Source of the DNA: Bolinopsis microptera | Lineage: Eukaryota > Ctenophora > Tentaculata > Lobata > Bolinopsidae | Reading direction: 5' to 3' | DNA length: 64,000 bases | NCBI RefSeq assembly: GCF_026151205.1 | Contig: NC_087077.1 | Location: 18,824,975-18,888,974 of the forward strand | Shown: positions 1 to 64,000 of the stretch, one piece after another | Layout of the letters: each line of letters begins with the position of its first letter | Numbering within the stretch: the stretch's first letter is position 1 | Made by a program: the position numbers and the translations under genes | The notes under the pieces: model-generated | Told to the model about the DNA's origin: nothing | The model's input: only the letters and a program-made list of their open reading frames with translations | Databases searched by the model: none

Positions 1-65
1 GTGCATGTTAACTATGTGCACAACATGTGCATGTTAACTATGTGCACAACATGTGCATATTAACC
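1..65. repeat. 26-bp tandem repeat cut by window edge
   Basis: Two and a half copies of a 26-base unit (starting GTGCATGTTAACTATG) stand head to tail at the very start. The third copy decays after about 13 bases. The array probably continues to the left of the window. No function is apparent. Confidence 0.85.
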
Positions 66-231
66 TGCCGCATATAATCGGTTTGAAGTGGGTTTTGGGG
101 TACTATGTACTATGTACTACGGAGTATTTGGCAAGGTTTAGAGGTCTGTAAACTAGTGAGGTCGGTAAACACTGTAAGGTTTCTCTCCAATTAGACATAT
201 CTCACCAGACACGCACCACATACCTGTTTAA

Positions 232-1574
232 GGGGGGGGGGGGGGGGGGGCCAATGGATATTTTTTTGTGAAACTTGATTTCGAGATAGCAGTTGGCCAA
301 CAAACTAAGACCAGTGACCGAACTTTTGAGGGGGTCCCGGACCCCAACCGCCAAACGGTGCCCGCGGGGCAGCCACGCCCATATTTGGTCCAAATTAGGC
401 CCAATTTAGCCAAATACCCTGAACATGCCCAAAACCCAAATTTTAGGTGCTCTACTTGTAGCTAGTGGTCTCCTGAACTCGTATATGAAATTTCATCAAG
501 ATTGGACAAAAAATGACTGAGTTATGAGCCAAAAACCATATGCCCATATTTGGGCATACGCACCAAATTTGGTAGATTTCGTCCCATAAATTGGTCAAAT
601 ATCAATATTTTCCACTGAAACTTACTTTATATGAAAGGTAAGCCTAAACTACATATTCTCTGTAAGTTATAGCTTTATATCTGTTTAAATGTGGATACTA
701 AGGCGAAAAGACCACAAAAAATGAACTAAATTGCCCATATCTTGATTCGCGATATTCGCGGAATTGATCTCATTAAAATTGTAACAACTCGATCAGTTTT
801 CAAAATTTTTCCATGAAATTTTCGGAATCGACTCGAAATCGCATTTCCACCTTAGTTTGAGAACAGGTTTTTGATTAAGGCCTCAAAAAAAATTTGGCGG
901 CCAAATTCTGAATTTCTCCGGGAAAATTTTGGAATTTGGCCGCCTAATTTTTTTTGGAGGCCTAAATCAAAAAAAAAAGATTTCGAGTCGATTCCGAAAA
1001 TTTCATGGAAAAATTTTGAAAACTGATCGAGTTGTTACAATTTTAATGAGATCAATTCCGCGAATATCGCGAACCAAGATATGGGCAATTTAGTTCATTT
1101 TTTGTGGTCTTTTCGCCTTAGTATCCACATTTAAACAGATATAAAGCTATAACTTACAGAGAATATGTAGTTTAGGCTTACCTTTCATATAAAGTAAGTT
1201 TCAGTGGAAAATATTGATATTTGACCAATTTATGGGACGAAATCTACCAAATTTGGTGCGTATGCCCAAATATGGGCATATAGTTTTTGGCTCATAACTC
1301 AGTCATTTTTTGTCCAATCTTGATGAAATTTCATATACGAGTTCAGGAGACTACTAGCTACAAGTAGAGCACCTAAAATTTGGGTTTTGGGCATGTTCAG
1401 GGTATTTGGCTAAATTGGGCCTGATATGGACCAAATATGGGCGTGGCTGCCCCGCGGGCACCGTTTGGCGGTTGGGGTCCGGGACCCCCTCAAAATTATG
1501 ATCACTGGTCCTAGTTTGTTGATCAACTGCTATCTCGAAATCAAGTTTCACAAAAAAATATCCATTGGCCCCCC
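232..1574. mobile_element. 1.3 kb fold-back (palindromic) element
   Basis: The sequence from about 245 to 908 returns as its reverse complement from about 931 to 1574, leaving a loop of only about 22 bases near 909-930. The arms are nearly identical; the clearest differences are an extra stretch of about 25 bases in the left arm near 845-870 and small substitutions. The left end carries a G19 homopolymer (232-250); the right end ends in C6. The same 65-residue open frame appears once in each arm on opposite strands, which is a consequence of the palindrome and not evidence of coding. A transcript through it would fold into a stem of more than 600 bp. It is best read as a fold-back or MITE-like DNA transposon without its own transposase. 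No clear target-site duplication was found. Confidence 0.85.
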
Positions 1575-2241
1575 TTGACTCGTTCTCACAGACAGCTAAT
1601 ACACCAATTATAAAGGCTATATCTTACTATATATAAAGCGAGACGATATATATATATATCCATGCCATTTTACTGACACCACGGCATCAACTTTAACGCA
1701 ACTTTCCGCAAAAACCGTAAAAGATATAAAACTGAAACTTTTTTGACTGGGTCAAATGCTTTAATGGCCTTCAAATCAGCATGAAAAAATAAAAAATTGG
1801 CCAAGGAATAATAATTTTAGTGCCCAAAATTTGGACTCCCGAGTGGTGTCAAAAACGCGAATTAAATAGGTAATAATTATTTTAGTCTCTCGAGTCTTGA
1901 CACCACTTTAGGGTTAGACGGGTTCCTGCTAGTAATTATAACAAATAATCTGAGAACATATCATGCGAACACATTGAAACGCTGAACAGTTATCTTAACC
2001 TGAAAAGAGAAATTTACGGAATTATCAGAAATTATGAACTTTAAGCACTCCCCATGGCCCATATTTGTGAAGACATTTCACTTTTTATACTAGTGTTAAT
2101 CAGACTGAAGTGTGGTGGAACTAGATGTACGCGGTATAATCAACCATCGCCCAATTAGCAATCTCAGATCTTCCATACGTTCCCTGGTCAAGGAAACTCC
2201 GTCTCAATGCAATTAACTTAACCAACCAATTACACACCTGC
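1575..2241. other. Intergenic sequence, no gene seen
   Basis: No supported coding region. Short AT-rich repeats (a TATATA run near 1640) and an imperfect inverted pair, GTGGTGTCA near 1834 against TGACACCAC near 1898, are visible. No recognisable transposon end or RNA gene. Confidence 0.5.
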
Positions 2242-2405
2242 CACGTGGACAGCTGCAACCAATCAGAGCAGCAAACGGACAAAGTCACGTGTGCGGGTGA
2301 ATGACGGAGTAGGGTCACGTGACAGTGGTCATTAGAAGAGCAGACTGCGTTATTTTTACAGTGTATGCTATATGTACATGATATGCAGGAGTGTGCCGTC
2401 ACGTG
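2242..2405. promoter_or_regulatory. Cluster of four CACGTG E-boxes with a CCAAT box
   Basis: CACGTG palindromes occur at 2242-2247, 2286-2291, 2316-2321 and 2400-2405, with CCAAT near 2258, all within 165 bases. CACGTG is the binding site of bHLH-zip factors (MYC/MAX, USF, MITF/TFE). Only the last of the four lies inside the duplicated block and returns in copy B (about 10200). Which transcript it would control is not visible; the beta-subunit gene nearby ends towards it. Confidence 0.4.
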
Positions 2406-3654
2406 CCACGGCTCAGAATGATCCAGAAATTTGCAGACATTAAAAACTGCGAGGCTAGAGCTGCACGACATGCTGGACAAATTGCGGTGTAAGAGCAGAC
2501 TGCAGAGAGACTATCATAAAGTGAACTCCAGAACATGCTAGCTAAGACAAGATGACGATTAAGGTTTGAAACGATTTGTATATCAAATCATCGTTTCTAA
2601 CCTTAATCGAATGCTCTTTATGATAATATCTTTGCTCAAACTCTACGCTACAATGAATCCAACATGTCGTGCAGCTCTTGCCTCGCAGTTGTCTGCAAAT
2701 TTCTTTTTTATACCCTCAACAGTACTATCCTATAATATAACAAATAATTTCAGCTCGCTATGTAACCAGGCCGACAAGACCTGAATATCTTCAGCGTGAA
2801 CCTTAAAGTTAAAAGATTTTATTACCAAAGAAAACAATTGAATGACTAAACGTCGAATTTATGTTTTAGTAATAACTTGTATATCACAATATTACGATTT
2901 CAGACCTCGGACCAGACAATGGAAACTTTCTAAAACCCTTTTTACCGTGAAACGATTTCATATCAGAAAGTATTATACTCAACAATTGTAACGAGTTCTC
3001 AACTCCTAGATTACACGGGAACAAATCTGCTTCTTTACAATAACTATGCAAAATATGTATCAATCTAATTACGAATACAAATTGTTATAATGATTATGTT
3101 TACGTTCAAGTTCCCTACGCTTTACTATTTAAACTAGCATCCAAACATTTTATGATAGTTAATCCAACAAACGCGCACCATGACCATTAACAAATAACCA
3201 AAGCACTATGTACTACTAAATCCAATATCGCATTGGTATGAAAATAAAGCTCAAAATAACATCATTTCAATAAAGCGATAAATATACCGATTCAACTAAT
3301 AACTAACTAAAAATGCATGTATTTAATATTCAGTTCGGCTGGTGTTCAACTTTTGTTCAATCAATGATTCTTGAGAATGATAGATGAAAGAACTCAAGAA
3401 TTATTTTGTGACAATTTTTTGACCAACGAAAAATAATTATGGCTGCGAAAGGAAAGTTATATTATTTATCAATAGAAATCTAAAAAATGTCTATTAATGT
3501 TAATGGTGTTCAATAAATTAATATCATAATCTAGCTCATCATAATAGTAACCTATGTAATAATCAGATGATCACGAGAGTTTGTGTAGATCTTATCAGCA
3601 CGGTTAAGTTGCGACAAATCTCTTGCACCGACTCACTCCAAATCCACATCCAAA

Positions 3655-6600
3655 CTATTCATCGGCATTCGTGTCTTTTGAGTATCTGATTTCGAAGTTG
3701 GCGTCGCCTGAATCTTCGATCTTCTTCTCGTTGACGTAAGCGCTGCAATCAAGATAGGTTTCCAAAGAATCTGTCTCGCTCATTGCAGCTTGTTTTATCT
3801 CTGAGAAATTGATGAGTGAGAAGTGAGATGACAATTCTAATGAATTTAAAGTAGATTAGAGAATAGAAAAGTCAAGAAAATACATAAAAGTTAAAACTCC
3901 TAGACAGGGCCAGCGAGACAGATATCTTCAACAGAAAAACATGTCAGATAAAGAATAACTTACTGTTCAAGGTTATCTCGATAGCCTGCATGGGCTGCAG
4001 ACCATTCTCTGCCTTGGAGGTATAAGGGTAGTACGCTTTCAGTGCTGCAGCGATTTCGACTTCTTTCTGCATTTCCATATCGAACTGAAAATGATTGATA
4101 CGTGATTTACCTTTCAAATAATGATAAAATTATGAATAAAATCTGAGATTTTTATGGAAAACATAATCATCATGTGTGTAGTGTGTAGTTTTGTTACGCG
4201 TTGATTATTGAGCTCTCTTATCTCATCGCTTATCGGGGCTAGGTGGCCTAGTGATCAGAGCATCCGCCTTCTGCGCAGAAAGTTCAGGGTTCGAATCCCA
4301 GTGTCACCTAGCCTAGGGAGTAGCTAAGGAGTAAGGATCCATTGGATCTATGCGATCTTCTCGGTCGACTCAGCCGAATGATAAGAAACTTAATTTAGGG
4401 TTAAATGAGGACCTGAGGGGTACCTGTTGAAAGTTCAAGAAACTTCCTAGGATAACCCTTCAGTGAATACATTATCCCCCCATTATGGGAAATGTGGACT
4501 TTGACTCTACAATGTGGTCACGTGAATATTTGGGCATGTTTGCCGATGCTGCTAATGATCTTGGTTGTTGGGTTGAGGAAGTGATGAAGACAATAGACTG
4601 TGTAGTGATAAAGATAGTCATATTAGTATTACATTAGACAAGTTCAAGAAACTATATATAAGGACCTTTTAGTAAAGCACCTTTTTGATGCATTTTAGGG
4701 TATTGTTGTATATACGGATCTCTTTCTTAAAGCGGCAACAAAAATAGAGGAAATGAAAAGTGACATGATTTATGCTCAGAAAATTATTCAGTTGCAAGGC
4801 AAGGGGAACTCTTGGAGTTTGAACATAAAGACTAAAGAGCTAGATTCAGTCCAGAGAACCTTTAAAACCGCTATAGAAAATATTGTTCAAGCTGAGTCTG
4901 AGATTAAGTTTTACAGTGCTGCTGTAACAAAACGTTCCCCCAGCTCTGCCTCCACTTTCACGGCAGAGAACTCGAAGAAAGTAGTTCAGAATGTGGTAGC
5001 TGAAGAGGATCTCAGCAAAAACATGTTGATTTTTGGTCTCAAGGAGTATGCTCAGTATGCAGGAGAGAAACTCGGCAATACAATTTGTGATGTGTTTGAA
5101 CAAATGGCAGAGAAGCCACGCTTCGAAGCTGCTCGAATTGGGAATAAAGCTACTAAAAAACATAGGGCTGTCAAAGTATCATTTGGAAGCTCTAGCACCG
5201 TTCATCAGATACTGATTAAAGCTAAAGAACTCAGACTGTCTCAGTGTGTTAAAACTGTCTTTATTTCACCGGATCGGTCGCCGGAGGAGCGAGCAGTACA
5301 TAAACAGTTTGTTCTAGATTTGAAGAGGAAGGTCAAGGAAAATCCTAAAAGTAATCTAGGTAAACTATAGGTAAAAATATAATATTAATCATAAGCTAAA
5401 ATGTACTAATCTTTGTATTCTAAATGGGGAAAAAGAAGAAACATTGTCAGTCAGTCGAGAAAATTGTCAGTCAGGCTATATGGCAGCTTTGTAGATGTTG
5501 TGACTATGCTAGTAGTGGTCCCAGGCTTGCGACTGGAATTGCGGTGTTAAATCGATTTAATGGTACCAACGATCCACCTCCCACTTGTTGTTTGGTACTT
5601 AGCAATAATTAATATATACGTTATTTTATCAGGACATAATTTTTTGGCCATTTTATATGAACTCTTACACTTTATATTTACTGAGAATATACATGAATTC
5701 TGGAGTTTAAATTATTAATATATCTCTTATGTCACCATGCCAGCCGCTTTGAAGTCGGCAATTTTTATTTTTTTAATATTGGTTGTTGATATATATAAGC
5801 GGGATGTAAATGCTTTGCCTTTATTTCATTTCATTTTATTTCATACGTTTGTGTGAACCTAACAAATATATAGAGTTAAGTTTCCCAATTTCCCAAAAAT
5901 TTATAATTAGATGTACTCACTGGAGGGTCCAAGTTTCCAGATCCAGTTTTTCCCACGCTCCAATTGCAATCAAAAGACAACGTCTTTTTTTCTGGAGTCC
6001 AATTGTAAATCTGAATTATTGGATAGTTTGGTGAGAAAAATGGGTTATTGGTAGGTGCAGCTCTCCGTCAAGGTACTGTTGATTGTTAAACCAATTGATG
6101 TTACGTACTTACCATAATACTCGAATTAACATTTTAATTAACATTTTAATTTAATCACGAATAGCAAATCTAGAGAAATAGCTGTGAACAATTTTTATTT
6201 AGGTATTTAAACTTTTAAAACTAAAATTGTTCAAAAATACCCACGGGTACCCACCCTGTTAAGTCCAATATAGAAACATCCCACTTTATCAGAGTCTTTA
6301 TCGGAGTTGAAGGGTTTTGATTGGTTGTAACATTTTCCAAGGTTAGCTTCGCTCCAATCGAAAAATCCGACGCCCTTGTTATCCTTTGCAGCTGCAGAGA
6401 GAATAAACCACTTTTAAACAGAGCTGAGTATCGACAGAATTATGTTGTGGTTTTACAACATACAATTAAACCATGCTTCAAGATAATGAGAGATAAAAAT
6501 AAACGTATACAAATAAATTTATTATATTTACCATTTTTTTATTCAAGATATTTAAAAATTAAAATGAACGTATAAAAAATAAATTTACTGTATTTTTCTG

Positions 6601-8896
6601 CTAATTTGTCGGCTGCCACCCTGTACTTATTCCATTCTTCTTCTTTCTCGAAGTTCATGATGTACAAGTCTGGGGAAGGGGCTGCTAGCTCTGAAACAAA
6701 AATTCAACTCAACTTGTCATGAATGCAAATAGCAGAGCAAGCCAGAACCGTTATTATGCGATCTTGATCATATACTAGTGATCCATTTATTACTTCGCAC
6801 ATAAATTTATAAAAATTATAATAAATAAAATTCTAAAATGTATTACCTGCTTCGACATTAAAATCACACCCAACACCCAACAAAAATACGTTTAAGTCAT
6901 ACAAGTGAGACTCAAGTATGGAAAAATGAAATATGCCAGCCAATACAGTGGGCAGGCCACGTACCCTATGCCAGTGGGCAACCCCTAGCCCACTAGAGCC
7001 CTTAATTTGTTGTAAAATTGAGGTTAATAATTGGCTATTTGATCAGTTAACCTCACATATTACAATTTCTTAACAATTTGTTGCTCCAATCTCGAATACA
7101 AAAACTATAATCTGCCCTTAAGGTTAACATATTTTAACAAAAATCAGTCCTGTGCTGTGGCTCTCCTAAAAAATGTATTTACCACTTTTAAAACTTATCT
7201 TCTTCTAGTAGAGCTTTAAATTTAATATCCGTTTCATCTCAAAATTGAAACATCTGTTTCCGAGATAATTACAATCAAATGATACGATATGTAGCGATGT
7301 AACAGAATTCTTCCCCTGGCCCTAGCTGTTTTTACGAGGTAAATTATAGACAGTTGCGTGACGGCTATAGCTAGAACCTCATACCTTAGTTCCCAAAAAT
7401 TTGTGTGCAATTAAATTGAGCACAATTTATTTGAGCCCGAAAAATTTGGGCAAAAAATTTGAACTCATTTGGGCGACCGAAAATTTGGGCACAAATTCTT
7501 CGAAAAATGAACGATTTTCCACTAAAATTTCAGTTAGATATTTGCCTTAGTTCATTATTATTCCTTATTATTCCAGTCATTTTGCTTTCAATTTTAAGCA
7601 TGTAGGTGGTAGTCTGAGTTGTTTCACATTATAAAATTTACGATCTGCCCAGTAACTACTAAAAAATACAGTGATGATGGCACAGTACAAAATGATAGAT
7701 TTATACAATAGTGATATTTAGTCTCTCAATCAGATAGCATATTTAAAAGGGAGGCCAGATGACATAAGGAAAGGCTTTGAGAAGTCGGGTATAACTGATG
7801 CTTGTAGATCAGACTTTACGGTGGATGATAATCCATTTGCAGATCTTGTTTAAATCTGAAAATCTCTAGCTCTCCGTACCTCTAGCCATTTGTTTTATTA
7901 GTAGCTGTTAGCTATTCCAGTAATTTCTATTCATTTAAAATATAAGCCTTTTTAATTGGTCAAGCCATGAATGACAGATTAGAAAACTAAAATTTCAAAT
8001 ATTATTTCACTTGGATATGAAGAAAAAGCCATCTTTCTATAGATTTCAGGGCCACAGGCCAAATGCCAAAAGTTTGGTTAGCAAAAAATTTAGCAGACGG
8101 AAAAGATTAACGCAATTAATTTGGTCTGCAAAAAATTTGGGCGAGAGGCCCGCTCAAATTTTTTGTCGCCCAAATTTTTGGGAATTAAGGTATCTTAGCT
8201 TTCACTTTGGAGCAAAAAATATCTACATGACATTTTAGGACAAGGCCTTGAAGTACATGTGTGCCAAGTTACAAGGTCTCAATTTGTAAACTGTAAATGA
8301 TAGTTTTTTTTAAAACAAAATTTCATTTCAGGTAAATTTATCAACATTTTGGGATTTTAGACATGAATATCAAATTGCTTAACATGAACACCAGATTTGG
8401 ATTCACATACTAGGTTTGATGGTACGTCCGATAACTGTAGGCTTGTCATCGTCCAGGGTTTGCAGCATCACTATCAGGCAGACGGCGAAGAAAGCTGCCA
8501 AACAAGCGTAGAAGAAGAAGTAGAAGATTATAAGTTTTCCTGAAAATATAATCTCTTCGAATGCTTCCCAAAATTACCTACTATTATATGAACAGTGCAG
8601 CATTCCTGGTATTGACAAAAGCTACCACAAAATGTCATTCAGGTAGAAGCTGAAACTATTCTCCAATAATGTAAAAACTGATCAACAATTCTTTTTTTAA
8701 ATGTGAAATATTGTGGTAAAACCGATGAGAAGATATCAGTGTATACATGCTATGATGTATGATGAAATGTATGGTTTTAAAGTATTTTACCCCAGTCTTC
8801 TTTAGAGCGTGAGTGGATCAGGGACGTTCCAGCATTTTTGAGATACATGAGTGATGTTGATGGACCAGGATCGTCAATTGGATCATACTGTGGCAT
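3655..8896 (-). CDS. Na+/K+-ATPase beta subunit, copy A (7 exons, alternative first exon)
   Basis: Beta subunit of the plasma-membrane P-type Na+/K+ (or H+/K+) pump, a single-pass type II glycoprotein that matures and stabilises the alpha subunit. Exons by splice sites and phase: 8896-8791, 8539-8411, 6690-6589, 6391-6251, 6060-5921, 4084-3964, 3800-3655; all junctions keep frame and give 294 aa (human ATP1B1 has 303). Exon 2 codes for the membrane helix (KLIIFYFFFYACLAAFF), exon 4 for the family motif GCFYIGLNRV, exon 6 for KAYYPY, and exon 7 for the conserved LDCSAY. Cysteines fit the second and third of the three usual disulfides; the first pair is missing. N-glycosylation motifs NQS and NWS are present. 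The cytoplasmic start comes from a non-canonical exon, with an in-frame TAG just upstream of the ATG. The canonical first exon found in copy B is absent here. Expression from this start is not proven. Confidence 0.85.
4237..4510 (+). mobile_element. tRNA-derived SINE
   Basis: The head (4237-4313) looks like a tRNA: a perfect 7-bp acceptor stem (GGCTAGG with CCTAGCC), an A-box-like TGGCCTAGTGATCAGAGC and a perfect B box GGTTCGAATCC at 4288-4298. The anticodon loop would read TCT (Arg), but the anticodon stem has a mismatch and extra bases sit between the T arm and the acceptor, so it is not a working tRNA. The body that follows contains GACTCAGCCGAATGAT and has relatives at 9851-10030 and 16865-17045. 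It lies in intron 6 of the copy A beta-subunit gene, in the opposite orientation, and is absent from the matching place in copy B. Confidence 0.7.
4753..5370 (+). mobile_element. LINE ORF1-like protein (205 aa) in an intron
   Basis: An uninterrupted frame on the strand opposite to the host gene. Its second half matches the common ORF1 pattern of animal non-LTR retrotransposons: a NMLIFGLKE strand, a FEAARIGNK segment, KVSFGSSSTVHQIL and a PDRSPEERAVHKQ motif close to the end. This part of the family folds like an RRM and binds the element's RNA. The N-terminal third is helical and probably coiled coil. No endonuclease or reverse transcriptase follows, so this is a fragment. The frame also continues upstream of the ATG without an obvious start. 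A broken paralogue lies at 12250-12965 in copy B. Confidence 0.75.
7384..8190. mobile_element. 807-bp MITE with TA target-site duplication
   Basis: The terminal inverted repeats are CCTTAGTTCCCAAAAATTTG at 7384 and its reverse complement with one mismatch ending at 8190. TA flanks both ends (7382-7383 and 8191-8192). The matching site in copy B (near 14803) reads CCTCATATCTTAG without the element, which gives the empty site with a single TA. TA duplication is typical of Tc1/mariner superfamily elements. Inside are repeated AAAATTTGGGC blocks and no supported gene. It sits in intron 2 of the copy A beta-subunit gene. Confidence 0.9.
8791..8896 (-). other. Alternative first coding exon of beta-subunit copy A
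   Basis: It codes for 35 residues starting MPQYDPIDDPGPSTS and ending EDWG across the splice, with donor GTAAAAT in phase 1, which fits exon 2 exactly. It does not look like the canonical beta cytoplasmic tail (FLYNP..TVFGR..SSW) seen at 15771-15891. A pyrimidine-rich acceptor-like stretch lies upstream, so a 5' untranslated exon may precede it. Its sister in copy B (15547-15652) has lost the frame. Confidence 0.65.
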
Positions 8897-9195
8897 GATC
8901 TATGATCTAGCTATGAAAGTGTGAAAGGTGAAATGAATCGTTTGTATGAGTTGTAGATATGATGAAATGAAATGAAAAATAGCTACATGTCATTTTAGGA
9001 CAATACCTTGAAGTATACGTGTGCCAATTTGTAAACTGTAAAAGATAGTCTTTAAACAAAATTTCATTTGAAGTTTTCATTTACAATAGATTACATGTAA
9101 ACCTAAATTTCTGATGCACAATATCTCAAGAACAGAAACCTTTTTTCGATACCAATTCAAAAAATACTTTATTAAATTTTTTGTACAGTGCTTAA

Positions 9196-9540
9196 ATGTA
9201 TCATTTAGGAGATACTCTGAAAGACCTTCATTGGCTGCCCATCAGTTACAGAATTCAATACAAATTATTACTTCTTGTTTATAAATGTCTTAATGGTATG
9301 GGACCAGATTATTTAAGTACAATGTTGAAATTTGCTAATATAATTTACAATTATAATCATCTTATCTACTTGACAGAACCTAGGGTACATACACAGTATG
9401 GAGAGAGATCGTTTCAGAAAGTTGGCCCTAAATTATGGAATGAGCTGCCTCTTGAAATTAAGAACTGCATGTCGTTGGACTCTTTTAAAGTGTATCTAAA
9501 TACGTTTCTTTTCAAGCGTGCTTATGATATTCCTGAATAG
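9196..9540 (+). mobile_element. 3' end of a LINE (reverse transcriptase C-terminus)
   Basis: An open frame of 114 aa shows the usual tail of CR1/L2-like LINE polymerases: LHWLPISYRIQYKLLLLVYK, LTEPRVHTQYGERSFQ, then VGPKLWNELPLEIKNC and a final SFKVYLNTFLF before the stop. The rest of the element is missing upstream. It lies just outside the beta-subunit gene and is part of the duplicated block, with a degraded sister at 16018-16563. The element is 5'-truncated, as is usual for target-primed integration. Confidence 0.85.
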
Positions 9541-9850
9541 TTTCTTAAACTAATAAATACCTCTTTTAACCATAGAATTTTTAAATATTTTTATTGAAAA
9601 ATGCATACCCTTTATCTTGTTATTTAGTGCATCAAGTCTTTAAATTTGTTGTATGATGAAATTATTACTATAATTTGTATCTTATTCTGATGGCATCAAT
9701 CTACCTCAGCTCTGTCAAGGCTATGTCATTTAGACATCTAATTAAACTCCCTGTTGATGTGGTACACTCACAATATCCTAAGATAGTTGTTCACACCATC
9801 CAGGGGGCAGGGAGTAAAGACTTTATTTCTGTTGACCCTATACCAAGTGT

Positions 9851-10030
9851 AACCTAGACTAGTCTAGGGAATTAGCTCAGAATCCATTGGATCTTTGCTA
9901 TGTTGCACATCTGTGTTATGTCTCCTTGGTTGACTCAGCCAAATGATTGGATAACCGTAATTAAGGGTTAAATTAGGGGCCCTGCCAAGAGATAAGGAAT
10001 CTTGCTATGGTAGCCTTCAGTAGATCTACA
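9851..10030 (+). mobile_element. SINE body, headless copy
   Basis: This stretch resembles the body of the SINE at 4314-4480 (a CCATTGGATCT block, GACTCAGCCAAATGAT, GGGTTAAATTAGGGG) but has no recognisable tRNA head. It is shared with copy B at 16865-17045, so it was present before the segmental duplication. It could also be the 3' tail region of a partner LINE, since the LINE end lies 310 bases upstream in both copies. Confidence 0.5.
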
Positions 10031-11738
10031 TTCTACATCATCCTGTACATTGTAGTTTTTACTACATTTTAAACATTATTGTAGTATTATCTACCCTCTA
10101 TACCCTCTATACCCTCTTATTATTATATACCTTGATTGACACTTTTATACCCTGTACTAATCATATTACCCTCAGGGTTTGTTTGCAATCGAAAATCGTC
10201 ACGTGCCACGGCACAGAATGATCCAGAAATTTGCAGACTTAAAAACTGCAGCAAGCCAAGAGCTAGAGCTGCACGCAAGCTGGACACATTGCGGTGTAAG
10301 AGCAGAGAGACTATCATAAAAAGAACTCCAGGACATACCAGCTAAGACAAGATGACGATTAAGGTTTGAAACGATTTTTATATTAAATCATCGTTTCTAA
10401 CCTCCCTAACCTTAATCGAATGCTCTTTGATCGAACTCTACAATGAATCCAACATGTCGTGCAGCTATTGCCTCGCAGTTGTCTGCAAATTTATATTAAA
10501 TAATAGTTTTCATACCCTCAACAGTGCTATCCTATAATATAACAAATAATTTCAGCTCGCTATGTAACCAGGCCGACAAGACCTGAATATCGTATGATTA
10601 TTATTTCCCTATTTACGATCGGACGTGCACAGTGGTAAACATATTTGAATTTCATTCTGTTTTTGAGCTTTTTAATTTTATTCACGCGAGAAAACTATTA
10701 TATCTTCCTGACTGAAATTGTTGTCGAAGCGTGAACCTTAAAAGATTTTATTGCCAAAGAAAACAATTGAATGACTAAACGTCGAATTTATGTTTTAGTA
10801 ATAACTTGTATATCACAATATAACGATTTCAGACCTCGGAAACTTTGTAAAACCCTTTTTACCGTGAAACGATTTCATATCAGAAAGTATTATACTCAAC
10901 AATTGTAACGAGTTCTCAACTCCTAGATTACACGGGAACAAATCTGCTTCTTTACAAAAACTGTGCAAAATATGTATCAATCTAATTACGAATACAAATT
11001 GTAATAATGATTATTCTTACTCCAAGCTCCTCTACGCTTTACTATTTAAACTAGCATCCAAACATTTTATGATAGTTAATCCAACAAACGCGCACCATTA
11101 ACAAATAACCCAAGCACTATGTACTACTAAATCCAATATCGCATTGGTATGAAAATAAAGCTCAAAATAACATCATTTCAATAAAACGATAAATATACCG
11201 ATTGAACTAATAACTAACTAAAAATGCATGTATTTAATATTCAGTTCGGCTGGTGTACAACTTTTGTTAAATCGATGATTCTGAGAGTGATTGATGAAAG
11301 AACTCAAGAATTATTTTGTGTTAATTTTTTGACCAACGAAAAACAATTATGGCTGCGAAAGGAAAGTTATATTGTTTATCAATAGAAATCTAAAAAGTGT
11401 CTATTCACGTTTATAATTCTTGTTCAATTTCGAACGAAAAATCGGTACAAGTAAACAAAATGCTATCGATAGTTTTGAAATCCGTAATTACAAAATCGCC
11501 TTCAATCTTAGTACACAAAATAAAATCATTATAAATAGGTATATATAATAGTAGAATTTAGAAAACTGATCAGTTTTGCAATGTTAATGGTGTTCAATAA
11601 ATTAATATCAAAATCTAGCTCATCATAATAGTAACCTATGTAATAATCAGATGATCACGAGAGTTTGTGTAGATCTTATCAGCACGGTTAAGTTGCGACA
11701 GATCTCTTGCACCGACTCACTCCAAATCCACATCCAAA

Positions 11739-14700
11739 CTATTCATCGGCTATCGTGTCTTTTGAGTATCTGATTTCGAAGTTGGCGTTGCCTGAATCTT
11801 CAATCTTCTTCTCGTTGACGTAAGCGCTGCAATCAAGATAGGTGTCGAGAGATGCTGTCTCGTTCATTGCAGCTAGTTTATCCTCTGAGAAATTGATGAG
11901 TGAGATTCAACAATTCTAATGCATTTTAAGTCTTAAAGAATAGACAAGTCAAGAAAATACATAAAACTTCAAGACAAGGCCAGCGAGACAAATATCTTCA
12001 ACACAAAAACATGTCAGATAAAGAATAACTTACTGTTCAAGGTTATCTTGATAGCCTGCATCGGCTGCAGACCGTTATTTTCCATGGAGGTCCAAGGGTA
12101 GTACGCTTTCAGTGCTGCAGCGATTTCGACTTTTTTCTGCATTTCCATATCGAACTGAAAATGAATGATACGTGATTTACCTTTCAAAGCTCGTACAAAA
12201 TTTTTAGAAATCTTAATTGAAAAGTTGGCCCTTTTTGGCCCCTTGCCCAGATTTTACGCCGAGTCTGAGATTAAGTCTTACAGTGCTGCTGTGTCAAAAC
12301 ATTCCCCCAGCTCTGCCTCCACTTTCACGGCAGAGAACTTGAAGAAAGTAGTTCAGAAGCGCCGGCTCCTCGCCCACCCATCGCGATCGCCCACCCCTTT
12401 TAAAAATCCTGCGCACGCCCCTGTTGGGAAAGTAACTTAGCCGCTGCAAGCGAAGCGAGCGGGCCACAGAAGGGTCTGAAAATGGGTTTGGGAGGAAATT
12501 TTTAATTATGTGGATATGGGTATCTGCATGCTTATAAACAGTAAAGGCTGGGGTCCCCAGGTTGTATGGCATATGATAAAATACGCCATCACGGATCGGG
12601 AAATTGAGCGGCCATCCACAAAAGAAAAGCGGCTGCATTTCTTGTTGGTCTCAAGGAGGATGCAGATACAGGAGAGAAACTCGGCGATAAAATTTGTGAT
12701 GTGTTCGAACAAATGGCAGAGAAGCCACGCTTCGAAGTTGCTCGAAATGGGAATGAAGCTACTGAAAAACATAGAGCTGTCAAAGTATCATTTGGAATCT
12801 CTAGCACCGTTCATCAGATACTGCAGTTCAAAGCTAAAGAAATCAGACTGTCTCAGTGTTTTAAAACTGTCTTTATTTTACCGGATCGGTCGCCGGAGGA
12901 GCGTGCAGTACATTTAAACAGTTGGTTCTAGATTTGAAGAGGAAGGTCAAGGAAAATCCTAATATTGTATACGTTATTTAATCAGGACAGGTAGAATTTG
13001 TGAGATAGATGAGTGAGATATTTAAATACAATAGGGGCAGCTCTAGCTGGTCAGACCCCACAATATCATGAAATAACGTCAATAATGTCATTATTTGCGT
13101 ATAAAGCCGCTTATTGGATATAATGTCGACGTTATGCCGCTTATAGGATATAATGTCAATACAATGTCGCTTATAGGATATAATGTCGATACAATGTCGC
13201 CTTTTTGGATATAATGTCGATACAATGTCGCTTATTGGATATAATGTCGATGTAATGTCGCTTATAGGATATAATGTCGATACAATGTCGCTTATTGGAT
13301 ATAATGTCGTATAATGTCGTATAATGTTGTCTAAAGACAGTGACATTGTGGGGTCTGGCCAGGTGCCCAAATAGAATATAGATATTACATAATTTTTTGG
13401 CCATTTTATGAACTTTTACACTTTACATTTACTAAGAATATACATGCATTCTGGCGTTTAAATTATCACTTTGTCACAATGCCAGCCGCTTTGAAGTCGG
13501 CAATTTTTATTTTTAATAATATTGGTTGACAGTTGTTGATATAAGAGGGATGTAAATGTAAATTTCATTTCGTTTAACTTCCTACGTTTGTGTGAACCTA
13601 ACAAATATGTAGAGTTAAGTTTCCCAATTTCCCAAAAATCTATAATTAGATGTACTCACTGGAGGGTCCAAGTTTCCAGATCCAGTTTTTCCCACGACCC
13701 ATTCGCAACCGAAAGACAACGTCTCGCCTTCTTCTGGAGCCCAATCGTAAATCTGAATTATTGGATAGTTTGGTGAGCAAAATGGGTTATTGGTAGGTGA
13801 AGCTCTCCGTCAAGGTACTGTTAATTGTTAAACCAATTGATGTTACGTACTGACCATAATACTCGAATTAAAATTTTAATTGATCACGAATAGCAAATCT
13901 AGAGAAATAGCTGTGAATATTTTTTATTATTTAAAACTAAAAATTGTTCAAAAATACCCACCCTGTTAAGTCCAATATAGAAACATCCCACTTTACTTTC
14001 ATCACTGTTTTTGGGGTATTGTGACTCGAAACATTCTCCAAGGTTATCAAAGCTCCAATCGAAAAATCCGTCGCCCTTATCTTTGTTACCCTCTGCGGAC
14101 AGAATAAACCATTTTTAAAGTGAGCTGAGTATCGACAGAATTATGTTTTGGTTTTACAACATACAATTAAAGCATGCTTCAAGATAATTAGAGATTAAAA
14201 TAAACGTATACAAATAAATTCATTATTTACCATTTTTTAATTCAAGATATTTAAAGATTAAAATGAACGTATAAATTATAATAAATTTACCGTATTTTGC
14301 TTTTAATGCGTCGGCTGCCACCTTGTATTTATTCCATTGTGCATCGTTCTTGAAGTTCAAGATGTACAGATCTTGGAAAGGGGCTGCTAGCTCTGAAACA
14401 AAAATTCAACTCAAGTCATGAATGTATTAAAAAGCAGAACAAGCCAGAACTGTTATTATGCGATCTTGAATTTGATAATAATAATAAATTTAAATTTAAT
14501 AAATTGATTCAAAGGGAAACAAATTCCTCTGTAAATTTAATAACACCGCTTTTAAGATAAAACTTTTACTCAGCTTGAGCAGTGTTAAAACTTGTCATCC
14601 CAGAAAATAAAATGAATACGTATGTATTATTTACCGCCTTTAAAACCCATATTCTTCTGGTATCTAGCTTTAAATTTAATATCCGTTTCATCTCAAAATT

Positions 14701-15891
14701 GAAACATATATTTCTAAGATAATTACAATCAAATGATATGTAGCGATTAACAGAATTCTGCCCCTGGTCCTAGCTGTTTGTAGACAATGACGGTTAACCT
14801 CATATCTTAGTTTGTGCTTTGGAGCAAGAAAATTAAAAATATGTACATGTCATTTTAGGACAAGGCCTTCAACATGTGTGCCAAGTTACAAGGTCTCAAT
14901 TTGTAAACTGTAAAAGATACTTTTTAAACAAAATTTCATTTTGAGGTGTTCATTTACAACAGAATTACATGTAAACCTAAATTTCTGAGGCACAATTTGA
15001 CCAAAACCCATAATTTGGTAGAGTGGACCGCTGCTAGTATCTCTTTTTCCAAAACAAAAGGAAATGATATTAATTTGAAAAACTGTCTGCAAATTCTACG
15101 GCATTAGGAAATTTTCGACATCAACCTTTTGGGATTTTAGAGATGAATATATTGAATATCAAATTAGATTCACATACTAGGTTTGTTGGTACGTCCGATA
15201 ACTGTAGGCTTGTCATCGCTCAGGGTGTTCAGCATCACTATCAGGCAGACGGCGAAGAAAGCTGCCAAACAAGCGTAGAAGAAGAAGTAGAAGATTATAA
15301 TTTTTCCTGAAAATATAATCTATTTGAATGCTTCCCAAAATTATCTACTATGAACAGTGCAGCATTCCTGGTATTGACAAAAGCTACCACAAAATATCAT
15401 TCAGGTAGAAGCTGAAGCTATTCTCCAATAATGTAAAAACAATTCTTTTAAAGATGTTGAAATATTGTGATAAAACTGATTCGAGAAGATATCAGTGTAT
15501 GCTATGATGTATGATGTAATGTATGGTTTTAACTTGTATTTTACCCCATCGAATGTTCTTCAGAGCGTGAGCGGATCAGGGACGTTCCAGCATTTTTGAG
15601 AATGAGTGATGTTGATGGACCAAGATCGTCAATTGGATAGAACTGTGGCATGATCTATGATCTAGCGACTAGCTATGAAAGTGTGTGAAATGAATCGTTT
15701 GTATGAGTTGTAGATATGATGCACACATTGACTTCAATGTCACTAATAACTGAATATCATAAGAATTTACCCCAACTAGAACCCCCTCTGCCAAAAACTG
15801 TGTGATCATCTGGGTTGTAGAGAAAAGTACAAAATCCTTTGAATCCCTCAACATATTTGTTGGGTTTCTTTTCTTTCACTTCTTCACCCAT
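11739..15891 (-). CDS. Na+/K+-ATPase beta subunit, copy B (7 exons, canonical first exon)
   Basis: Same protein family and role as copy A. Exons: 15891-15771, 15306-15178, 14392-14291, 14092-13958, 13802-13660, 12154-12034, 11884-11739; all phases agree and give 298 aa. Exon 1 codes for a classic beta cytoplasmic tail (GFCTFLYNPDDHTVFGRGGS, then SW), joined to the helix KLIIFYFFFYACL. Exon 4 ends with GCFYIGLNRV; exon 6 has KAYYPY; exon 7 has LDCSAY. Cysteines for disulfides two and three are kept, the first pair is missing, and an extra cysteine stands in NNPFCSP. An NET glycosylation motif in exon 7 is private to this copy. An in-frame upstream ATG at 15942 crosses several acceptor-like CAG/TAG sites, so 15891 is preferred as the start. 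This copy looks like the regular pump subunit. Confidence 0.88.
12250..12965 (+). pseudogene. Broken LINE ORF1 relic in copy B
   Basis: Two stretches match the intact relic at 4753-5370: about 12260-12345 (the SPSSASTFTAEN region) and about 12637-12965 (from the VGLKE-like region to the PDRSPEERAV motif). Between them, about 12346-12636, is unrelated sequence with higher GC. Frameshifts follow near the end (an extra T in the codons after ERAV). It cannot make protein. Confidence 0.75.
12987..13389. mobile_element. MITE-like insertion with inner minisatellite
   Basis: Copy A reads straight from ATCAGGACA to TAATTTTTTGG (near 5632), while copy B has about 400 extra bases at this point, flanked by ACA on both sides. 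Inside, CTGGTCAGACCCCACAATATC (near 13049) and its inverted partner, ending GGGGTCTGGCCAG (near 13363), form 21-bp inverted repeats with two mismatches. Between them lie about seven copies of a 30-bp unit (CGCTTATAGGATATAATGTC plus ten more bases, 13107-13330). Whether the inverted repeats are the true ends is open. The open frames across it on the minus strand are only the repeat read in phase. Confidence 0.7.
15547..15652 (-). pseudogene. Frameshifted alternative first exon, copy B
   Basis: Sister of the exon at 8791-8896. It keeps the start (MPQFYPIDDLGPSTS) but has a 3-base deletion and, next to the donor, 4 extra bases (GAACATTCGATGGG against GAAGACTGGG). The exon therefore ends in phase 2 instead of phase 1, and joining to exon 2 would reach a stop in that exon. 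No other GT donor nearby restores the phase. Confidence 0.65.
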
Positions 15892-16017
15892 GTCTGGAAA
15901 CCCTAGAACCCTAGAATGATAACGAAAAATAAGAGAAAACAATCAACTTGATAAATTTTGAATAAATTATTTGTCAACTAAATTCTTTATAAAATTTTGT
16001 GTACACTTAAATTGATC

Positions 16018-16563
16018 ATTTAGGAGGTACTCTGAAAGACCTTCAATCTTTTTGGCTGCCTATCAGTTACAGAATTCAGTACAAGTTATTACTTCTTGTT
16101 TATAAATGTCATAGTGGTATGGGACCAGATTATTTAAGTATTCAAATTTGGTAATTATAATAATCGTATATACTTGATTGTATGTGGCAAAGAAGTGTTT
16201 TATAAATCTTAATTCCACTGGGAGGTTTGATTAGGTTTTTAAAATAGGATAATGTTTTGATAATTTTTTGAAAAATATTGTATCTGATAAATAATTAATG
16301 TTGGTGGGGTTATATTTATTATATATTTTTCAGTGCAATGGTATTTTTTAGAGATGTGTTTGATGTGATGTCATAAATTTTACTTTACTTTACTTGACTG
16401 AACCAAGGGTAAATACACATGGAGAGAGATCGTTTCAGAAAGTTGGCCCTAAATTATGGAATGAGCTGCCTCTTGAAATTAAGAACTGCATGTTGTTGGA
16501 CTGTTTTAAAGTGTATCTAAAAACGTTTCTTTTCAAGCGTGCTTATGATATTCATGAATAGTG
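16018..16563 (+). mobile_element. Degraded LINE 3' end, copy B
   Basis: It matches 9184-9540. The reading is broken by about 200 unrelated bases (16190-16395) and small deletions, but the final part up to the stop (WNELPLEIKNC) is kept. It is a paralogue created by the segmental duplication, not an independent insertion. Confidence 0.8.
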
Positions 16564-16864
16564 TACTGCCTCTTTTAATCAAAGATTGCTTTTCTCAGGT
16601 TTTCTTGAGTCCTGAAGTGTTTTTGTTGAACACCTGTGTGCATTTTAAGTTGTTGTTCCACTGTAATATAAACTTTTAAATCAATATTATTATTTCTATC
16701 TTATTCGTATGGCATCAGTCTACCTCTGTCAAGGCATCTGTCATTTAGACATCTAATTGGGTCCCTCTGTTGATATGGTACACTCACAATATCCTGAGAT
16801 AGTTGTCAACACCATCCAGGGAATAAAGACTTTATTTTTGTTGAGAGACTACTATACCAAGTGT

Positions 16865-17045
16865 AACCTAGACTAGTCTAGGGAATTAGCTCAGAATCCA
16901 TTAGATCTTTGCTATGTTGCACATCTATGTTATGTCTCCTTGGTTGACTCAGCCAAATGATTGGAAAACCGTAATTAAGGGTTATATGAGGGGCCCTGCC
17001 AAGATATAAGGAATCTTACTAGGCTTAGGGTAGCCCTCAGTAGAT
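16865..17045 (+). mobile_element. SINE body, headless copy in copy B
   Basis: Paralogue of 9851-10030, with the same CCATTAGATCT and GACTCAGCCAAATGAT blocks. It marks the right end of the duplicated block. Confidence 0.5.
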
Positions 17046-17374
17046 CTATGTTCTACATCATCCTGTACACTGTAGTTTTGACTTCATTTTAAACATAATT
17101 GTAGTATTATCAACCCTCTAGTCTATACCTTGATTGCCACTACTTTTTATACCCTGTACTAATCATATTACCCTCAGGGTTTGTTAGCAATCTAAAACCT
17201 TTTACACATTGAATACTTGTTTCATTGGTTCGGTTCCATTTAGATTGCTTACTAACATGGTAATTAACAATTTCACCAAAGCAGTATCTGACCAATGCAA
17301 AATAAGTACATATATGAACAAATCTCAGACAGAACAGATTACATGACTCCGCAATGGCAACCTTAGATGAACTG

Positions 17375-17420
17375 TACAAGGATACAAGGATACAAGGATA
17401 CAAGGATACAAGGATACAAA
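17375..17420 (-). repeat. 8-bp microsatellite, LINE 3' tail
   Basis: Nearly six copies of GGATACAA. It lies about 130 bases beyond the stop of the minus-strand LINE frame at 17548-18039. On that strand it reads as TTGTATCC repeats at the 3' end, which is the usual place for the terminal short repeat of CR1/L2-like LINEs. Confidence 0.7.
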
Positions 17421-17547
17421 AGTGATAATTATTTTATTGAATTCACAATAGTTATAATTCTGAAATAATTTAAGGTTACACAATTCTAGTTATTTACAAA
17501 TGTGTAGGGATAAAATAGAAATGTTTTATAATACTATTTTTGAGGTC

Positions 17548-18039
17548 CTATAGCATTATGCATTGGCCAGTATTTGAGTGGAAATCTGGGCTCTTATAGT
17601 AGGCTGTAAAATTTTCGTTCACAGAGAGAATTGAATGGATTGCTCTTGCTGTGGCAGTAAATTTTGTAGGGTCTAGTGTTTTATCGGATAGCAAACCGGC
17701 TAGGTCAGTAATATTTTTGGGATGGAAGTTAAATTTTTCTCTAACTGAGGAGTAGAGTAAACAGTCAGTTAGAACATGAATTTCGTCCTCAATAGGCTTA
17801 AGCCCCTTGCTGAAAAAGCAAAAAGTGCACCATCGATGTTCTCTTGGTACTAGGGGGGTTTCGTAACGGCCCCTCTCAATGTAAAGATTGTGGCAGCTAA
17901 TACGAAACCTTGTTAAGCTTTTCCGAGCATCGGGGATCTTAACCACTCCTAAGTATGTTTCTGGTTCATAATCATGTTTAATTTGATTGTAGAATTCTAA
18001 TTTAGGTGAGGATGCCTTGGCAGATTTCCAGGTATCCAC
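17548..18039 (-). mobile_element. LINE polymerase C-terminal fragment (163 aa)
   Basis: The frame matches the C-terminal part of non-LTR retrotransposon polyproteins: a KLEFYNQIKHDYEPETYLG block, KSLTRFRISCHNLYIERGRY, and a zinc-binding-like CTFCFF ... EDEIHVLTDC arrangement. The reverse transcriptase core is missing upstream. The short-repeat tail at 17375-17420 fits its 3' end. The intact frame suggests a fairly young insertion that was truncated on arrival. It belongs to a different family from the fragment at 9196-9540. Confidence 0.75.
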
Positions 18040-18305
18040 AAGGTATATACCTTCTATCCATTCTCTTGCTACTCCAAGTCCCCTAAGATATCTGGTAAAA
18101 AGGTCCTGCTACTTGCTAGTTATATATAAAATATATTTATGTTTGCTTTAATTGATACTAAATAAAATTGTTGTTTTCTTGAAATTGTTGTTTTCTTGAA
18201 TACCCTCGATTAACCAGATGAACCGGCGTTGGACAGCTTCCAACTCAAAGATGATTTGCCAACTACCATGAGCAGCAGATGGATTAAACTGTTTGAATCT
18301 AAACC

Positions 18306-18760
18306 TTGCAATTTAAACTCCCTGAAACTGTAAAATTGTACAAAGAAGAGTACATAACAAATGCATTCATCTCTGGTTTATCTTCTTCCACTATCTGGCA
18401 GCGTCTCTTAGAAGAAAATACGTTGACTTTGGACCAATCATTTAAAAAAGCGAGGAGTATTGAAATTGCAGTCTTACGGCAGTACTCCCCAGCCTTTTGT
18501 TAATGCAATAGACATGACTTCAATTTCAAGCTATTAGAACGATCTCTATCACAGAATGTACAGAATGTACCCTCGGCATCAGGAATACCAGTATATAATG
18601 ATCAAAATCCTTCTGGTGCTAAACTAGGGCCAGGGGCTCCAGCTACCTGTGTGAATTGTGAATTGTGGAAATGCTGCACACAGTTGTAACATGGCCTGCT
18701 CGCAGTGCCACTTGATTAAATTGTAAAAAGCCAGGTTACTTCTAATAAAAGGTATAGTGT
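18306..18760 (+). mobile_element. LTR-retrotransposon gag relic
   Basis: A 65-aa frame shows a capsid-type gag pattern (NAFISGLSSSTIWQRLLEE, then TLTLDQSFKKARSIE). About 150 bases downstream, in broken frames, cysteine/histidine-rich coding resembles a zinc knuckle (near 18645-18740). Stops and frameshifts interrupt it. No long terminal repeats or protease/polymerase were recognised nearby. The family is probably Ty3-like, but this rests on short motifs. Confidence 0.5.
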
Positions 18761-18779
18761 CATTCAAGGTGTAGAGGGT

Positions 18780-21330
18780 CGATAATACTACAATATGGTA
18801 ACAATTCGAGATTTGGGTTAGAAATTATAAAAATCCCTTTGTGATAGATGTAGCTCATCGACATGTCTAGATCTGCTATTAGTAAAACAAATTTAGTAAA
18901 ACAATTTTCACTGCACTACTACTTGTTCATCCTCTCTCTCCTAGAATCATCAAAAACCAATACAATAAAACATCTTGTACCTTTTTCGACTCCACGGAGT
19001 CCCTGATGGACTTTTGTTAAAAATTGGACCAACCTTTCTTTCTCGAAATGTATCTTAATGTACTTCACTACTTTATTATAATATTAAGATAAAACAAATC
19101 ATGTGAAGATATTACTACGAAATAGATTTATATTTATTATACCAAATTTATTTTTATTATACCAAATTGTCCATGATATTAAAACTAGCCGTGCTGATGG
19201 TTTTAGATTTTTATGTTGTAAGTATTTTAATGTGAAGCGTTTACTTCTCCCCCTCAGCAAGACTATTAGAATAATGATAATAATTGTAAAATGACGTAGT
19301 ATATTATATAACAGTTAATCTATATGATTAATGATATAGATATAAATGTTGAATGTTGGATGTTGTAGAGCAATTTAAAGAGTATTGGTCCACAGGGGTC
19401 TGTAAAAGCCGTACATGCACTTGGGTCCTTATATCCTTATCCTTGTCACTCTCAATTGGATTCAGTTCACGCAAAACATGAACATTTAGACGTACACCAT
19501 ACACATTGACACGATATTTATTAGAAAGCAAAAAGTATAAAATAATACGTGCGTGCGCGGCTTGGGCCGGACTGCATAAGAATTGATGCGTGTAGGAGCT
19601 GGAGTACGCTTGTTCATAGATAAATGAAATATTGCATTGTAAATATTTAAAATTGACGATATATTATGATCTAATAGTAAATTTTACAAAGCTAGCTTTG
19701 GATTAACTGGGCCGCGCTCAGCCTGTCATTCCGCCAAATCTTTATGTTAATGAACATAATAGCCTGGGGTCCTCAGGTAAGCTTTGGATTTGGGTATAAT
19801 TGTAATTTATTTTTAAAAAACCACGAATAGTTTTAAATTTACTCTGTCGTACTAACAAGTTAATTCTGTTTTCAAGAATGCGCAGCTTTGGCGGCCAGTT
19901 CCCACTGCGAGCTGTTTACTCAAAATGCGCGAACACGTCAACATATAAAAATTTGGCGCCCTACAAACTTCGGTAGAACTTCATTTGCAACTGATTGCTC
20001 GTATTTTACTGCGCGCAGCGTTTGCCTTGTGAAGTTCAACACCAAACATATATACTGTTAATATTCATACTTGATACTGCATTTAATCTTTAATTTTTGA
20101 TGGAAATACGATGTACATTAAATTTCTGGTTTTTAGTATGACTATGCCGTATATATAAAACAGTTTAATGCATAATATAAGTAATACGACTCTTACATCT
20201 TATTTAAAACATGTTACGTTGTAAATCAATGTTTGTATGTACATTACTATTGTTCCGTATTGAAGTTGATTCATTCGGTTGCGGTTGCTTTTATTTTTCT
20301 TTTAAAATATACTAACCTTTTGCATTGTAATTTACTAAACAAAAAATTGTTTATATGAATTATTCATTATAACTTTGTAATTTTATCGCGCGCGTCTTTA
20401 TATTGTATATGTTGTAAGTTTTAGTTATTGATAATTTTAAAATTAAAACTCACAATGATATCACAAATAAATTGATTGCAATCACAAAGTTTTAATTTCA
20501 CCAAGTCATTAGCCCAGAATCATAATATATAAATGATAAAATAAACTTATACTTTCATTACACTTATTAAAATGTAACACTAAAAGCACGTATCGCGCAA
20601 AATATTTGATTAATATTAGTGCCACCTATTTAAGTATGAAGAAACATAAATTTCGAATTAATAATCTGGAATCCCATATTTTCGGTATTTGGATTTGTGA
20701 TTACATTCGTTTAATGTTTTAAAAAAATTCTTAAATTGGTAAATAAACATAAAAATTGTCAAATAATGCGCGGCTCAAAAAATAAATTCTATTTTTTTGA
20801 TATTTGAATTCCTCCGCAAGCGTTACGTTACCAAGGGTTATTGTTGTAATGTTTAATCTATGTTCTATTCCTTGTAGTGTTCCGTTTGTGGTTGAAATTG
20901 GACCGGTCTGTTTGTTCACGATTTCGCAACGGAATATGGTAGTACTATCTAAGACCCTTACGATCATATTGTTGCCAACTTTGTTTCGCTGCCATACTGT
21001 ACTATATTATTGGAATGAATGGAGACTTAACTCAAAGCGTGTGTAGGCCCGCTCTGCGTTCCCACAGGGATGCCCGATAAATAAAGATTTTTCACATTGT
21101 CCATTCGTGAACTGCAATCGTACGGTATGTGTGCTCTTTTGTACAACTTTAATACTCTCATGCCATGAATATTTGTGCACAAAAAAATTGTTAGAAATTC
21201 GAACTTACTTTTTACTGTCGTAATCTGTTAATTTAATCTAACCGTCCTCACTTTCAGATTGCTATAAACTTGTCTAAATAGAAACGTTTCTCGGGTCAAC
21301 TTCACGCTAGATAACTGCATTCTTCGCCTA
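18780..21330. other. AT-rich intergenic sequence
   Basis: No supported gene. A short exact tandem pair (TTGTTGTTTTCTTGAA) lies just to the left, near 18170-18200. A promoter-like cluster is at 19944-19960. Small open frames at 19328-19531, 20731-20967 and 20804-21046 show no recognisable domain and overlap each other on both strands. Confidence 0.5.
19944..19960 (+). promoter_or_regulatory. TATA box next to E2F-like site
   Basis: TATAAAA (19944-19950) is directly followed by ATTTGGCGCC, which fits the E2F consensus TTTSGCGC. Downstream sequence (19970-20030) is locally more GC-rich than its surroundings. It could start the possible transcript whose exons appear at 21338-22134, but no link is visible. 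Confidence 0.3.
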
Positions 21331-21337
21331 GAAGTGC

Positions 21338-22134
21338 ATGGCAACCAAACAAAAAGTAAGTAAAATATCCTATACATATCCCGCTTTGCTTTTCAAACAT
21401 TTTGTATGCGAATAACTGCTTGAATTGCAGGAATTCATGTCAACTACATTTGCTATGTTACTGTCCAGTGTTAACATCGCAGTGTTAACATCGTACTGCA
21501 TGGTCTAATTTATGTCCTCTTACTACATAATATATTATGAGTTAATTGTGTTTGTTTTCAGGTTGCCATAGTGTTGAAATTATCGACAAGCTTCTTAAGA
21601 ATGTCCATGATCGAGCATCTTGGGAAAACCAAAAGGTACTAGAGACGTGCAAAATTCTCTGACAAATCTGACAAAACTGCCATTGACCTGCTATCCGGTT
21701 GGTATTGTCGCCTCTGTTCCCTAAGTAAACGGTGCAAACGGCGATATCAAGAATTGACTGAGTCAGGTACGGTCTATGCTTTTTGTATAAAGTTTATGTA
21801 ACGTATTTACTAAGCCACCATCTTTTGTCTGGATTCTGATTACCAATTAAGGCATTTAAAAATATACTGACTAAATTTTACAGCTGTATGGTAAATTTTG
21901 TTCTTAAAATTTTATTTATGAAAGTTCACATTTTTGCATCCTGTCGCTCTCTGACAGTTGCAAACATAAATGCAAAACGCATGTTGACTATTTTATTTTC
22001 TCAGGAGAACCCTGTCGGCTAAAACGTGGTCCAGGAAAGCCTGCTAATAAAGATCCCCGCACACCTCTCCTGAACCTGATGAAGGGATACTTCATACTAA
22101 CAAGATGTCAAGCATTGCCGCCTTCAGTGTTCAG
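21338..22134 (+). CDS. Possible spliced gene fragment (weak)
   Basis: Consensus splice sites outline 21338-21355 (MATKQK, donor GTAAGT), 21562-21635 (after TTGTTTTCAG; a phase-0 join would continue in frame), an open stretch of about 120 bases ending at 21766 with donor GTACGG, and 22005-22134 (after TTTTCTCAG). The last two join in frame and code for a basic segment with GWYCRLCSLSKRCKRRYQEL and an AT-hook-like KRGPGKP. Between the second and third pieces the frame is closed by a TAG near 21640, so either an exon border was missed or this is a decaying gene. Family not recognised. Confidence 0.25.
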
Positions 22135-22595
22135 GTCAGTTTTAGATTGAAGACTGCAGCACTTTTCGTTTTAAATTGGTAACAATTAAACTTGAGATGG
22201 TCGAGGAGCTCTGCTCATATTAGAAATAGACTGAAATAGATCTCTAGTAGCAGAGAGTAGCTGAGTGTGCACTTCAATGTCCACAATTTTTAACCACACC
22301 GGGTCTTTCATTAGATCATTCCAAACCAAAATCATCTAGGTACCCATTTTGTATCGCTAGTCCCAGTCCTACAGGGCGAAATTTCTAAATTGCCCTCAGG
22401 CGCAAATTTGGGATTTAGAAAAGACAATTTTTTTGAGAAAAGACAATTTTATTATTTATCACCAATTCAATACATAATCAATAAATATATATCCGAATAA
22501 ATTTGATTCAAAATTAAATGATACAAGTATGCTAGCAGCTAGCGCGCTTGTATTTGGTAAATATTCACGCTGCTAAAAATGGGTTTTACCACACC

Positions 22596-22676
22596 GCCAC
22601 TCTCATTAGCACAGTTGGTGAACGGACTCAGGCGCTGTTAAGCTTTTATGAGCCCTGGTTGACTGCTGAGAGTGGC
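22596..22676 (+). tRNA. tRNA-like relic
   Basis: The 5' GCCACTCTCA pairs perfectly with 3' TGAGAGTGGC. The A box TAGCACAGTTGG is a perfect match to the consensus and follows at the expected distance. The B box region (TGGTTGACTGCTG) is poor, and a clean anticodon stem is not visible. Best read as a decayed tRNA or a SINE head. A working tRNA is unlikely. Confidence 0.35.
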
Positions 22677-22679
22677 GAC

Positions 22680-24500
22680 GGGTCAGAAATTAATTTTATT
22701 TTAGTTTAACCTTTATGTATCTCGGCTTCTAAACGACTTAGAGACTTGAATATTGGCTTAAAATAACCGCAATAGCCTCATTTATATACAAGTTATGAAG
22801 CAATATATAAGGTCTGAAGTGCCTAGTTTTAAAGATATTCACGAAAAACTGTCTTTTAGCTCTTCGCAGCCTGAATAACCGGATTATTTTTATATCTCTA
22901 GCTAGAAAGGTCGTAAAAACTTCTCCAATATTGATAAATATTCGCGATGAGCACATTTATGTAAGACTTGTGAATCATTATATGCTCTAAAATGCTTATT
23001 TGTAGAGATATTGGCAAAAATCGGTAATTTTGGGTACACCAATACAAATTTGGTAATTCGTTTTGTCTTTTTGTTGCAAATTTTCAGGTTGCAATTTTCA
23101 AGATGCGGTTTGTGGCTATCGATAGGGCTTTAAATATACTATTGTATGGTTTTGATACAATCCTTCAGCACCTGACATAGGCAATAGGGGTCACAAACCG
23201 TCACAAAACCTGAAATGTCAGGAACTGGCCAGTGGCCGAGATAAATATTTGATAATTACTTGGACTCTTGACTCACATACATTTTTTCAACGGTTAGTTA
23301 GACATCTGAAACCAGTATTGAACGTGGAGTAAAACTTCTCATCCATTAGTAGCACAGGTGATGTGCCCCAGATTCCCAGAACCTCACGCCTAAGTGACAG
23401 TGGGCCCTATCGATCATGAGCCACAAATCACAATGACTTTGGGCCTCAGAGACAAGGGCATTTGTACTCTTGGCTTAAATTGGCTCTTCGTTAGTATCAT
23501 CAATCAGGTTTCTAACTTCTATATCATCTGCCTGTCCAGTTGCAGTGTCCATCCGTCTCTTTGAGATTCATTACTACTTAAGTTCAGTCATTTAGTATCT
23601 GTTCAACTGTAGGTGTAATGAGGGACTTCAGTCCAGCAATATCTCTAGATTTAGCAATAACTGGGTTCGCTACTTTTAAGGTAATTGCGTTCAGCAAGCA
23701 AGTTTGTAAGTTTTCAGTCCTACTGCCCCAAAGTATTGGCCCCCAGAGCACTGCGGTAATGCTGGAGCACTGGTAGTGCACATGGAATGCTGATTTTTTG
23801 CTTAACATAGCTCATTTTAAAGTTCCTTTTGCAGCAGTCTTCCCTATCATAATTCATACTGGCATAAAAACAGATTCACCTCATTTATCTCTAAATATAA
23901 TCTTGAACCTGGGCGCTACAGGTTATCGAATGTCCACCAACCTCGTGCCCCAATTATTGTCAGCCCCAGGACCTCTGGCACCTGCAACTTTGAGTCCCAG
24001 AACTCTAGTAGGAGTAGAATTTGAATTAAAATATCGTCAAACTGTTATTGTTCTAGAATGTGTACTCAACCGTAATCAATATTAGGAAAGCCCTAGCAGA
24101 TTACTATATATACGTAATATGCTAAGTCAAACATTTTACAAGTTTTCGAATCAAGTAAACTATCCAAGCTGTATCAGTTGCAGGCGGTACACGTTATAAT
24201 AACCAGACCTCGATTTGCCGCTCATAAATATCGCATGTTCGTGAGTTTAGGTGTACAGTGTACACTGCACTGTGCAATGTATAGTGTAAATTGTATACTG
24301 GTAGTTGGATAATATCCGGTTGAAAGATACAAGGACAAATGGAACAGGAAGTTAGGTATGTAAAATTTTGGCGGGAACATTTGAGCATGAGGCATCTGGT
24401 TCGCAGTTGGGAAGAAGCTGCTGAATTTAGACTCTTGACCTGCTATTTTATTTGATTCTTCAGGGAAATTATTCCGACTGAAAGTTTGCCTGCATCACTT
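22680..24500. other. Intergenic, no recognised gene
   Basis: Overlapping small open frames (minus 23584-23808, plus 23798-24085) have no recognisable domain. Near 24255-24300 there is a run of TGTACA/GTGTAC-type half palindromes. Nothing else supported. Confidence 0.4.
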
Positions 24501-24529
24501 TGAGTAGGTTCTGTACTGTATCTCTAAAT

Positions 24530-25104
24530 TTAAAGAGGTTGAATGTTGAGAGTTGCCATGTCGGTCGTTTTTTCCGAAGGCTCGTTGGCAGCAGAAGTAC
24601 CCTCAGTGCGCCTGTAAGATCCCCGATCTGGACGGCTCTCACCACCTGGATATTTGCCGTCCTTCTTCCGAGTATCTTTATCTTTGGAGGGTTTTACACG
24701 CTTAGTTCCCACCAGATGAACAAGAGTGCATTGTTCTTTAAAACACTGCTTGTGTCGAACCAAGTTTTTGCTCTGGGTGGTAGAGCTGACACCCTGATCC
24801 TAAAGTACAGCCCCCATTAGAATCAGTGCTGAAACGTGTAAACTTTTTACAGCGGCTTAGGATGAAGCTTGCTGCATGTAGTTTTACCCTGGTGGAGAGT
24901 CCGTCCACTTATTCCGTGAGGGCATATCCCCATTGTGTAGTCAACACATCCGTTGCTTGTTGCTGCATGATGCATCCAGTTTCTTAGATAGTTCATCTGC
25001 GTCGATATCCATCTGTTTATTTTCATTAGGATCGGAGTTGCCGTCTGTGTCCACCAGCTGTTGAGATCCTCTCTGTCTTTCGATGATTTAAAAAAAGCAG
25101 ACAT
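24530..25104 (-). pseudogene. LINE ORF1 relic with CCCH-type zinc fingers
   Basis: Read on the minus strand in two frames, the region gives the zinc-finger pattern common in ORF1 proteins of some animal LINEs: CPHGISGRTLHQGKTTCSKL followed by HP, then, after a frame change, RHKQCFKEQCTLVHLVGTKR. Basic, low-complexity sequence follows. Stops and at least one frameshift separate the parts, so it is dead. It may belong with the reverse transcriptase relic at 25322-25560, which has the same orientation but lies on the 5' side, so an intact element order is not preserved. Confidence 0.6.
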
Positions 25105-25321
25105 GAATTAAAACCGATAATTCACGTTTCAGTATATATACCAGAAGTGTGGTTGTATATAAACAGCTGATAAACTCTCGTACTTGTGATTGCATGTCTC
25201 GTATCACTCCATTGCATGCTCGGCTCACAATTTAGCAACAAATAACTGATAAGCGAGCACTTAAGAATACAACCAAACAAATGTGTAATGAATTTGGTTT
25301 TCCTTTCATTCATTCTAAGTT

Positions 25322-25560
25322 CCACTGTAGTGGTAACTCTTGCATCAGCTTCTCTACCTCTTTTACAGAATTCGCTATTAGAGCAATCTCATCCGCAAAA
25401 ACTGTGTCCGATATATTCTCTGCCTTAACTCTCCCACTCCTATAAGGCTTTATGGTAAATCCTATTTCAGGGTGCTTGCTTAAGGCTTGTCTCCTGCAAT
25501 AGTCGAGGGCTATTACAATGAACAGCTATGGTGCTAAGATCTGCAAGATCTCAAAGTGGT
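25322..25560 (-). pseudogene. LINE reverse transcriptase relic
   Basis: The minus strand reads ALDYCRRQALSKHPEIGFTI, then RVKAENISDTVFADEIALIA. This is the palm region of a non-LTR reverse transcriptase. The catalytic box, normally with two adjacent aspartates (F/YADD), here reads FADE (rc of about 25379-25399), which would be inactivating. The fragment is short and lacks the rest of the enzyme. Confidence 0.65.
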
Positions 25561-26868
25561 CGTTACTTGACTTAGTTGTAAAGTGTAAACAATCGATTTG
25601 TAGTTGAACTTCTACTAAAACGTTCATCAACGCGGGGTGCTAGCGCCAACTCGGGGCCTAAGCCCCTCTAAGTCCGGAAGCCCCTCAAAAGTTCGGTCAG
25701 AGGCCCTAGTTTGCTATGTACTAAATCAAATTTCACAAAATAACCAGGGTGAGTTAACATCTGTTTCAACTAGCAAATTTTCGGCAGTTTTCGTGCTAAA
25801 AAGACACAATTTTCAACAACCAAAAATCAAATTGATATTTCGCGCGTCCGCGCGCGCACACTGCACCACCACGTAATCAATTATAAAATTTTATCATGTA
25901 ATTATTTGAGAACTTAGGCCTTTGTTTGGCTGGTGTGAAAAGGTGTACCCCGCCCCACGGACGTCCGGATTTTCAGAAACCACCCCTCCCCCCTCGGCAT
26001 CCCCCTGTCCGGAATTCCAAATCCAACCCCTCTATATCATGTATGCAAGACGTACTAAGTAGATGGCTGATGGCCCCATAGATATATAATTGTGATCATA
26101 AATTAACAGAGTTTAATATTTCAGGACCCGATCGACGATATATAAAGTGAAGAGTTACAAGTTCTACAAGACTTATCTGTTCACCGGTTTATCAACTCAT
26201 GATTTGGAAAAACTTAATTCATGAACTCGAGACTCTAAGTTACTGAGTTATATTATTATTTCGTGTATTGCCGGGAAGGCTGTTAATTTAGGATAGAGTT
26301 TTTGTGGCACTTATCTCAGTTTGTTCTTTTGTAGTTGTTCTCACACAGCTGAGTAAAAGTTTTAAAACTTGAGAGCAGTGTTTATAATTCAATTTATTAT
26401 TAATTAGAATTAATTGGAGCATGGAACAACTACACCCTTTGAAGCCTGGAAAATACGGTAGATCTAGTTAAGACTCAACAGTCAATACATGCTATGTGGG
26501 GGAGAAGATGGACGAACTTTTTCAAAAATTAAAAAAGAGATGACTGCCGGTATTGAACCGTGCACCTTACCCATCGGGTATTCTTAAATTAGTCACTTGT
26601 GCTTATCTAGCTTTTGAGTTTCAAGATCTTGTTTGGTATTTATAATAATAATATGTCATGACTAAAAGTGCGAGATCTCTTTTAAAGATTCCATCTGTGT
26701 TTGATGTTTACAACTGTCCAATGTTTTTAAGGTATTAAAAACGAAGCCGCGAATTAGTATCAACATTGCCAAGTTTAAATTTGCAAAGCTAGTCTTAACT
26801 GTCGTTGTTAGTTAAATTTTAAGATATTTGGTTAGTTAAATTTTGATGTTATACTTACTCCTTACTGT
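25561..26868. other. Intergenic with degraded fold-back terminus
   Basis: Around 25670-25745, CCCCTCAAAAGTTCGGTCA and the following AAATCAAATTTCACAAAATA match, with decay, one end of the fold-back element at 245-1574. The rest shows no gene. A GC-rich block (25835-25865) is made of CGCG repeats. Confidence 0.45.
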
Positions 26869-26936
26869 CACCAAGATGCAGTTAGACCTAACCAGAAAGG
26901 CCTAAAGTAGGAGTTAGGCTTAACTGCATCTTGGTG
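26869..26936 (+). ncRNA. Small hairpin, miRNA-precursor-like
   Basis: The arms 26869-26892 (CACCAAGATGCAGTTAGACC...) and 26913-26936 pair over 24 bases with two mismatches, separated by a 20-base loop. Size and shape fit a pre-miRNA, but they also fit a tiny inverted-repeat transposon. No conserved miRNA seed was recognised. Confidence 0.3.
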
Positions 26937-27679
26937 TAACATTTGTTATCTGTCATCTGTAAAGTTGTAATACTAATATTGTACTATCTTGATGTTTCCT
27001 CCTAATTGTGGCTTACATACGGAATGGCATACGTTTCTGACCACGAATCACACTTGACAATACTTCTTTAGTGCCAATAATTGTACGTGTTTGAAGTCTT
27101 GATTTCATTTCATTAGGACCTCTAGTGTTGATCGGATGACTGAATTTTATGTTTTATTTCTCCTTGATACTATATTTCAAAATCATGTAAGGTACATAAA
27201 CTGGGACACTCACATATCCCACATAAATGAGGATCGCCAAGGAATGAAAAACTAAATCTAATATAGACTATATCATAGAATTATAATAATGCTACATGCG
27301 ACACGCTCTCAAATTGCTAATGAGCGGACTAATCATTATTATATTTGGGCACGCGCTTAGTAACCATAGAAACGCGCTCGATCCAATTTATTTTAATTCC
27401 AGTATATTGCGACGAGTGTTTACATCACTAAATTAGCTGTAACTTTGTGTGATTATCTGCGATCTTGCTAATTTTAAGGCGCTGTGGCTAAAATCATCCA
27501 CCGAACCAACAGGCTAAATTTCAGAAAGATCGCACCCAGCGCCCATTTCGACCTCACGAGTAATCAGCTCGCGGTGGGTTATTGATTTATACATAATATT
27601 GAATGAACTATATCTTTAACCTAATTTTCAAGACAGTTTCTCAGCTACATTATTGAAAAAGGTACTTGACAGATGTTAC

Positions 27680-28420
27680 TCGTCTAAATTTCTTCGAAGT
27701 AGCGCGCGCCGCTTTCTTCTCGATGGCAAGTGCTACGAAGTAGCGCGCGCCGGGCCAGACCATTAACAATGGTCAAAGAAGGTACTCGCTACCCTCATTA
27801 TTGGCATTGCAGTGTTGGCCTTGCTCTATTCAGATCACTCTTGCTTGCAGTAGCGCGCGACCGCCGAAGGCAAGCTAACTATATTACTTGTGAAACAAGC
27901 GCGTCATGAAGTACGCATATATTCATGGCTAGGTGACTGGTGAATTGTTGGCCTTAATTGACGATGTCAATTCATCGCAGCTCGGCGCGGCACAGTAGCG
28001 CATCTCACCGATCTAGCGAGAGAAGCCTAATTGAGTGCGCGGCGCGGCACAGTAACCAGTAACACATTGCGCTACAAGTGTTGGCCTATACTATACAAAC
28101 GACCACAATTTTCTCCAAAAATATAAAGCTACTGAAATTTTAACTCTAGAAACTTGTAAATGTGACATGTAATATATATAGAGAAAAACAAACAAAGCGC
28201 GAGCGCCGCGCACATGAGGGTCTATTTATTGCTTTAATCAGAGCCCTCTTGCTTTCACGTAGCCATGAATATACGCGTACTGCGTGATGCGCTTGTTTCA
28301 CGACTAATATAGGCTCTGGTTAGAGCAATTCTCGCTCGCAGTAGTGCGCGACTGTCGAATCAAAGGCGTCTACACAGTATGTGTCGACTGATCATTGCTA
28401 TGTAAAGTTTATTTACATTT
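27680..28420. repeat. CpG-rich region with long inverted repeat
   Basis: The arms 27890-27935 and 28256-28301 are inverted copies of a 46-bp sequence (GTGAAACAAGCGCRTCAYGM...). Around them the motif GTAGCGCGCG recurs (near 27699, 27739, 27850) and as GTAGTGCGCG near 28341. The base composition is much richer in CG and CGCG than the flanks. It is probably a composite of inverted-repeat transposon copies; no gene is visible. Confidence 0.55.
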
Positions 28421-29629
28421 GGCGCATGCCACCGGCTCCATGTTGCTACTTGAGTCGTAGCAATTTTTCGACAGAAATTTGTCAGGAGATTGATTGTCAT
28501 TTTGGTTACGAATATTTTGGAGATATATGAGAATGCCAGTTCTGTCCCTTACTTCCCTTACCTCCCGCGACCCGCATGTGTATCAATACTCATCATTGCT
28601 TGTCTGAACTTGGCTTTGCAGTGCTCTACGTATCTCGTTGCTACTTTCACACTTTGCAAATTCTTGCCTTGCACTGTGCATCGGTTTTAATACTTTCAAC
28701 ACTACTATATAACAAATAATTTGAGAACTGAAGAAGACGTAGTTACGTGGAATGATTATTTCAATTCAATAAAGTTTCTAGCCTAAAGTCTGCTGCTTCA
28801 ATTTGTTCGCAAGTGATTTCTCTCCGTGGAGACAGAGGTGCGAGAAAAAACATTGTTGATATAAACAGTCTAGATCTTAACTTGGAGCCACAAGGCTAAG
28901 GGTAAAAATTTTTTGATTGTTAAGGGAATTTTTTGAATTCTTAAAGGGTTGATTTTATATAGGGTCATTGCTATATTATGTGTATATTGTTTGAATAATT
29001 TATAAAATTATTTGTTCGCAAGTTAAGAGTCTAAAGAGAAATTTTCATATTATATAATACTAGAAAGCCCGTGGTTACAGGGAGGAAGCTAGTAGGTTTC
29101 TATTTTTTTGGTAGTCAGTTTTTATAGCATCAACAAATATCCATCACAACCAAAGATACAGCCAATTAAAATATAGCTCGCACTGAACACCACGTAATAA
29201 CAAAAAAACTGATCAAAATGCCCCTCTCAAATCCTTGCACGTGCAAGTGCACTTTTAACACCGTTACCATGGTTACTACGCAACTTCCTATTTTTCATTT
29301 AATTTGCACGTGGGCGGTCGTACAGACATTCTACATCAGAAATAATTCTCTGAATTATAGTAGAGATTGGTAGCAGTGGACAATTTCCGTTACCTCTGTA
29401 TTGTGCTCTGCCAATTGCAACACTTGAATTAATTTATTGTATATATACTGTTTGACACATTTCTCCGTTTTGATCACGGAAAAGTGTTGTACCAAGCCTA
29501 TTGAAAAATCTTGGTACTATCAGTTTTCAGTTTTTTTTCAAAAAAATCCAGAGCAAATTTCTTGGAAGATTGTCTTTTTCTTCTTATTGTAGATTATTCT
29601 AGCTGCTGAATATATTGTTACCGAATCAA
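28421..29629. other. Intergenic, no gene seen
   Basis: AT-rich with scattered short repeats. GCACGTGCAAGTGCAC near 29237 is a near palindrome. The 66-aa frame at 28490-28690 has no recognisable domain. Confidence 0.4.
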
Positions 29630-29925
29630 TCATATTATTATATGTAAAATATACACATTTGGATTACCGGGAACATTCTTGAGATCCATTGCAACACATT
29701 CGTTGATCACCTTTCCTCTTAGGAGGCCCACCGCTGGTCTTGGTTTGGGTTTCTTGTACATCAGACATATTTTACAACTGCTGGGTACCTCATCAATTGC
29801 TTTCATGTATTCAGGTCTCTTAAATCCTGCAGTTTTTAGCAATGCTTTCAGTTTATCACTAGGAGGGTGTGAGAATTGTTTGTGGATTTTTTCCACTTTC
29901 CTTCTAATCTCTGTTTCGTCATTAA
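29630..29925 (-). mobile_element. Retroelement integrase zinc-domain fragment
   Basis: The minus-strand frame has the N-terminal HHCC zinc-binding pattern of retroelement integrases (IHKQFSHP ... SCKICLMYKKPKPRPAVG) followed by the start of the catalytic core with its first aspartate (ECVAMDLKN). The frame then ends, so the remaining catalytic residues are missing. It is open a little further upstream than the first ATG at 29896. An LTR-type element relic of undecided family; no LTRs recognised. Confidence 0.6.
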
Positions 29926-30069
29926 CAAACCTTCTTCACTGATTGCAATCACCATATATGGGGTGTTTCGATCTGACGGCCCAATGGTTATTTTGACTAT
30001 AAATATTTGAACTAAATATGAATTAATTGTGGGTATAAAATAAAATGTTGTTTTATTAAACCATTTTGT

Positions 30070-30655
30070 TTTATTAATTTGGCTGAACCAACACATAGCA
30101 GGAGCCACATACACGTTAGGCCATCTTGGTAAGGACTCTAACAACATTGACTAATTAAACAAGGTCAAGGTGAAGCTATGATGTATGTGTAAAGTGGGTG
30201 ATATAAAGTAAAACAAAATTTTAAGTAAAACAAAATTTAAATTTTATTGCCATATTACAATGAATAATAATATCATAATAAAAATTGTTAAACTTAACTA
30301 TAAAATGGCTGGAAATGGCATATTATCTTATATTTATTTTAAGGATTGTAACTAAAATAAATGAAATGTTCTTGAAGCTCTTCATGTTTAAAATTAAAAC
30401 ACATCCTTCATATTTTTTTTAAAATTTGAAAATTCAATTAATTATTATATATATAAATCAAGCGTTACATTTCAGCCATGCAAAATTACAATGACATATT
30501 TTGATATACTAATTGATAAATGGAACTGCAATATAAGTTGCTTAATGTTTGGCCGGATGACAACTAACTAAAAGAGAAAAATAAACTTGATTACATAATA
30601 ATTAATTCGGCTGAACCAACACATAGCAAGAGCCACATTAACGTTGGGGCCGTCT
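30070..30655. repeat. Direct repeat pair flanking 500 bases
   Basis: About 55 bases at 30070-30124 (TTAATTTGGCTGAACCAACA...) return at 30601-30655 with a few changes. The AT-rich sequence between them holds no gene. They may be remnants of a retroelement end or a local duplication. The second copy lies about 110 bases upstream of the zinc-finger gene. Confidence 0.55.
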
Positions 30656-30761
30656 AAAAACATATTATGGAGCCATGATTTTATAACATATGATCAAATA
30701 CAACATAGGGAATATTTTTTATTAACGACTTAAACATTTCATTTTATTCAGGTTCTGTAGG

Positions 30762-31823
30762 ATGGATGCCAAAACATTATCTAAGAAAAGACAATGTGCA
30801 GTCTGCTGGAAAGTTTTTGCTTCGAACAGTAGCCTTCAAGTACACATGCGGGTTCATACAAAAGAGAAACCCTATGTGTGCCACTTGTGTGGTAACAGTT
30901 TCACTCAAAAAAGTTCATTAAATACCCACTTGATTCTTCACTCTGGAGAAAAGAACTTTCACTGTTCTTATTGTGGTAAGCAATTTGCACTAAAGATATA
31001 CAAGACCACCCATGAGAAAAGTTGCAAAGCCAAACCAGAGGCTGCAGCAGGAGAGCCATCAAATCACGCAAGAGGCAAATACAGTGGAAACATACCTCAA
31101 GTTTTTTCAAGTCCTATGCCAAATTTGAATCAGAACAAATTTCAAAGTCCACCGATCTCCATTTCAAATTTTACCTCTGAAAATCTCAAATCACTTTCCT
31201 CTGCTGCTGATATATCAAACTCAAACTCTTACAATGTCTCTTCTCTGCCACGAGGCTACACTCAACAGGCTGGCCCTGTTCACATCAACTTGATGGATCT
31301 CAATACTGCTCACTACCAAAGTAGGCCCCATCATGTTAAGGACGAGCCCCAAGCTTCTGATCAGCACACCCTCTTGAATTTGGATGATTTTGCCCAGAGA
31401 AATAAAAATAAGAATGAGAAGCCTTTTCAGTGTAAGCTTTGTGGTCAAATGTATTCGCAAAAGAGTAGCTTTAAAACACACCTGATCCTTCACAGTGGCA
31501 TAAAGAACTTCAAATGTGATTGGTGTGACAAAAGGTTTGCCTTGAAACTGTACAAAACCTCTCATGAGAAGAGCTGCAGAAAGAAACACACTCCTGGAAT
31601 TGCGATTCCAGTTCAAATACCGTGCTCGTCTTATACCAGCATACTGACTGAATTGCAGACCATGCCAAGCAAAGTCACAGTTACAGGGAAGGAACAGGAT
31701 GATGTAGCACAGGTCAGCGCTACTGTAACAAGTGCTCCAATAGGTGATACCACTACTACAGGCCAGACTCAAGCTGTTTCCACAGCTTACATAGATGAGG
31801 TAGAACAACTCATAACTTCATAA
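30762..31823 (+). CDS. C2H2 zinc-finger protein, five fingers (353 aa)
   Basis: Probably a sequence-specific nuclear DNA-binding protein. Three fingers at residues 12-32, 40-60 and 68-88, and two at 224-244 and 252-272, joined by a serine/asparagine-rich linker. Fingers 3 and 5 end in a cysteine instead of the last histidine (H..EKSC), a C2HC variant. The pair 40-88 and the pair 224-272 are clearly copies of each other (QKSSLNTHLILHSG against QKSSFKTHLILHSG). VKDEP at residues 192-196 fits the sumoylation consensus. An acceptor (TTTTATTCAG) 12 bases before the ATG points to a 5' untranslated exon upstream. The base composition and long frame contrast with the AT-rich flanks. Orthologue not recognised. 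Confidence 0.88.
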   Translation: MDAKTLSKKRQCAVCWKVFASNSSLQVHMRVHTKEKPYVCHLCGNSFTQKSSLNTHLILHSGEKNFHCSYCGKQFALKIYKTTHEKSCKAKPEAAAGEPSNHARGKYSGNIPQVFSSPMPNLNQNKFQSPPISISNFTSENLKSLSSAADISNSNSYNVSSLPRGYTQQAGPVHINLMDLNTAHYQSRPHHVKDEPQASDQHTLLNLDDFAQRNKNKNEKPFQCKLCGQMYSQKSSFKTHLILHSGIKNFKCDWCDKRFALKLYKTSHEKSCRKKHTPGIAIPVQIPCSSYTSILTELQTMPSKVTVTGKEQDDVAQVSATVTSAPIGDTTTTGQTQAVSTAYIDEVEQLITS

Positions 31824-32506
31824 CTTGTAAGATTACACTTGATAACTATGCTGCTCCAAAATTTATCTTTTAGGCTGCTATGTTGTTCAATCTCCCATCT
31901 TGCAGAGTGATTAAGTTTTGAAAAGTGTTGAAAAGTGTTGAAAAGTTATAATTTCGTGATCTTCGTTTTAACGAACGGGTTATAATATTGCTTACGAATG
32001 TTCATTTTTTATGAAACTTGATAAAACTTATTCTTGAATGATTTATGAAAGGAACTTTGTTTTTTCAATCTGCTTCAACATCAAAGGAACGAACTTCGAC
32101 AACTGAAAAACGTTTTTATATTATGCAATGTTTTCAGTACATTATTCATTTTATGGGGAGTGTTCGAAATTGAAAATTTTATTCAAGGGCTGTTCTGTCT
32201 TTTTTATTGGGTCATCTTGAAAGAGGTCTGTTATCTTTTGGTTTATTGCATTGGCCTGTATTTATGTCTGGAGTAGGAATTTGACATTTCTCCAATCTTA
32301 ATATTTAAATGTGTTGACTGTTTGCTGAAAATTGAATAGATCTAATTTGAAATCAATAGAAATTTGATATAATATTAATTTAAATGTTCATGAACAGTGG
32401 ATACACAGTTTATATCATGCACACAAAGTGAAATCATTTACAGTGTAGAAAATCATAAATATATTAAATATTCATACATTGTATTATTAAAGCCCAGGTG
32501 TCCGAG

Positions 32507-32565
32507 GTGTTACCAAGGTGTTACCAAGGTGTTACCAAAGGTGTTACCAAAGGTGTTATTAACTA
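32507..32565 (+). repeat. 11/12-bp minisatellite
   Basis: Five copies of GTGTTACCAAG or GTGTTACCAAAG with a degraded first copy (GTGTCCGAG). Confidence 0.85.
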
Positions 32566-32979
32566 TTGTTGAGAATCTTCATACATCATTGTGATACATT
32601 TTCTACTGTGAATCATTTAGCACTATAAAGCACTACAGTACTATATAATACTATAATATATAGTACCATAGTAGTATAGACACTAGACAGTTACAGTACT
32701 ATAACTGTCTTTCTAGTGCTATGATATAGTCCAGTAAGGGATCGTTCAGATATGTTAGCTACATTATGGCAATTTTAGACACCTCAGCTCTATTCCCTCC
32801 GTAAGCCATTTTACACACAGTTATTATTAAATACTCTAGCGTAAGATTATCCCTATCGCATCCCCCTAGGATGGCTTAAATCATACAGTAAAACCCTGAT
32901 TAACCGCTGGTTATTCCAACCCCATTGCCCATTTAATTCTCAACTTTTGGTCAAACGGGTATGTACATTGATGGGGGTT

Positions 32980-32997
32980 CCCCCCCCCCCCCCCCCC
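32980..32997 (+). repeat. C18 homopolymer
   Basis: Eighteen cytosines preceded by GGGGGTT. A comparable G19 tract lies at 232-250. Confidence 0.95.
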
Positions 32998-34258
32998 TTT
33001 GACGCCCTTATCAAGTTAGAAAAAAACATGTTTCCAATTTCCATGCTTAAAAAGTATGATCCCTCAATAAGACAGGTCATTTAATTTTAATTCGTTCGGG
33101 CACATTTTGGCCATTTTATCTTATGCGGATTGATAATTGTTTCAATATGAACCAATATAATATTGATAAAATGTTGACAATGTTTTAAAGTGTGTTCTGT
33201 ATGTGATAATAGCTATTTTACTTGCTGATGATTATTGATTATCTTGAGTTTATCATCATGTCACGGGTTTCATGATTTGTAGTACCATATTGTGAAGTTG
33301 TTTAATTGTTATCTTGTTACAGTATCTTGATAGATTTTAGGCCCTAAAACAAGAAATTTGAATAATTATGTATTATATTCACATGATAATCACAGCAGCG
33401 CTCTCTTAACTAATCTTGAAATGAAATAATGTAACTTAGGATCTGCAGCACGTAGACGTTGGTAATGGTGGGAAGAATGATATCCATATTCTTTAAAAAC
33501 TGCATTAATAATAAAATAAATCCGAAAATTATTATTGTAAATCATATGAACGTTGTTTGAAAATACCCATTTAGATACATACATTGCATAGATTAAACAA
33601 TCAATTATTTCTCTCCAGTCTAGTTTTAATTTTAGAGCAAAAAGGTGGATCGTCCCTAACTATTACCCACGCCTATCGTGCATATTATAAATTTAAGCTT
33701 TTAAGACTTTTAGAGTGATTTAGCGGTGGACTGGTCTGTAGTTGACTGAGCTGTATTGAAGGTGTTTTAAGAGCACTATCAGCAGTTCCCAGTATTCAAT
33801 GATGGACCTTTTCTTATATAATAATAAGTTTTCTTTATCAAATCATCATATTAATTGCTATTTTCGCAAGCGAACCATACGACCATTTATTTGACTAGCA
33901 TATTTTAAATCATTTTTTACAAGTATGAGGCAAATTCTTGTTTTGAATGATTATTAGTTTTTCATTTAAGAGCATTGAATGTTGTGATTGATTGACCTAA
34001 TATTATCTATTTTTGTGAGTTTATGATTAACCGCAAGTTCTTTCTCTAGAGCTTAATGACGGCTTTTATCACTGCTTCTAATAGATAAATCTCACAAATC
34101 GTCTCAAAAACAAAGTTATTTCTTAATAAGCCTGCTTATAAAGTATCGTATAACCCAAATTTAACTGCTTATATAATTATATATCCGGATGTTGTATAAA
34201 GTATATTCACCCCAAATAGCTACATAAGGTATTTATCTTACATTCCTGAGTTGGTAGG

Positions 34259-37200
34259 ATGGGTATGGATAATTGGGTGGGCGAGTACAGAGCATTAGAG
34301 CAAGCTGGAGATGCCATCATGGAACTTATTGCAGAACGAAACAGGGTTACTGGTGGCGGCGGCGAGGGGCTCAAGGTTTTTTATTTGATTTACTATCATT
34401 AATCCACTGTAGATATATCTATATATTATGATATATTGCAATTCAATTATACATTGTTATGTGGGGTTAAAAACACGTACGTTAAGACTTGCAGTATTAA
34501 GATTTGATTTGAATTCAGAGTTCGGGCTAAGTATGTGTTTTTACAATGACTTGATGACTAGATCAACGAGTTATTTTGTTCACTCAAATGAAAAATGTAC
34601 TGAATTATTTCCTCAGATTTCCAGCAGAATCAGACAAGCACAAAACAATTTCAACCACGATTTGACTGCCTTACAAAGGGAGCTTCAAAGCGACAAGTCT
34701 TCTAAAAAACTGTAAGTGAATCATAGCACATAGTGTAGCTAGTTTAAAAAAATTATTTTGCAACGTTTAAACTGTGAGGGCGAGGTTCAAATATCATATC
34801 TGGTTTTTCCACTGTAATGAAGTGTCTACAGTAAACACCATATTGAAATAACCATTATCTAGTCTTCATCATCAGATCCCCAAAAGAGTACGATAGGAGG
34901 AATAATATGTTGAATGAAGCAAAGATCAGGAAGATTCAAATAGCTAAATCCTTCGAAGAAACGCGGGCATCTGGGGCAACTCCTTTTGGAGGGGGAATGT
35001 AAGCTTATCTCATATTGTAATAGATAAGTAAACAATATCTTGTTAGTGGTTATCAAAATACTAAAGTCAGTAAACTAGTTTTACATAGATTCCAATTCTT
35101 TCTCGACTGGATCAAGCGATATTGGAGGATATTGAACTGATAAAGTAAAGTTAAAGAGTTACAGAGTGTGTTTATTGAAACTGAACTGTGACTGTGCCAC
35201 AGATTATACTAATTGTAGGTATTAGGTTAGGCTACAAGCAAACTGACACATTTGTACACGTCTAGATTCACTATCATCTGTTACATAGAAAAATGCATTG
35301 TTTTAAGCCACAAAATTAAAAGTCACTAACAACATGAAACCCATGCAGAATTATTATTCAAAACTAATTAATATCTTAATTATTATCTTAATATCTTAAT
35401 TGATATCTTCAGTTCAAATAAAGGGTACCAGCCGGAGGAGAATGAACGAACACAAGGCTACTCAAATAGAGAATTACAATCTCAGCAGCAGCAAGCCATG
35501 GCCGGTAAAACAACTTGTTTATCTGTTTATCTGTTCCTTTACACTCCTCCAATTTTGATAATCATAATATATCCTTCTCTACAGGGCTTAACAAGTACAT
35601 GTTTAGTTATAGTTCTATAGTTATAGTTGTTTACTTATAGTTCTATACAGACCTGTAGTCTCATTATTGGCACCATAGTACCGGGAAACGGAAGCTTCCT
35701 AGTGGGAGGTGATGAAGCTTCCCTGGATGATTAGAGGGTGGCAGAAGTTACATTTCTAGTTTAAGTTACTATGCACAGTGATCAGATTAGAGAGTGGTTT
35801 GCTGTTTAGTTCTTTAGTTATACGTCGAATCTATTTGTATAGTCCTTGGGGCCCAGCTCTAAATGCCTGATAACTGTTTCACTCACCGCGCTATCCCTGA
35901 CGAGTCGACATTGCGAGCGTAGCGAACTCGCTTAGGTAGAGTGTGTGCAGAGTGCCGGGAAGAAAAATTCTTACCAAAGTTAAGGGCCCCTAACTTGAGT
36001 TGGGGGTCTATTGACATACTTTTGTCTAAAATATTGTATGAATCGACGTCGAAACGGCGCCAAATCTCCGGTTGATGACAGAATGTATTATACACTGAAG
36101 TCTGTGCTACGCGAATTTTCCAAAAATTTTTGGTACCCCAATTGCGGTATATAATAGAGATCTCCCATTACATAGTTGTAATAGTTGTCTAGTTAACAGT
36201 GTTTTTGAATTTCTGCCATATTTCTCACTGGTGGTATTATTACAGTTCAAGATGAGGGTCTTGCCAGAATATCAAACATTGTCAAGAGACAGAAAGAGAT
36301 AGGACTCACAATTGGGGATGAGATTGACGGACAGAACGGTTCGTTCCTTAAATTACATTATTACTTTTGTTACTCCTACTTTTATTGGATCATCCAAAGA
36401 TTTATTAACTGTACGATTGCATGCAGGGTGTGTTATAAGATTCGTGTCCAAATTTAAAATGTGATTCTCCATTTTAAGGAGGAGCAGATTGGTTGAGTTC
36501 AGCAGCTCACACAGTATTTTTAGAGAGGTTTAAAGCAGATACTTTATGAGCAGAAAAGTGCATAATAGAGAATAACATCCTCCCCTGGTACGAATACCTT
36601 TAGTCCTGAGAGTGGACTCAATAAACACCTTCGACTTTTACTTAATGATCATTATAATGCTCCATATTTTGCTACATTGAGTTTGCTAATACATAAAGCC
36701 CATAAAAGCTACCAGTTGTAATTACAAAAAACATGTTGAGATGTTGCATCATTTGTTATACGCTCAACACTCAAAGTTTCCCCACGTGTCTTGGACTCTT
36801 GAGCACCCTGTAGATCATTAATGTGGAGTCTGGTGACGCTTATATTTTTGACACGTGACTGCAATTAACAAATCAGCTTCAAATATTGACCTATCAAACT
36901 CAAGAAATACTTTTAAAATTTTTTTTCTGTAAATTAATTTTATTTCAGAGCTTATTGAAGAGATAACAGACAAAACAGACGAAACCGGAAACAGGATAAA
37001 CCGTCAAGTACGTGCTATCAACCACGTGTCGGCAAGAGCAGGAAATGTCTGTGGTAAGTTGTTTAGAAAAACAGTTGAAAACACCATCACATGGAAATGT
37101 TGCTACCGACAGGGAGCGAATCACGTCCGTGTATAGCCCCCTGAAAAAAAGGCCAGCAACATTTCCTTCTAATTAAACAACGATACTAACCAATAATAAA

Positions 37201-40200
37201 TTCTTGTAGGCTAGGTATGTCCGACATCTCCACTAGTACGAGCTACATAGAGAACTCTGGGGTAACCACCCCAGTGGAGGTGGAGCAGATACCGTGCGCT
37301 ACCTCCCCACTACTATCATCAGTCTCTGATTCTAACGATTACTATGATTTTAACACGGACGATTACAGTACTATGCTAGATAACGATGATGATGACATGC
37401 ATCAGTTATCACAGTTGAGGTGTAAGGGGCGCCGCAGGAGACTTACTAAACTTTACGAGTGTACTGCGCCCGGGTGCAACAAGTCGTACACAAAGCCCGC
37501 TCAGCTGACCTACCACATGGACACAACCCATCTTAACTTGAAGTGGTTCACGTGTATCTATAAGAATTGTAACAAATCTTTTTACTATCCGGCCCATATG
37601 AAGAGACACCTCCGTACTCACGGACCCAAGCAGTTCTACTGTGAACTTTGTTACAACACTTTCAGTCGTCTTGAAAACCTCAAAGTTCACCAGCGAAAAT
37701 GTCGTCTTTTACTGATGTGTTCTGTTTGTGGGGAAACTTTCATCACAAACGCCGACATCCAGAAACACAGACAATCTCACTGTGTTTACTTGAAGTGTCT
37801 GTATAAAGACTGCTATGAACACTTGCCCCCTGATAATATTAGGGAACACTTGTCTCACCATGTTAACGTGGTGAAATGCCCACTTTGTGTAGCCATGTAC
37901 CTGGAGCAGTACAACTTGGAGGCGCACATGTTAAAGGATCACAAAACAGAGATGTGTTACACGGCTGACTACACTAGCGATGTTGATGTGGAGAGCTGGT
38001 TTAGGGATATGTTTAGTGATCTACAAGGATTGGACAGTGTTGCAGATCATGGTGGGACAGGGAGCAGTGGGGGGAGCATCTCTCAGACTGATTCTACGGA
38101 GAGTAGCGGTTCTCAGGATAATGATAATAACCAAACTGAAGCGCCCTCTAAATTAGAAGAAAGTGAAAAATCAGCCGATAAAGAAAAATCAGGCTCTAAA
38201 AATACCACCGACTCTGGCACAAAATCAGAAGAGAGCGTAATGTACCGATGTCAGGAAGCAGGCTGTAGTTATTCGACACCAACCCCACGCTGGCTTACCA
38301 AACATACTCTCAGACACCGCAAGAAAGACGCTTTCAAATGTACAGTGTGTAACAAAGTACTGGCTGATAAATGGGGACTTACATTGCACATGTCATCACA
38401 TCGTCTAACCAAGGAGTTTACCTGCTCATACTGCAAGAAAACGTACCCTTCCCAGAGCCGGCTGTCTGCTCATTGTCAGAGGTACCATCCAGAAAGTAGG
38501 GTATGGAACTGTGATGAGTGTCAAATGAGTTTCAGTACGAGCAAGAGATTGATGGTTCATTATAGGAAACATGTTACTGGTTAGGTTGCAATAGTGAAGT
38601 TTAATGTGCCATGTTAGTGTCAAGTTTTGTGGCGTTTTAAATGATTCAGTATTAGTTGTTGTTGTTGTTGTTGCCTCAATATTTATTTCTTTTAAGTTAT
38701 CTTTATAACTTTGAAACTAATTTTAATTACAGTTTACGATATCCTAAGCGAAGAAGAATTCTATCATTTAAAAAAAGCGTTGTGAATGTCGCCCAGATAA
38801 GATCGAATATAATGTGAACGACATGTATCTTATTTATTCGGTTATTTATTTGAGCGTCTTCGTGAGAACTGATCATGCATATTTATTCGGATCTAGATTT
38901 CCTTCAGTGATGCTGACAAAATGTTGAACAATGAGGGTAATTGGATGAATTTTAAAATGAACTTCAGCGCACACGCATTCAAATTGTAGCCGAAGTCTTA
39001 GCGCTGTATTGTCAATTATAAAGTGCGCGCAGGTGTCGCGCGTTTCACAATAGGAACTGTTCTTACCGAATAACTGTTGATACGTTTTAGCGACCATTTA
39101 AGATTGTCCATGCAACATGCACGGAGAAAATTTTCTGTTGATCAAAACTGTGACAGGCTCAATGACAGATTTACCCTATCATTTTATAATGCCTCAAAGA
39201 AACTATCAAATTCTGTGGCCTCATTGCCTCATTGGGCAACAAATATTAACTCATAAAATATAAAATAAGAAATTTAGTCGACGTTTCGTCGTGTGATAAG
39301 CTTTTGTAACCTGTCACGAGTTAATTTTCATCACTAAATCTCTTTCATAGTTTCATGAACGTTAAGACAATGTATAGATTATAAAATCGTACTGTATTCC
39401 GATCAACGCAATCCATCTTAGAATGGCTGTCCGAGGCAAAGACCTTCCGATCCGGCCTGCTGTAGAAGAGAAGATAGATTTGGGGAACTGGTCGCTCCAA
39501 ACGACTCAGTCCCACATTCTGCGAAGTCAGTGTAAATGTAACGGGGGCGTTCAGTGCAACCACTGTTTATACGCCGAAACTTTGAAAATCCCAGATTTAC
39601 CTGAGATGACATTCGACAGAAACGTGTTGACTCTGACACATGTCAGCAGTGGTTGCAAGGTCCAGCTCAACACACTGGACGCTTTAAAACTAGTAGACGA
39701 TAAACAAGATATCATCAAAGTGTCGTATTCCCAGGAATGGCTGGCAAAACGCCAGGACAGCTCCCACATTAAGAACACTCCCAAACCATTCGATTGGACC
39801 TTCAGTACAGCATACTCGGGCACGCTTCTCAACTCAGACACTCACGAGCTATCTGCATCTTCAACTACCCAGGAGCCAGATCAGGAGAAATTACTGCGGA
39901 GGGATAAAATCCTTCACCACACCGAACTGGTCATGTTTGAAGACGAGTTAGCAGACAATGGGAGCAGTAAACTAGTTGTTAAATGCAGAGTGATGCCTAC
40001 CTTCATCCTCGTGCTACTTAGGCATTATCTGAGAGTGGATAAGGTTATGATAAGAGTTCAGGAGACTAGGCTGTTTTGCGAGCAGAACTGGGACTATTTT
40101 CTGAGGGACGTTACTTTAAGAGAGGCTAGTTTTAATGATTTGAAACACTTACAGACTTCTCTTGTCTACGAAGATGAGGGGCCAATTAACCAACATTTGA

Positions 40201-40755
40201 AAGTGGTGAAGAGGGTTTTAGATAAGGTTAGCATTGTTGAATGTAAATAAAGCGGTGTCCGATTTATATTTGGATCTCAATACACAAAGATGTGGTAACT
40301 TGATGAAGACAGTTGTCAAAATACTCCTGATATGTTTATACTTTCCTTTATAGGATGACGAAAAACTGTTTAACATCATTATACATTTCATGTTTTAACT
40401 TATTAGTTTTTACGAGTTCACATTTATTACAAAAGACATTCTGTTTGTTTTATTCTAGTTCTTGAAAATTCAACTAGAACATTTTATACCATGAAAGAAG
40501 GCGGAAACATCCGTACTTATCGAAAGTCATGTATAATTTCCATATTTTATAATTGATGTTCGCTTCTTAATTGCAGGGGATACGTGCTTGAAAATTTCGA
40601 TTACACTAAACTATTGCTTAATTGCTAATGAGATAATCATAGCAACCTATAATACCAATGTGATAAGCTAACATCAGTTATTTTCAGGTTATTGGGCCGT
40701 GATAATACTGTTGTTCGTGGCTATTATATCAGTGATAATCTGGAAGATAGCATAG
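34259..40755 (+). CDS. STX8: Syntaxin-8, Qc-SNARE (7 exons, 230 aa)
   Basis: SNARE for fusion of late endosomal membranes; in animals it works with syntaxin-7, VTI1B and VAMP8 or VAMP7. Exons 34259-34375, 34617-34711, 34876-34998, 35413-35504, 36246-36338, 36949-37053, 40688-40755 join in frame (phases 0,2,2,1,1,1). Length 230 aa against 236 in human. The SNARE helix is coded by exons 5 and 6 (EGLARISNIVKRQKEIGLTI ... with the zero-layer glutamine in DGQNEL), and a C-terminal anchor by exon 7 (WAVIILLFVAIISVIIW, two-residue lumenal end after K). Exon 1 starts MGMDNWVGEY, like the usual D-x-W start of the family. The first donor is GTTTTT, which is weak but keeps frame. The last intron (37054-40687) contains two whole genes on the same strand. 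Confidence 0.9.
37217..38584 (+). CDS. Ten-finger C2H2 protein, TFIIIA/HINFP-like (455 aa), nested
   Basis: Intronless gene inside the last intron of syntaxin-8, same strand. Six fingers lie at residues 82-243 and four at 345-452. Several have the TFIIIA-type spacing with four residues between the cysteines (CTAPGCNKSY, CIYKNCNKSF, CQEAGCSYST) and the long HxxxxH ends. An acidic N-terminus (DDDD near 57-60) precedes the fingers, and a serine/lysine/glutamate-rich linker separates the two groups. TFIIIA has nine fingers and HINFP nine or ten; I cannot decide between these or a separate lineage. An acceptor-like TTCTTGTAG lies eight bases before the ATG, so splicing from the syntaxin-8 pre-mRNA onto this gene is conceivable but unproven. 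Codon third positions are more GC-rich than in the flanking intron. Confidence 0.88.
   Translation: MSDISTSTSYIENSGVTTPVEVEQIPCATSPLLSSVSDSNDYYDFNTDDYSTMLDNDDDDMHQLSQLRCKGRRRRLTKLYECTAPGCNKSYTKPAQLTYHMDTTHLNLKWFTCIYKNCNKSFYYPAHMKRHLRTHGPKQFYCELCYNTFSRLENLKVHQRKCRLLLMCSVCGETFITNADIQKHRQSHCVYLKCLYKDCYEHLPPDNIREHLSHHVNVVKCPLCVAMYLEQYNLEAHMLKDHKTEMCYTADYTSDVDVESWFRDMFSDLQGLDSVADHGGTGSSGGSISQTDSTESSGSQDNDNNQTEAPSKLEESEKSADKEKSGSKNTTDSGTKSEESVMYRCQEAGCSYSTPTPRWLTKHTLRHRKKDAFKCTVCNKVLADKWGLTLHMSSHRLTKEFTCSYCKKTYPSQSRLSAHCQRYHPESRVWNCDECQMSFSTSKRLMVHYRKHVTG
39423..40250 (+). CDS. TIPRL: TIP41-like protein TIPRL (275 aa), nested
   Basis: Intronless gene inside the last intron of syntaxin-8. TIP41/TIPRL is a cytoplasmic regulator of PP2A-type phosphatase catalytic subunits and acts in the TOR and DNA-damage responses. 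Visible family blocks: LPEMTFDRNVLTLTH, KPFDWTFSTAYSGTLL, LVMFEDELADNGSSKLVVK, RVMPTFILVLLRHYLRVDKV, and R.QETRLFCE. The length is close to human TIPRL (272). The insertion CKCNGGVQCNHC at residues 37-48 gives four cysteines that are not in the human protein. The frame is complete and undamaged, so it is probably active and needs its own promoter in 38585-39422. The lack of introns suggests either a retrocopy that replaced the parent or an ancestral loss. Confidence 0.93.
   Translation: MAVRGKDLPIRPAVEEKIDLGNWSLQTTQSHILRSQCKCNGGVQCNHCLYAETLKIPDLPEMTFDRNVLTLTHVSSGCKVQLNTLDALKLVDDKQDIIKVSYSQEWLAKRQDSSHIKNTPKPFDWTFSTAYSGTLLNSDTHELSASSTTQEPDQEKLLRRDKILHHTELVMFEDELADNGSSKLVVKCRVMPTFILVLLRHYLRVDKVMIRVQETRLFCEQNWDYFLRDVTLREASFNDLKHLQTSLVYEDEGPINQHLKVVKRVLDKVSIVECK
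40246..40251 (+). terminator. AATAAA overlapping the TIPRL stop codon
   Basis: The polyadenylation hexamer AATAAA overlaps the TAA stop (40248-40250). If used, the 3' untranslated region would be only about 20 bases. No proof of use. Confidence 0.4.
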
Positions 40756-41388
40756 TTTAACTTTAACATCAGACTCTCAATCTAGTCTACCAACGAAAAT
40801 CTTGCATTCGGCTGGACCGACGATAAAAAGATAAGACTCTTCAATTTGTCCTTATATTGAATTTTCCAAGATGAATGATGATCTTTCAAATCAGTTGGTT
40901 GATAAAAATCGATTAGTTTGATTATTGAAATGTCTTTATTAGAAGTTGCAGCACGTTAAATAACCGTACAAATGTTTGTAACGTTATTTCTGACCAGTAA
41001 ATTTTGATTTGCAGTAAGAGTGATTTGAGATTTAAGTGTCTTACTTACATTTTTCAGCTGCGTTTTCCAGCTGTTCACGATTTAGATTTATTTTGTAAAT
41101 AATTAGCATTTCTGTTTTTAATTTAAAGTTTTTGTGTGTTGAAATTTTTAAACCAATTTTTCATTAATAATAAGAGTAATCTCTGCATCCAAATCCACAA
41201 ATAATTAATTCATTTCGTATAGTATAATTATTAGTAAACCGTTGCATTATAATAAAATAATGAAATTTAGTCATCTTAAAATATTTTAAAAAAGAACTAG
41301 TTGTCATGGCAAGACCCAAGAATGCGATAATTCAATGTGCAAACTGCAAACTCCTCATCCACAAATATCACACAATCCAAACCCTATA

Positions 41389-43159
41389 CTATATGGTTAA
41401 TCGTAATTTTATAAGTCTAATAACATCCGTACCAGAAAAATACACCGACTTTAGTCCAGATACATCTAGATTGTCAATTGCAAGTCCTTGATCGTTGATT
41501 TCCTCGATGAAAGTATTGTAGGTGTCCTTATTTCTGATGGTTGAGCAGACGTAGGCTACTTTGTCTCTGCCCGTTGGAGAGCTGTGGCAAAATGTAATGT
41601 TATGATATAGTGAGATCTCTTATATAGTGTCAGTGAGATCTATGGTTTAAGCAATAAGCATCGTGAATCATTGACTATCTCAATCGGGCATAATATAATA
41701 CATTGAAGGTCGTACGATTTTGAAACGCTGTAAATAGTGGATCCCTGGCCTTGTTGTTATATTACTGTGGCGTACAGTGTTCACTTAGAATGGTCGTTAT
41801 GTTTACCCGATTACTCTACTGAGTAGACTTCGGGAATACCGGGTTCAACGACTAACCACATTCGAGCTCAAGCAAGACTCAAGAGCGATTAGAAATTAAA
41901 CAAAGTTAAAGTATTCATCACGTCCTATTGTACTATGTCGCCGTGTTTTAGGTCCCCAGTATAGATTGTGCGCGACCTGTTCAAAACCGAAACGCGCGTT
42001 TTATTATCGACTTAATATAAATTATAGCGGCCATCTAGTATTCGATTCAATTTGGAATTTAAACGGCTGCAGTCAGTTTTTTTATCTACCTGGCTGCATT
42101 TTAATGTTCACAGCGAAGTTAGTGATACCATGCAATAGGAAAATGCATTTATTAAATTATAATCAGGCCAGGGTATGTAATAAAATAATATATTATATTA
42201 GCCATGCGAAGCCGCGCGCGGTACGTTTGAAACTACCACACTCACTGCTTAAAAGTTGTGATTGGTAAACAGACAAATTGTTCGCGCGTTGCATGAATCA
42301 AGCCCAGACCGCCGCGCCGTTTTAACTAAAATAAGCCAAAAATAAATACATAACTGGACACCTAACTTAACTGTGAAAAGCAACTACGAAAGTAACACAA
42401 TATTTAAACACTTTAATTAAGTTTCATTTAAAAATTTTAAAAATACCCCAGCTTGTTCTTGATCGTTTTCACCAAATGGGGCAGTATTGTTCGATCGAAC
42501 ACAACATCTGAAAAGTTAAAGGTGTAACTAACTAAACGAAGAATAGCTCTAGTTATAATTGCAACGATCAAAACCACAACATCGTTTATATCATTCGGCT
42601 AAATCGAGTTATCGACAGTACCTGCAGCGACAACAACATCAACCTCATCCTCAACATCGCCAATCCTGGTCCAGTCCAGAGGAGAAACGTTCCCATTATT
42701 AATATTGTTGATATCAAGTGTGTGCTGTGCGGCGCGCAGAACAGATTGGTGGTGGTCAGTCAGTGTGACTTGATCACACATGTGTGATATAACACCTCCT
42801 AACAGTCCCACACCACAACCCAGCTCTAGTACCTTTCTGTAGGGGTACCAATGGTTTAAAATAGAAACTGTAATCCCTAAACCAGCTTGGGTCGAACATT
42901 TTTATTAGTCAGAAATGTAAATCTGGTTGGCTAGTACCAGTGCACCAGTGCACGTTTGATTAACATTTATGATGGTAGTAAATAAAAAACTTGCACCGCT
43001 ATAGAAACACTTTTCTACTGACTTGTTCTGAAAAATGTGGCAGTTTTCAGTGGCCCACTGGCACATAGCTAAACAAGCTTGCCAAGTCTGTAGCCCTGTG
43101 GTACCCTTACTGCACATCGCTACTGTCTCCCGTGTTGCCAGGTAATGGGCCCCGCCGTC
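41389..43159 (-). CDS. EEF2KMT: EEF2KMT / FAM86-type lysine methyltransferase, four 3' exons (partial)
   Basis: SAM-dependent methyltransferase of family 16; the human enzyme trimethylates a lysine of elongation factor 2. Exons 43159-43019, 42832-42622, 42507-42447, 41581-41389 join in frame (phases 0,1,2). They code for KGTTGLQTWQACLAMCQWA (human has HGTTGLVTWDAALYLAEWA), the SAM motif VLELGCGVGLLGG, the acidic post-I loop TLTDHH, a PLDW block, DVVVAADVVFDRTILPHLV across an intron, and the C-terminal VAYVCSTIRNKDTYNTFIEE up to a TAG stop. The human N-terminal third (about 100 residues) must lie further upstream; I did not find convincing exons for it between 43160 and 44800. Assignment to EEF2KMT rests on the GTTGL..W block and overall order. 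Confidence 0.75.
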
Positions 43160-44113
43160 CTGAAAAGTTAAGATTTAGTTGCTACGTATTTAAAAATGAT
43201 ACTGTGAATTTTACAGCTTTTACAGCTATCATAACCAATTAATAGTTTAAGTATGTTATCAAATAGCGTAGCTACAAATCATTAGGATTGCCATCAATTC
43301 ACATACCAATTTCCAGACAGTATTGAATAATTTCTAATACAGTAAGGAAAGTTAACGTTGCCCAGGACAATAGTTGAATCATGATACGTTTGAGAAAGAG
43401 CTATTAGATTCGAGAAATTGCATCAAATTATGCCATACATACCGAGTTAAGAGGTAATTCTACACTCGGTAACCATGACAACCATGTCACTCAATACACT
43501 CTAACTTGCAATTCTCTCAGCCCAGTTTAATTATATAAGCGCTTGTTAACATATTAAAGTATAATTAAGTTTGGAGGGTAGCCTCGGTAGAAACGTCATG
43601 AGGGTGGCCCAGGTCGGAGAGTTGGGGAGCTGCCAGCCAGCCACCTCCGTACAGTAAGCACAGCTGTAATGTGAGGCTGCCAGCCAGCCACCTCCGTACA
43701 GTAAGCACAGCTGTAATGTGAGATTGAACATACAGGGTGGATTAACGATGTGCTCTTTTCAATTGTTATAGGACATTAGCTGTAATAAGTGGGTCAGTGA
43801 TATCGTGTAGTTTAATGTAGTTGTCTTCATGATTCTAATCCTTCTAACTATAGGTGGCCCACATCACTGACACTAGATGAATCATGCTTGACGAGAAAAC
43901 TTTAAAACCTTCCGCTTGTTTACTGTTTCTATACGAAACATCAAGGAAGAGCAGAATGTGCCAAGTTTTTAAAAATTCATTAAGATAAACTTAAAATTGT
44001 TTATTACAATAGTCTGACAAACTAAGTAAGCATTTTTAAGACATATTTTATAGATTAAAGGTCCAGCACAATGTTAGAGTTTTTCAAAACCATCAGTCTG
44101 TTTCGTCACCAAT
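43160..44113. other. Region upstream of EEF2KMT exons, unresolved
   Basis: It should hold the missing 5' exons of EEF2KMT. On the minus strand, about 43308-43401 is open between an acceptor (AATAG) and a donor (GTATGTG) and reads HDSTIVLGNVNFPYC, but it has no clear likeness to the family. About 43866-43985 is also open on the minus strand. Neither is supported enough to call. Confidence 0.3.
43629..43722. repeat. 47-bp tandem duplication
   Basis: Two exact copies of a 47-base unit starting GCTGCCAGCCAGCCACCTCC. It lies upstream of the recognised EEF2KMT exons. Confidence 0.9.
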
Positions 44114-44153
44114 CACGTGACAATGATCTGGTTATGACGTCATAAGTCACGTG
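44114..44153. promoter_or_regulatory. E-box / CRE / E-box cluster
   Basis: CACGTG (44114-44119), the full CRE palindrome TGACGTCA (44135-44142) and CACGTG (44148-44153) lie within 40 bases, between the minus-strand EEF2KMT gene and the plus-strand membrane-protein gene. CREB/ATF and bHLH-zip factors bind such sites. The position suits a shared divergent promoter or an upstream element of the membrane-protein gene about 700 bases away. Confidence 0.5.
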
Positions 44154-44207
44154 GTGAACATTTATCAAGCAGCACAACATCAATATGATGAATTGTGGAG
44201 CTTTTTA

Positions 44208-44371
44208 TAGATCTCAGCGTTATATATCGAACTGGTGAAAAGAAGCAATTTTATCGCTGTCAATGCAGAGTGTTTGAGTCATAAAAGTCACCGTAGATCT
44301 CAGCATTATATATATCGAACTGGTGAAAAGAAGCAATTTTATCGCTGTCAATGCAGAGTGTTTGAGTCACC
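44208..44371. repeat. 86-bp tandem duplication
   Basis: The unit begins TAGATCTCAGC at 44208 and repeats at 44294 with a TA insertion in the TATATA stretch. A truncated third start (GTCACCGTAGAT) follows near 44390. It lies in the 5' flank or 5' untranslated region of the membrane-protein gene. Confidence 0.85.
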
Positions 44372-44844
44372 ATGGTAACACCACATGGAAGTCACCGTAG
44401 ATAACAATATCCAGCAAGACAAGACCAAAAGATGCGCACAAATATCGGCAGCTCAAATCCACCATCTATAATGACAACGACGACGTGGTGGCACAAAGCA
44501 AACTCGTTAAGACCTCAGTTATTTAGCTAAAAAGAGTTACTGCTCTGTATTTGCTGTTCTGTATTTGCTGCTCTGTATCTACTAGTATCACATTCGCTTG
44601 GTTCAACGAAAGATTTGTTATTTTGTTGTACTGCAATCTACTGGTATCACTTTAACCACATTAAAGAACGCGGGTTAAAGTACATTTCGGATTTGTTATT
44701 ATTGTGTGAAGAATTTAAACAATAAACATTTTCAACACTTACTTCACAACAATTTTAAACTCTACGACTAATCAATGATGACATATTTATAACACATTCT
44801 TTGGAAAATAACACATCCTATCGTATCTAGTAAGAACGACAAAA

Positions 44845-46395
44845 ATGTACTACACATCACTACTACTATTGACATTCCTCTTTCTTATCCCGACGGCAAG
44901 TGCAAAGAAAAAACCAAACATCTGTCCGGACATGGTCCAACTAGGCACCAACAAAGTAACGTTCTGTAACGTGACACAGAGATGGGAGACACGCATCGCA
45001 AAGAACACAGTCATCTTCTTTTCCTGGCTCCCGATCATCCTCAACTTCTTCTGGATAGCCTTTCTGGGCTGGGCTACCGGCTTTAAAGCTGTCGCCAAAA
45101 GAGGCAGGCTTAAATACCAGAAATATCTAAAGTTCCTTCCTAGCCATAATTCCATCACCTACCAGAAAATAGGTACCTTTATCCTGGAGCCCACGCCTGT
45201 ATTCCGGGCGTGGATATTTGTCATTAAATGGTTTTACATGCCATTTATCATTATGGCACACGACATAGTTTGCTTAGGTTTTGATTCCTACTACTATTAC
45301 AAAATGGAGATTACATTCCACACAATTCTTCACTACAAGGTTATTAGGAACGGCTATGCACTGGATGCCATGATGGTTTTCAGTTATATTGGCCTTGCGA
45401 AGAATATAGCTTTAGGAGCCCTCATATTTGGATCACTGAACGACCTGAAGGGCCAAGGTATGGACCGAATGGAGAGTGACGGACATCAGGACTATGATGA
45501 CGACCTACCAATCGTGATTATCAACGAGAGGCTCGCTAGAAGGGTACCTGGAAGAGAGAGTAACTTCGGAGACTCACTCTACGTTCTGTCTGAGGAGGAG
45601 CGGATCAGGTTCGGACTAGTTCGAGAGGAGCACGAGGGAGAGTTCACCAGACCGCCTAAAACAGGACCACGGCCCATGCAGCTAAAGAGAGATGAGATAG
45701 ATCCCAACATTGACATGTCCCTGGAGGCCATCAGGGTTAGGAATGTAAACCTTTTCACAATAATGGCAATAAAGAAAGGAACGTTCATTTACCCAGCCCA
45801 CTGTGTGATGAGCCTGGTATGTACGGATTGTATCCAGCTCTTCCTCCAGTTCTTTTTTGTGGAGAAGTACATTGTAATGTTTGACTGGTCTGTAACCGTT
45901 AAAGTTACTTTAGGAGCAATATCTGGGATTATAGGTATCATCTTCAACCTCCAATTCATTCCCTATCAAATGACGCACATCTTAACAAAGATGTTGGATA
46001 AGGTCTTCTTCCTTCTGCTATACATTACACTAGGTCTCAAATCTATCTGCAACATCATTCGGTTCGTTGCGTGTTGGATACGGGCCTTGACAGGAGTGAC
46101 AAAGGCCAATTGCTACCGCCTCGAAAAGACCGGCCACCTACATCAAACCCCTTTTGCGGCGAACTGTTTGGCAACAGAAGACTGGATTGTGCTGGTATTA
46201 ATCTGGGTTGCTATGGTATGCGCAGTGGTGATGATAATTATCCAGTACAGGCAGGTCAGTAGGAGAGTGAGACTGTACGATGCGGACGAGGAGGAGGAGG
46301 AAGATGCAAATGTGGTAACAGGGCCAGCAGGGGAGACAATACCAGGGGGTCGTAGGGAGGGTCACATCTTAGTAATCCCCGACTCAGGCAGGTGA
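44845..46395 (+). CDS. Unrecognised multi-pass membrane protein (516 aa)
   Basis: I do not recognise the family. An N-terminal signal peptide (residues 1-20, ending PTASA) is followed by an extracellular or lumenal segment with an NVT glycosylation site and two cysteines. Seven hydrophobic segments are visible at about 55-80, 121-146, 174-197, 317-338, 350-372, 387-412 and 446-467. A long polar loop (198-316) lies between the third and fourth. The tail is very acidic (DADEEEEED, 479-487). The frame is one exon with strong coding character. The last 20 codons are the first unit of the 61-bp satellite that follows. The apparent stop TGA at 46393-46395 lies directly in the sequence CAGGTGAGA, a good splice donor, so the real C-terminus could lie in a later exon beyond the array. 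Confidence 0.8.
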   Translation: MYYTSLLLLTFLFLIPTASAKKKPNICPDMVQLGTNKVTFCNVTQRWETRIAKNTVIFFSWLPIILNFFWIAFLGWATGFKAVAKRGRLKYQKYLKFLPSHNSITYQKIGTFILEPTPVFRAWIFVIKWFYMPFIIMAHDIVCLGFDSYYYYKMEITFHTILHYKVIRNGYALDAMMVFSYIGLAKNIALGALIFGSLNDLKGQGMDRMESDGHQDYDDDLPIVIINERLARRVPGRESNFGDSLYVLSEEERIRFGLVREEHEGEFTRPPKTGPRPMQLKRDEIDPNIDMSLEAIRVRNVNLFTIMAIKKGTFIYPAHCVMSLVCTDCIQLFLQFFFVEKYIVMFDWSVTVKVTLGAISGIIGIIFNLQFIPYQMTHILTKMLDKVFFLLLYITLGLKSICNIIRFVACWIRALTGVTKANCYRLEKTGHLHQTPFAANCLATEDWIVLVLIWVAMVCAVVMIIIQYRQVSRRVRLYDADEEEEEDANVVTGPAGETIPGGRREGHILVIPDSGR

Positions 46396-49300
46396 GACTA
46401 TACCAGGGGGTCGTAGGGAGGGTCACATCTTAGTCATCCCCGACTCAGGCAGGTGAGACAATACCAGGGGGTCGTAGGGAGGGTCACATCTTAGTCATCC
46501 CCGACTCAGGCAGGTGAGACAATACCAGGGGGTCGTAGGGAGGGTCACATCTTAGTCATCCCCGACTCAGGCAGGTGAGACAATACCAGGGGGTCGTAGG
46601 GAGGGTCACATCTTAGTCATCCCCAACTCAGGCAGGTGAGACAATACCAGGGGGTCGTAGGGAGGGTCACATCTTAGTCATCCCCGACTCAGGCAGGTGA
46701 TACAATACCAGGGGGTCGTAGGGAGGGTCACATCTTAGTCATCCCCGACTCAGGCAGGTGAGACAATACCAGGGGGTCGTAGGGAGGGTCACATCTTAGT
46801 CATCCCCGACTCAGGCAGGTGAGACAATACCAGGGGGTCGTAGGGAGGGTCACATCTTAGTCATCCCCGACTCAGGCAGGTGAGACAATACCAGGGGGTC
46901 GTAGGGAGGGTCACATCTTAGTCATCCCCGACTCAGGCAGGTGAGACAATACCAGGGGGTCGTAGGGAGGGTCACATCTTAGTCATCCCCGACTCAGGCA
47001 GGTGAGACAATACCAGGGGGTCGTAGGGAGGGTCACATCTTAGTCATCCCCGACTCAGGCAGGTGAGACAATACCAGGGGGTCGTAGGGAGGGTCACATC
47101 TTAGTCATCCCCGACTCAGGCAGGTGAGACAATACCAGGGGGTCGTAGGGAGGGTCACATCTTAGTCATCCCCGACTCAGGCAGGTGAGACAATACCAGG
47201 GGGTCGTAGGGAGGGTCACATCTTAGTCATCCCCGACTCAGGCAGGTGAGACAATACCAGGGGGTCGTAGGGAGGGTCACATCTTAGTCATCCCCGACTC
47301 AGGCAGGTGAGACAATACCAGGGGGTCGTAGGGAGGGTCACATCTTAGTCATCCCCGACTCAGGCAGGTGAGACAATACCAGGGGGTCGTAGGGAGGGTC
47401 ACATCTTAGTCATCCCCGACTCAGGCAGGTGAGACAATACCAGGGGGTCGTAGGGAGGGTCACATCTTAGTCATCCCCGACTCAGGCAGGTGAGACAATA
47501 CCAGGGGGTCGTAGGGAGGGTCACATCTTAGTCATCCCCGACTCAGGCAGGTGAGACAATACCAGGGGGTCGTAGGGAGGGTCACATCTTAGTCATCCCC
47601 GACTCAGGCAGGTGAGACAATACCAGGGGGTCGTAGGGAGGGTCACATCTTAGTCATCCCCGACTCAGGCAGGTGAGACAATACCAGGGGGTCGTAGGGA
47701 GGGTCACATCTTAGTCATCCCCGACTCAGGCAGGTGAGACAATACCAGGGGGTCGTAGGGAGGGTCACATCTTAGTCATCCCCGACTCAGGCAGGTGAGA
47801 CAATACCAGGGGGTCGTAGGGAGGGTCACATCTTAGTCATCCCCGACTCAGGCAGGTGAGACAATACCAGGGGGTCGTAGGGAGGGTCACATCTTAGTCA
47901 TCCCCGACTCAGGCAGGTGAGACAATACCAGGGGGTCGTAGGGAGGGTCACATCTTAGTCATCCCCGACTCAGGCAGGTGAGACAATACCAGGGGGTCGT
48001 AGGGAGGGTCACATCTTAGTCATCCCCGACTCAGGCAGGTGAGACAATACCAGGGGGTCGTAGGAGGGTCACATCTTAGTCATCCCCGACTCAGGCAGGT
48101 GAGACAATACCAGGGGGTCGTAGGGAGGGTCACATCTTAGTCATCCCCGACTCAGGCAGGTGAGACAATACCAGGGGGTCGTAGGGAGGGTCACATCTTA
48201 GTCATCCCCGACTCAGGCAGGTGAGACAATACCAGGGGGTCGTAGGGAGGGTCACATCTTAGTCATCCCCGACTCAGGCAGGTGAGACAATACCAGGGGG
48301 TCGTAGGGAGGGTCACATCTTAGTCATCCCCGACTCAGGCAGGTGAGACAATACCAGGGGGTCGTAGGGAGGGTCACATCTTAGTCATCCCCGACTCAGG
48401 CAGGTGAGACAATACCAGGGGGTCGTAGGGAGGGTCACATCTTAGTCATCCCCGACTCAGGCAGGTGAGACAATACCAGGGGGTCGTAGGGAGGGTCACA
48501 TCTTAGTCATCCCCGACTCAGGCAGGTGAGACAATACCAGGGGGTCGTAGGGAGGGTCACATCTTAGTCATCCCCGACTCAGGCAGGTGAGACAATACCA
48601 GGGGGTCGTAGGGAGGGTCACATCTTAGTCATCCCCGACTCAGGCAGGTGAGACAATACCAGGGGGTCGTAGGGAGGGTCACATCTTAGTCATCCCCGAC
48701 TCAGGCAGGTGAGACAATACCAGGGGGTCGTAGGGAGGGTCACATCTTAGTCATCCCCGACTCAGGCAGGTGAGACAATACCAGGGGGTCGTAGGGAGGG
48801 TCACATCTTAGTCATCCCCGACTCAGGCAGGTGAGACAATACCAGGGGGTCGTAGGGAGGGTCACATCTTAGTCATCCCCGACTCAGGCAGGTGAGACAA
48901 TACCAGGGGGTCGTAGGGAGGGTCACATCTTAGTCATCCCCGACTCAGGCAGGTGAGACAATACCAGGGGGTCGTAGGGAGGGTCACATCTTAGTCATCC
49001 CCGACTCAGGCAGGTGAGACAATACCAGGGGGTCGTAGGGAGGGTCACATCTTAGTCATCCCCGACTCAGGCAGGTGAGACAATACCAGGGGGTCGTAGG
49101 GAGGGTCACATCTTAGTCATCCCCGACTCAGGCAGGTGAGACAATACCAGGGGGTCGTAGGGAGGGTCACATCTTAGTCATCCCCGACTCAGGCAGGTGA
49201 GACAATACCAGGGGGTCGTAGGGAGGGTCACATCTTAGTCATCCCCGACTCAGGCAGGTGAGACAATACCAGGGGGTCGTAGGGAGGGTCACATCTTAGT

Positions 49301-52300
49301 CATCCCCGACTCAGGCAGGTGAGACAATACCAGGGGGTCGTAGGGAGGGTCACATCTTAGTCATCCCCGACTCAGGCAGGTGAGACAATACCAGGGGGTC
49401 GTAGGGAGGGTCACATCTTAGTCATCCCCGACTCAGGCAGGTGAGACAATACCAGGGGGTCGTAGGGAGGGTCACATCTTAGTCATCCCCGACTCAGGCA
49501 GGTGAGACAATACCAGGGGGTCGTAGGGAGGGTCACATCTTAGTCATCCCCGACTCAGGCAGGTGAGACAATACCAGGGGGTCGTAGGGAGGGTCACATC
49601 TTAGTCATCCCCGACTCAGGCAGGTGAGACAATACCAGGGGGTCGTAGGGAGGGTCACATCTTAGTCATCCCCGACTCAGGCAGGTGAGACAATACCAGG
49701 GGGTCGTAGGGAGGGTCACATCTTAGTCATCCCCGACTCAGGCAGGTGAGACAATACCAGGGGGTCGTAGGGAGGGTCACATCTTAGTCATCCCCGACTC
49801 AGGCAGGTGAGACAATACCAGGGGGTCGTAGGGAGGGTCACATCTTAGTCATCCCCGACTCAGGCAGGTGAGACAATACCAGGGGGTCGTAGGGAGGGTC
49901 ACATCTTAGTCATCCCCGACTCAGGCAGGTGAGACAATACCAGGGGGTCGTAGGGAGGGTCACATCTTAGTCATCCCCGACTCAGGCAGGTGAGACAATA
50001 CCAGGAGACTATACCAGGGGGTCGTAGGGAGGGTCACATCTTAGTCATCCCCGACTCAGGCAGGTGAGACAATACCAGGGGGTCGTAGGGAGGGTCACAT
50101 CTTAGTCATCCCCGACTCAGGCAGGTGAGACAATACCAGGGGGTCGTAGGGAGGGTCACATCTTAGTCATCCCCGACTCAGGCAGGTGAGACAATACCAG
50201 GGGGTCGTAGGGAGGGTCACATCTTAGTCATCCCCGACTCAGGCAGGTGAGACAATACCAGGGGGTCGTAGGGAGGGTCACATCTTAGTCATCCCCGACT
50301 CAGGCAGGTGAGACAATACCAGGGGGTCGTAGGGAGGGTCACATCTTAGTCATCCCCGACTCAGGCAGGTGAGACAATACCAGGGGGTCGTAGGGAGGGT
50401 CACATCTTAGTCATCCCCGACTCAGGCAGGTGAGACAATACCAGGGGGTCGTAGGGAGGGTCACATCTTAGTCATCCCCGACTCAGGCAGGTGAGACAAT
50501 ACCAGGGGGTCGTAGGGAGGGTCACATCTTAGTCATCCCCGACTCAGGCAGGTGAGACAATACCAGGGGGTCGTAGGGAGGGTCACATCTTAGTCATCCC
50601 CGACTCAGGCAGGTGAGACAATACCAGGGGGTCGTAGGGAGGGTCACATCTTAGTCATCCCCGACTCAGGCAGGTGAGACAATACCAGGGGGTCGTAGGG
50701 AGGGTCACATCTTAGTCATCCCCGACTCAGGCAGGTGAGACAATACCAGGGGGTCGTAGGGAGGGTCACATCTTAGTCATCCCCGACTCAGGCAGGTGAG
50801 ACAATACCAGGGGGTCGTAGGGAGGGTCACATCTTAGTCATCCCCGACTCAGGCAGGTGAGACAATACCAGGGGGTCGTAGGGAGGGTCACATCTTAGTC
50901 ATCCCCGACTCAGGCAGGTGAGACAATACCAGGGGGTCGTAGGGAGGGTCACATCTTAGTCATCCCCGACTCAGGCAGGTGAGACAATACCAGGGGGTCG
51001 TAGGGAGGGTCACATCTTAGTCATCCCCGACTCAGGCAGGTGAGACAATACCAGGGGTCGTAGGGAGGGTCACATCTTAGTCATCCCCGACTCAGGCAGG
51101 TGAGACAATACCAGGGGGTCGTAGGGAGGGTCACATCTTAGTCATCCCCGACTCAGGCAGGTGAGACAATACCAGGGGTCGTAGGGAGGGTCACATCTTA
51201 GTCATCCCCGACTCAGGCAGGTGAGACAATACCAGGGGGTCGTAGGGAGGGTCACATCTTAGTCATCCCCGACTCAGGCAGGTGAGACAATACCAGGGGG
51301 TCGTAGGGAGGGTCACATCTTAGTCATCCCCGACTCAGGCAGGTGAGACAATACCAGGGGGTCGTAGGGAGGGTCACATCTTAGTCATCCCCGACTCAGG
51401 CAGGTGAGACAATACCAGGGGGTCGTAGGGAGGGTCACATCTTAGTCATCCCCGACTCAGGCAGGTGAGACAATACCAGGGGGTCGTAGGGAGGGTCACA
51501 TCTTAGTCATCCCCGACTCAGGCAGGTGAGACAATACCAGGGGGTCGTAGGGAGGGTCACATCTTAGTCATCCCCGACTCAGGCAGGTGAGACAATACCA
51601 GGGGGTCGTAGGGAGGGTCACATCTTAGTCATCCCCGACTCAGGCAGGTGAGACAATACCAGGGGGTCGTAGGGAGGGTCACATCTTAGTCATCCCCGAC
51701 TCAGGCAGGTGAGACAATACCAGGGGGTCGTAGGGAGGGTCACATCTTAGTCATCCCCGACTCAGGCAGGTGAGACAATACCAGGGGGTCGTAGGGAGGG
51801 TCACATCTTAGTCATCCCCGACTCAGGCAGGTGAGACAATACCAGGGGGTCGTAGGGAGGGTCACATCTTAGTCATCCCCGACTCAGGCAGGTGAGACAT
51901 ACCAGGGGGTCGTAGGGAGGGTCACATCTTAGTCATCCCCGACTCAGGCAGGTGAGACAATACCAGGGGGTCGTAGGGAGGGTCACATCTTAGTCATCCC
52001 CGACTCAGGCAGGTGAGACAATACCAGGGGGTCGTAGGGAGGGTCACATCTTAGTCATCCCCGACTCAGGCAGGTGAGACAATACCAGGGGGTCGTAGGG
52101 AGGGTCACATCTTAGTCATCCCCGACTCAGGCAGGTGAGACAATACCAGGGGGTCGTAGGGAGGGTCACATCTTAGTCATCCCCGACTCAGGCAGGTGAG
52201 ACAATACCAGGGGGTCGTAGGGAGGGTCACATCTTAGTCATCCCCGACTCAGGCAGGTGAGACAATACCAGGGGGTCGTAGGGAGGGTCACATCTTAGTC

Positions 52301-55300
52301 ATCCCCGACTCAGGCAGGTGAGACAATACCAGGGGGTCGTAGGGAGGGTCACATCTTAGTCATCCCCGACTCAGGCAGGTGAGACAATACCAGGGGGTCG
52401 TAGGGAGGGTCACATCTTAGTCATCCCCGACTCAGGCAGGTGAGACAATACCAGGGGGTCGTAGGGAGGGTCACATCTTAGTCATCCCCGACTCAGGCAG
52501 GTGAGACAATACCAGGGGGTCGTAGGGAGGGTCACATCTTAGTCATCCCCGACTCAGGCAGGTGAGACAATACCAGGGGGTCGTAGGGAGGGTCACATCT
52601 TAGTCATCCCCGACTCAGGCAGGTGAGACAATACCAGGGGGTCGTAGGGAGGGTCACATCTTAGTCATCCCCGACTCAGGCAGGTGAGACAATACCAGGG
52701 GGTCGTAGGGAGGGTCACATCTTAGTCATCCCCGACTCAGGCAGGTGAGACAATACCAGGGGGTCGTAGGGAGGGTCACATCTTAGTCATCCCCGACTCA
52801 GGCAGGTGAGACAATACCAGGGGGTCGTAGGGAGGGTCACATCTTAGTCATCCCCGACTCAGGCAGGTGAGACAATACCAGGGGGTCGTAGGGAGGGTCA
52901 CATCTTAGTCATCCCCGACTCAGGCAGGTGAGACAATACCAGGGGGTCGTAGGGAGGGTCACATCTTAGTCATCCCCGACTCAGGCAGGTGAGACAATAC
53001 CAGGGGGTCGTAGGGAGGGTCACATCTTAGTCATCCCCGACTCAGGCAGGTGAGACAATACCAGGGGGTCGTAGGGAGGGTCACATCTTAGTCATCCCCG
53101 ACTCAGGCAGGTGAGACAATACCAGGGGGTCGTAGGGAGGGTCACATCTTAGTCATCCCCGACTCAGGCAGGTGAGACAATACCAGGGGGTCGTAGGGAG
53201 GGTCACATCTTAGTCATCCCCGACTCAGGCAGGTGAGACAATACCAGGGGGTCGTAGGGAGGGTCACATCTTAGTCATCCCCGACTCAGGCAGGTGAGAC
53301 AATACCAGGGGGTCGTAGGGAGGGTCACATCTTAGTCATCCCCGACTCAGGCAGGTGAGACAATACCAGGGGGTCGTAGGGAGGGTCACATCTTAGTCAT
53401 CCCCGACTCAGGCAGGTGAGACAATACCAGGGGGTCGTAGGGAGGGTCACATCTTAGTCATCCCCGACTCAGGCAGGTGAGACAATACCAGGGGGTCGTA
53501 GGGAGGGTCACATCTTAGTCATCCCCGACTCAGGCAGGTGAGACAATACCAGGGGGTCGTAGGGAGGGTCACATCTTAGTCATCCCCGACTCAGGCAGGT
53601 GAGACAATACCAGGGGGTCGTAGGGAGGGTCACATCTTAGTCATCCCCGACTCAGGCAGGTGAGACAATACCAGGGGGTCGTAGGGAGGGTCACATCTTA
53701 GTCATCCCCGACTCAGGCAGGTGAGACAATACCAGGGGGTCGTAGGGAGGGTCACATCTTAGTCATCCCCGACTCAGGCAGGTGAGACAATACCAGGGGG
53801 TCGTAGGGAGGGTCACATCTTAGTCATCCCCGACTCAGGCAGGTGAGACAATACCAGGGGGTCGTAGGGAGGGTCACATCTTAGTCATCCCCGACTCAGG
53901 CAGGTGAGACAATACCAGGGGGTCGTAGGGAGGGTCACATCTTAGTCATCCCCGACTCAGGCAGGTGAGACAATACCAGGGGGTCGTAGGGAGGGTCACA
54001 TCTTAGTCATCCCCGACTCAGGCAGGTGAGACAATACCAGGGGGTCGTAGGGAGGGTCACATCTTAGTCATCCCCGACTCAGGCAGGTGAGACAATACCA
54101 GGGGGTCGTAGGGAGGGTCACATCTTAGTCATCCCCGACTCAGGCAGGTGAGACAATACCAGGGGGTCGTAGGGAGGGTCACATCTTAGTCATCCCCGAC
54201 TCAGGCAGGTGAGACAATACCAGGGGGTCGTAGGGAGGGTCACATCTTAGTCATCCCCGACTCAGGCAGGTGAGACAATACCAGGGGGTCGTAGGGAGGG
54301 TCACATCTTAGTCATCCCCGACTCAGGCAGGTGAGACAATACCAGGGGGTCGTAGGGAGGGTCACATCTTAGTCATCCCCGACTCAGGCAGGTGAGACAA
54401 TACCAGGGGGTCGTAGGGAGGGTCACATCTTAGTCATCCCCGACTCAGGCAGGTGAGACAATACCAGGGGGTCGTAGGGAGGGTCACATCTTAGTCATCC
54501 CCGACTCAGGCAGGTGAGACAATACCAGGGGGTCGTAGGGAGGGTCACATCTTAGTCATCCCCGACTCAGGCAGGTGAGACAATACCAGGGGGTCGTAGG
54601 GAGGGTCACATCTTAGTCATCCCCGACTCAGGCAGGTGAGACAATACCAGGGGGTCGTAGGGAGGGTCACATCTTAGTCATCCCCGACTCAGGCAGGTGA
54701 GACAATACCAGGGGGTCGTAGGGAGGGTCACATCTTAGTCATCCCCGACTCAGGCAGGTGAGACAATACCAGGGGGTCGTAGGGAGGGTCACATCTTAGT
54801 CATCCCCGACTCAGGCAGGTGAGACAATACCAGGGGGTCGTAGGGAGGGTCACATCTTAGTCATCCCCGACTCAGGCAGGTGAGACAATACCAGGGGGTC
54901 GTAGGGAGGGTCACATCTTAGTCATCCCCGACTCAGGCAGGTGAGACAATACCAGGGGGTCGTAGGGAGGGTCACATCTTAGTCATCCCCGACTCAGGCA
55001 GGTGAGACAATACCAGGGGGTCGTAGGGAGGGTCACATCTTAGTCATCCCCGACTCAGGCAGGTGAGACAATACCAGGGGGTCGTAGGGAGGGTCACATC
55101 TTAGTCATCCCCGACTCAGGCAGGTGAGACAATACCAGGGGGTCGTAGGGAGGGTCACATCTTAGTCATCCCCGACTCAGGCAGGTGAGACAATACCAGG
55201 GGGTCGTAGGGAGGGTCACATCTTAGTCATCCCCGACTCAGGCAGGTGAGACAATACCAGGGGGTCGTAGGGAGGGTCACATCTTAGTCATCCCCGACTC

Positions 55301-57140
55301 AGGCAGGTGAGACAATACCAGGGGGTCGTAGGGAGGGTCACATCTTAGTCATCCCCGACTCAGGCAGGTGAGACAATACCAGGGGGTCGTAGGGAGGGTC
55401 ACATCTTAGTCATCCCCGACTCAGGCAGGTGAGACAATACCAGGGGGTCGTAGGGAGGGTCACATCTTAGTCATCCCCGACTCAGGCAGGTGAGACAATA
55501 CCAGGGGGTCGTAGGGAGGGTCACATCTTAGTCATCCCCGACTCAGGCAGGTGAGACAATACCAGGGGGTCGTAGGGAGGGTCACATCTTAGTCATCCCC
55601 GACTCAGGCAGGTGAGACAATACCAGGGGGTCGTAGGGAGGGTCACATCTTAGTCATCCCCGACTCAGGCAGGTGAGACAATACCAGGGGGTCGTAGGGA
55701 GGGTCACATCTTAGTCATCCCCGACTCAGGCAGGTGAGACAATACCAGGGGGTCGTAGGGAGGGTCACATCTTAGTCATCCCCGACTCAGGCAGGTGAGA
55801 CAATACCAGGGGGTCGTAGGGAGGGTCACATCTTAGTCATCCCCGACTCAGGCAGGTGAGACAATACCAGGGGGTCGTAGGGAGGGTCACATCTTAGTCA
55901 TCCCCGACTCAGGCAGGTGAGACAATACCAGGGGGTCGTAGGGAGGGTCACATCTTAGTCATCCCCGACTCAGGCAGGTGAGACAATACCAGGGGGTCGT
56001 AGGGAGGGTCACATCTTAGTCATCCCCGACTCAGGCAGGTGAGACAATACCAGGGGGTCGTAGGGAGGGTCACATCTTAGTCATCCCCGACTCAGGCAGG
56101 TGAGACAATACCAGGGGGTCGTAGGGAGGGTCACATCTTAGTCATCCCCGACTCAGGCAGGTGAGACAATACCAGGGGGTCGTAGGGAGGGTCACATCTT
56201 AGTCATCCCCGACTCAGGCAGGTGAGACAATACCAGGGGGTCGTAGGGAGGGTCACATCTTAGTCATCCCCGACTCAGGCAGGTGAGACAATACCAGGGG
56301 GTCGTAGGGAGGGTCACATCTTAGTCATCCCCGACTCAGGCAGGTGAGACAATACCAGGGGGTCGTAGGGAGGGTCACATCTTAGTCATCCCCGACTCAG
56401 GCAGGTGAGACAATACCAGGGGGTCGTAGGGAGGGTCACATCTTAGTCATCCCCGACTCAGGCAGGTGAGACAATACCAGGGGGTCGTAGGGAGGGTCAC
56501 ATCTTAGTCATCCCCGACTCAGGCAGGTGAGACAATACCAGGGGGTCGTAGGGAGGGTCACATCTTAGTCATCCCCGACTCAGGCAGGTGAGACAATACC
56601 AGGGGGTCGTAGGGAGGGTCACATCTTAGTCATCCCCGACTCAGGCAGGTGAGACAATACCAGGGGGTCGTAGGGAGGGTCACATCTTAGTCATCCCCGA
56701 CTCAGGCAGGTGAGACAATACCAGGGGGTCGTAGGGAGGGTCACATCTTAGTCATCCCCGACTCAGGCAGGTGAGACAATACCAGGGGGTCGTAGGGAGG
56801 GTCACATCTTAGTCATCCCCGACTCAGGCAGGTGAGACAATACCAGGGGGTCGTAGGGAGGGTCACATCTTAGTCATCCCCGACTCAGGCAGGTGAGACA
56901 ATACCAGGGGGTCGTAGGGAGGGTCACATCTTAGTCATCCCCGACTCAGGCAGGTGAGACAATACCAGGGGGTCGTAGGGAGGGTCACATCTTAGTCATC
57001 CCCGACTCAGGCAGGTGAGACAATACCAGGGGGTCGTAGGGAGGGTCACATCTTAGTCATCCCCGACTCAGGCAGGTGAGACAATACCAGGGGGTCGTAG
57101 GGAGGGTCACATCTTAGTCATCCCCGACTCAGGCAGGTGA
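46332..57140. repeat. 61-bp satellite array, about 177 units (10.8 kb)
   Basis: Head-to-tail units of 61 bases (GTGAGACAATACCAGGGGGT, then CGTAGGGAGGGTCACATCTT, then AGTCATCCCCGACTCAGGCA, then G). Most units are identical. Exceptions include unit 1 inside the coding region (46332-46392), GAGACTATACC in unit 2, GTGATAC near 46700, one-base deletions near 48061, 51052, 51172 and 51897, and an irregular junction at 49996-50013. Each unit carries G5, G3 and G3 runs within 17 bases, a donor-like CAGGTGAGA and an acceptor-like CATCTTAG. No long open frame crosses it, since 61 is not a multiple of three. The array ends at 57140. Confidence 0.98.
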
Positions 57141-58273
57141 ATTTAGCAGTTTTGACAATACTGAACAGTACTGGTAAGGAATGTGCTGATGAATACAGAG
57201 CTGGACAGGGAAGTGCTGAAAAGGGTAGGAAAGGAAGGAGAGAGCTGGAAAATACAGCAAAAGAGGGACTGAGCTTGTAAAGAGTAAGGATAATTAGACT
57301 AGATAGCTGATGAATACCTCAATAGCAATGGACAGTGCTCGTTCAGCGAGTTCCAATGTTTTTTTAGTTAAAACTTAAAGCTTTAATTGCAGTAAACATG
57401 GTGGCGAGACTTTTTTATACATGAAAAGCTTGTTTTTCCCTCGCACGGTAAGAAATTAGCCAACATAGCAAGGAACACTTAGATAATCTGATCTGAGGAA
57501 ACTAGAACTACTGAGAATAAATGATAATGTTGGAGTAAATAATTAAGCTTATGTCCTTACTTTCCATGAACAGATAAGATTTTAGTTTTAATTTATTTTA
57601 GAGTTAACTTCTACCTTTCTAGATATCATGGTCGCACGGTGATGTTTATAATAGCTATTTTCTCACAGTTTCTTAATAGTTTAATTTATGCGAGTAATAT
57701 TTATGCAAGTTCAAAGTTATACAAGTTTCAGTTTCAGTGGAATATATTGAATAGTGGTAGCAGTTTCAAGTAACACTAAGATTAATAGCATACAAACTAA
57801 AGTTTATAGTTTTGAATATTAATTATATCTTAACTAGCTGTTTCTAAGTTATTAATTGCTTTCTCTGTATGCATGATGCTTGCGTTATTGTAGCGTTTAT
57901 AATTTATAATTGTGGTTGCAAAAAGCAACTTTTGAACAGTGGTTTTGATTGCTTTCAAAATTTATAAATGTGGTTACAAAAGGCAAATGCAGTGGTTACG
58001 AGATGCTTACTTAAGCTTGTTGTCAGAACTGGATCTCATAATAGTCGTATGGTTATTATCAATTTATCATAATAGGTTACACACTAACGCGAACGTGAGA
58101 ATCTAAGGAACTCACATGGTTCATTTCAAATACGTTTAAATATAATGACCACTACCGGTACCATGGTGAACAACTGGCCGGGATAACTTATTAAACAAAC
58201 TCATGGCCCAAACATGTTTTTGCAAACATTTTGTTTGCTTATTGTTACCATGTTGATTGTTGATCTTCAATTA
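57141..58273. other. AT-rich sequence after the satellite
   Basis: No supported gene. The first 150 bases are purine-rich (GGAAAGGAAGGAGAGAGCTG near 57227) and could be 3' untranslated or intron sequence of the membrane-protein gene. No coding exon was recognised. Confidence 0.4.
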
Positions 58274-59016
58274 CGACTTCCAGGCCCCCTCTATTATTAG
58301 GGGTCAGATCATATGACGTATAATTAGTGATGTGACGTATAATTAGTGATGTGATCCACCAACTACGATTTACAGAACATGTGAACTCTACCCTACATCT
58401 AGCCCAGTTTTACCCCTTACTTTTGATTTAAATGAGTTGGGTATGGCAATTCCTTCGCCTCTTAGCGGGTGTCCGTTTTAGGGACATTAGGACTTCTCTT
58501 CGCTCAGAAGCTGCGAGGTCTGCTTCGTGGGTGTGCGTTTTCTGACTTAATGTAAGGGTGTTGTCTGACAGGGTGAGATAACACCGACAGGGACACTTCG
58601 TAGGAGGAGTGTGCTTGCAGCACCGCCAGGCAGACTTGAGGGCTGAATCCTTGTCCTTCTTCCGGGACTATACTATTGTCTATCATCTTCCCGTATATAT
58701 ACCTAAGAACACTTGATCGGCTCACTCCCGTTGCATGCCTTTGGCACGTACGTCTCACATCCCTAGATACGAGAACCCCCCTTTAGCAAGAGCTCCCGTC
58801 CCTTATGTGATATACGAGTCGAGCGGTCAAATCTTAAAGATCATGTTTACTTCTTAATGAACTGCTATGATGTACATGTGAACTCTACCCTGTATCTAGC
58901 CCATTTCTAGGTCAGTTAAATCCTACTGATGGATCACATCACTAATTATACGTCACTAATTAGTGATATGATCTGATCTCCCTGGGCCCCCTAGTAATGA
59001 GGGGGCCTGGCCGTCG
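58274..59016. mobile_element. 743-bp element with 80-bp inverted repeats
   Basis: The left end (from about 58274, through CCAGGCCCCCTC and TGACGTATAATTAGTGATGTG) returns inverted at the right end (ATCACATCACTAATTATACG at about 58932, ending in GGGGGCCTGG at 59010). The left arm carries TGACGTATAATTAGTGATG twice. Inside, a 30-base block (CATGTGAACTCTACCCT...) occurs in direct orientation near 58379 and 58876. The inner part is relatively GC-rich and holds no convincing gene. A non-autonomous DNA transposon; no target-site duplication is clear, so the ends are approximate. Confidence 0.7.
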
Positions 59017-59696
59017 GCCTCCCCATGTCAAGTACACTGAAAGTTACATGACAAAACTAAACACGAGGAAGGTAGCGAGTTTCACAATCCAAGCACAGAA
59101 ATTCAGACTGATTTTCAAAAATGATGGATCAATCTTTAAGATATTCTAACAGAGTACTTATGTAAATTATTGATTAAGTTCATGAACTTTCATGAACTTT
59201 ACTCACAAAGGTGTAAATCTTGTATCCTATCTGAGAGGATGGTTGAGATAGAGCAACACTCAGACTATCGTATACCTCCTCTAGAACTTCACCTTCAACC
59301 TGGACAGTTATAGAGAATTAGCATTAATGCATTTAGACGTGGAGCTGTATAATTTTATTTAAGTGAAAGTTAGATTTCAATCGTTGGATCAACAACTATA
59401 TAATGTATAATTGTTGATCCAATATCTATTTGTTGTACTCAATAACAAATTATTACAGTCGCTTATAATTATACATTTTATGTATTTTAAAAGCAAATAG
59501 TTAATATTTAATAGCAGGAAACCTGATTAATCCAAGATTTGATGAACTTCTGAACGTAGGAACTTGCCATCGGATATTTAGATATCGTCGGGTGTCCGAT
59601 TGTCTGAGATATAACTAAATTATTAGAACGGTACGTTGGTACAGTACACACCTTTTAACATGAGTAACCTACAAAGACACAGCAGATCAAAAGTTT
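59017..59696. other. Intergenic, no gene seen
   Basis: AT-rich. A pair of near-inverted stretches, GATCAACAACTATATAATG and TATAATTGTTGATC (59386-59418), forms a small hairpin. Nothing else recognised. Confidence 0.4.
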
Positions 59697-60806
59697 AAAC
59701 AGAGATATCTATAATCTTATGAATACACTAAATAACAGGACCAACCTAAACAGAGATATCTATAATCTTATGAATACACTAAATAACAGGACCAACCTTG
59801 TCGTACAGAGATATCTATAATCTTATGAATACACTAAATAACAGGACCAACCTAAACAGAGATATCTATAATCTTATGAATACACTAAATAACAGGACCA
59901 ACCTTGTCGTACAGAGATATCTATAATCTTATGAATACACTAAATAACAGGACCAACCTTGTCGTACAGAGATATCTATAATCTTATGAATACACTAAAT
60001 AACAGGACCAACCTAAACAGAGATATCTATAATCTTATGAATACCTTACTCGGGATTATTACGACGGGTTTATTAACGACCGGTTAAAATATGGTTCGGG
60101 AAAAATATGGCGAAATTGCTCAAAACCCACCACATTTTCCCGGTCGCCATTTTACCGGTGTCCAACCTTTCAATTTTAGATTCAAAAATTTTGTCTCAGA
60201 TGTAAATTTCCTTATTAGAGATAAACAAGTCGAATTATCAATAATTGTTGAAAGTAGACAGAAATAATGATCAAATAACCATTATGACTCAATTTGTAGA
60301 AAATCTTCGAAAGAATGCATCGTTCACATTGTTTAGAATTATGAATAAATGACTGATGAAACTGATTCATGTTATTGACAGTTTTAATTAATTCAAGTTT
60401 TAATTTACCTGTTACTTTTACTTTGAGTCCTATTTCATTATGTAGAGATAGTTAATACCTAAGAAATTAAAAATTGGCCTATTTAAATCAACTTTGACAA
60501 TAAGGATATATGACAAGAATTGGGCAAAAAGGTGAATTTTTTGCAATTTTAGCCAAATGAAGTCGAAAAACCTACAACAAGTGTCCCAATAGTCTTCTTT
60601 AGTGAATATAAGACAACGATAAAAATCTGAGCACCCATACCCCTTGGGAACCCTAAAAGCTGAGACGGCGGGTTTATTAACGACCGGTGAAAATGTGGTT
60701 CGGGAAAAATATGGCGAAATTACCCTAAACCCGCCACTTTATCCCGGTCATAATAATCCCGAGTAAGGTACACTAAATAACAGGACCAACCTTGTCGTAC
60801 AGCATT
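59697..60806. repeat. 51/55-bp minisatellite, seven units, split by a MITE
   Basis: Seven units contain ACAGAGATATCTATAATC and CTAAATAACAGGACC. Two versions of the junction (AA, or TGTCGT) give unit lengths of 51 and 55. The seventh unit is cut after GAATA at 60043 by the MITE at 60044-60768 and resumes with TACACTAAATAAC at 60769. Confidence 0.9.
60044..60768. mobile_element. 725-bp MITE with TA duplication in a minisatellite
   Basis: The terminal inverted repeats begin CCTTACTCGGGATTATTA (18 perfect bases, about 25 with mismatches). TA lies on both sides (60042-60043, 60769-60770). The neighbouring minisatellite units (GAATACACTAAATAAC) give the exact empty site. Two direct subterminal repeats of about 85 bases (60060-60145 and 60664-60750; GGGTTTATTAACGACCGGT) carry inner CGGG/CCCG symmetry. 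No transposase frame. The TA target points to the Tc1/mariner superfamily. Confidence 0.92.
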
Positions 60807-60909
60807 CGCTGAGATCCAACACTTCCCAACTGAAAGCGTCACGTGATAACATGTACTTCAACACTGAAAATCTAATATCTTAAAATAATTTTCAAAACAT
60901 GGCCTGATT

Positions 60910-61083
60910 TTAATAACTAAGCAAAGCAAAGTTCCGTAATTCGTAGTTCTGCAAGAATGTTTCTTCTACCTTACAACTTACAAATGGCTTGGCTTTATGC
61001 CAAGAAAAGAGTCTGCAGTTGCCAAGGAACATGAGGGACAAATCTTCCAAGACTTGGTTGTTTGGCAGCTCCCCAGCCAACAT
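60910..61083 (-). CDS. Small open frame of unknown nature (57 aa)
   Basis: It begins MLAGELPNNQVLEDL and ends at a TAA. The frame stays open about 15 codons upstream of the ATG (through KLLTRRT). Its composition is that of ordinary protein (LSLMFLGNCRLFSWHKAKPF) in an AT-rich setting, which is why it is listed. No family recognised. A second, longer frame on the same strand (60978-61193) overlaps it, so at most one is real. It could be a last exon. Confidence 0.25.
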   Translation of the reverse strand: MLAGELPNNQVLEDLSLMFLGNCRLFSWHKAKPFVSCKVEETFLQNYELRNFALLSY

Positions 61084-61874
61084 TGTTCGTCTTGTAAGGA
61101 GCTTAAATTTATGAGTATTAAATCTCGGATTACATTGTTAAGTGGATACACGCTGTAAGGTGGATTTGTTGGTACTATGCCGAAATTTATCATTTGGAAG
61201 TATCTATTTTTAATTTCAAGATAACTTAATCTGATCTGAGTAAATTAAATTGATATTCATGTCAAAGTATTAGTATATACTATATAGTTGTACATTTGAT
61301 AATTATTTTTAGAATTAAAAGGATAATGATGATTGATGAAGGACCAGAGAAGTCGAAAAAACAGCGCAACTTACGATAAACGAGTCATTAGTTACATAAT
61401 ATAATAATTATTGTACATGGCATTATGTTACATTAAAACATTCCTAATCAAAGGGCATAAGTATCAAAATACGACTTCATGTATGTTATAGCTGACAGAA
61501 CTTTCACGTTGCACAAGATACTTAGATAGCAAACAATGTCAGGTTCTAAATGTTGCAAATGGTCCCAAACAGATATATAAGACTTAAACTATCGTCATTT
61601 AAAGAAGTATCTAATTTACTAGTAAACCGAGCTGTGTCCTGATAGCACTGACAAGATATTATGCACATAATTAATCCAATCTTCAGTTACTCGAACAAAA
61701 GTAATGTTAGACCTTTAACATTTCGATAGCTAACTCTAGGTAATGCATTGCTCTAACTAGAACATTTTACACAGCGCAACTATTGGAACACCTAATTTAG
61801 TTCTATAAACAATTTACCACGAAATAAATATTAAGATAAAACAACAAAATGGCATCATGACGTTTATGAAAAAT
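61084..61874. other. 3' flank of the coiled-coil gene
   Basis: AT-rich without a supported gene; it should contain the 3' untranslated region of the minus-strand gene at 61875-63029. TTTATT (AATAAA on the minus strand) occurs near 61823 as ATTTATTTCG in reverse. Confidence 0.35.
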
Positions 61875-63029
61875 TCACATCAACGAGGAAATAGTGCTGG
61901 AGGAAGACATTCGTTTCCCAGTTCTGGAACTTTTAATTGATGGGGAAGTATTGAAATGTCTAGTCGAAATGCCATTAGGAATCGTACCAACTTGAGAAAG
62001 CTGACGCTCAAGTCGTTTCACCATCGCTGCCAATGCATCGTTTTCGTGTTGTGATGCCAGGAGTTCAGCCTCTCTCTGTTTCAGCCTCTCTGTAAGGTCT
62101 GATACTTGGGTGTCATACTGATCTTTTAAGGAAGCTTCTTGAGACAGAGACTGGTGCAGATTGTAGAAAAGCCTCAATGATTGAAGTTCATCCTCTAGTT
62201 TTGAGACTTGGTTTTGTGATAAATCTTTAGATTTCTTCACAGCTGATAATTGAGAGTCCAGTTTTACACATTTTTTGAGTGCAGTTTCTTTTTCAAATCT
62301 CATTTTATTAAACTCATTATGATTAGGAGTGGATGGCTTACTTTTTGCTTCCATGCTTCTGATAGAGTTTTCAATTTTCTTTAAAATGTCCTCTCCGTTC
62401 TTGATGATCAAGTCTTCTTTTTCTATGTCAGCTAGATGCACAAAATTGGTGAATTGGCGGTCATTGGGTTTACTCTCACTAAATGATCCACTATCAACAC
62501 TACTTGACATTGTACCTAATGAACAGAGGGAATTTGTGCGCTCTTCTTCCAACATTTGTATCCTGCCATGAAATGATTTTTCTCTTTTAGCCTCAAGAAT
62601 CTTCATTCTCTCAATTGCCTCAGAGTGTTTCAGATTAAAGTCCGATCTCATTGTTTTGCGATTACCATCCAGTTTTTCAAGCTGCATTTGTAAATTAAAA
62701 ATGTTAGAATGTAATTCTTTATTTTGATTTACAATTTGGTCAACACGCTGAAAGAATCGGTCCTCAGAATCCGGACTTGAATATTTCTCTGTCTGACAAG
62801 AGACATCAGAAAGTTTATACAGAGATTCTGAACATTGAACTTGTTTGGAGGAGGTGAGTATGTCACTGCATTTGTGGCAACGAAGTTGATTAACTTGTCT
62901 TTCAAGATCATTCTGTTTCTTTAAACTCTGCTCATACTGGTAACGTAAATGCTTGATAGTCTCGTCAGCCTGCAGTATGCTTGCATGAACCAGTTGATCA
63001 AATTCTTCGTCTGAATCATGATCTATCAT
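61875..63029 (-). CDS. Coiled-coil protein of unknown family (384 aa)
   Basis: A single-exon frame starting MIDHDSDEEFDQLVHASILQ. Long coiled coils are predicted by heptad-like leucine spacing at about residues 24-50, 92-170, 205-230 and 240-345 (LERQVNQLRCHKC, IFNLQMQLEKLDGN, LVEMVKR-like LAAMVKRLERQLS). Two CxxC-like cysteines stand in RCHKCSD. The last 30 residues are rich in serine and basic residues (SPSIKSSRTGKRMSSSS), a possible phosphorylated tail. No catalytic domain. It is probably a structural or adaptor protein, for example of the cytoskeleton or centrosome, but this is only a guess from its shape. Confidence 0.8.
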   Translation of the reverse strand: MIDHDSDEEFDQLVHASILQADETIKHLRYQYEQSLKKQNDLERQVNQLRCHKCSDILTSSKQVQCSESLYKLSDVSCQTEKYSSPDSEDRFFQRVDQIVNQNKELHSNIFNLQMQLEKLDGNRKTMRSDFNLKHSEAIERMKILEAKREKSFHGRIQMLEEERTNSLCSLGTMSSSVDSGSFSESKPNDRQFTNFVHLADIEKEDLIIKNGEDILKKIENSIRSMEAKSKPSTPNHNEFNKMRFEKETALKKCVKLDSQLSAVKKSKDLSQNQVSKLEDELQSLRLFYNLHQSLSQEASLKDQYDTQVSDLTERLKQREAELLASQHENDALAAMVKRLERQLSQVGTIPNGISTRHFNTSPSIKSSRTGKRMSSSSTISSLM

Positions 63030-64000
63030 GATTTGGCAATAACCAGCTCCTCATCTGTTACCAACAGTCCTTTATCAGCTATGTCATATTATCTTTTGTA
63101 TATTTTAGATCCACCTGTAGAATGATTAAAAATAAAAATAGAATTCAGGAGTATTATAATGATTCGCATGTAAAGAAAAGTTTACTAAAAGGCCACTTTT
63201 CTGTTACAAATTTGGCGTCCAATCAATCAATCAACAAACAACAACAACAAATCAAACAATAATTACAGAAACATCATCTTAGATTAAAAACGTGATATAA
63301 AATTGCACGTTTTCAACTTTGGTAGCCTAGAACTGCTAACCCGATTAAGTAATTGTACTCATGCTTTGTCAGCAGTAAGATCACATCATCAGTTATCTTG
63401 TGTAAAATATATGCTTAAAAATATATGCCTTCGAGCGTCGACTCGAAGGCAACATGACGATTAATTAATTGTACCCTGCAGTTCACTATTAACCATAGTG
63501 CAATCTATATTAATAATCTCAATATATGTATGTGTGTGTGTGAGTGAGTGTGCGTGTGTGGGTAGTTTACGAACGGCTTTTAATTAAGGAAACGGTAAGA
63601 GGCACGTGGCTGGTTTTATGATTTTTGAGTATAGTGCCAACAAAACTCTGACGAAGCCCAAGAGCTTAAGTTTTTTTAAATCGGCCGGTGGTAAGTGGTT
63701 AAATTGATGATTTTGTGACCGAAATGTGATACTTAAGTTTCTCACGTTCTCTTACTCTCTCTCACTCTCTCTCACTCTCTCCCACTCTCTCTCTCTCTCC
63801 CATGACAGATTTGCTATTTAATTAGAAAACTTTGCAGTGGACCACAAGATTGTCTATCAAGTATTACTATTAGATATGTGAGGGGCACTCAGAATTGAAT
63901 TGAGGCACTGAGCGATCTCATACTTTTGCACCGTTTTAACTGCGACAGTGCAATTCATGTTTTCGAATAAGCAGGATTATGCTTTTGCATCTCAAATGCG
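63030..64000. other. Right flank with microsatellites
   Basis: It contains the upstream region of the coiled-coil gene. A TG-rich microsatellite lies at 63531-63562, a CT-rich one (CTCTCTCA/CTCTCTCC units) at 63748-63799, and a small perfect palindrome (GCCTTCGAGC..GACTCGAAGGC) near 63426. No gene recognised. Confidence 0.5.

What the first reader, a model, noticed from the sequence alone, without database searches (positions are those of the whole stretch)
8791..15891. Reciprocal loss of alternative first exons in duplicated Na+/K+-ATPase beta genes
The ancestral gene seems to have had two first coding exons: a canonical one (kept at 15771-15891 in copy B) and an alternative one (kept at 8791-8896 in copy A). 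In copy A the canonical exon is gone; in copy B the alternative exon has 4 extra bases at the donor that break its phase. Each paralogue would thus make a beta subunit with a different cytoplasmic tail. This is the pattern of duplication-degeneration-complementation, here acting on alternative N-termini rather than enhancers.
Basis: partly seen in the sequence, partly recalled or inferred. Interest (0 to 1): 0.8.

Follow-up and report, generated by a model that had tools for sequence, protein, structure and literature searches.

The report
Sodium-pump beta twins, different first exons
In what looks like a comb-jelly genome, two neighbouring copies of a sodium-pump beta gene carry different possible first exons; this looks real in the DNA, but without RNA or a related genome it is not shown that both were ever used.

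Summary
The window carries two head-to-tail Na+/K+-ATPase beta genes (minus strand). Copy B has the canonical first exon (15771-15891) with the GRGGSSW motif shared with beta-1 of solved structures. Copy A lacks it: that spot is mostly a ~150-bp dispersed repeat. A instead has a 106-nt, phase-compatible ATG exon (8791-8896). B's version is 107 nt (four bases more near the donor, three fewer upstream), so out of phase. A third copy about 320-355 kb away, split in two in the assembly, has a canonical exon identical to B's and the same off-phase alternative exon.

Copy A is not an old pseudogene: exons 2-7 are open, and their only two indels against B are multiples of three (about 13 indels expected at the intron rate). 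Amino-acid-changing divergence exceeds intron divergence. Its own first exon is therefore probably used, but no RNA was available.

The strict reciprocal-loss (DDC) story is only partly supported: the copies show just two states and no outgroup, so the exon may have become coding only in A. Splitting alternative exons between duplicates is already known (fish mitf). The genome matches published figures for Bolinopsis microptera except scaffold number; the one-base frame difference needs checking in reads.

The parts
8791..8896 (-). Copy A, alternative first coding exon ex1a, 106 nt, phase 1, MPQYDPIDDPGPSTSLMYLKNAGTSLIHSRSKEDW-G
8411..8539 (-). Copy A exon 2 (membrane span)
6589..6690 (-). Copy A exon 3
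6255..6391 (-). Copy A exon 4 (+6 nt against B; the exon that differs most)
5921..6010 (-). Copy A exon 5 (-3 nt against B)
3964..4084 (-). Copy A exon 6
3655..3800 (-). Copy A exon 7, to the stop codon
8965..9161 (-). Stretch of copy A at the place of B's canonical first exon; 8970-9122 is a dispersed repeat
15771..15891 (-). Copy B canonical first coding exon ex1c, 121 nt, phase 1, carries GRGGSSWG
15545..15651 (-). Copy B alternative exon ex1a, 107 nt, open from its ATG to the donor but out of phase with exon 2
15178..15306 (-). Copy B exon 2
14291..14392 (-). Copy B exon 3
13962..14092 (-). Copy B exon 4
13660..13752 (-). Copy B exon 5
12034..12154 (-). Copy B exon 6
11739..11884 (-). Copy B exon 7, to the stop codon
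2397..10195 (-). Tandem unit holding copy A
   Evidence: aligned blocks of the two units meet at about 10196
10197..17197 (-). Tandem unit holding copy B

Best explanation
A tandem duplication made copies A and B of a Na+/K+-ATPase beta gene (shown). In A the canonical first exon is gone, with a dispersed repeat now at its place (shown; mechanism inferred). Copy A is nevertheless maintained as a protein gene (strongly indicated). It most likely starts translation in the exon at 8791-8896, spliced 8791 to 8539, and makes a beta subunit whose short cytosolic tail lacks the conserved GRxGxSW motif but keeps the tryptophan next to the membrane span (inferred). B uses the canonical exon (inferred from conservation). 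B's alternative exon cannot encode an in-frame tail as assembled. Whether the ancestor used both exons, or A's became coding only after the loss, is left open.
For: Exons 2-7 of A all open with GT-AG introns. Two indels between A and B in exons 2-7, of 6 and 3 nt, against 12.8 expected at the non-coding indel rate; P = 2.6e-4 for two or fewer, 5e-5 for no frameshift. In one search's BLAST alignment the exon gaps appear as 3, 7 and 1; the codon alignment gives 6 and 3. Phase-1 donor, TGG codon at the same place as in the canonical exon, ATG, GC and codon score. No canonical first exon in A. Pfam PF00287 at 84.8 bits for the spliced A model and 104.1 for B, cut-off 23.3.
Against: No transcript, no relative. 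Other donor-like sites make phase-1 ORFs too (50 of 917). A differs from both B and C at 4 of 166 sites in and just above the exon (P 0.0017 at the mean non-coding rate), but six other non-overlapping 140-site windows have as few or fewer A-B differences (one of them overlaps exon 2), so its conservation is not exceptional. The exon differences between A and C that I read off the alignment change amino acids. A small splice-site model gave the A donor 4.8, inside its training range of 2.4-11.0 but low, and two other donor-like sites near by score higher. A tail without the GRxGxSW motif is unusual.
Confidence: 0.55

Rival explanations
1. Strict DDC: the ancestral gene had two first coding exons and the copies lost one each (the reader's reading; a sub-case of the best explanation, so the odds overlap).
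For: The ORF from the ATG is open through the donor in all three copies, A, B and C. Read by hand: with the one extra base set aside the B/C exon is again 106 nt and ends S-W-G like the canonical exon, and A then differs by one codon gained and one lost (letters). B's version differs from C at 4 of 107 sites, where C agrees with A, against 0 of 250 in ex1c plus ex2, as if unconstrained in B.
Against: Only two states in the genome, no outgroup. Codon score of the B and C versions is unremarkable (reached by 15% and 14% of the null). Exon change beyond the intron rate between A and the others is not what a passive split predicts.
Confidence: 0.3
2. Gain, not loss: ex1a was intronic or 5' untranslated sequence and became a coding first exon only in A, rescuing a copy that had lost its canonical exon (the other sub-case).
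For: Both B and C are off-phase, so off-phase may be ancestral; a net change of one base separates the lengths.
Against: An open 35-codon ORF, coding-like GC and a TGG at the canonical place would then be coincidences.
Confidence: 0.25
3. A borrows B's start: the two genes are one transcription unit and B's canonical exon 15771 is spliced to A's exon 2 at 8539, so both products have the conserved tail.
For: Same strand, B upstream, phases match (ex1c ends in phase 1). Would keep the conserved motif.
Against: Needs skipping of six B exons over 7.2 kb. A carries its own copy of B's 5' flank (9367-10195 against 16391-17197). No RNA evidence either way.
Confidence: 0.15
4. Recent pseudogene: A lost its start recently and is decaying.
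For: dN/dS between A and B is 1.47 with bootstrap interval 0.87-2.77, so not significantly different from 1.
Against: No frameshift or stop in exons 2-7 while about 13 indels are expected; amino-acid-changing sites differ more than non-coding ones (77.5 of 574 against 273 of 4145, Fisher P 4e-8), which decay alone does not give.
Confidence: 0.12
5. Assembly artefact: the one-base frame difference in B/C is an error, or the copies are haplotype mix-ups.
For: If the species is Bolinopsis microptera, the assembly is wtdbg with gap closing, haplotig purging and pilon polishing (passages). The third copy is split and out of order, and its 5' part is 97.8-100% identical to B.
Against: The same 107-nt exon is in both B and C, which differ at four other sites in it. 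A and B are 7-8% diverged in non-coding sites and abut as a tandem, which is not allelic.
Confidence: 0.15

Closest known systems
[quoted passage not shown] 2002; only the title seen, in the reference list of PMC1890551)
   Same: Duplicates keeping different alternative exons (from the title; details recalled)
   Different: There the unduplicated gene's isoforms are known (recalled); here they are not, and the gene is a pump subunit in a tandem pair
Fungal SKI7/HBS1: an alternatively spliced gene and duplicates (PMC3597508, title and start of abstract)
   Same: One alternatively spliced gene retained in many species; title speaks of subfunctionalisation
   Different: Ancestral splicing documented across species; not alternative first exons of a membrane protein
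Drosophila nervana 2 forms Nrv2.1/Nrv2.2 with different cytosolic tails (recalled; one search shows only an antibody named Nrv2.1)
   Same: A Na+/K+-ATPase beta gene with alternative N-termini
   Different: One gene, not split between duplicates
Oncopeltus fasciatus beta-x (PMC9110512, passages)
   Same: A divergent beta paralogue without the usual cytosolic N-terminal domain
   Different: There the tail is missing; here it would be replaced

Membership tests
Na+/K+-ATPase beta subunit (Pfam PF00287) | Profile match above cut-off | tested here: met
   B 104.1 and A 84.8 bits, cut-off 23.3, on spliced models
Na+/K+-ATPase beta subunit (Pfam PF00287), copy B | Pre-membrane motif GRxGxSW (usual feature, not part of Pfam's definition) | tested here: met
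   GRGGSSW in B against GRTGGSW in beta-1 of 7yzr
Na+/K+-ATPase beta subunit (Pfam PF00287), copy A | Pre-membrane motif GRxGxSW (usual feature, not part of Pfam's definition) | tested here: not met
   With ex1a the tail ends SRSKEDWGK; A is filed here by its profile match, not by its tail
Na+/K+-ATPase beta subunit (Pfam PF00287) | Paired ectodomain cysteines (three disulfides in vertebrates, recalled) | tested here: inconclusive
   A and B each have four cysteines after the membrane span, room for two pairs; no structure made
Na+/K+-ATPase beta subunit (Pfam PF00287) | Assembly with an alpha subunit at the membrane | not testable with these tools
   needs expression
Duplication-degeneration-complementation of alternative first exons | Ancestral gene used both exons | not testable with these tools
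   no relative's genome or RNA can be searched; copies give two states only
Duplication-degeneration-complementation of alternative first exons | Complementary state in the two copies | tested here: met
   At sequence level: ex1c absent in A, ex1a off-phase in B; that these are losses is not tested
Duplication-degeneration-complementation of alternative first exons | Both copies transcribed, each from its own exon | not testable with these tools
   no RNA reads
Duplication-degeneration-complementation of alternative first exons | Otherwise conserved products (no gain of function) | tested here: inconclusive
   Branch between A and B/D: exons 3-5 changed at 47 of 323 sites, their introns at 43 of 737; dN/dS A-B 1.47, interval 0.87-2.77

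The most novel reading that the evidence does not exclude
In an early-branching animal lineage a sodium-pump beta gene had two first exons, perhaps each fed by leader trans-splicing; after tandem duplication they were parted between the copies, and the copy with the unusual tail (no GRxGxSW motif) then changed its outer domain and glycosylation sites under positive selection, becoming a new kind of beta subunit.
Probability: 0.2. Interest if true: 0.6.

Novelty: new member of a known kind. Interest (0 to 1): 0.4.

Why it matters
If copy A is translated from its own first exon, a beta subunit can work, or has taken on another job, without the N-terminal motif that copy B shares with the beta-1 subunits of solved structures. 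That makes the role of that motif testable. As a case of duplicates sharing out alternative N-termini it would add an example from a lineage far from those known, but it is not a new principle.

Tried and rejected
Outgroup beta genes inside the genome: two weak hits outside the cluster (C1, E 0.028; C13, E 0.6) were fetched; their translations read to me as chance, by eye and without a further test. Species by COX1: no match in the assembly. Species by 18S: one search failed on the machine's side and was not repeated. Species by assembly figures: 264.65 Mb, C1 of 26,206,493 bases and repeat hits on thirteen contigs, C1-C13 (one search also hit C43) match 265 Mb, 13 chromosomes and a largest of 26.2 Mb for Bolinopsis microptera (table in PMC11797021, passages). 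Against: that table gives 346 scaffolds and G000 has 232 contigs.

A splice-acceptor model from 17 acceptors (12 distinct) was too small to rank the sites before either first exon. Trans-splicing: 56% of Iso-Seq reads in a related comb jelly carry a leader (PMC8527503, one section read), but its leader core is not in this window, and its two genome matches do not exceed the four of the reversed control, so it is only a possibility here.

Selection: the excess of amino-acid changes over silent ones is not significant (one-sided binomial P 0.27 on the A branch); the excess over introns is. I first read this as A alone speeding up. That does not hold: with three copies and no outgroup the A branch includes the stem to B and D, gene conversion between B and D would lengthen it, and B too exceeds its introns over exons 3-7 (27 of 590 against 21 of 1055, P 0.004; A 57 of 590 against 51 of 1055, P 2.5e-4; D 9 of 590 against 23 of 1055, P 0.46). 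I kept the odds, since they rested mainly on the lack of an outgroup.

Paper searches on comb-jelly beta subunits (1 of 1 listed), nervana 2 (12 of 34 listed, 2 of 2), beta N-terminal splicing (10 of 17), mitf (10 of 20) and reciprocal loss (10 of 15): nothing listed reports this gene pair; only listings and starts of abstracts were seen, plus passages of the papers named above.
Full report
What is there. The window (C6:18824975-18888974 of the held genome) holds two Na+/K+-ATPase beta genes in tandem on the minus strand, B upstream and A downstream. The duplicated units are 10197-17197 (B) and 2397-10195 (A) and meet at about 10196. B's seven exons join into an open 280-residue protein. Its first exon encodes FLYNPDDHTVFGRGGSSWGKIIIFY, which aligns with [25 protein letters not shown] of the beta-1 subunit of 7yzr. 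A's exons 2-7 are all open; with ex1a at 8791-8896 they join into 276 residues. Pfam PF00287 scores 104.1 bits for B and 84.8 for A, cut-off 23.3. In the genome the family, protein and DNA searches find beta exons only in this cluster and in a second place on the same contig; two weak hits elsewhere looked like chance. Those searches score only the best candidates.

The first exons. B's canonical exon is at 15771-15891. A has nothing like it: BLASTN, a genome-wide DNA search (the 2 matches are B and the third copy) and a protein search find none there. Where B has 15722-15979, A has 8965-9161, most of it (8970-9122) a repeat with 40 listed matches, 146 candidates, many of them partial. One search lists three matches to this exon in the genome, so it does not look like a repeat.

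A third copy. At C6:18485732-18489915 lies a 5' fragment, C: canonical exon and exon 2 identical to B's, and an alternative exon of 107 nt with the same off-phase donor, differing from B at four sites. At 18496551-18513411 lie exons 3-7 of a further copy, D, all open. On the minus strand D precedes C, so the two do not form a gene as assembled. In the alignment D covers B up to 14782 and again from 19136; C covers 15119-17378 of what D lacks. The stretch 19136-19563 is a repeat family (296 candidates, 40 scored), but the D flank is its best match, 95% over the full length, the next 86%, so the flanks look inherited together. C and D were therefore probably one gene, split by rearrangement or misassembly (inference). 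Mixed identities (exon 4 of D 99% to B, exon 3 90%) point to gene conversion.

Is A alive? Between A and B there are 74 gaps in 4145 aligned non-coding sites, 17 of 74 multiples of three. At that rate 12.8 are expected in 718 coding sites; the codon alignment shows two, of 6 and 3 nt. That is strong evidence that A's frame has been kept. Divergence is skewed to amino-acid changes: 77.5 of 574 non-synonymous sites, 13.5 of 143 synonymous, 273 of 4145 non-coding (another alignment gives 308 of 3735 non-coding, against which the test was not run). dN/dS is 1.47 (bootstrap 0.87-2.77, 93.3% of 1000 above 1), so positive selection is suggested but not proven by that ratio. With D as third copy, changes on the branch between A and B/D are 47 of 323 in exons 3-5 and 43 of 737 in their introns (P 7e-6); B's own are 13 of 323 and 14 of 737 (P 0.055), D's 7 of 323 and 14 of 737 (P 0.81). 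Over exons 3-7 both A (P 2.5e-4) and B (P 0.004) exceed their introns. The A branch is unrooted and includes the stem, so the speed cannot be given to A alone. Exon 4 stands out (32 of 131), and there B and D are nearly identical. N-glycosylation sequons differ: NQS, NWT, NWS in A, NET in B, NWS and NET in D.

Is A's alternative exon a real first exon? For: phase, ATG, open frame, TGG before the split codon as in the canonical exon (3 of 917 donor-like sites in the window have all this, one of them the canonical exon itself); GC 0.46 against 0.27-0.35 in the flanks and a non-coding mean of 0.33; codon score equal to the canonical exon's and reached by 3.6% of 83 ATG-started open non-coding stretches. 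Against: no excess conservation over the best other windows; the GC-rich null is reached by 14%, and one true exon of A scores below zero; no transcript. Since A seems alive and must start somewhere, I put 0.55 on this exon, with B's canonical exon spliced onto A as the chief alternative.

Loss or gain? The copies offer only two states, A on one side and B/C on the other. Read by hand with the one base set aside, the B/C exon would again end S-W-G, and A would differ by one codon gained and one lost; this favours an exon that was once coding everywhere. But off-phase could equally be ancestral. No genome of a relative could be searched. DDC is thus possible, not shown.

Setting. The assembly figures fit Bolinopsis microptera apart from the number of scaffolds, an inference; that genome was built with wtdbg, gap closing, haplotig purging and pilon (PMC10232365, passages). 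In the comb jelly Hormiphora many mRNAs carry a trans-spliced leader (PMC8527503, section), so two first exons need not mean two promoters; this was not shown here. Duplicates sharing out alternative exons are known from fish mitf (title seen) and fungi (start of abstract). The case is a likely new member of a known kind.

Noticed in passing
L001 (C6:18485732-18489915) and L002/L003 (C6:18496551-18513411): A third beta copy is split into exons 1-2 and exons 3-7 in reversed order on the same strand; rearrangement or misassembly.
   Followed up: partly
window 3655-6690: Ectodomain exons 3-5 of copy A differ from B more than the introns between them, and the N-glycosylation sequons differ.
   Followed up: partly
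window 7382-8193; L001 at C6:18486043-18487205: Related sequence sits in intron 2 of A and in intron 1 of C (98% over 244 and 95% over 461 bases), probably a recently active short transposon.
   Followed up: no
window 4699-5370 and 12480-12917 (+ strand): ORF remnants, transposon-like to my eye, lie antisense in intron 5 of A and B, with related sequence in D, so the insertion probably predates the duplications.
   Followed up: no
window 17548-18108 (-): ORF that looks like the end of a non-LTR reverse transcriptase (recalled likeness); a closely similar peptide occurs in L007 on C13.
   Followed up: no
window 13100-13319 (-): Short tandem repeat array in intron 5 of copy B.
   Followed up: no
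window 4237-4309 (+): tRNA model match just over threshold (29.4 against 29 bits, E 0.046); a relative lies near C, so possibly a tRNA-derived repeat.
   Followed up: no
copies A and B, ectodomain: Four cysteines after the membrane span in each, against six in vertebrate beta subunits (recalled): one disulfide may be missing in this lineage.
   Followed up: no
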